Shown here: positions 1-37,298 of the stretch, piece by piece
Position numbering within the stretch: position 1 is the stretch's first letter
Layout: each line of letters begins with the position of its first letter
Assembly (NCBI GenBank): GCA_014379065.1
Contig: JACMMM010000172.1
Coordinates: forward strand, 1-37,298
Source of the DNA: Saprospiraceae bacterium
GTDB lineage: Bacteria > Bacteroidota > Bacteroidia > Chitinophagales > Saprospiraceae
DNA: 37,298 bases
Reading direction: 5' to 3'
Made by a program: the position numbers and the translations under genes
Notes under the pieces: model-generated
Databases searched by the model: none
The model's input: the letters and a program-made list of their open reading frames with translations, nothing else
What the model was told of the DNA's origin: nothing

Positions 1-252
1 AAAGGGATAGGCGCGGCTTCCGAAGGCAATACCGAGTTGCCATAATATTACAGGAAGGCCCAAAAGATAAGCTGCAAAACTAAAATCCAGCGGCAGCGCA
101 TGCCAGAACGCAAGCCAGATAGTGCCAGGGTTTTCTGCCGACCATTCACTGTGAAACCACAGCACGAACCACAAGCGGAACACCACAAAAAACAACAACC
201 AAAACGCCAGCAAGCGGAAGGGGAAAAGGAATGGTTTTGAACTTTTCAGCAT
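1..252 (-). CDS. N-terminus of a membrane protein resembling LTA synthase/sulfatase-family phosphoglycerol transferases (truncated by window edge)
   Basis: Minus-strand reading from ATG at 252 gives MLKSSKPFLFPFRLLAFWLLFFVVFRLWFVLWFHSEWSAENPGTIWLAFWHALPLDFSFAAYLLGLPVILWQLGIAFGSRAYPF, open to the edge; hydrophobic, with the AFWHxLxxDxSxAAYL pattern typical of these proteins. Confidence 0.55.
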   Translation of the reverse strand, partial: MLKSSKPFLFPFRLLAFWLLFFVVFRLWFVLWFHSEWSAENPGTIWLAFWHALPLDFSFAAYLLGLPVILWQLGIAFGSRAYPF

Positions 253-330
253 CGAAATAATGGGCTATGAAAGGGCAAAGTTAAGTTCATGTAAAGGATT
301 ATTGGGTGTGTTGAGCGTGTTGGGGAGATG

Positions 331-518
331 GGATTGTGAGGGAGTTGAAGATTTGTGGTGTTTTTGGGTCGCGCCCCCTACCTCTGAAGGGGAGTCTATT
401 CCGTCGAGTGCATAATGGTTTGATTTTCAACAAACTATGCACTCGACGGAATAGACTCCCCTTCAGGGGTAGGGGGCGCGACCCAAAAACACCACAAATT
501 TTCACTCCCTCACATTCC
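331..518. repeat. Long near-perfect inverted repeat, arms about 84 nt (331-414 and 436-518), 21-nt spacer
   Basis: tttgtggtgtttttgggtcgcgccccctacctctgaaggggagtctattccgtcgagtgcata is mirrored by tatgcactcgacggaatagactccccttcaggggtagggggcgcgacccaaaaacaccacaaa; a few mismatches and one indel at the outer ends. Confidence 0.95.
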
Positions 519-611
519 TCAACTGTCACCCTCAATCAGTTTAGAATCTCCAGAATGCCCATGGTTTCCCAAAAAATGCCTTTTTTTGCGCACTCGTTTT
601 CTCTGATACCC

Positions 612-2168
612 ATGCACCGAATACACCGAATACTCCTTTTCACGCTTTTTGTTTTTGCTGTCGAATCCCTTTTCGGCCAGTCTGCCGCCGTGCTCGACAC
701 GCTGGCGGATCGCTTTGCTTTGCTCGTACAACTTTCGCAATCAAGCAATTACGAACAAGCGCAAGTAGAGGTAGAATTTTTGCGCGACTTTTTGAATCGC
801 AATGACCTTCCTATCACTCCTCCGGCACTTAGCCTCATGTCGAAGGTCTACAAGGCCAACCAGGATGAGCGCAGCGCCAGCCAATTGCTGGCCGAAGCCG
901 AACTCGACGCGCGTCATGACCCAGATTTTACGACCAAAGCGGCCCTGCTCAAAACACTGGTACAAGAATGCCGAAAGTGGGAACGCCCCGACCAGGCCCT
1001 CATTTGCCAACAACTGCTTGCCGTCGCGCAAGATTCGCTCACTGTCCGCGAACGCCGGATGGATAAACTTGGGATGCAACGGCAATTCGATTCCCTCGCC
1101 ACGTTGCGCCAGCGCGAAATGGCCGAGCGGGGCAAGTTTTTTAGCATAGAAAAAGAAAAGGCTTGGCTTTATGCCGTGTTGGGCGGACTTTTTTTGCTCA
1201 CCTTGATGGTATGGGCCTCTCGAAGCGATAGCCGATGGCGCAAGAGAATGCAAAAGAAAGAGCAAGAATGGGACATCATGCGGGCCAATCTCCAGCACGA
1301 TGCCGATGCGAACCTGATTTCGGCAGCCGTGGAGGCCGCCCAGAGCGCACAAGCCAGCACCCATACTTCGCTTGATCAATACACCGTGTACCATGGGCCA
1401 AAACCGGAACAAATCTGTCTGCTCATTGAGCCGAACCGCCAAGTAGTGCTCTACTTGAAGTCTTTGTTGTCTGACCGTTTTCAAATTGAAACCGCCAATT
1501 CGCCCACCGAGGCACTGCAAATGGCCTCCGAGATGTTGCCCGACCTGATTGTGTGCGACGTGCTCATCAACGGCAACGCGGGCATCGAAATAGCTCGGCA
1601 GATCAAACTCAGCGAACGAACCAACCACATCCCCGTAGTACTGCTCACCGATAAATTTGGCAATGAAGGCAAACTCGACGCACTCCGCGCCGGGGCAGAT
1701 GCCTGGTTCACCCGGCCCGTTATTGACGACGAGTTTGACGCCTCCGTCCAGCGGCTTTTAGATGCCCGTAAGGCAAAGCACGAGCAGTTCAGCCGCTTCC
1801 TCCAACTGTATTTTTCCGAAAACCGGGTGCAGTTGAACGATCCGTTCCTGCTCCAAACCGTGCAGATGATCGAGCACAACCTCGCCAACCCCGATTTCAT
1901 GGCCGACGACATCGCCCGCAAATTGCAACTCACTAAGACGCACTATGTCAAGAAGTTAAAGGTGCTCACTGGCAAAGAACCCGTGCAACTCATCCGAGAA
2001 ATGCGCCTCGAAAAAGCCAAGGTTCTGCTCGAAAAACGCGCCGGAACGCCGCAGGCGATTTCTGAATTAGTGGGCTTCAGCAGTCCGGGGTCATTTGGGC
2101 TGGCGTTTAAGGAGTATTTTGGGGAGAATACGCTGTTGTTGTATAGTTTGCCGCCGAGTAGGTTGTGA
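612..2168 (+). CDS. Membrane-anchored regulator: signal/TM, periplasmic helical region, TM, receiver (REC) domain, AraC-type HTH
   Basis: ORF 336..2168; the part before about 555 is inverted-repeat sequence, so start set at ATG 612 (MHRIHRILLFTLFVFAVESLFGQ). TM AWLYAVLGGLFLLTLMVWA; REC-like QICLLIEPNRQVV...DLIVCDVLING...VVLLTDK...WFTRPV; AraC HTH DDIARKLQLTKTHYVKKLKVLTGKEPVQLIREMRLEKAKVLLEK...ISELVGFSSPGSFGLAFKEYFG. Confidence 0.8.
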   Translation: MHRIHRILLFTLFVFAVESLFGQSAAVLDTLADRFALLVQLSQSSNYEQAQVEVEFLRDFLNRNDLPITPPALSLMSKVYKANQDERSASQLLAEAELDARHDPDFTTKAALLKTLVQECRKWERPDQALICQQLLAVAQDSLTVRERRMDKLGMQRQFDSLATLRQREMAERGKFFSIEKEKAWLYAVLGGLFLLTLMVWASRSDSRWRKRMQKKEQEWDIMRANLQHDADANLISAAVEAAQSAQASTHTSLDQYTVYHGPKPEQICLLIEPNRQVVLYLKSLLSDRFQIETANSPTEALQMASEMLPDLIVCDVLINGNAGIEIARQIKLSERTNHIPVVLLTDKFGNEGKLDALRAGADAWFTRPVIDDEFDASVQRLLDARKAKHEQFSRFLQLYFSENRVQLNDPFLLQTVQMIEHNLANPDFMADDIARKLQLTKTHYVKKLKVLTGKEPVQLIREMRLEKAKVLLEKRAGTPQAISELVGFSSPGSFGLAFKEYFGENTLLLYSLPPSRL

Positions 2169-2216
2169 AGTGTACGGCTATTGACCTGAATCTTTTCACA
2201 TCTAAACATAAAAACA

Positions 2217-2585
2217 ATGAGTTCTAAAACTAAACAAATCATCCTCTGGATACTCACAGGCATCATCGGCTTGTTTTTCGCTTTCAGTGCTTACGGCAAA
2301 TTATTCCCTGCGGAAGAGCATATGGAAATGGTCAAAGCGCTCGGTTTGGATGCCAGAACCATGCAAATAATAGGCATCGTTGAATTGCTCGCTCTTATCT
2401 TGTTTATTATTCCGAGAACCGGCGTTTTGGGCACCTTACTGCTTGCTGCCTATATGGGAGGCGCTATTGCCACGCATTTGGAGCATGCAATGCCCATTAT
2501 GATACCCTGTATTGTTCAGGCCGTCATCTGGATCGTTGCCGCTTTTAGGTTTCCTGAATTGACCAGTCGAATTATGGCGCGGTAA
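2217..2585 (+). CDS. DoxX-like small integral membrane protein
   Basis: 122 aa, four hydrophobic segments, FAFSAYGKLFP motif near the N-terminus typical of DoxX-like proteins. Confidence 0.7.
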   Translation: MSSKTKQIILWILTGIIGLFFAFSAYGKLFPAEEHMEMVKALGLDARTMQIIGIVELLALILFIIPRTGVLGTLLLAAYMGGAIATHLEHAMPIMIPCIVQAVIWIVAAFRFPELTSRIMAR

Positions 2586-2612
2586 AATGCCATAACAGTC
2601 AAAAACAAAAAA

Positions 2613-3095
2613 ATGGCCCAACACCTTCCCGAAATCCTCCTGTGGCTCTTCATTCTCAATCTCGGCACCGCCTTTGGTGCCGGGCTGTATGAAACGAGGA
2701 TCATCCTCCCGCAGTGGTTCATCAAATCTCCTGAATTTGGTTATCGGGTGAATAGCGAGGCCATGAACCAAACCGACACCGGGCGGAAATTCTGGGGATT
2801 TGTAACCACCATGCCGCTAACCTTGCTCACGCTGGCCAATTTGGTGGTGGCTTGGCAGTCAAACGAACCCAGGCACGATTGGTGGCTGGCGGCTGCGCTG
2901 ATTACCTTGGTAGAAAGGATCGGAACCTTTTCTTTTTTCATCCCGACCGCCATCAAGTTGATGCGTGCCGAAACGCTTCCCGCTGCAAAAGTTGGCAGCA
3001 TGGCATCCTGGTGGATTCGGATGAATTTTGTCCGCAATGCGCTCACCTTGATAGGGTGGCTGGCCGCGCTGAAGGCGCTTTCTATAGCTTCTTGA
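2613..3095 (+). CDS. DUF1772-like integral membrane protein
   Basis: 160 aa, multiple TM segments, GxGLYETRIILPQW near the N-terminus; directly downstream of the DoxX-like gene. Confidence 0.5.
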   Translation: MAQHLPEILLWLFILNLGTAFGAGLYETRIILPQWFIKSPEFGYRVNSEAMNQTDTGRKFWGFVTTMPLTLLTLANLVVAWQSNEPRHDWWLAAALITLVERIGTFSFFIPTAIKLMRAETLPAAKVGSMASWWIRMNFVRNALTLIGWLAALKALSIAS

Positions 3096-3170
3096 GGTGG
3101 TGCCGGGCCGCTGGCGCAAAGGCTTCAGCCTTGTGCCGCTTATTCCCGTCGGCTGTGCCGACAAAGCCAG

Positions 3171-3254
3171 ACTATTGGACACTTTTGATTAGCCGCAGAC
3201 CTATAAGGTTTCTAAAAACCTTATAGGTCTCAATTTTAGAAAATGTCCAGTAGT
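3171..3254. repeat. Nested inverted repeat; perfect inner stem gacctataaggttt/aaaccttataggtc (3198-3211 / 3216-3229)
   Basis: Inner 14-bp perfect stem with 4-nt loop; imperfect outer arms actattggacactttt (3171-3186) / aaaatgtccagtagt (3240-3254). Confidence 0.9.
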
Positions 3255-3277
3255 ATGCGACAAATCAATCAAACGCC

Positions 3278-4108
3278 ATGAAAAAAGAACTCCTAATATC
3301 TTTGATGCTTCTCCCCCTCCTCTCAAGCGCCCAACAAACTCGCGCTGAGACCAAACCATTCGTGCTTGGCAGTATCGTCACCCTGTATTCGGCAGAACTC
3401 TCCGAGCAAAGAACGCTCAATATCTACCTCCCAGCGGGCTATTCCCCAGATTCTGCGGCGACTTATCCCGTGATCTACTTGCTGGATGGCTCAGTGGATG
3501 AAGATTTTATCCACGTTGTCGGCTTGGTGCAATACGCGAATTTCCCATGGGTCAACACCATGCCAAAGTCCATTGTAGTCGGCATTGCCAACGTGGATCG
3601 AAGGCGGGATTTTACCTTTCCCACCAGCATTGATGCTGATAAAAAGGATTTTCCAACCACGGGTGGGTCTGAAAAATTCATCGCTTTTCTGGAAAAAGAA
3701 TTGCAACCGTTTATCAATCGAACCTACAAAACGAATGCCTCCAGAACCCTCATCGGGCAATCCCTGGGCGGGCTATTGGCTACAGAAATCCTCTATAAAA
3801 AACCGCAACTCTTTAATCAATACATCATTGTAAGCCCCAGTCTTTGGTGGGACAAAGAATCTTTGTTGGCTTTAAAACCGGGACTTTCAGTCCCAGGGTT
3901 TCAGCAAAAAACGAAGGTTTATATTGCTGTGGGAAAAGAAGGCGCGGTGATGGAAAACGATGCCAAAAATCTATACCGCAAACTAAAAGCCATTAAAAGC
4001 AAGGAGATTCAAGTGAGTTTTGAGTTTTTTTCCAAAGAGGACCATGCTTCCATCATGCATCAGGCGGTTTACAATGCGTTTATTAAATTGAATAAGGCTT
4101 GGCGGTAG
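3278..4108 (+). CDS. Secreted alpha/beta-hydrolase esterase (esterase D / IroE-Fes-like)
   Basis: Signal peptide MKKELLISLMLLPLLSSAQ; NIYLPAGYSPDSAATYPVIYLLDG; nucleophile elbow LIGQSLGGLLATEIL; SPSLWWD; terminal His region EDHASIMHQAVYNAF. Confidence 0.85.
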   Translation: MKKELLISLMLLPLLSSAQQTRAETKPFVLGSIVTLYSAELSEQRTLNIYLPAGYSPDSAATYPVIYLLDGSVDEDFIHVVGLVQYANFPWVNTMPKSIVVGIANVDRRRDFTFPTSIDADKKDFPTTGGSEKFIAFLEKELQPFINRTYKTNASRTLIGQSLGGLLATEILYKKPQLFNQYIIVSPSLWWDKESLLALKPGLSVPGFQQKTKVYIAVGKEGAVMENDAKNLYRKLKAIKSKEIQVSFEFFSKEDHASIMHQAVYNAFIKLNKAWR

Positions 4109-4134
4109 TATAATGATTCTTTGTACTTTGCCTC

Positions 4135-4770
4135 ATGGCCTTATATCTCTATTACATTTTACTAGTCACTTATGGCATTGCGCTGGTAGTTTCCCTGTTT
4201 TATTACCTCAGTAGGCGAGCCCCCGGTGGTGATGCATCCGTAGGCTGGGCTTTGGGGATATTTTATACAGCAGGGTTAGCAGGAATCATAATAATTGCCT
4301 TGCTATTGCGCAATTATCCTTCCATCGGACTTATTGTATTGGGTTTTCCGCTGGTGTTTTTGGCGATTCCAAAAATCCGGCGTACTTGGACCGAGTTGTA
4401 CACACGTATTCCGGTTTCTGCCGCCACTCCGCCACTTACCCTTTTTCTCGAAAACAACACCAAGTCTGCCTTGCATATTAAACTGGAATGCTGGTTTAGC
4501 ACTTCCAATAGCAACAGTGCAAGCCTGTACACCACAATCGATTATTTTTTGGAACCTCAAGAACACAAAAATTACCTCCTGACCGCCCACCAAACACGAT
4601 TGTTGGCGCACAAGTCCAAGTACGTAAGCGTCGTGATATACGAAAGAATAAAGGAGGAATATGAGGGCCATACCTACATAAAGGAAATCCAGCCTTGTAT
4701 GCAGTTTTATGAGGAAAAGATTGAGGCTTTTCGCTCAGAGAAATATACGGTGGTTGTCAATCCAAAATGA
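4135..4770 (+). CDS. Hypothetical membrane protein
   Basis: 211 aa ORF; at least three N-terminal TM segments followed by a soluble region; no recognised family. Confidence 0.65.
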   Translation: MALYLYYILLVTYGIALVVSLFYYLSRRAPGGDASVGWALGIFYTAGLAGIIIIALLLRNYPSIGLIVLGFPLVFLAIPKIRRTWTELYTRIPVSAATPPLTLFLENNTKSALHIKLECWFSTSNSNSASLYTTIDYFLEPQEHKNYLLTAHQTRLLAHKSKYVSVVIYERIKEEYEGHTYIKEIQPCMQFYEEKIEAFRSEKYTVVVNPK

Positions 4771-4777
4771 GACACCC

Positions 4778-5371
4778 TTAATCAGTTTTCAGCCATCCTG
4801 TTATGCTCAACCGAGGCTGATTCGTAACCAGCACCTCGTGCTCCAATTCACTGCTTTTGAAAAACACACAGGTGCCATTTATCGGGGCAATGGTTTGCAT
4901 GCTGTCTTCATGGTAAATGCACAGTTCCCCGCCGTCTTTTTGATGCCAATCAGCATTCAAATACATTATCATTGAAAATGCGCGGCTTTTGTTGCTGCGA
5001 AACTGATCGAGGTGTTTTTTGTAAAAACTGCCCGTTTCGTATAGCGCATAGTGAAACTCATAGCCTGTAATACCTGTATAGCAAGTGCTGTTTAGGTGGC
5101 GGACAAAATGGTCCATCAGCTTGAAGAAATTATTTTCAAGCAAGTTCTCGTGCTTAGGGTCGAGCCAATAAATCTTGTCGCTTCGGATAAGCTTATCATG
5201 CGTAAGTCCGGCATCGTTCCCAATCCCAGCAGCTTGGAGTTTATCGCCGGAATACAGGCTGAGCAAATTTTCTTTTAGGCTTGCTGCTAAAGGCAGTTCG
5301 AGAAAGTTTTGGGCAATCCCCACTTTATCCGCTACATAACTGTCAATCAGGCAATTGAAGATGGTTTCCAA
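4778..5371 (-). CDS. 2-oxoglutarate/Fe(II) dioxygenase, prolyl 4-hydroxylase/SM-20-like
   Basis: HxD...H...R facial triad visible: FYKKHLDQFRSNKSRAFSMIMYLNADWHQKDGGELCIY...SSELEHEVLVTNQPRLSITGWLKTD. Confidence 0.85.
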   Translation of the reverse strand: METIFNCLIDSYVADKVGIAQNFLELPLAASLKENLLSLYSGDKLQAAGIGNDAGLTHDKLIRSDKIYWLDPKHENLLENNFFKLMDHFVRHLNSTCYTGITGYEFHYALYETGSFYKKHLDQFRSNKSRAFSMIMYLNADWHQKDGGELCIYHEDSMQTIAPINGTCVFFKSSELEHEVLVTNQPRLSITGWLKTD

Positions 5372-5534
5372 CAGGAATCAAAGTAGAACATCATGGCATA
5401 AAACCAAGAATGCATCAAGATAGGGGATTTTTCCTGTCGCATGCTTGCATACCTCTCAATAGTATGGCGTACCCGTAGAAATACCTGTTTTTATCAAAAA
5501 AATTGGCAAATTCCCACACGGCAATTTTTGCATC

Positions 5535-5542
5535 TATATTTG
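5535..5542 (+). promoter_or_regulatory. Candidate Bacteroidota -7 box (TATATTTG)
   Basis: Matches the TAnnTTTG -7 consensus 29 nt upstream of the 5571 start; no convincing -33 TTTG at standard spacing. Confidence 0.35.
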
Positions 5543-5570
5543 TCCGCTTTTTTCATCAAATCTATTAAAA

Positions 5571-7994
5571 ATGATTACAATTATACGCAATAGACAACAA
5601 TATTTCGTTACGGCAACAGACATATTCTGCTACCTCCTTTTGATCTTGATGATTTCTTGCAACGGAGGGGCTCCTAAAATCTCTGAGCCTGCACCCGACC
5701 CTTGCAACCCCGCGCTGCCCGAATCCGCCCCCGGCTATCCTGATCCATACGCAAACCTGCCCAAGGGCGATTGGTCATTTATTGGCCCTTACGATTGGGG
5801 GTCGAGGGTCATTTGCCTCGCCATTTCGCCCGATAACCCTTACCACTTGTATGCCGGTTCAGCCAGTGGTGGGCTTTGGGTCAACAAAGACACCCGTACA
5901 CAAGGGTGGCAGTGGGTGAACACCGATACTTTTAAAGTGCTGGGTGTGGCTGCAATTGCCATACAGCCAAACAACCCAAAGGTGATTTACATCGGAACGG
6001 GTGAAGTTTATAATTACAACAATACAGATGGCGGTTTTGATCAGCACAAAAACCGAGGCTCTTATGGCATTGGTATCCTCTATAGCAGCGACCAAGGCAA
6101 ATCCTGGAAAAAGGCTGTAGGCTTGCCAAACATAAAAACGCTGGGCGTTCAGGATATTGAAATGGCGCCAAACGGAACAGGGATGCGTATCTGGGCTGCC
6201 ACAACCGAAGGCGTTTACAAATCGGACGATGGTGTAAACTTCAGCAAGTCTTTGAATCAGGTGATGGTGACCGATATAAGTGTACACCCTACCGATCCAA
6301 ACCAAGTGGTTGCAGCAGTTGGCAATCTCAACACCCCCAATGCTGGCATCTACACTTCAAAGGATGGCGGCAATACCTGGAAATGTGTTGTAACAAGAGC
6401 CCCCAGCGAATTTATGGGCAAAACAGAATTTGCCCGCGCCCCTTCCGACCCGAATACAATCTTTGCGGTGATGGGCACCTGGAACCCGCTTTACTTTGCC
6501 AACAACCAGGTAAGCAGCGATTCCATATTACCCGTTGTGCACGGCGATTGTGTTTGGCCCAATACTTATCCTAAGACCTCCAAAAACTGGGTGTATGGCT
6601 CTACAGATGGCGGCAATGCTTGGTCGCTCATCCAGGATGCTACCGCATTTTCTAGCGGACAAGGCCATTATTCCATGTGTGTTACGGTTGACCCGTCGAA
6701 CAAGCAGAAACTGCTGTTGGGCGGCATCGCCCCCATCTATCAGTCAACGGACGGCGGCAAAACGATAAGCGGCTTAAACAACATAAAAGGGTCTAGCGGC
6801 CTGAATAGTAGATGCTTGCCAGAGGCAATGGGCAGCTTCGACGTACACCAGATTTTGTTTGAGCCAAAGGTGGCAGGCTTGATTTATGTGTGCAGCGACC
6901 AGGGGGTTTATATGAGCGAAGACGGTTTGAAAACGATCCACCGCATCAATAGGAATCTTGCCATTATGCAATTTTACCCCCATGTGGCAAGTTCCCAAAA
7001 TGACCTGAATATATTGTTTGGCTGTGCCCAGGACTATGGCCCCGGTTGCGTTTCTTATATGGGCATCAATCAAAAAATCGGGAGAGGCCAGTGGCAAATG
7101 ATTTATGGCTTTGGCCACGAAGCCGGCACTTGTGCTTACGATGATAAAAACGACGTGGCCTATATGACGGTCCACATGGGGTCTATGATTGCCCGATGTC
7201 ATCTTAAAAGCACGGTGAAGATTGACAACCCTGACACATCGGCCAACTATGCAAACGGCGCCTTTAATTTTATCCCGGATTTCAGTCCATTCGGCAAGGA
7301 TACTTTGTGTTCCAAACATACTTCATGGAACGCGCCTATTGCTTTTTCGCCCAAAAACCCCGACTTGCTTTACGCAGCCAAGGACATAATTTACACCTCG
7401 CGAAAACAAGCAGGCGAGCCGGCGGCTGGCAAACACTGGGTAACGCCCGACTCAAAAGGCACGGGCCTGGATGGCAATCCGATCCTAAAAATGTTGGTCA
7501 GCCCGGAGGACGAAATGGAATTGTTCGTAGCAACAGCGCCGCGTTATAAGGATATGCACTTGTTTCACAGCAAGGATGGAGGGGCGACTTGGGTTAATAT
7601 AACAGGCCCGAACTTGCCCAAAAACCGCAACCCGTCTTCCATTACACAACACCCAACAGATAAAAACACCTTGTACCTCACAGTTGAAGGATATGGCCCG
7701 GGCCGGGTTTGGAAAGGGACTGTTTCGGGAGGTAATTGGGTTTGGACCTCGATTGAAAAAGGTTTGCCGGACACATTTACCAGAGCTTTTGCGGTAGATG
7801 CTTCCAACCCAAACCACCTGTTTGTAGCAACGGATTATGGCGTCTTCAAATCTGAGGACGGAGGCTCGACCTGGTCTCAGTTCAGCAGCGGCTTACCATT
7901 TGCCATTGAGGGCGTTCAGTTGATTGTTTACGGCAAACAGCGGAAACTTCGCCTGGTGAGCCATGGAAACGGGGTCTGGGAGCGCTCCATTTAG
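5571..7994 (+). CDS. BNR/Asp-box repeat (VPS10/sortilin-like beta-propeller) lipoprotein
   Basis: N-terminal hydrophobic stretch with Cys (YLLLILMISCNGG), lipobox-like; repeated Asp-box motifs SSDQGKSW, SKDGGNTW, STDGGNAW, SKDGGATW, SEDGGSTW. Confidence 0.85.
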   Translation: MITIIRNRQQYFVTATDIFCYLLLILMISCNGGAPKISEPAPDPCNPALPESAPGYPDPYANLPKGDWSFIGPYDWGSRVICLAISPDNPYHLYAGSASGGLWVNKDTRTQGWQWVNTDTFKVLGVAAIAIQPNNPKVIYIGTGEVYNYNNTDGGFDQHKNRGSYGIGILYSSDQGKSWKKAVGLPNIKTLGVQDIEMAPNGTGMRIWAATTEGVYKSDDGVNFSKSLNQVMVTDISVHPTDPNQVVAAVGNLNTPNAGIYTSKDGGNTWKCVVTRAPSEFMGKTEFARAPSDPNTIFAVMGTWNPLYFANNQVSSDSILPVVHGDCVWPNTYPKTSKNWVYGSTDGGNAWSLIQDATAFSSGQGHYSMCVTVDPSNKQKLLLGGIAPIYQSTDGGKTISGLNNIKGSSGLNSRCLPEAMGSFDVHQILFEPKVAGLIYVCSDQGVYMSEDGLKTIHRINRNLAIMQFYPHVASSQNDLNILFGCAQDYGPGCVSYMGINQKIGRGQWQMIYGFGHEAGTCAYDDKNDVAYMTVHMGSMIARCHLKSTVKIDNPDTSANYANGAFNFIPDFSPFGKDTLCSKHTSWNAPIAFSPKNPDLLYAAKDIIYTSRKQAGEPAAGKHWVTPDSKGTGLDGNPILKMLVSPEDEMELFVATAPRYKDMHLFHSKDGGATWVNITGPNLPKNRNPSSITQHPTDKNTLYLTVEGYGPGRVWKGTVSGGNWVWTSIEKGLPDTFTRAFAVDASNPNHLFVATDYGVFKSEDGGSTWSQFSSGLPFAIEGVQLIVYGKQRKLRLVSHGNGVWERSI

Positions 7995-8041
7995 AACATT
8001 GTTTCACCTTCTATATATAAAAATCACAAACAAAACGGACC

Positions 8042-9349
8042 ATGGAATTTAAACTGTCAGTGTTGGATGAATTGAAGTTCCACCTTCAAATAGCCATTCA
8101 GGTCGAACTGAGTACCATCCCCATTTACCTGTACACCTATTACTCCATCAATCGAAGGCCTGAAAAGTGCGACCAGTATGGGCCTCCCAACGATTACATG
8201 ATTGCGACTTTTGCCAACAAGGCTGGAGGCACCATAATGAGTGTCGCCATAGAAGAAATGTTGCACATGTCTTTGGCCAGCAATATCCTTCGGGCTGTAG
8301 GCGGGACGCCCAAAATCTATGGTCTTTCGCCCCAGTCGTTCCCGACCAACCTTTTGGAGCACCGCCCGGGGCCCTTATTTGACCTCGCCAAGCTTTCAGT
8401 CTACCAACTGAACCAATTTCTCCTGATTGAAAAACCGGAAGCAAAAGACGCCCCGCCGGAGTCGGACAATTGGGATACCCTGGGCCAGTTTTACGATTAT
8501 ATCCTTACACTGGTTGAAAAACTGCAGGATTCGGACTTCCAGCATGGGGATTCGTACCAGTTGTCAGATAAAAAGGGCTCGGGTACAACGGGTTATTATG
8601 TGTCCAGCAATGTGGATACTATCTATCCGGACAATGCGGTTGCTTTTACCAAACCTATCGAGAAAAACAATCCGATTCAACCCTTGGAGTCCAGCGCACA
8701 CTACTCAAATCAGGACGACAGCGGCAACCTGATGGTAATCAATTCAAAAGCCTCTGCAAAAGCTGCCATCACCATGATCAAAGATCAGGGAGAAGGCTAC
8801 AACCATGACGATACGCACAAGCCAGACGACCCCAGCAAAAAAGAGGACTCGCACTGGTATAAGTTCAATTCGTTGCTGACCCAGTCTCAGAATTTTACGG
8901 CAGACGAATGGAATTGTTTCCTTTTTCAATTCCCGAACAACCCTAAAAGGGCCAACACCCCCGCAGAATATGTCTGCGTAGTTGACTTGGTAAATGCCGT
9001 GTATTCCTACCTGCTCAAGATAACAGAAGTGAGCTATACCTTGACGGGAAATGCCCAGTACGCCATGTTTTACATAGGGATGCACAAAGGCATGATTTTT
9101 ATCTTGGACAAGTTGATAGGCAATATGCGCTATACCGCCATATCGCCCGATGGCACTGTCCTGGCGCCCACCTTTGAGAATTTCCCGTTCCAAACGGACG
9201 ACCCCAAGCAGGAATTGCTGGCGCTGTGCGATACCGTAAGCGCCAGATACCCGGGCATTTGCGATGCCAATATCGCGCAGCGGATATACGACTTGCCAGA
9301 TGTAAACATCAAATACACCCCTGAGGGTGTCGCCATCGTCAACTTCTAA
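8042..9349 (+). CDS. Ferritin-like domain protein (VioB/iminophenyl-pyruvate dimer synthase-type, PF12902-like)
   Basis: LKFHLQIAIQVELSTIPIYLYTYYSI and GGTIMSVAIEEMLHMSLASNILRAVGGTPKIY: Glu and ExxH motifs typical of this ferritin-like family. Confidence 0.8.
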   Translation: MEFKLSVLDELKFHLQIAIQVELSTIPIYLYTYYSINRRPEKCDQYGPPNDYMIATFANKAGGTIMSVAIEEMLHMSLASNILRAVGGTPKIYGLSPQSFPTNLLEHRPGPLFDLAKLSVYQLNQFLLIEKPEAKDAPPESDNWDTLGQFYDYILTLVEKLQDSDFQHGDSYQLSDKKGSGTTGYYVSSNVDTIYPDNAVAFTKPIEKNNPIQPLESSAHYSNQDDSGNLMVINSKASAKAAITMIKDQGEGYNHDDTHKPDDPSKKEDSHWYKFNSLLTQSQNFTADEWNCFLFQFPNNPKRANTPAEYVCVVDLVNAVYSYLLKITEVSYTLTGNAQYAMFYIGMHKGMIFILDKLIGNMRYTAISPDGTVLAPTFENFPFQTDDPKQELLALCDTVSARYPGICDANIAQRIYDLPDVNIKYTPEGVAIVNF

Positions 9350-9373
9350 CTACAAAATCAGCTTCTTTTCGCC

Positions 9374-9844
9374 ATGAGCACTTCCAATATAGTATACAAA
9401 GAATTGCACGTTTGCATGGGCCTCAACGCCTGCAAAGGGCATGATCGCCTCGGTATCAACAATTGCGCCGGCACTGGTACCTGTGCCACCGCAGCCGAAC
9501 ACAGTTGCCATACACTCAACGATTGTCGCGGGCAGGGAGGCTGTGGGCTTTACGGGGATGGCGACGAACAAAACAATCCTGGTAACAACCTCTGTGCCTG
9601 GCAGGGCTCCTGTGCCGTACCAATCAACGCCGAACGTTTTTCAACAGAAGGTGATAACAGGGGACAAAGTGTATGGCTGCGCGCCAGAAAGGTTTTTGAA
9701 GCAAAAATGGACGCAGCCGGGCGCCAATACGGCCCTTCGCCGATGCCTAACGGACCCACCACAGCCTGGTTGAAAACCAATTACAACAGCGCTTTTGTAG
9801 CCTGCGGCGCGAGCGGCATGAGCGGTGGCGGTTCCTGCATTTAG
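9374..9844 (+). CDS. Small Cys-rich protein, candidate RiPP/metallophore precursor for the adjacent MNIO enzyme
   Basis: 156 aa, 11 Cys; C-x5-C pairs CMGLNAC, CAGTGTC, CHTLNDC, CRGQGGC, CAWQGSC; no signal peptide; 19 nt upstream of the DUF692 gene. Confidence 0.75.
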   Translation: MSTSNIVYKELHVCMGLNACKGHDRLGINNCAGTGTCATAAEHSCHTLNDCRGQGGCGLYGDGDEQNNPGNNLCAWQGSCAVPINAERFSTEGDNRGQSVWLRARKVFEAKMDAAGRQYGPSPMPNGPTTAWLKTNYNSAFVACGASGMSGGGSCI

Positions 9845-9863
9845 TACCGACTTCTGACCTACT

Positions 9864-10835
9864 ATGCTATCTAGCAACTACAACCTTTCCAGCCTACAAA
9901 CCAAGGTGGCGGCCATGCCCCGCCTGGGTTTGGGCTTGGGCCTTCGTCATGTCCATTTTGACCATATCCAGCAATCTTGGCCGGCGGTGGACTGGTTTGA
10001 GGCGATTTCCGAGAATTTTATGTTTTCCGAAGGGCGGCCACGCCATGTCATTCGGCAGTTGGCAGAGCGTTATCCGGTGGTTTTGCACGGGGTTTCGCTT
10101 TCCATTGGTAGCAGTACGCCTTTGGATTTCCATTATTTGAGCGCCTTGAAGACCTTGGCTTCCGAAATAAACCCGCCTTGGGTGAGCGACCACTTGTGCT
10201 GGACAGGGGTTCTGGGCCTCAATACGCACGATTTGTTGCCCTTGCCACTTACAGAAGAAGCCTTTTGGAATACGGCCGAGCGGGTTCGAATAGTACAAGA
10301 TTTTCTTGAACGCCCATTGATTTTGGAAAACCCCAGCACTTACCTGAGTTTCACCCACTCCACCATATCGGAGCCTGAATTTTTGAGCAATCTCGTGGCC
10401 GAAACGGGTTGTGGCCTGTTGCTCGATGTGAACAATGTCTATGTGACTTGTTTCAATTCCGGGCTGGATCCGGTGGACTATATCGAAGCGCTCCCGCACG
10501 ATAAGGTGGTGCAAATGCACTTGGCGGGGCACCAGCATTGTGGAACCCATATCGTTGATACCCACGACCGGCCCGTACTGCCGCAGGTTTGGGAGCTCTT
10601 CCGATTGGCCTGGCAGCGTACAGGGGGCGTTTCGACACTCTTGGAATGGGACGGCAATATTCCCTCATTTGAGGAATGCCTTGCTGAATTGTACAAAGCC
10701 CGGAATTTTATGGGTTCGGCAATTCCAAATTTCGTTCCTGATTTCGAACGTCATCTTGTTGAAAAAAGCCCGGCACAATCTACACCTATTGATTTTATGG
10801 TTTCGCCCGTAATGGCACATGCCGAATTGCTTTGA
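9864..10835 (+). CDS. DUF692 family multinuclear non-heme iron oxidative enzyme (MNIO; BufB/HvfB/MbnB-like)
   Basis: [109 protein letters not shown]. Confidence 0.93.
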
Positions 10836-10838
10836 TCT

Positions 10839-11708
10839 ATGGAAAACCGGGAATATTCGCTGGGACAAATACAAGCGTGGATGCAGGAAATGCTTGTATT
10901 TTCTGGCGCTTCCAGCAACACAAAGGCAGAGACACCCTTGCACGTTGCTCCATCCAACACCCTTTCTGCTGAGCAACGATTGGCTATTTACCAGCGGGGA
11001 TATTTGGCGCGTCTGTTGCAATGTCTGGAAGGCCAATACAAGGCACTTTGTCATGCTTTGGGCAAGGATCTTTTTGACGATTTTGCCCGCGAATATCTGC
11101 TGAGTTTTCCCTCGGGAAGCCCAACACTTGCCGTGCTGGGTGAGCGGTTTCCCGCTTATTTAGAAGAAACGAGACCAGACAAAGAACAGGCCGAAAAAGA
11201 GCCCTGGGTTGATTTTATGGTTGACCTCGCGCGTTTTGAATGGAACCTTTACCTGAGTTTTGACGCCCCCGGACACGAAGGGCAAGCCTATGCTACACCA
11301 GATGATAGAGATCAATCACTTCGGCTTCAACCGTGCTTTTTTTTGAGCGCGTATCGTTTTCCGGTAAGCGCATATTATCAAGGCGTCGCAGACGGAGAAG
11401 ACCCCGCCATCCCGCAAGCATCTGCTCATTTTGTTGCCATTGCTCGAAAAAATTACCGCATCGGGATTTCCGCGCTTACTGCTCCGCAGTATACTTTTTT
11501 GGAAGCCTTTCAAAAATGTGACAACTTGGCACAAACCATTTCCCAGACCGCACAGACTTACGAACGTACCGAATCGGCAGTGGAGGATGCTTGGGCAAAT
11601 TGGAAAAAAGGATGGATAGAGGCGGGGTTTTTCATTTCAACCTCCCCAACACCTCCTTCATCCGCCGAATCGCCTCCCTCAATTGCTCCTCAGAAGCAGC
11701 ATAACTGA
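10839..11708 (+). CDS. DUF2063 family protein (BufC/HvfC-like MNIO partner)
   Basis: LSAEQRLAIYQRGYLARLLQCLEGQYKALCHALGKDLFDDFAREYLLSFPSGSPTLAVLGERFPAYLEE is typical of DUF2063; starts 3 nt after the DUF692 stop. Confidence 0.88.
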   Translation: MENREYSLGQIQAWMQEMLVFSGASSNTKAETPLHVAPSNTLSAEQRLAIYQRGYLARLLQCLEGQYKALCHALGKDLFDDFAREYLLSFPSGSPTLAVLGERFPAYLEETRPDKEQAEKEPWVDFMVDLARFEWNLYLSFDAPGHEGQAYATPDDRDQSLRLQPCFFLSAYRFPVSAYYQGVADGEDPAIPQASAHFVAIARKNYRIGISALTAPQYTFLEAFQKCDNLAQTISQTAQTYERTESAVEDAWANWKKGWIEAGFFISTSPTPPSSAESPPSIAPQKQHN

Positions 11709-12837
11709 GCCGGAAACAGTTTGGGTCGCCAAAAGCCGCGCCCGATACCAAACCGACATAAGCGCTGGTCATGACGTAATCGCAAAAATCGTCGGCATCC
11801 TTGATGACAGTGTGGCCGTCCGTTTTTCCAAAATAACTGCTCACGTCGGGGAAGATATAGAAAGCCCCGTCTGGATGGTTGGCGCGGATGCCGGGTATTT
11901 CTTCGATCATCGAGAGGATGATGTCGCGGCGCTCGCGGAAGGCTTCGCGCATGGCGAAGGTGGGGCTCATATCGGCCATTAAAGCAACGGCTCCCGCCTT
12001 TTGTGTGAAAGAAGCTGCACCGCTTGTCACTTGTCCTTGAATCTTGGAACAAGCATCGGCCACATATTTGGGCGCACCCATATAGCCCAAACGCCAGCCT
12101 GTCATGGAAAAACCCTTGGCAAAACCATTCACCGTAACGGTACGGTTTTTTACTTGCGGAAAGGAGCCGATGCTGACGTGTTCGTGGGTAAAATTGATGT
12201 ATTCGTAAATCTCGTCGCTCACCACCAACACATGGCTGTGCGGAGCAAGCACATTGGCGTAGGCCTCCAATTCTTCGCGGGTGAATACGCTGCCCGTTGG
12301 ATTGCATGGTGAGGAGAACAGCACAAACTTGGTGCGGGGCGTGATCGCGTCGGCAAGTTGCTGGGGTGTGGGTTTGAATTCGCGTTCTACCCCCGCGTAC
12401 ACGCACACCGGCACACCGCCCGAGAGTTTTACGATTTCATAATAGGAAACCCAATAGGGTGAGAACAATATTGCCTCGTCGCCGGGATTGAGCAGGGCTT
12501 GGCAGAGGTTGTAGATGGACTGCTTGGCGCCGTTGCTCACCACGATTTGTTCCGGGCGATAGTCCAAATTGTTGTCGCGCTTGAATTTTTCGCTGATGGC
12601 TTTTGTGAGTTCGGGCAAACCTGCCACGGGCGTATATTTGGTATAGCCATCTTTCAGTGCCTGATAAGCGGCTTCTTTGATATGATCGGGTGTGTCGAAA
12701 TCAGGCTCGCCGAGGCTCAGGCTTATAACATCGTGACCAAGAGCGCGGAGTTCGCGGCCCATTCGGGCCATTTTGAGGGTTTCGGATTCGGCGAGATTTT
12801 GAACGCGCTCAGAGAGCATAGTGTGGGTAGAAGCCAT
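11632..12837 (-). CDS. Class I PLP-dependent aminotransferase (aspartate aminotransferase-like)
   Basis: LSLGEPDFDTPDHIKEAA, YTPVAGLPELTKAISEKF, VVSNGAKQSIYNLCQALLNPGDEAILFSPYW, SSPCNPTGSVFTREEL, VVSDEIYEYI, NGFAKGFSMTGWRLGY; start set at MASTHTMLSERVQ. Confidence 0.93.
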   Translation of the reverse strand: MASTHTMLSERVQNLAESETLKMARMGRELRALGHDVISLSLGEPDFDTPDHIKEAAYQALKDGYTKYTPVAGLPELTKAISEKFKRDNNLDYRPEQIVVSNGAKQSIYNLCQALLNPGDEAILFSPYWVSYYEIVKLSGGVPVCVYAGVEREFKPTPQQLADAITPRTKFVLFSSPCNPTGSVFTREELEAYANVLAPHSHVLVVSDEIYEYINFTHEHVSIGSFPQVKNRTVTVNGFAKGFSMTGWRLGYMGAPKYVADACSKIQGQVTSGAASFTQKAGAVALMADMSPTFAMREAFRERRDIILSMIEEIPGIRANHPDGAFYIFPDVSSYFGKTDGHTVIKDADDFCDYVMTSAYVGLVSGAAFGDPNCFRLSYAASEEQLREAIRRMKEVLGRLK

Positions 12838-12951
12838 ATCTTTTCTGAAAATAAGGCGCAAATCTACACTTACCTAGCCAAAACAATGAACTCCTTGTGG
12901 TACCAAAACGAACAAACGGGAGATCAAGCTAAGCAGGCGTTTAAATGAGGT

Positions 12952-13611
12952 TTAGAATGCAACGCCCAATTGAAAGGTAGGTAGTATAACAAACTTCCCA
13001 TTCCTGGTGGGCGGAGGAATGCGCTCAACGCCGTTTTCAGTAGTTTTAGATGTAAATTCTGAATGTTGCCAACCAAAAGGCAAGGCTACTTCCAATATAG
13101 CATAACGGCCAAATCGCCACTGTGTCCCCCAACGAACTAAGTATTTTTGGGTGCGCTGCGTTGTTTTGTATGTGTAAACTGTAGGGAATAAATCACCATA
13201 TAACTGCCCTCCTGATTGAATCGCACCAAAGCGAATTTCGCCGCCGCAATAAAGGACGCTTTTTCGCCCACTATACTTTCCGTGCAGGAAAAATTTGGCA
13301 AAACTTCCCACTTCAAACCCTCCAAGAAATTTGTCATAATCACTTCCACCGAAGGAATATCCATTGTTATTTGGTTTGGGGAAGACATGGCTACCTTGTA
13401 TCCCAACCTGCCAAAAATCGTCGAGAGGTGTTTCAATGGAAAGAACAGAGAATTTGTACAATTCTCCGCGCAACTGCAATCCCAATCCTGTCTGAACAAT
13501 CAACTTAGGTGAGCGATTTTGAGGCCGGTCTTGGATGTCTTGTGCGAGACAGTTGAGGATAGGGGTGAGGGTGAGGAATAGCGCGGGTAAAAAGTGTTTC
13601 ATGAGTATCAA
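12952..13611 (-). CDS. Secreted hypothetical protein, probably outer-membrane beta-barrel-like
   Basis: Signal peptide [21 protein letters not shown]; alternating hydrophobic strands and C-terminal aromatic F (FQLGVAF). Confidence 0.6.
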
Positions 13612-13716
13612 GTTTTCTTGTTGACAGCAAGATTGACCTTGGAGGTTGGCTCATTTTCAGGAAATTTGCTAACATCTCGCTTTTCTTTCCAGCGAAGTTC
13701 GCATATTTGCCTCGCT

Positions 13717-16368
13717 ATGGATTTTGAAACTGAACCACAGATTGTACTCAACGACGCTCCCGAACACAAAAACTGGAAGTTTAAGGAGTTGAAGATCTAT
13801 TCGTCCACCGAATGGCTCGCCGATAATAAGAAAAAATACCGCCAAGTGTTCGACCGCTTGGAGACCTCTTATATCTACGCCGAACTTTCTTTTTTCAACA
13901 AACAGTTCGACCTTGATGATTGGGAAGTAAATGTCGAACTCCGGTGCTATACCGTCAAAAAGCAGCGAAAAGAACTCTGTATTCTGCCATTTCAGCGCAA
14001 AGTCAGCAAATTCGACCCAGTCGGCTATATCCGTGAAGGCTGGGGGAATAAGCAAGAAGGCGTATTTTGGAAAAAAGGCGCTTATGTCTGGGAAGCTTGG
14101 ATCGAGGGCGAAAAGGTGGGTTCAAAAAACTTTTTTGTCGAGGACGCAGGTCGCCCCATCAGCCGTGGCGATAATCCGTACTGCAAAATCAGCTCCCTCA
14201 AAATGTACGAGGGCCCCTACGACGACACCCCAGAATTTGAGCGCAACTACCTCAAACGCTTCCACGACGAAGAGACCCGCTATGTCTATGCCGAGTTGAT
14301 GCTTAAAAACGTTCTGCTCAGCAAAGCTTGGCAATGCGAAGTGTTTATCAAATTCTACAACAACGCCCGCGAGCTCAAAGGCCAGGTGGTGCGCCTGCAC
14401 AGTGTTCAAAAAGGCGATGATGGCGTAAAAATCACCGCTGGCTGGGGTTCCAATGTGAAAGGTTCTTGGCGGCGGGATCGGTACAGCGCCGAGGTGGTGT
14501 TCATGGACCAGACCCTTGCCGTGATGCCTTTCGACGTGGCCGAGGATTGGGATTACGGTACGCACCCCGTTTATCTGCCGGAAAAAGGACTACAGGTTTT
14601 CCTTGAACCTGAGCCGGAAGACACCGAGACTTTTGAAGAGGTTTTGGTCAAGCTCGACGCGCTCATCGGTCTTGCCGAGGTCAAAGTGAAAGTCCGCGAA
14701 CACGCGCAATACATTCAATTCCTGCAGCTTAGAAAGGAAAAAGGTTTCGCCGAAAAAGACGGCATCAACGTGCATTCTGTTTTCAGTGGCAACCCAGGCA
14801 CCGGCAAAACCACGGTGGCTAAAATGATGGGCCGCCTCTATAAAAAGATGGGCCTGCTTTCCAAAGGCCACGTACATGAAGTAGACCGCTCCGATTTGGT
14901 AGGCGAATACATCGGCCAAACGGCCCCAAAAGTCAAAGATGCCATCGAAATGGCCCGCGGCGGCGTGTTGTTTATTGACGAAGCCTACGCGCTCGCCCGA
15001 AGTCCCGAAGACAGCAAGGATTTTGGTCGCGAAGCGGTGGAAATCCTCGTCCGCGAACTCTCCAATGGCCCCGGCGACCTTGCCATCATAGTGGCAGGCT
15101 ACCCCAAGGAAATGAAAACCTTTATTGACTCCAACCCGGGTCTTCGCAGCCGTTTCAAACTCAGTTTCGAGTTTGCCGACTACCTGCCGCAAGAACTTGC
15201 CCAGATTGCCGAATACGCTTCCAAAGAAAAGGAGGTCACCCTTGCCAAAGAAGCCAAGGACTTGGTGGACGAAATCATTACCGAGGCTTTCCGCTCTCGC
15301 GACCGCGCTTTTGGCAATGCCCGCTTCGTACATGATCTTGTAGACAAAGCCAAAATTCAGCTCGGCTTGCGTCTCATGGCCATGCCCAATGTGCGCAATC
15401 TAAGCCCTGAAGCATTGACCGTGGTACTGCGAGAAGACGTGGAAAAAGTACAGGTTTTCCGCAAAAAAGCTTTGCCGAATATCCCTGTGGACGAGAAATT
15501 GCTTGCTGCAACGCTCCACGAACTCGACAGCCTCATCGGGATGCAGGCCATCAAACGCGACATCCGTGAACTCGTTGACCTCGTGCGTTTTTACCGCGAA
15601 AGCGGTCGCGACGTGCTGGGGCGTTTTTACCTCCACACCGTATTTGTGGGCAACCCCGGCACGGGCAAAACTACCGTGGCGCGTATTTTGACCAAGATTT
15701 ACAAAGCCCTCGGAGTGCTCGAACGCGGCCATACCGTAGAAACCGACCGCCAAGGTTTGGTGGCTGGTTTCGTGGGCCAAACGGCCATCAAAACCGCCGA
15801 ACGCATCGAAGAATCCATCGGTGGGGTGCTGTTTATTGATGAAGCTTATGCGCTTAGCGCCGCCGCTTCCCGCGGCACCCAAGGCGATTTTGGCGACGAA
15901 GCCATCCAGACTTTGCTCAAGCGCATGGAAGACCGGCGCGGCGAATTTTTCGTGTTTGTGGCCGGCTACCCGGAAAACATGGATAACTTCTTGAAAGCCA
16001 ACCCGGGCCTCGCCAGCCGCTTCGACAAGGTGTTGCGCTTTGAAGATTATTCGCCCGAAGAATTGCTGGAAATCGCGCTGTACATGTTCCGTCAGGAAAA
16101 ATATCAAGTCGAAGAAGAAGCCCGCGAACACCTCGGCAAGTATATGACCTTCCTGCATCAGTTCCGCGACAAGTACTTTGGCAATGCTCGCACGGTGCGT
16201 CAGGTGGTGATGGAAGCCATAAAAAATCAGAACCTACGTGCTTCGGCCGCTCGTATTGCGGAAGAGCCAGAACTGCACACGCTCAAGCTGGACGATGTGG
16301 CTACGTTCACGTTTGACAAGGACAAGTTGAACTTGTTTGTGAGAAGGGGGATTGGGTTTGGGCGCTGA
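13717..16368 (+). CDS. Twin-AAA ATPase (CbbX/SpoVK-like) with duplicated N-terminal domain
   Basis: Two Walker A motifs ([32 protein letters not shown]), two Walker B ([12 protein letters not shown] x2), two sensor/Arg regions ([16 protein letters not shown]). Start set at ATG 13717. Confidence 0.9.
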
Positions 16369-16371
16369 GCC

Positions 16372-17265
16372 TCACTTCAACTGCACATGCACATGATCAT
16401 CATGCCTCGCTGAAAAGCAATCCTGGGCAACAATATTGGTGTACTCCTCCAGGCCAAAGCGTTTTTTAAGGTGCGGCTGGATCAGTATCCTGCCAAAGGC
16501 TGGGTGTGCTGCAATCAAGCACATCAACTCGCCGGTTCGTTCTCCATCAAAAACATATTTTTTACGGTTGCAGCACCAGCTGGCAAATGTTCCGTCATAT
16601 CCAATATACCAATAGCCTTGCTGTTTGCAATGTATTGCGTAGTCGTATTCTCCTGGCTGCGCTTCTGCCCAAAGCCCGTAGCCGTGGGGTGATGGGCTTT
16701 TCCTAAGCGGAGCGCCCGTTTTCGCGTTTTTCCAATAAAAGGTTATGTCAATCGCCTTGCCATAATTGTGGTTCAGGTGGGGCTCTAGTGGATAGCCATC
16801 AATAAAGGGAAAGTTTGCGTCCATGTAGGAGACCGTGGAGCCGGGAAATTTTTCCTGCATCTGTTCGGCCACTTCTTCAAGCGCTTTCAAAAATGCAGGC
16901 TTGACATAATTTCGATTGAAAAAGCAATAGACAATATTTTCAGGCTCTAGATTTGGATTGGAATAAGCAGGTAAGGGCACCCGATCAAAGCAATACTTTG
17001 CAACTGGCGGGACTATATAAATGGTCGTTACCGTATATAATATCAAAAAAATCGCCCCACTAAGCCCCCAAATTCGACGCCGTTTTTGGGCGAATCTATT
17101 TAGGTAGAGACTTAATAGCCAAATCAGTCCGCCGATTTGTGTTAGTAAGGTTAGCAGGGCAAAAAGCAAAGTATGACGGAAAACACGAAAAAATGTTTTC
17201 ATATAAGAGGCATGTGTTTGTGTGGTAGATATGGCGCGAGGGGCAACGTTTTTGATACAACTCAT
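16372..17265 (-). CDS. Membrane-anchored protein with possible LAS/M15-like peptidase fold
   Basis: N-terminal TM segments; LEPHLNHNYGKAIDITFYW and C-terminal FSARHDDHVHVQLK resemble His/Asp metal-binding motifs of LAS peptidases. Confidence 0.45.
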   Translation of the reverse strand: MSCIKNVAPRAISTTQTHASYMKTFFRVFRHTLLFALLTLLTQIGGLIWLLSLYLNRFAQKRRRIWGLSGAIFLILYTVTTIYIVPPVAKYCFDRVPLPAYSNPNLEPENIVYCFFNRNYVKPAFLKALEEVAEQMQEKFPGSTVSYMDANFPFIDGYPLEPHLNHNYGKAIDITFYWKNAKTGAPLRKSPSPHGYGLWAEAQPGEYDYAIHCKQQGYWYIGYDGTFASWCCNRKKYVFDGERTGELMCLIAAHPAFGRILIQPHLKKRFGLEEYTNIVAQDCFSARHDDHVHVQLK

Positions 17266-17325
17266 TTAAGGCGCAAAAGTTTGGTGCGCAGAATCCACGC
17301 ATCCCCAAACATAAAGGCCAATCGC

Positions 17326-19023
17326 TCATTCCCCAGGTATCGCCTCTATCAAGCGCCTAACATACTCCCGTTCCGGGTTTTTGTAAATCTCCTCCGGGTA
17401 GCCCAATGCCTCGGTTTGACCCAGATTCATAATCAACAATCGGTCGCACATCTGCTTGATTACGCTCAAATCGTGCGAGATGAACAGGTAGGTCAGGCCG
17501 AATTTTTCCTGCAAATCCATCAACAAATTCAGCACCGTAGCCTGTACCGAAACGTCGAGGGCCGACACCATTTCGTCGCAAACAAGAAATCGTGGCTGCA
17601 AGGCCAAAGCCCGTGCCACGCAAATGCGCTGGCGTTGGCCACCGGAGAATTCATGTGGATAGCGTTGGTAATGATCGGCTTGCAGGCCTACGATTTCCAA
17701 CAATTCGATGGCTTTTTCGCGGCGGGCGCGGTCATTTTCGTGCAATTTGTGTACCTGCATAGGCTCGACAATGGCTTCGCCGATGCCCATGCGCGGGTTG
17801 AGCGAGGAGTAAGGGTCTTGAAAAACGACCTGAATCTCTCGACGGTATGGTTGGAATGCCTCTTCGCTAAGACTTTGTAAATCAGTGCCTTTGTACCAAA
17901 TTTCGCCAGCATGGGCTTCGGTCAGCCGTGCAATGGTTCTGCCCAACGTGGTTTTTCCACATCCCGATTCACCCGCCAATCCAAAAGTCTCGCCAGGAAA
18001 AATGTCAAAACTCACGTTGTTCACCGCATGGAGCCATTCGGTGGGACGTCCCAACCAATTTTTTTGGGCAGGGTAGCGCACGGTGAGGTTTTTTACCTGC
18101 AAAATGGGTGGTTCGGCTTGAAGGTTTTTTTGCCGTGCCTGGGTTTCGGCAAGCGTTACCACACGAGATTCAAAATGCCTGTTCTCCAAAAAATCGGGAA
18201 CGGTGGGCATTCGCCATAGTTTTCGTTTTAAAGACGGGCGGCAAGCCACCAAACCGCGCGTGTAAGGGTGCTCAGGCTGACGGAGTATTTTATCTACTGG
18301 ACCTTCCTCCACAATTTTTCCTTGTAACATAACAACCACCCGGTCGCAGATTTCAGAAATGACCCCCAAATCGTGGCTGATAAACAGCATGGAAAGCCCC
18401 AATTCTTCCTTGAGCTCTCGCATCAGGTCGAGGATGGTCTTTTGAACCGTCACATCCAAGGCGGTGGTTGGCTCATCGGCGATGAGCAGGCTGGGGTTGC
18501 AGGACATGGCCATGGCGATCATAACGCGCTGCTTTTGTCCGCCGCTGATTTGGTGTGGGTAAGCGTTGAAAATACGCGTCGGGTCGGGAAGTTTTACCCT
18601 TTCAAAAAGTTTGATTGTCAGCGCTTTAGCTTGGGCAAAAGAGGTTTTTTGGTGCAATTGGATGGCTTCCGTTACCTGATGTCCGCAGCGAAAAACGGGG
18701 TTTAAGGAGCTCATAGGCTCCTGAAAGATCATGGCGATTTGAGCGCCCCGGATGCGTTCGATTTCTTTTTTAGGAAGGGCAAGGAGATTGACCGTGGTTG
18801 GTTGGTGAAAAAGAATTTCTCCGGAAACAATCTTAGCAGGCGGACTGGGCAAAAGCCGCATGATGGAGAGCGCGGTGACGGATTTGCCAGAGCCTGATTC
18901 GCCTACGATACCAAGGGTTTCACCTTTATCGAGTGAAAGTGAAATTCCGTTTACGGCCCTGGTTGTGCCGCGTTCAGAATTGAATTCTATCGCTAAATTG
19001 TTGATTTCTAAAAGCTTCGTCAT
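17326..19023 (-). CDS. ABC transporter ATP-binding protein with two ATPase domains (dipeptide/oligopeptide Dpp/Opp/GsiA-like)
   Basis: Two Walker A ([30 protein letters not shown]), two signatures ([16 protein letters not shown]), oligopeptide-type C-terminal [14 protein letters not shown]. Confidence 0.93.
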
Positions 19024-19032
19024 GATGGGGCT

Positions 19033-19713
19033 TTATTTGCCTTCCTCCGCCTTTTTGAAAATATCGCTTACCGGGAATGCAAAAGCAGGCAATACAGGAT
19101 CGGCTGAACATAATTTTTCACCCATGCAAACGGTCATGCTTTCCAGGTTTTGGCTGCTATAAACATGCACTTCTTTCTGGATAGGATAAATGAGCCACAC
19201 CACCTGCACCCCTGCTGTCCGATAATGGCGCATCTTGTCCACGATTTTTTGTGCGGCATCGCGTGTGGAGATTACTTCGATAACAAAGGCTGGAATTTCA
19301 ATTACACCTTCGTTGGAGAGGTTATTTGCTTGAGTGTGAGTCAACCATGCAAAATCAGGACGCCGATGTATTTCCGGGAAGAAAAACAAATCTGTTTCAG
19401 CTAACAATTGGCCAGAGACTTTGCCAGCTGTTTTGAGCCGCATAAATATTTCTTGGAGGTTGAACTGGATGTAAAGTTGCGTTGGATTCATGGTATATTC
19501 GGTTTTTTCGACGCGGCCATTGAGCCATTCGTACTTGTAGCCGTCCTCGCGGCTGAGGTATCTTTTTTCAAATTCTGACCACTTGATAAGGCGCGGCTGT
19601 TTCTTGGTTGCAGGTGGCGTTGCAACTTCTTTTGGTGCGGTTTCTGGCTTTTTTTGGACTGCTGCGGTAGTCATGCGCTGGAAATTTTTGACAAAGATAA
19701 ACAGGAAATGCAA
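19033..19713 (-). CDS. Uma2 family (DUF820) restriction-endonuclease-like protein
   Basis: EFEKRYLSREDGYKYEWLNGRVEKTEYTMNPTQLYIQFNL...ETDLFFFPEIHRRPDFAWLT...PAFVIEVISTRDAAQKIVDKMRHYRTAGVQVVWLIYP matches the Uma2 core. Confidence 0.85.
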   Translation of the reverse strand: MHFLFIFVKNFQRMTTAAVQKKPETAPKEVATPPATKKQPRLIKWSEFEKRYLSREDGYKYEWLNGRVEKTEYTMNPTQLYIQFNLQEIFMRLKTAGKVSGQLLAETDLFFFPEIHRRPDFAWLTHTQANNLSNEGVIEIPAFVIEVISTRDAAQKIVDKMRHYRTAGVQVVWLIYPIQKEVHVYSSQNLESMTVCMGEKLCSADPVLPAFAFPVSDIFKKAEEGK

Positions 19714-19745
19714 AAGCCGGGAGGCGCATCAGCAGCTCCCGGCTT
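19714..19745 (-). terminator. Rho-independent-type terminator of the M16 peptidase gene
   Basis: Stem aagccgggag/ctcccggctt, 12-nt loop, followed on the minus strand by a T-run. Confidence 0.7.
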
Positions 19746-19793
19746 CAAAATCTCTCAACTAATCACCAGTTAACCAATCCACCAATCACCCCC

Positions 19794-22604
19794 CTACGGC
19801 TTCGGCCTAGCCGACACCACCTTCCCATTAGCATCAATCTGAATCACTTCTATGCCAAGCTGCTGTAGGCCAGGAAGGGTTTTGGATGCGTCGCCTGCAA
19901 GGAACCAGCCGAGGTTTCCAGGTTGCACAATTGCTTTGGCGGTATTTTGCACGTCTTTTAAGGTCAGCGTTTGCACCTTGGCACCATACTTCTGCCAGTA
20001 GTCGTCAGGCAAATTGTACTTTACCACGTCGCGGACGCTGGCGTTCACAGCAGCATTGGTTTCCCACATACCGCTCATGCCAAGCACGGTATTTTGCTTG
20101 GTCTTGTCAAATTCCGCCTCTGTCATTTGTTTGTCGCCAACGAAGGAATTCACTTCTTTGATTACTTCTTGGATACTTTCTTTCGTCTTGTCGGTCTGTA
20201 CAGGGGCCATCACAAAAAATGGGCGTTGGCCGCGTGTATAGATTATACCTGAGCGGGTACCATAGCTCCAGTGCTTGTCTTCGCGGATATTCATATTGAT
20301 GCGACTGGTAAAATCGCCGCCCAGTACATTGTTCATTTGTTCGATGGCGTTTTCGTCCATTTGACCGTAAGGCTTGGTGAGGTAACCAGCCACAATCATA
20401 GTTTGTTGACTTTCAGGGCGGTCAATCAAAAAAATCTTGTTTGTAGTGTTGGCTGTTTTCACTTCCGGAATCACTTTTTTGGTCAATTCTCCTTTTTGCC
20501 ACGCGCCAAAACGCTTTTCCAATTTGGCGGTCAATTCTTCAATGGTGATGTTGCCCGTAACTACGATGGTGGCATTGTTGGGGCGCAGCCATTTGTTGTA
20601 AAAGCCTTTAATGTCTTCCATGGTAATACTGTTCACCGATTCCTCCTCGCCAGACCCGCCATTGGGCATAGCGTATGGGTGGTTTTCACCGTACAGTAAA
20701 GTGGGCATGACACGCATGACCATGCTTTGCGGGTTCTTCTTTTCGTTCTGGATACTGCTGATCTGCTGGGCTTGAAGGCGTTTGAGATCAGCCTCAGGAA
20801 AAGATGGATTTAGCACCACATCGGCCAACAAATCGAGACTTGGATCGAGGCTTTGCTTGAGCGTATTGAAATTTATGAAGGAGTTGTCCATTTCGCTGTT
20901 CATACTCAGACTTGCGCCGAGGAGTTGCAACCTTTCATTGATTTGCAAGGAGCTGAGCGATTTGGTGCCTTCATCAAGCATATCTATACCAAGTTTAGCG
21001 AGCCCAAGTTTGCCTCCAAATTTGTCAGAAACATAACCAGCATCAAAGATGATGGTGGCTGCCATGGTTGGACTTTCGCTGCGGTGTGCAAGCACGACTT
21101 TCATGCCGTTTTTCAAAGTAGCCCGTTGCAGGCTTGGGAATTTTGCTGCCACATTTTGGCTCAGCTCCGGTATTTTAGATCGGTCCACTTCTGTTCCAAT
21201 CACGGAATAGTCAGGGAAGGGCTTGCAGATAAGCGTGTATTTGCCGTCGGAAAGCCATTTCTGGGTGATCAATTGTACCTCTTTGGCGCTCGTTTCATTG
21301 TACCAGCGGTTGGTGGTTTTGTAAAAATCTGGACTACCGCCGAACACTTCGTTTTCGGCCAAAAGGTCGCTTTTGCCTCCAAAGCCGCCGATTCGTTCCA
21401 GCCCCTTGATGAATCCTGCAAAATAAGACGCTTTAACCCGTTTCAATTCTTCCTCCGTAGGGCCATTTTTCAGGAACTCATCCATGATTTCGTTCACGGC
21501 CGCTTCTACTTCTTCCACTGTTTTGCCTTTTTTCACGTTGACAACAATGCCGAAGTTGCCGCCGATTTCGGATGGGCCGTTAAAGGCTTGTGCGGAGCTA
21601 CAGATTTGTTTGTCGTACACCAGTTTTTTGAACAAACGGCTGCTTTTGCCGTCCGAAAGCACATTGGCGGCGAGGTCAAGTGCGGCATTTTCTTTGTTGC
21701 CCCATTCAGGCGTGTTCCAGATCATCACGATGCGCGCCTCCTGCACACGGTCTTGGTATTCGCCGCGTCTGTCGCCCACGCGTTTGGCAATATCTGTTTT
21801 TGGACGGGAAATCGTAGGCCCGGCAGGGATGTTGCCAAAGTTCTTCAATACTTTTTCATAAGCGGCTTCTGGTGTGATGTCGCCTGCAATGACCAGTACT
21901 GCATTTGCTGCGCCATAATAAGATTTGAACCATTGATGTACATCCTCTACGCTGGCAGCGTTGAGGTCTTCCATTTCGCCGATCACCGTGTGGCCGTAAG
22001 GGTGATAGGGTGGGTAGGATTCTTTTTGAATGATGTCCCTGGCTTTACCGTAAGATTGGTTTTCGCCCTGGCGCTTTTCATTTTGCACCACGCCGCGTTG
22101 TTCGTCGAGTTTTGCCTGGTCAATGGCACCGAGCAGGTGACCCATGCGGTCGCTTTCGAGCCAGAGCACCTGGTCGAGTGCTCCCAGGGGTATGTTTTGG
22201 AAATAATTGGTGCGGTCTTCGTTGGTTGTGCCATTCAGGTTAGTGCCACCAATAGCCTCCAATGCCTGGAAGTAGTCGGTGTTAAAGTGTTCCGAACCAT
22301 TGAACATCAGGTGCTCGAACAAGTGCGCAAAGCCCGATTTGCCAGGTTTTTCGTTTTTCGAGCCGACATGATACCACACGTTCACGGCTACGATGGGGGC
22401 CTTGTGATCTTCATGGATTACAAGGCGCAGGCCGTTGGGCAGCACGAATTTTTTGAACGGCACGTCAATCGTACTGGGGTCATAGGTAGGCAGGTCTTGA
22501 GAGAAAAGGGAAGTGGGGGAGAGGGCGCCCGCCGCCGCCCACACCATTGTCAAAACTATGGTGCGTGAAAAGGCTATGGCGGGTAAAAGGATCAGTCGTT
22601 TCAT
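19794..22604 (-). CDS. M16 family zinc peptidase (two M16 units)
   Basis: Signal region MKRLILLPAIAFSRTIVLTMVWAAAGALSPTSLFSQ; HxxEH motif HLFEHLMFNGSEHF; second unit without intact HxxEH. Start set at ATG 22604. Confidence 0.92.
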   Translation of the reverse strand: MKRLILLPAIAFSRTIVLTMVWAAAGALSPTSLFSQDLPTYDPSTIDVPFKKFVLPNGLRLVIHEDHKAPIVAVNVWYHVGSKNEKPGKSGFAHLFEHLMFNGSEHFNTDYFQALEAIGGTNLNGTTNEDRTNYFQNIPLGALDQVLWLESDRMGHLLGAIDQAKLDEQRGVVQNEKRQGENQSYGKARDIIQKESYPPYHPYGHTVIGEMEDLNAASVEDVHQWFKSYYGAANAVLVIAGDITPEAAYEKVLKNFGNIPAGPTISRPKTDIAKRVGDRRGEYQDRVQEARIVMIWNTPEWGNKENAALDLAANVLSDGKSSRLFKKLVYDKQICSSAQAFNGPSEIGGNFGIVVNVKKGKTVEEVEAAVNEIMDEFLKNGPTEEELKRVKASYFAGFIKGLERIGGFGGKSDLLAENEVFGGSPDFYKTTNRWYNETSAKEVQLITQKWLSDGKYTLICKPFPDYSVIGTEVDRSKIPELSQNVAAKFPSLQRATLKNGMKVVLAHRSESPTMAATIIFDAGYVSDKFGGKLGLAKLGIDMLDEGTKSLSSLQINERLQLLGASLSMNSEMDNSFINFNTLKQSLDPSLDLLADVVLNPSFPEADLKRLQAQQISSIQNEKKNPQSMVMRVMPTLLYGENHPYAMPNGGSGEEESVNSITMEDIKGFYNKWLRPNNATIVVTGNITIEELTAKLEKRFGAWQKGELTKKVIPEVKTANTTNKIFLIDRPESQQTMIVAGYLTKPYGQMDENAIEQMNNVLGGDFTSRINMNIREDKHWSYGTRSGIIYTRGQRPFFVMAPVQTDKTKESIQEVIKEVNSFVGDKQMTEAEFDKTKQNTVLGMSGMWETNAAVNASVRDVVKYNLPDDYWQKYGAKVQTLTLKDVQNTAKAIVQPGNLGWFLAGDASKTLPGLQQLGIEVIQIDANGKVVSARPKP

Positions 22605-22808
22605 ACGTCGTTCCTGTGTTGTGTAGTTAGGTTGAAAAATATTGTGAGGCTGCGGAAAACGGCCTAAAGTGCAAAATTGCGCCCGAAGGTTCGTAATTAC
22701 GGGCAGGAAGGACAAAACATTGGATGAAAAGTTGGAATGGGCGGCTGAACAGTCATGGGCAAGCAGTGGACGGATTCGGAAACAGCTGCACGAAAAACGA
22801 AATAAAAA

Positions 22809-22836
22809 AACCGGAGCGCAAGGCAACGCTCCGGTT
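22809..22836 (-). terminator. Intrinsic terminator-like hairpin in minus-strand orientation
   Basis: aaccggagcg/cgctccggtt, 8-nt loop, followed on the minus strand by TTTTT. Confidence 0.6.
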
Positions 22837-23191
22837 CGGAAATGGATTACTTAAATGAAGTGCAACAAAGCGTGTTTTAATACACGGCAGAAAGATTAAA
22901 AACGGAACAAGCCGTTGGGCAAAACCGCCCGGAGGATTAAAGTAGGTTGTTTCTGTCGTTATAACTTGCCCTAAAAGGGCCACGGCTCTTCTCAAAAATT
23001 AAGAAAGGCCAGGGTAAAAAACGGTGTTAGATTTCCGATACGGTAGGAAGAATACCAGAAAAATGGTTTAAAGTGCAGATTATCAAAGTGATAATCAAAT
23101 TCTTGAGTGTAAACAAAGCGGATTATCAGAGGCGGAGGCCCGAATATTATTTCTTGGTCAAATGAGTTTCCTTAATTTAAGGACCTCAACA

Positions 23192-23365
23192 TTAGGGGTT
23201 TGTATCATTCCAAATGATGTAATCACCATCTTTAAATTTTCCTCCCTTGTCTTTTCCGTGATCACTTTTTTTAATGGTGCCAGCATCGTTGTGATGACAA
23301 GGGGCATGAGCAGTTGAGTTCTGGGAAGCAAAAAAGAAGCTAAGGAGGAAGAGTACCAAGTTCAT
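23192..23365 (-). CDS. Small secreted hypothetical protein, 57 aa
   Basis: Minus-strand ORF below the supplied track cutoff: MNLVLFLLSFFFASQNSTAHAPCHHNDAGTIKKSDHGKDKGGKFKDGDYIIWNDTNP*; clear N-terminal hydrophobic signal. Confidence 0.55.
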   Translation of the reverse strand: MNLVLFLLSFFFASQNSTAHAPCHHNDAGTIKKSDHGKDKGGKFKDGDYIIWNDTNP

Positions 23366-23430
23366 AACGAGACGTTTTTTTGTGAATCAGAAGAAATCTG
23401 ACACAAAGGTCACGCCGTCTCGAATCAAAA

Positions 23431-23700
23431 AAAAGGACAGTTACCCCGTTTTCAATACAGGCAGATTTGGTGTACGCCAATACCCCAAGCCCCACAGCAC
23501 CGCTGTGGATAGGTCAATGAACACTACAACCGTAGGCAGTAACGCGATTGACATCCCCCCGGACGCGCCCGCGCTCTTAATATGATTATTGCTTTTGCAA
23601 AATGATCTTACATTTGTCTTGGTCAATTGTTGCAACAAAGGTAATAGGGTGTTGCAGGGCCAAAAAAGGACAAAAACGCCGATTTCAATACAGGGAGATT
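23431..23700. repeat. Pair of 37-nt imperfect direct repeats (23431-23467 and 23664-23700)
   Basis: aaaaggacagttaccccgttttcaatacaggcagatt vs aaaaggacaaaaacgccgatttcaatacagggagatt, 31/37 identical. Confidence 0.85.
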
Positions 23701-23740
23701 CAAGTCTTCTCTCATATATTCATTTTCATATTTTGCCTGC

Positions 23741-25255
23741 ATGGAATTTGACGCCCTCAAAGAGTTGGTAAAAACCATCACCCGCAACAAGGTGAAAAAC
23801 ATAGAGGTATTGGGTAATCCTGGGGAAGAGAGCAGCATGGTTGAGTCTTTATACGATGCCATTGCCAAAGAAAAGGTGCAGTCTGATGAGGATGCCGCCA
23901 AATTCTTGTACGGGAAAAACGAAAGCCCAAAATCTCAAGCATACCTGCGCATGAAAGGCAGACTGGAGCGCAACCTACTTAACACGGCTTTTTTTGTGGA
24001 TGTAAACCAGCCTATGTTCAACGAACGAGCCAAAGCATCTTATAATTGTTATCGAGATTTTGCTGCCGCCCTTATTCTTCTTGGTCGCGAAGCAACAAAA
24101 GCTGGGATCGATGTTTTGGAGCATTTACTGGAGCAAACCATTAAATATGAGTTTGTTGAGTTGACTGCTGATGTTGCATCTCGTCTGCGAAGGGTATACG
24201 CCAGAGCTGTCGGTTCAGCCTCTATGCACGAGCGATATGCCAAAATTCACCGAGAATATGAAGAAAAACGCCGCCTCGAAATGCTGGCACTTGAACATTT
24301 TGAAAGCTTAATCAATTATTATATCGTACGTCGCTCACCCAATGAAGAAATACATCAATATGCGACAGCATATTATGAGGAGCTCTACCCATTGACCCCA
24401 AAAGCAGACACTTGCCAATACCATTTTCATACTGCCCAAATTGGCATCATTAAATACTTGTCGGTGAATAACTGTGTAGATGCCTTAAAGGTCTGTGATG
24501 AGGCATTAGACATCTTAAAAGAAAGAAAAAATACGAATCGAGAGTATTTGGTTTCCCTATCAGGTCAAAAAATCGTTTGTCTTACTCAGCTTCGTATTTT
24601 TGGAAATAATGAAGGGGATGCTGCGGCAAGCTACTGCCTCTCTTTGTCCGAAGAGGGTTCTTTCAACTGGTTTCGCGTACACGAGCTCCATCTGCACTAC
24701 TGCCTTTTTGCCCGTCGTTACGATGATGCGCTGGCTCTTTTCGTAAAAGCCTCCCAACACCCAAAATTCGAGTCGCTTGGTGGCGCCGTGCGTGACAATT
24801 GGCAACTTTACGGTGGCTACCTCCACCTCCTTGCGGCTTTGGGCAAACTCGAACTTGCCAAAGTAGAAGCAGCCGTAGGTACTTTTCGGTATGCAAGGCT
24901 CTCCAACGAAATCGAGGTGCTGGACAAGGACAAACAAGGGATGAACATCCCCCTGATTTTCCTGCCCGTCATCTACCATTTGGTAAAAGGCACTTTTGAT
25001 ACCGCTGATATTTCCCCAGAATCGCTGGAAAAATACCGCAAACGCTATCTTGACAACGACATGAACCGCCGCAGCGCAGCATTTCTGAACATGCTCATCG
25101 CTTTTGCCAAGCGTGACTACAAATCGGCCAGTGCTGAGAAGAAAATCAAAAAAGAGTTGGAAGTGCTTGCGAAAGAACAGCCTCAAGTGGCCGGGCAGAC
25201 CTTTGCCGTGGAGATTATCCCTTACGAGGATTTGTGGGAGATGATGGTAGGGTAA
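23741..25255 (+). CDS. Hypothetical all-helical (TPR-like) protein
   Basis: 504 aa ORF, helical-repeat composition (e.g. NNCVDALKVCDEALDILKER, RRYDDALALFVKASQHPKF); no catalytic motif recognised. Confidence 0.75.
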   Translation: MEFDALKELVKTITRNKVKNIEVLGNPGEESSMVESLYDAIAKEKVQSDEDAAKFLYGKNESPKSQAYLRMKGRLERNLLNTAFFVDVNQPMFNERAKASYNCYRDFAAALILLGREATKAGIDVLEHLLEQTIKYEFVELTADVASRLRRVYARAVGSASMHERYAKIHREYEEKRRLEMLALEHFESLINYYIVRRSPNEEIHQYATAYYEELYPLTPKADTCQYHFHTAQIGIIKYLSVNNCVDALKVCDEALDILKERKNTNREYLVSLSGQKIVCLTQLRIFGNNEGDAAASYCLSLSEEGSFNWFRVHELHLHYCLFARRYDDALALFVKASQHPKFESLGGAVRDNWQLYGGYLHLLAALGKLELAKVEAAVGTFRYARLSNEIEVLDKDKQGMNIPLIFLPVIYHLVKGTFDTADISPESLEKYRKRYLDNDMNRRSAAFLNMLIAFAKRDYKSASAEKKIKKELEVLAKEQPQVAGQTFAVEIIPYEDLWEMMVG

Positions 25256-25259
25256 GTAA

Positions 25260-25296
25260 AAAAGCGGCCCGCCAGAACGTTTCTGGCGGGCCGCTT
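25260..25296. terminator. Bidirectional intrinsic terminator between convergent genes
   Basis: Perfect 17-bp stem aaagcggcccgccagaa/ttctggcgggccgcttt, 3-nt loop. Confidence 0.85.
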
Positions 25297-25329
25297 TAGT
25301 AGCGTGCAGTATTAAATTCAACCTAATTT

Positions 25330-26322
25330 TCAACGGCATTGTCCGCCGATCAATTCAAAAGACCGTTCTCCCATTTTTTTCACCTTAAGTTGGTGCGTGA
25401 GGGCGAGCGTTTCCAATACTTTTTCAATGGGTTGACTTGTGAGCGGGGCGCTGTGCGGGCAATTCGACATGGCCGGATTGCGCAAGATGATTTTTACGCC
25501 ATAATATCTTTCCAAATCGCTTACGACGTGATTTAGAGGCGTATTTATAAACTCAAGCCCGCCGGTTTGCCATGAAAGTTCGTTGAGGGAACTCAGGTTC
25601 GACACCCGCACTTGGGATGCCGAATGGTCAAATACGGCTTTTTGATTGGCGGTCAGCACTGGGCCTGCTGTTTGGGCAGTCGGTGAAAAACGGACTTTGC
25701 CCGAACGCACCAATACAGTGGTTTGGTCCGCAGTTTGGCGCACACCGAATTGGGTGCCCAGCACTTCCACAGAACCACCCTTTTCGAGTTCTACTTTGAA
25801 AGGGTGTGTTGGGTCGTGTGCTACTTCAAAATAGCCTTCGCCACGGAGTTTCACGCGGCGTTCCGTTCCCGCCCATCTTTCCTCGTAGGTTAATTGACTT
25901 CCTTTGCGCAACCAGAACCGTGAACCGTCTGGAAGGCCGACACTTTCATTTTCAGTATTTTCTCCTGAAACAATCACTTCTGCATTTGAGGAAGCAGAGA
26001 ACTGTTGCCAGCCCCAAATAGCTGCCAAAAGCACGGCTATCACAGCCGCCGCTCTCATAAGCCTTTGACCAAGTGAAACACGCAGGGTCGGCTGAGCAAG
26101 GTTCCGGATGCGGGCTTGTACCTTTTGAAAATCGGCGTCGAGGTTGGGAGAAAAGGTCTTGCCGTAGCCTTCGGCCTTTTCCCAGATGCGTTGGTGCTCC
26201 GTTGCAAACTGCTCGTTTTCAGGCGACTGGCGGAGCCATTCGTCGAGACGGGTGGATTCTACAGGGCTGATTTCCCCTGAGAATCGTTTGCTGAGCAGGA
26301 GTATGAATTCGTTTTCTTTCAT
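25330..26322 (-). CDS. FecR family anti-sigma factor
   Basis: TM AVIAVLLAAIWGWQQF; LPDGSRFWLRKGSQLTYEERWAGTERRVKLRGEGYFEVAHDPTHPFKVELEKGGSVEVLGTQFGVR; C-terminal FINTPLNHVVSDLERYYGVKI. Confidence 0.95.
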   Translation of the reverse strand: MKENEFILLLSKRFSGEISPVESTRLDEWLRQSPENEQFATEHQRIWEKAEGYGKTFSPNLDADFQKVQARIRNLAQPTLRVSLGQRLMRAAAVIAVLLAAIWGWQQFSASSNAEVIVSGENTENESVGLPDGSRFWLRKGSQLTYEERWAGTERRVKLRGEGYFEVAHDPTHPFKVELEKGGSVEVLGTQFGVRQTADQTTVLVRSGKVRFSPTAQTAGPVLTANQKAVFDHSASQVRVSNLSSLNELSWQTGGLEFINTPLNHVVSDLERYYGVKIILRNPAMSNCPHSAPLTSQPIEKVLETLALTHQLKVKKMGERSFELIGGQCR

Positions 26323-26358
26323 GATTTAACTACTAGTTTTCACATCGGTTTTCTGTTA

Positions 26359-26979
26359 TTAAGACAATCCCCCCAGCCCCATCCCCAACGCCCCACAGCG
26401 CCATTTTAGCCATAAAATGACAATGGACGACAATTCTGCATGATTGGTCAACGCATCGCGGAGTATCTTCATGGCTTTGGTAATTTGATTCTCAATGGTT
26501 TTGACGGAGATGCTCAACTTCTCGGCAATTTCTCGGTGCGAAAGTTGTTCGAAGCGGCTGAGGTTGAAAACAATCCTGCATTTTTCGGGTAAGGTATTGA
26601 TGGCGGCGTGAAGGGCATCTTCGAGTGTTTCTTGTGTTTCCCTTTTATAGGTGTCTAGCGCTGAAGTATCGGGCAAATGGCCCAGGTCTTCGGTATCGTC
26701 GAATTGGACGCGGCGGTTGGCCTTAATATAGTTTAGTGACTTGTTGACGGCAGCGCGGCGTAGGTAAGCGCGGAGTGAGGTGTGTATGTCTAGGCTTTCG
26801 CGCTTGTTCCAAAGGTCCACGAAAAGTTCTTGGGCAAGGTCTTGGCAGCTGCTCTCATCGGGGATGAGGCGGTATATATCCGACATCAAAAGCGGGTAAT
26901 GCCGGTCAAAAATTTGCCGGAGTGCTCCTTCATTGCCGAATCGGAGAGCGGAGAGCAATTGCTGTTCGGGTGTTTCCAC
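26359..26979 (-). CDS. ECF-type RNA polymerase sigma-70 factor (Bacteroidota family)
   Basis: EGALRQIFDRHYPLLMSDIYRLIPDESSCQDLAQELFVDLWNKRESLDIHTSLRAYLRRAAVNKSLNYIK; sigma4 LPEKCRIVFNLSRFEQLSHREIAEKLSISVKTIENQITKAMKILR. Confidence 0.95.
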   Translation of the reverse strand: METPEQQLLSALRFGNEGALRQIFDRHYPLLMSDIYRLIPDESSCQDLAQELFVDLWNKRESLDIHTSLRAYLRRAAVNKSLNYIKANRRVQFDDTEDLGHLPDTSALDTYKRETQETLEDALHAAINTLPEKCRIVFNLSRFEQLSHREIAEKLSISVKTIENQITKAMKILRDALTNHAELSSIVILWLKWRCGALGMGLGGLS

Positions 26980-27221
26980 GCTTTTTAACTAAAAAATTTT
27001 TATTCTAAAACTTACAATATTATCTAAAGATTAAAGAATCATTATTATTAAAAATCTGTTTTTTAAAAATTTAATTCTTTGAATCGGCGATTTTATTAAA
27101 AATGCTCTTTTGCAAAGATGTTGCCAAAAAATATTTCTTCCCGACAAAAATAGGGGCAATGATAGGGGCGGCTGTCCTAATGTCAGAAACGCGACTAAAC
27201 ACATTCTGCTAAAATCTGAAC

Positions 27222-27908
27222 ATGGACACGAGAAATTCACTCCCCGTACTCGAATCAAGCCCGCTTTTTGCGGTGCTATCCCCCGAAGAACGCGCCCTCA
27301 TCCAACGCGGTGCAATGGTGCAAACCTACGGCAAACATTCGGTGCTTTACAAACCAGGGCAATTGGCGAACAAAGTCTACTTCATGCTCAAAGGAATTGT
27401 GAAGGTGGCTGTTCACGCCGAAAAGAAAGACATCATTAAATATGTGGTGCGCCCCGGTGGACTTTTTGGCGAATCTTGCTTGACCGGCGACAATGTACGC
27501 CGAGATTTTGCCTACGCAATGGACGATCAACTCGAAATTCTCGAATTGGACTCCAACGCAGTATTGGCCGTGATGAAAAGCAATTTTGCCTTTGCCCAAT
27601 CACTGCTCCATTTCCTCGGCGAGCGTTTGCGCTACACCGAGAGTCAATTGGAAAACGTGGTGCTGAAAGATTCGCGCAGCCGCATCGTGGAATACCTCCA
27701 CCAAATGGGCCACGAACAAGGCAGAAAAGTAGGGCTTGAAACCTTGGTGAAACACAATATGACGCACCAAGATATTGCCGATCTCACAGGCACCAGCCGC
27801 CAAATGGTGACGGCTGTATTAAACCAATTGAAACGCTCCAACGTGTTGTATTTCAACCGGAAAAAAATTCTTTTCCGCGATTTGCAATCACTTCCCGCAG
27901 GAGTTTGA
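27222..27908 (+). CDS. Crp/Fnr family transcriptional regulator
   Basis: cNMP-binding-like N-terminus (VLYKPGQLANKVYFMLKGIVKVAVHAEKKDIIKYVVRPGGLFGESCL) plus HTH NMTHQDIADLTGTSRQMVTAVLNQLKRSNVL. Confidence 0.93.
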   Translation: MDTRNSLPVLESSPLFAVLSPEERALIQRGAMVQTYGKHSVLYKPGQLANKVYFMLKGIVKVAVHAEKKDIIKYVVRPGGLFGESCLTGDNVRRDFAYAMDDQLEILELDSNAVLAVMKSNFAFAQSLLHFLGERLRYTESQLENVVLKDSRSRIVEYLHQMGHEQGRKVGLETLVKHNMTHQDIADLTGTSRQMVTAVLNQLKRSNVLYFNRKKILFRDLQSLPAGV

Positions 27909-27913
27909 GTAGG

Positions 27914-27999
27914 ATGGTTATTTGGTTATTTGTTGATTTGGGAATGTTCCACAGCTTGGGTTCCCGAATAACCAAATCAACAAATACCCAAATAACCAT
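27914..27999. repeat. Inverted repeat, 28-bp arms with one mismatch, 30-nt spacer
   Basis: atggttatttggttatttgttgatttgg (27914-27941) vs ccaaatcaacaaatacccaaataaccat (27972-27999). Confidence 0.9.
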
Positions 28000-28044
28000 A
28001 CCGAACAATTATTTTGCTTCATACGATAGAATGGGTTTTGTTCG

Positions 28045-28076
28045 AGCGGCACGCGTAATGCGGCGCCGCTTTTTTT
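28045..28076 (+). terminator. Intrinsic terminator downstream of the Crp/Fnr gene
   Basis: agcggc...gccgct stem with additional cgc/gcg pairing, followed by a T-tract. Confidence 0.6.
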
Positions 28077-28166
28077 ATGTAAAAAAAATGCCATTATTGT
28101 CTTCTAACCCTTCGATTTTACAAAAATGAGTTTCCTTTGGAGGGTCTTTCACCAACCGTTCTGACT

Positions 28167-29930
28167 ATGCGCACAAAAACAACCCTCGCCTTTTTAGCCC
28201 CTCTCTTTTTTGCCGGAATCTTGTATTCCCAAACCATTGAACTCCCTCGTTATGCTACCGATGCAGAACGGCAGATGGATCCGCCGGCTTTCTTGCCCAT
28301 TGGCATTACTACGCCACCCAGCGCTCCGGTGCGTACCATGGCCGAGTGGGAAGAATTGCAGGCGCTTGTCATTACTTGGAACGGCCAGCAGAACATCCTT
28401 ACCGAAATCGTACGCGCTGCTCGCTTGGAGTGCAAGGTGGTCATTTGTTGTGAGAATCAAACCGTTGTAACCCAGGCAAAGACCAAACTCAACTCAAGCG
28501 GCGTAGACCTTTCTTCCAATGTGACCTTCTTAGTCGCCCCGAACAATTCCATCTGGGTACGCGATTATGGGCCAAACTGCGTGTACGCCAACGACGTTGA
28601 TTCCTTATATTTCGTTGATTGGATTTACAACCGCCCTAACCGCCCAAAAGATGACACCATCGCCACCACCATTGCCCCTTTTTTCAACGTTCCACTTTAC
28701 AGCACCAGTGCTGCACCGACAGATTTGGTGAACACTGGCGGCAATTTTATGTCCGACGGCATGGGGACAGCCTTTGCTTCCCAACTTATTTTAGACGAAA
28801 ACAAGCCGGGCAACTCCTACGGTGTGACGTCTAAAACCGAGACCGAAATAAATGGCATCTTCTCGGATTTTATGGGCATTGACCGCTATATCAAAATGAC
28901 GCCCTTGCCCTACGATGGGATTCACCACATTGATATGCACATGAAACTGCTCGATGAGGAAACGCTTCTGGTGGGAAAATACCCCACAGGCATTGCGGAT
29001 GGGCCTCAAATCGAAGCCAACATCCAGTATGTCCTGAACAACTTCAAATCCGCCTTCGGCACACCTTATAAAGTGGTACGCGTACCAATGCCACCAGAAA
29101 ACGGTCAATACCCAAATACCACGGGCGATTACAGAACTTATGCCAACGCTGTTTTTGTAAACAAGACTATTATTGTGCCTTTCTATCAGCAGCAATACGA
29201 CACCACGGCACAGCGCATCTGGCAAGAAACCATGCCGGGCTACAAGGTGGTAGGCATTGATTGCAATGCCATTATTCCTTCGCTAGGGGCTATTCACTGC
29301 ATTACCAAAGAAATTGGAGTGAATGACCCGCTGCGTATCATCCATCAAGCATTACAATGTCAAGACAATAGCAATGCCCCTGATGCGTATTCGATATATG
29401 CGACGATTCAACATCGAAGTGGCATTTTTGGCGCAAAAGTTTTTTATACCACGAATCTTTCCGCTGATTGGAAAAGCACTGACATGTGGCAGGGCATTAT
29501 CGCGAACGACGACTGGTTTGGCGCTATCCCCACGCAGCCTGCAGGCAGTACCGTTTACTATTACATCGAAGCGACGGCTTTCAACGGAAAAACACTTACC
29601 CGTCCCATCACGGCTCCTACTGGTTGGTGGAAATTCTGTGTCACTCAAAATTCAAGTACCGAGGAGGCTACGGCGGTTGATATGCTTGACATTTACCCAA
29701 ACCCGGCGTCTGCTGTCACAGTTATCCCGGTACAATCCTCCTCTAATGCTCGGGGCAACATTTTGGTTTACAATAGCTTGGGGCAAATGGTGCTGGAGGT
29801 CTTTGCAGGAGAAATCCCTTCGGGAAACACTAATTATTTTCTTGATGCGGGCAAACTTGCTTCGGGCACTTATTTTGTCAAATTGCAAACAGGTGGGCAA
29901 GTGAGGGTCAGAAAACTGGTGGTGCGGTAG
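28167..29930 (+). CDS. Secreted agmatine deiminase/peptidylarginine deiminase-family protein with T9SS type A sorting domain
   Basis: Signal MRTKTTLAFLAPLFFAGILYSQ; PF04371-like motifs MAEWEELQALVITW, SIWVRDYGPNCVY, HIDMHMKLLDEETLLVGKYP, IIPSLGAIHCITKEIG; C-terminal MLDIYPNPAS...GTYFVKLQTGGQVRVRKLVVR. Confidence 0.92.
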   Translation: MRTKTTLAFLAPLFFAGILYSQTIELPRYATDAERQMDPPAFLPIGITTPPSAPVRTMAEWEELQALVITWNGQQNILTEIVRAARLECKVVICCENQTVVTQAKTKLNSSGVDLSSNVTFLVAPNNSIWVRDYGPNCVYANDVDSLYFVDWIYNRPNRPKDDTIATTIAPFFNVPLYSTSAAPTDLVNTGGNFMSDGMGTAFASQLILDENKPGNSYGVTSKTETEINGIFSDFMGIDRYIKMTPLPYDGIHHIDMHMKLLDEETLLVGKYPTGIADGPQIEANIQYVLNNFKSAFGTPYKVVRVPMPPENGQYPNTTGDYRTYANAVFVNKTIIVPFYQQQYDTTAQRIWQETMPGYKVVGIDCNAIIPSLGAIHCITKEIGVNDPLRIIHQALQCQDNSNAPDAYSIYATIQHRSGIFGAKVFYTTNLSADWKSTDMWQGIIANDDWFGAIPTQPAGSTVYYYIEATAFNGKTLTRPITAPTGWWKFCVTQNSSTEEATAVDMLDIYPNPASAVTVIPVQSSSNARGNILVYNSLGQMVLEVFAGEIPSGNTNYFLDAGKLASGTYFVKLQTGGQVRVRKLVVR

Positions 29931-29935
29931 GGCTG

Positions 29936-30031
29936 AGGTTGATAAGGGTTTATGAAGTTTATAAGGGTTGATATTAGAACCTAAGTGATCTAATATCAAC
30001 CCTTATAAACTTCATAAACCCTTATCAACCT
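29936..30031. repeat. Perfect 43-bp inverted repeat with 10-nt loop between convergent genes
   Basis: aggttgataagggtttatgaagtttataagggttgatattaga (29936-29978) and its exact reverse complement (29989-30031). Confidence 0.97.
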
Positions 30032-30040
30032 TTTTAACAC

Positions 30041-31321
30041 TTAGCTAATCACCTTAAACCCCGCATATTTCCACAACACCTTTGGCAAACGAATGCCCTC
30101 AGGCGTTTGATTGTTCTCCAGCAACGCCGCCACGATACGCGCAAGTGCCATAGCCGAGCCATTCAACGTGTGCGCCAGTTCGGTTTTGCCATTTTCGTCG
30201 CGGAAGCGGAGTTTGAGGCGGTTGCTCTGGAAAGTTTCGAAGCAAGACACCGAGCTCACTTCCAGCCAGCGCTTTTGAGCCGCCGACCACACTTCAAAAT
30301 CATACGTTTTTGCCGAAACAAAGCCCATGTCGCCCCCGCATAGGAGGAGGATCCGGTAAGGCAGTTCGAGTTTGCGCATGATACTTTCTACGTGGCGCAC
30401 CATGCCTTGCAGGGCTTTGTAGGATTGGTCTGGATGCTCTGCACGGACTAGCTCCACCTTATCGAACTGGTGTACGCGGTTCAAGCCGCGAACGTGGGCC
30501 CCGTAAGACCCAGCCTCGCGACGGAAACAGGGCGTGTAGGCCGTCATACATACGGGCAATTCTTTGAGCGAGAGGATTTCATCGCGCAAAATATTGGTCA
30601 CCGGCACCTCGGCGGTCGGGATCAGATAGAGATTGTCTAACGTGCAGTGGTACATCTGGCCTTCTTTGTCGGGCAATTGGCCTGTGCCACGCGCAGAATC
30701 TTCATTCACAAGAAATGGCGGCTCTATTTCTTCGTATCCTGCTTTTACGGCTTCATCCAAAAAGAATTGGATAAGGGCGCGCTGAAGTCGTGCCCCTTTT
30801 CCGCGATAGACGGGGAATCCTGCACCGGTGAGTTTCACGCCAAGTTCCAGGTCAAAAAGGTTGTATTTTTTGGCAAGTTCCCAGTGGGGCAATGCATCTT
30901 CGGGAAGAACAGGGAACGGTTTTGTCCAGTCTTTGGCTACCTTGTTATCCTCAGGTGTTTTCCCTTTCGGGACGCTTTTGTGCGGGCAGTTCGGCACTGT
31001 ATAAAGCATCTCGTCCAATTGGGCTTTCAAGCGATCCATCTGCTCTTCAAGGTCTTTGCTTTTGGTTTTGAGCACGGCTACCTGTGCTTTGAGCGCTTCG
31101 GCCTCTTCTTTTTTGCCCTGGCCCATCAGTGCGCCGATCTGTTTGGCAAGGCGATTGCCTTCGCCCAGCGCGTCGTCAAGGTCTTTTTGGGTAGCGCGTC
31201 GTGCATCGTCGGTTTTCAGGATTTGGTCAATGACCTTAATTTGGGCCGCCGTCCAGTTTCTTTTGCGGAGGCCAGCGATGATTCGTTTTTTATCGTCGCG
31301 GATTACTTTAAGTTGGAGCAT
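30041..31321 (-). CDS. serS: Seryl-tRNA synthetase
   Basis: Class II motifs: KLTGAGFPVYRGKGARLQRALIQFFLD, GTGQLPDKEGQMYH, LYLIPTAEVPVTNI, TPCFRREAGSYGAHVRGLNRVHQFDKVELV, SSVSCFETFQSNRLKLRFR, NGSAMALARIVAALLENNQ; coiled-coil N-terminus. Confidence 0.97.
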   Translation of the reverse strand: MLQLKVIRDDKKRIIAGLRKRNWTAAQIKVIDQILKTDDARRATQKDLDDALGEGNRLAKQIGALMGQGKKEEAEALKAQVAVLKTKSKDLEEQMDRLKAQLDEMLYTVPNCPHKSVPKGKTPEDNKVAKDWTKPFPVLPEDALPHWELAKKYNLFDLELGVKLTGAGFPVYRGKGARLQRALIQFFLDEAVKAGYEEIEPPFLVNEDSARGTGQLPDKEGQMYHCTLDNLYLIPTAEVPVTNILRDEILSLKELPVCMTAYTPCFRREAGSYGAHVRGLNRVHQFDKVELVRAEHPDQSYKALQGMVRHVESIMRKLELPYRILLLCGGDMGFVSAKTYDFEVWSAAQKRWLEVSSVSCFETFQSNRLKLRFRDENGKTELAHTLNGSAMALARIVAALLENNQTPEGIRLPKVLWKYAGFKVIS

Positions 31322-31865
31322 ATATTCCTTAATGTTCTTTTGAAAACTAATAATGTTGGATCGCAACAATTTGCAGGAATGCCAGTTTTAGTAAGCGAGC
31401 AAACGTTGTTTTTTGTAAATTTTGGGCATAAGCCGAAAAAATCGTCGCAAGATAGAGCGAATTTAAAAACAGGCTTATCTTTGCAGTGTTCAATCCTGGA
31501 ATTAAGGCCAAAGGATTGCCTTTGTTGCCCTCCACCCCATTCACATTTTCCTTGCTGTTTAAGGTATTTACATAGCCTATTTTAGGGCTTGGAGGTTTTT
31601 CAAACATCCTCCCGACTATTTTTCATCCACGCAATATTCCCGAGTGACCGATCTCTTGCCCTTCTTGGCAAGATGTTTTTGCAAACAGTTTTTGTCAAAT
31701 TTTTCTTTTTAAACACGGTGTCTTGCTATGTCCGGGCTTTTCGGACGGTGCATAGGCGCTATCCATCCATAACATTCCCACCACTGCGCGCGAATTCCTC
31801 GAACGCCAACGCTCCGGTATCGAGCCGCGCCAACACACAATTTTAACTTACTTTCATCCCCACTC

Positions 31866-33899
31866 ATGTACGACATTTTGCAGCTTAACGACAAGCTGGT
31901 GACAGAGCTCAAAGAAATCGCCCAAAAACTTGGCGTAAAGGGCATCGCCAAATTTTCCAAACAGGATTTGATCTATAAAATCCTGGACGAACAGGCGCTT
32001 GCGGAAAAAACCGCGACCAATCGGGTAGTGCCGATTGTGGAAGAGCCAAACCCTCAAAACGGTCGCCGCGCCCGAAAAGTAAAACCGGCTGACGACACCG
32101 ATCTTGAACAGCCAACTCCTACGGCGCCACCCGAAGCAGAAGCTCCGTCAAAGCCTGTTCCCGCCCGTCGTGATCGGCCAGCTACTCCAGCCTCTCCCCG
32201 AGATCGCGAAGCTAACCGTGCGATTCCTCCAGAAAAACGCGAGCGCGATCCCAAGCGTGCGCTTCCTGAAGAGAAACGCGATCGGGATCAAAACCGCCCT
32301 GCGCCTGAAGGCAACCGCGACCAAAGCCCTCCTCAACGCCGTGAAGATCGGAATGACAGACCAGCCAACCGCGACCAAAACCGCCCAGCGCCTAACAATG
32401 AAGCTTCGGCAAACCGTCGCGATCAGCCACCACAACAACGCCCGGAAGGCCAAGGCCGCAATCGCGACCGCTGGGAAGACCGTCGCGACCGCCGTCAACG
32501 CGAATGGGAAGACCGTCGTCGCGACCGACCGCAACAACGTCCTGGCCAACCAGGCTTATTTGACCCTGAGGCCGCCAAACTTCAAAATATTGAAGAAGAA
32601 TATACGGCGCCTGTAAATGGCAACGAAGACGAAGACGAGACAATGCCCATGCACCGTCCCTTCGCGCCATTGGTAGGCCAGCCAGAGCCAAGACAGGAAC
32701 AGCCAATGCCTGTCGCCCCGGCAGAACCAGTGGAGGTTATGCCGCCAACGGTTCACCGTGAAAGGTTCGATGTCGAACTCGATGGCATCGTAGAGGGGTT
32801 GGGCACTTTGGAGATGATGCCAGACGGGTACGGATTCCTCCGCTCCCCAGACTACAACTACCAAACCAGCCCAGATGATATTTACGTTTCGCCTTCGCAA
32901 ATCAAACTTTTTGGTCTGAAGACGGGCGACACAGTACGCGGTGCAATCCGTCCGCCAAAGGAAGGTGAGAAATATTTTGCCCTCCTTAAAGTAGCGAAAA
33001 TAAATGGCCTGGACCCCAAAGACGTGCGTGACCGTGTGCCTTTCGATTACCTCACGCCACTTTTCCCAACCTCGAAGTTCACGCTGCTCACCAGCCCAAC
33101 TGGGCGAGACTTTGGCAATCGCATCATTGACCTGTTTACGCCCATTGGCAAAGGTCAGCGCGGGCTTATCGTAGCACAGCCAAAGACTGGTAAAACATTT
33201 TTGCTCAAAGACATCGCGAACGCTATCACCAAAAATCACCCTGAGTGTTACGTCATCGTATTGCTCATTGATGAGCGCCCTGAAGAGGTGACCGATATGC
33301 GTCGCAATGTGAAAGCGGAAGTGGTGGCCTCGACTTTCGATGAATTGGCTGAAAACCACGTGCGCCTAGCGAACATCGTGCTGGAAAAAGCCAAACGTAT
33401 GGTCGAGTGTGGTCACCACGTCGTGATTCTGCTCGACTCCATCACGCGTATGGCGCGGGCTTACAACACGGTAGCGCCTGCCAGTGGCAAAGTCCTTTCG
33501 GGCGGCGTGGAGGCTACGGCATTGCAGCGACCCAAAAAATTCTTTGGCGCAGCACGCGCCATTGAAGACGGTGGTTCACTCACTATATTGGCCACAGCAC
33601 TTATAGATACGGGCTCAAAAATGGACCAGGTTATCTTCGAGGAATTCAAGGGAACGGGCAACATGGAACTGCAGCTTGACCGCAACCTTGCCAACCGCCG
33701 CCTCTACCCGAGCGTTGACTTGACGAAATCGAGCACACGCCGTGAAGATTTGCTATTGGACAAAGACACCCTGCAACGGATGTTTATCCTCCGCAACCAT
33801 TTGGCTGATATGAAGCCAGAGGAAGCCATGGAGTTCGTGAAAAAGCAGATGATGCACAGCAGCAGCAACGACGAATTTTTGGCATCCATGAATCGGTAA
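31866..33899 (+). CDS. rho: Transcription termination factor Rho with long Arg/Asp/Pro/Asn-rich low-complexity insert
   Basis: Rho N-domain [98 protein letters not shown]; insert at about 32040-32570. Confidence 0.97.
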
Positions 33900-33920
33900 A
33901 ATTCTTGAACACCATATTTG

Positions 33921-33959
33921 AAAGGCCCTCCGTACACGTTCGATGTGCGGAGGGCTTTG
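33921..33959 (+). terminator. Intrinsic terminator after rho
   Basis: aaaggccctccg...cggagggctttg hairpin 22 nt after the rho stop. Confidence 0.75.
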
Positions 33960-34119
33960 TTTGTCTAAAAGGACATGCCGTACCCTCGCATATTCAGCCT
34001 TAATCTTGTTTTTTGGCACGAATTATGGCTACAAGAAATTTGTCGGCCAGAGGCTAATTGTACAATTGTTCGGATTTTTATCCGTTTCAAGATCGTTCCT
34101 TCGCCCCGATAAAACAATC

Positions 34120-34839
34120 ATGCTACGCATATTATCCACCTTTTTGTTGTTTGCATTTGCGCCCAGTTGGGGCGGGCGGGCAGACCGTGTATTGTTGCCA
34201 ATGGCAACTGCATTGCGTGGGGTAGATGTGTCGCACCATCAAAAAGAAATTGAGTGGGATTCCTTGGCCGCCAAAGAACCTTTGGACTTTGCTTTTGTGA
34301 AAGCTACCGAGGGACAAGATTTTGTGGACAGCCTTTTTTGCCAGAACTGGGATGCTCTCAAAAGGCTCGGCATACGGCGTGGAGCCTACCATTTTTTTCG
34401 CGCTTATGGCTGTGGCGACGAACAAGCTAAACTATTTCTTGGCCAAGTGGAAATGCTTCCTGGTGACCTTGCCCCGGTTTTGGACATCGAACGTTTGGAT
34501 GGAATTGAGCCGGAAATTATGATCCAAGAGGCACACATTTGGCTTGAAATGGTAGAGAAACAATTGGGCGTTAAGCCGATCATTTATTCCAACCTGCATT
34601 TTTACGAGGTTTATTTGGCGGGCCATTTTGACGATTTTCCAGTTTGGATTGCCAGATATTCGGATAAACAACCAAAGCTATCAAACGGGAGGTCTTGGGA
34701 TTTTTGGCAATTTACCGATTGTGCATGTCTGAGCGGCATAAAAGAAAGTGAGGTTTGCTTGGATTATTTTAGCGGTACGCATAGTGAGCTGGATCAATTG
34801 TGCATCCCGCACAATACCCCTATAAAAGCTATTCCCTAG
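34120..34839 (+). CDS. GH25 family lysozyme-like secreted protein
   Basis: Signal MLRILSTFLLFAFAPSWG; RGVDVSHHQKEIEWDSLA, FAFVKATEGQDFVD, GAYHFFRAYG, DLAPVLDIERLDG, PIIYSNLHFYEVYL, FPVWIARYSDKQPKLSNGRSWDFWQFTD. Confidence 0.92.
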   Translation: MLRILSTFLLFAFAPSWGGRADRVLLPMATALRGVDVSHHQKEIEWDSLAAKEPLDFAFVKATEGQDFVDSLFCQNWDALKRLGIRRGAYHFFRAYGCGDEQAKLFLGQVEMLPGDLAPVLDIERLDGIEPEIMIQEAHIWLEMVEKQLGVKPIIYSNLHFYEVYLAGHFDDFPVWIARYSDKQPKLSNGRSWDFWQFTDCACLSGIKESEVCLDYFSGTHSELDQLCIPHNTPIKAIP

Positions 34840-34845
34840 CGTTTC

Positions 34846-35430
34846 TTACTGGTCTCTTACTTCGTTGTTGTAGCTTTTCACAAAGGTGATTTGACCGTTT
34901 TTGTTGAATTTTATTACCATAAACATTGGAGTGCTGGGATACTTTGTGCTATCTTTTGAATGTTTTATATTTAAATAGGCCGTATATTGATTATTTGACG
35001 AGATGACATCAACACTGTCTAGGGAAACGAGTTCTTTAGAAGCCCTTTTAAACCAATAGTCCTCTGCTTTTTTTATATCTGACTTTGGGGCATTCTTTAC
35101 ATTTACGTAATAGAAATCAAGGGTGTCCGCATAGAATACTTGTAGGCTATCACTATTTTTTTTCTTTAAAACATTCATATAAAGGAGTGTACGTTGCTTC
35201 AACTGAGCGGCTAATGTTGCCCTCATAGCTATCGAGTCGGCAATGAGCTCTTTGAGATTTACCTCAGCCGTTTTCTGCTCCACTTCTATCTTTTCTTTTT
35301 GATTCTGGAATAAAAAAAGGCCGATCAAAAGAATCGGCAAGGTAATGGCCAGAGCAAGCCATAACCGAGACTTTTTATTCTTCTGCTCCATTTTTTGGAC
35401 TAATTTCTCCCAGTTTTCGTATTCTTTCAT
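34846..35430 (-). CDS. Single-TM protein with C-terminal NTF2-like domain (hypothetical)
   Basis: TM LWLALAITLPILLIGLFLFQ, charged helical linker, then DSLQVFYADTLDFYYVNVKNAPKSDIKKAEDYWFKRA...MFMVIKFNKNGQITFVKSYNNE. Confidence 0.6.
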   Translation of the reverse strand: MKEYENWEKLVQKMEQKNKKSRLWLALAITLPILLIGLFLFQNQKEKIEVEQKTAEVNLKELIADSIAMRATLAAQLKQRTLLYMNVLKKKNSDSLQVFYADTLDFYYVNVKNAPKSDIKKAEDYWFKRASKELVSLDSVDVISSNNQYTAYLNIKHSKDSTKYPSTPMFMVIKFNKNGQITFVKSYNNEVRDQ

Positions 35431-35431
35431 G

Positions 35432-36067
35432 TTAGAGGCTTAAGTTTTTTTGAACTAAGGTCATTAGGGTACTACCAATCAACTCGGCTTCTTTACCACT
35501 CGGTGGAGAACCAATAAGCGTATGAGAAAGCCCTTCTACAAACAGCAATTGCTGGCTGATTTTGAATTTAAGCCAAACAGGTATTAGTGAAATGCTTGAA
35601 AGTGCACCACCGCCGAAGTGAAAAAAAGTGTTTTGGAAATAAACTCCTGCTACAAATATGGCCAAACTCATAATGATCACTGCCAACATGCACTGCTGAT
35701 AAAAAGACCGGCTTTTGCGCAGTTTCAAGGCAATTACCGGCAGCATTTTTTTGTGAAAGGACAATGGGTCGGCATCTGAGAACGGGCTTTCTATCTCAGG
35801 GATGCTGATTTTTTCAGGCACTTCCTTCTGGATGCTCTGAATAAACCTCAACAAAGCATGGTTGATTTTATTCCTCCCCAACTGGAATTCATCGTATGTG
35901 ACAATTCCAATGCGGTGATGGCTGTGAATCTCAGCATATTGAGATTTTAAGAGGATAATTTCATGTCGGTGTTCAGTGTCTCGGAAAGCCTCAAGCAGCG
36001 CATCGAGCGCCTCTTCGGTTTTGCCTTCGGCAATTAGGTCTTCGAGATGTTGAATATTAGGCAACAA
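35432..36067 (-). CDS. Protein with N-terminal effector-associated-domain (EAD11-like) and C-terminal TM segments
   Basis: HLEDLIAEGKTEEALDALLEAFRDTEHRHEIILLKSQYAEIHSHHRIGIVTYDEFQLGRNKINHALLRFIQSI resembles EAD11-type domains; TM segment CMLAVIIMSLAIFVAGVYF. Confidence 0.6.
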   Translation of the reverse strand: MLPNIQHLEDLIAEGKTEEALDALLEAFRDTEHRHEIILLKSQYAEIHSHHRIGIVTYDEFQLGRNKINHALLRFIQSIQKEVPEKISIPEIESPFSDADPLSFHKKMLPVIALKLRKSRSFYQQCMLAVIIMSLAIFVAGVYFQNTFFHFGGGALSSISLIPVWLKFKISQQLLFVEGLSHTLIGSPPSGKEAELIGSTLMTLVQKNLSL

Positions 36068-36273
36068 GGTGGGTTGGGCAAATTTGAATTAGGGATTTCA
36101 AAATATAGATAACAAAGATAACGCCAAATTCTCCATTCAATCTACCTGAAATACTGGGATAGATAATTGCAATAAATTGAGGATCAAATGACTCAAGCCT
36201 CTTTTTTAGTCAAAAGCTTGTCTGCCCTCCCGCTTTAGCGTGTTACATTTGCAGTCAAAATTTTTTCTGCTCC

Positions 36274-37298
36274 ATGAAGTATTTCTTCCTAACCGTCGCG
36301 ACAACCCTGCTCGCGTATTCTGCTGCTTTTTCTCAACAATCCTCCATTTCCGAAAGAAAACTGCACAAGCACGTCGCGTATCTTGCTTCTGATAAACTCA
36401 AAGGTCGTGCCACGGGTACGCCAGAGGAGATTAAAGCGGCTAATTACATCGCCAAGCAATTCCGGCAAATTGGCCTTGCACCCAAAGGCGACAATGGTAC
36501 ATTTTTCCATAAATTTGGTTTCAAAAAGTCCAGCGACCCACATGGCGGCGTGGACGAAAACGCCAAACAAGTGTACAGCCAAAACGTGGCCGCATATCTG
36601 GATAATGGCGCGCCCTACACTATCGTCATTGGCGGGCATTATGACCACCTAGGTCTTGGGCACGACCACAACTCTTTGGATGCCAACCCAGAAGGGAAAA
36701 TCCACAACGGCGCGGACGACAACGCGAGCGGTACAGCTGGGGTGATCGAACTTGCGCGCTACTTCGCCAAAAATGGCGTGAAAGAGCAGCACAACTTCCT
36801 TTTTCTATGCTTCTCTGGCGAGGAACTTGGGCTGTACGGCTCCAAAAAATATACAGAATTTCCCACCATAGACCTTTCTCAGGTGAGTTTTATGATTAAT
36901 ATGGACATGATTGGCCGCCTAAACGCCGAGAAAAAACTGGTCGTGGGCGGTGTTGGCACCGCGCCGGATTTTGTACCGACCCTGAAAGGCATTACCACGG
37001 GCTTGAGCATCAAGCTCGACAGCGCTGGCGTAGGGCCAAGCGATCACACCTCGTTTTATTTGAAAAATATCCCCGTGCTTTTCTTCTTCACGGGCCAACA
37101 CTCGGATTACCACAAACCTTCTGATGACATTGAGAAGGTGAATTTTAAAGGAGAGATCCAAGTGGTCGAAACCGTGGTTCAAGTGATCCAAAAACTTGAC
37201 AATCAACCAAAACTGAAGTTTCAGGAAACAAAATCCAAAGAAAGCACTAATGCGAGTTTCAAGGTTACGCTCGGTATCATGCCTGATTACACCTATGA
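36274..37298 (+). CDS. Secreted M28 family metallopeptidase (3' truncated by window edge)
   Basis: MKYFFLTVATTLLAYSAAFSQ signal; YLASDKLKGRATGTPEE, VIGGHYDHLGLG, IHNGADDNASGTAGVIELAR, FLCFSGEELGLYGSKKY, MINMDMIGRL, PSDHTSFYLKNIPVLFFFTGQHSDYHKPSDD; open to the edge, so absent from the ORF track. Confidence 0.92.
   Translation, partial: MKYFFLTVATTLLAYSAAFSQQSSISERKLHKHVAYLASDKLKGRATGTPEEIKAANYIAKQFRQIGLAPKGDNGTFFHKFGFKKSSDPHGGVDENAKQVYSQNVAAYLDNGAPYTIVIGGHYDHLGLGHDHNSLDANPEGKIHNGADDNASGTAGVIELARYFAKNGVKEQHNFLFLCFSGEELGLYGSKKYTEFPTIDLSQVSFMINMDMIGRLNAEKKLVVGGVGTAPDFVPTLKGITTGLSIKLDSAGVGPSDHTSFYLKNIPVLFFFTGQHSDYHKPSDDIEKVNFKGEIQVVETVVQVIQKLDNQPKLKFQETKSKESTNASFKVTLGIMPDYTY

Follow-up and report, generated by a model that had tools for sequence, protein, structure and literature searches.

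In the MNIO/DUF2063 clusters characterised so far, Cys residues of the precursor are converted to 5-thiooxazoles with the loss of four hydrogens, the systems generally bind Cu, and precursors with multiple Cys-Lys motifs constitute one of their categories (PMC13097082). The BufA2 peptides (Buf2, Buf_6/12Cys; NF050166), which belong to the Cys-Lys group of captophorins, share with the Cys-rich protein (CRP) described here a grammar of C-x-G-x-N-x-C-K-G and C-x5-C-x5-C and, as in the CRP loci, a BufB-type MNIO (DUF692) enzyme and a DUF2063 protein are encoded just downstream of them. A further point of comparison is adjamnio-I, described as signal-less proteins of 122-293 aa with 8-21 Cys and a gene located just before the MNIO gene (Antoine et al. 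2025, PMC12452194, Table 2). These are tabulated, as their major organisation, with PME-type 2 partners, which have no Pfam DUF2063 signature, while type-1 partners go with signal-peptide precursors (PMC12452194). The same work reports bufferin domains fused to larger proteins, one combining Buf1 with Cytochrom_C and FGE-sulfatase, and another MerC with Buf2. Here, a contig of 37,298 nucleotides from a Saprospiraceae bacterium (JACMMM010000172.1, assembly GCA_014379065.1), hereafter the window, is analysed, in which a gene for a CRP stands beside one for a ferritin-like protein (FLP).

A signal-less Cys-rich protein in a four-gene cassette

The first-pass annotation of the window had described a 156-aa protein with five C-x5-C units and no signal peptide as a possible substrate of the adjacent DUF692/DUF2063 pair. 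The translation reproduces this description exactly, with Cys at positions 14, 20, 31, 37, 45, 51, 57, 74, 80, 144 and 155, five pairs of which are six residues apart, C51 being common to two of them. Under random placement of 11 Cys in the CRP, at least five such pairs would be obtained with P ~1e-4, or P ~1.5e-3 if any one spacing from 1 to 14 is allowed. The pattern, however, is not as unusual as it had been taken to be, since it is already known as the BufA2 motif. The reading frame is considered real because it is under purifying selection (dN/dS 0.04-0.09, only where dS is unsaturated).

Table 1. Features of the CRP cassette in the window
Feature	Position	Strand	Remarks
FLP, ferritin-like protein	8042..9349	+	435 aa; PF12902, 135.5 bits (Pfam gathering score 22.3)
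Cys-rich protein (CRP)	9374..9844	+	156 aa, 11 Cys, without signal peptide; presumed MNIO substrate
CRP Cys motif region	9413..9613	+	residues 14-80, C14 to C80, five C-x5-C spacings
CRP core C45-HTLND-C51-RGQGG-C57	9506..9544	+	C-x3-N-x-C-x3-G-G-C, common to all split and fused forms
CRP Cys-free segment AERFST...FEAKM	9629..9709	+	conserved; partly helical by prediction (helix 98-114, low confidence)
MNIO (DUF692) enzyme, BufB type	9864..10835	+	PF05114, 348 bits; NF050167 MNIO_BufB, 341.6 bits (cut-off 310)
DUF2063-domain partner, PME-type 1	10839..11708	+	PF09836, 60.4 bits (cut-off 27.2)

The in-frame open frame comprises only 164 codons, so that at most 8 residues are possible before the ATG and a signal peptide hidden upstream is ruled out. 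In the first 60 residues the maximal 15-residue hydropathy is 0.9, versus 1.8-2.2 in three signal-bearing bufferin-type peptides, and a simple hydropathy scan found a hydrophobic N-terminus in none of 11 CRP members, which makes the lack of a signal peptide a family-wide trait. Searches with the window CRP gave no matching Pfam family or solved structure. Its structure model has a pLDDT of 44, with only the helix near residues 98-114 somewhat better, and therefore neither a CRP-FLP contact nor anything firm about the Cys region can be derived from it. The segment RFST...VFEAKM may be a structural helix or a recognition region, as its conservation is equally compatible with both. Scans for promoters and terminators yielded no useful information.

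The CRP gene is part of a cassette with the order FLP-CRP-MNIO-DUF2063 (8042-11708), encoded on one strand with gaps of 24, 19 and 3 bases, and the same order is found in 13/13 of the stand-alone CRP loci examined for their neighbours (the window, L028, L004-L006, L021-L026, L076 and L077). The alignment of 11 family members shows no change at any of the 11 Cys, and a DUF692 gene adjoins every stand-alone copy read; since the Cys are thus conserved and the family does not occur mainly away from DUF692, the role of the CRP as DUF692/DUF2063 substrate is well supported. The initial view of the cassette had its DUF692/DUF2063 partners right, but overlooked the ferritin-like gene, which is a constant or fusion partner of the CRP. 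In the eleven loci scored, the DUF2063 proteins reach 52.9-68.4 bits with PF09836 against a cut-off of 27.2, and are therefore type-1 partners; with the HvfC model the one in the window obtains 70.2 bits, under the cut-off of 142. The neighbourhoods read showed no recognisable gene for an exporter or a protease that accompanies the cassette constantly, and no other candidate precursor gene was seen to recur in it.

The family ranges from 155 to 228 aa and from 11 to 17 Cys, and C14, C45, C51, C57, C74 and C80 occur in every split or fused form. Most split CRPs have C20-K21, and C51 is followed by K, R or H; the window CRP has NACKG as well as NDCRG, which is similar. The six Cys of Cys-Lys type motifs by which BufA2 is recognised are present throughout the family, as is the arrangement typical of captophorin clusters, i.e., an MNIO and a DUF2063 partner downstream of the Cys-rich gene. 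Nonetheless, the CRPs differ from BufA2 in lacking a signal peptide, in being longer, with an extra conserved Cys-free half, and in having on the CRP side a constant ferritin-like partner or fusion. With NF050166 (cut-off 60) the window CRP scores 23.7 bits (E 4.2e-5) and the L023 CRP 19.8, and the signal-bearing peptide of L027 (42.9 bits) is also under the cut-off. Neither its score nor its signal-less N-terminus allows the CRP to be counted as BufA2, although the motif is shared and the chemistry probably is too. Length, Cys count, absence of a signal peptide and gene position all fit adjamnio-I, although the eleven partners scored here carry the DUF2063 signature; compared with the published description only, the CRP may belong to adjamnio-I as a minority with a type-1 partner. 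The CRP family is, in any case, an exception to the correlation between type-1 partners and signal peptides (PMC12452194).

Further genes were seen around individual cassettes. In the window, an 807-aa Sortilin/BNR propeller protein (5571-7994) ends 47 bases before the FLP gene, and a search with this copy did not recognise it in the neighbourhoods L021-L028. A ThDP decarboxylase is encoded one or two genes upstream of the FLP gene in three loci (L022:2777-4594, L026:1052-4821 and L024:8883-12639) and is indolepyruvate-decarboxylase-like in both copies scored; in L024 and L026 a protein of 664-665 aa with a dinucleotide-binding-like N-terminus is encoded between the two, for which no family match was found in L026, the copy tested. 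In L077 (7543-8914) the cassette is divergent to two genes, one for a regulator of the ArsR type and one for a low-molecular-weight phosphatase resembling ArsC, which may link it to metal or metalloid stress.

The ferritin-like partner and its fusions to the Cys-rich protein

The FLP shares its fold family and conserved Glu/His residues with the PF12902 proteins, i.e., the VioB region and Caulobacter CC_0557 (PDB 3hl1). Its Glu/His dimetal signature (E22, E72, H75, E130, E251 and H271) is identical in 17/17 FLP domains, split and fused, and a model built from a four-sequence alignment (pLDDT 70) has 3hl1 as its best fold match (E 8e-5), in agreement with the sequence match. The PF12902 relatives annotated elsewhere, in plasmid records, stand beside GMC oxidoreductases or ebo genes, and no MNIO or Cys-rich gene is annotated near those sampled.

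In five loci (L034 and L072-L075), FLP and CRP form a single ORF of 492-775 aa, followed by the MNIO and DUF2063 genes. Four of these fusions are from Bacteroidota (492-699 aa) and one from Pseudoalteromonas (775 aa), and PF12902 is found in five of five (66.6-115.3 bits). The Pseudoalteromonas ORF, whose N-terminal part matches PF12902 and whose C-terminal part is Cys-rich, precedes the closest plasmid-borne MNIO (58% identity), and outside Bacteroidota the fusion occurs in at least two near-identical plasmid records. With the CRP profile, all five fusions score above their shuffles, and L074 (107 bits) and L075 (90 bits) are unambiguous. The long fusions L034, L072 and L073 show a weak CRP similarity of 12-23 bits, above all of the ~1000 shuffles made of each (L072, 13.2 versus 7.2 for its best shuffle; L073, 11.9 versus 10.4). 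Given that bufferins obtain 16-31 bits with the same profile, the long fusions score no higher than these and may just as well have acquired a BufA2-like domain in a separate event. Moreover, a convergent gene on the opposite strand looks like a transporter in L072 and L073, which leaves some chance of export in these two loci. One genus carries either the split form (L023, genome G244) or the long fused form (L072, G510; L073, G526), and the resemblance of the latter to the Pseudoalteromonas one suggests a transfer between phyla.

As in the bufferin fusions of PMC12452194, a Cys domain is joined here to a larger protein, but the partners reported there are cytochrome c, FGE-sulfatase and MerC (the bufferin domain being periplasmic with MerC), whereas in the FLP-CRP fusions the partner is ferritin-like and no signal peptide is recognised. 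The words ferritin and VioB are absent from the main text of PMC12452194, and PF12902 and DUF692 were not found together in the literature searched, most subscription journals lying outside it; within that scope, neither the pairing with a ferritin-like protein nor the fusion appears to have been described.

Distribution of the family and relationships of its MNIOs

Four close relatives of the window CRP have 74-75% identity, those that are named being Saprospiraceae or uncultured Bacteroidetes records, and profile searches of the phylum and the class added eight further strong matches, from other families of the same class, and two large ORFs that turned out to be fusions. Strong matches are rare: 7/398 genomes in the phylum sample, the window's own included, and 8/395 in the class sample. 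Four loci whose E-values fall between 1e-6 and 0.01 are left out of this count. The best of them, L027 in genome G337, encodes a signal-bearing BufA2-like peptide and not a CRP, and the weak hits in G158, G218 and G226 (E 0.002-0.008), two of which contain internal stops, were likewise left out of the family. In plasmid records, tblastn with the window CRP or the L022 CRP as query gave no CRP relative.

The 398 phylum genomes contain 12 MNIOs above the BufB cut-off, nine of them in split or fused cassettes, one after a signal-bearing BufA2-like peptide and two without a recognised precursor; the latter (L045 and L047, in G421 and G429) have a DUF2063 gene and no recognisable Cys-rich precursor adjoining. 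In a tree of 28 MNIOs, one clade (support 96/96) unites those from loci where the CRP is a separate protein, and the split and fused forms group together with moderate support (81/80) beside a BufA2-linked enzyme. The fused forms fall outside the clade of split forms, a pattern compatible with a single fission of an ancestral fusion, although the root of the tree is not fixed.

A possible maturation unit and its alternatives

The co-occurrence of FLP, CRP, BufB-type MNIO and DUF2063 partner is constant, and FLP and CRP can be a single polypeptide. It seems to us an even call whether the cassette (8042-11708) is a maturation unit in which the modified CRP remains cytosolic and works together with the FLP, rather than being an exported metallophore. 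For such a unit, we infer the Cys modification, the metal and the reaction alike. The DUF2063 protein would present the Cys-rich part to the MNIO for a four-electron oxidation of selected Cys, most likely within the C-x3-N-x-C-[K/R/H]-x2-G-G-C core, and the product would probably be a 5-thiooxazole, by analogy with the characterised MNIO/DUF2063 systems. After this step the domain would remain in the cytosol and, together with the FLP, would provide a redox centre or a site for a soft metal, probably copper, serving as a subunit of a ferritin-like oxidase or as the domain that bears its cofactor. The lack of both a signal peptide and a constant exporter or protease gene makes a cytosolic product most likely, and the constant pairing and fusion with a dimetal-type FLP suggest that both act as one unit. 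Furthermore, the ThDP decarboxylase in L022, L024 and L026, together with the GMC oxidoreductases beside PF12902 elsewhere, hints at the oxidation of a small molecule. The more far-reaching proposal, that the MNIO and the DUF2063 partner mature an enzyme by installing a Cys-derived heterocyclic metal or redox centre, i.e., that a RiPP enzyme makes a protein-derived cofactor for a ferritin-like oxidase, is put forward tentatively and is, in our view, plausible but rather doubtful. Several points count against a maturation role: an enzyme joined to the substrate on which it acts would explain the fusion too, the MNIO grouping of split and fused forms is only moderately supported, the CRP similarity of L072 and L073 is weak, and both of these loci have the transporter-like gene.

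That enzyme-substrate arrangement has a parallel in the borosins, where an enzyme is joined to its own substrate, and would be in line with the CRP being an ordinary RiPP-type precursor and the FLP a second tailoring enzyme, a diiron-type oxidase acting before or after the MNIO. The constant FLP-CRP pairing and fusion and the intact Glu/His signature would be expected of such a dedicated enzyme as well. However, bufferin clusters with the same motif and MNIO type do without an FLP (L027), no protease or exporter gene is constant, the CRP has a long conserved Cys-free half, which resembles a folded domain rather than a leader and core, and the PF12902 relatives that lack an MNIO or Cys-rich domain and stand beside GMC oxidoreductases point to other substrates, all of which makes this explanation unlikely.

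Equally improbable, in our judgement, is a cytosolic metal buffer, in which copper or other soft metals in excess would be bound by the modified CRP and metal would be oxidised or stored by the FLP, with no small-molecule substrate involved. A bufferin-type motif with its maturase, a ferritin-like fold and the one cassette adjoining ArsR- and ArsC-like genes would agree with it, but PF12902 proteins are by family not cage ferritins and have relatives in biosynthetic settings, a ThDP decarboxylase is encoded upstream in three loci, and no metal-resistance genes were recognised beside most copies. Finally, the modification of the CRP is predicted, and most known Cys-rich proteins are unmodified, but an unmodified metal- or disulphide-binding CRP, with the MNIO and the DUF2063 partner acting on something else, is very improbable in view of a motif of the same kind as in BufA2 substrates, the constant gene position directly before the MNIO gene, the BufB type of that MNIO, the strict co-occurrence, and the absence of any other recurring candidate precursor gene in the cassette.

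Bufferin-type MNIO systems have been associated with exported peptides that bind copper, whereas the CRP substrate is presumed to be intracellular. If the maturation of an FLP-CRP enzyme holds true, MNIO chemistry would extend from peptides to enzyme maturation, and the natural FLP-CRP fusions, with both parts on one polypeptide, make this idea easily testable.
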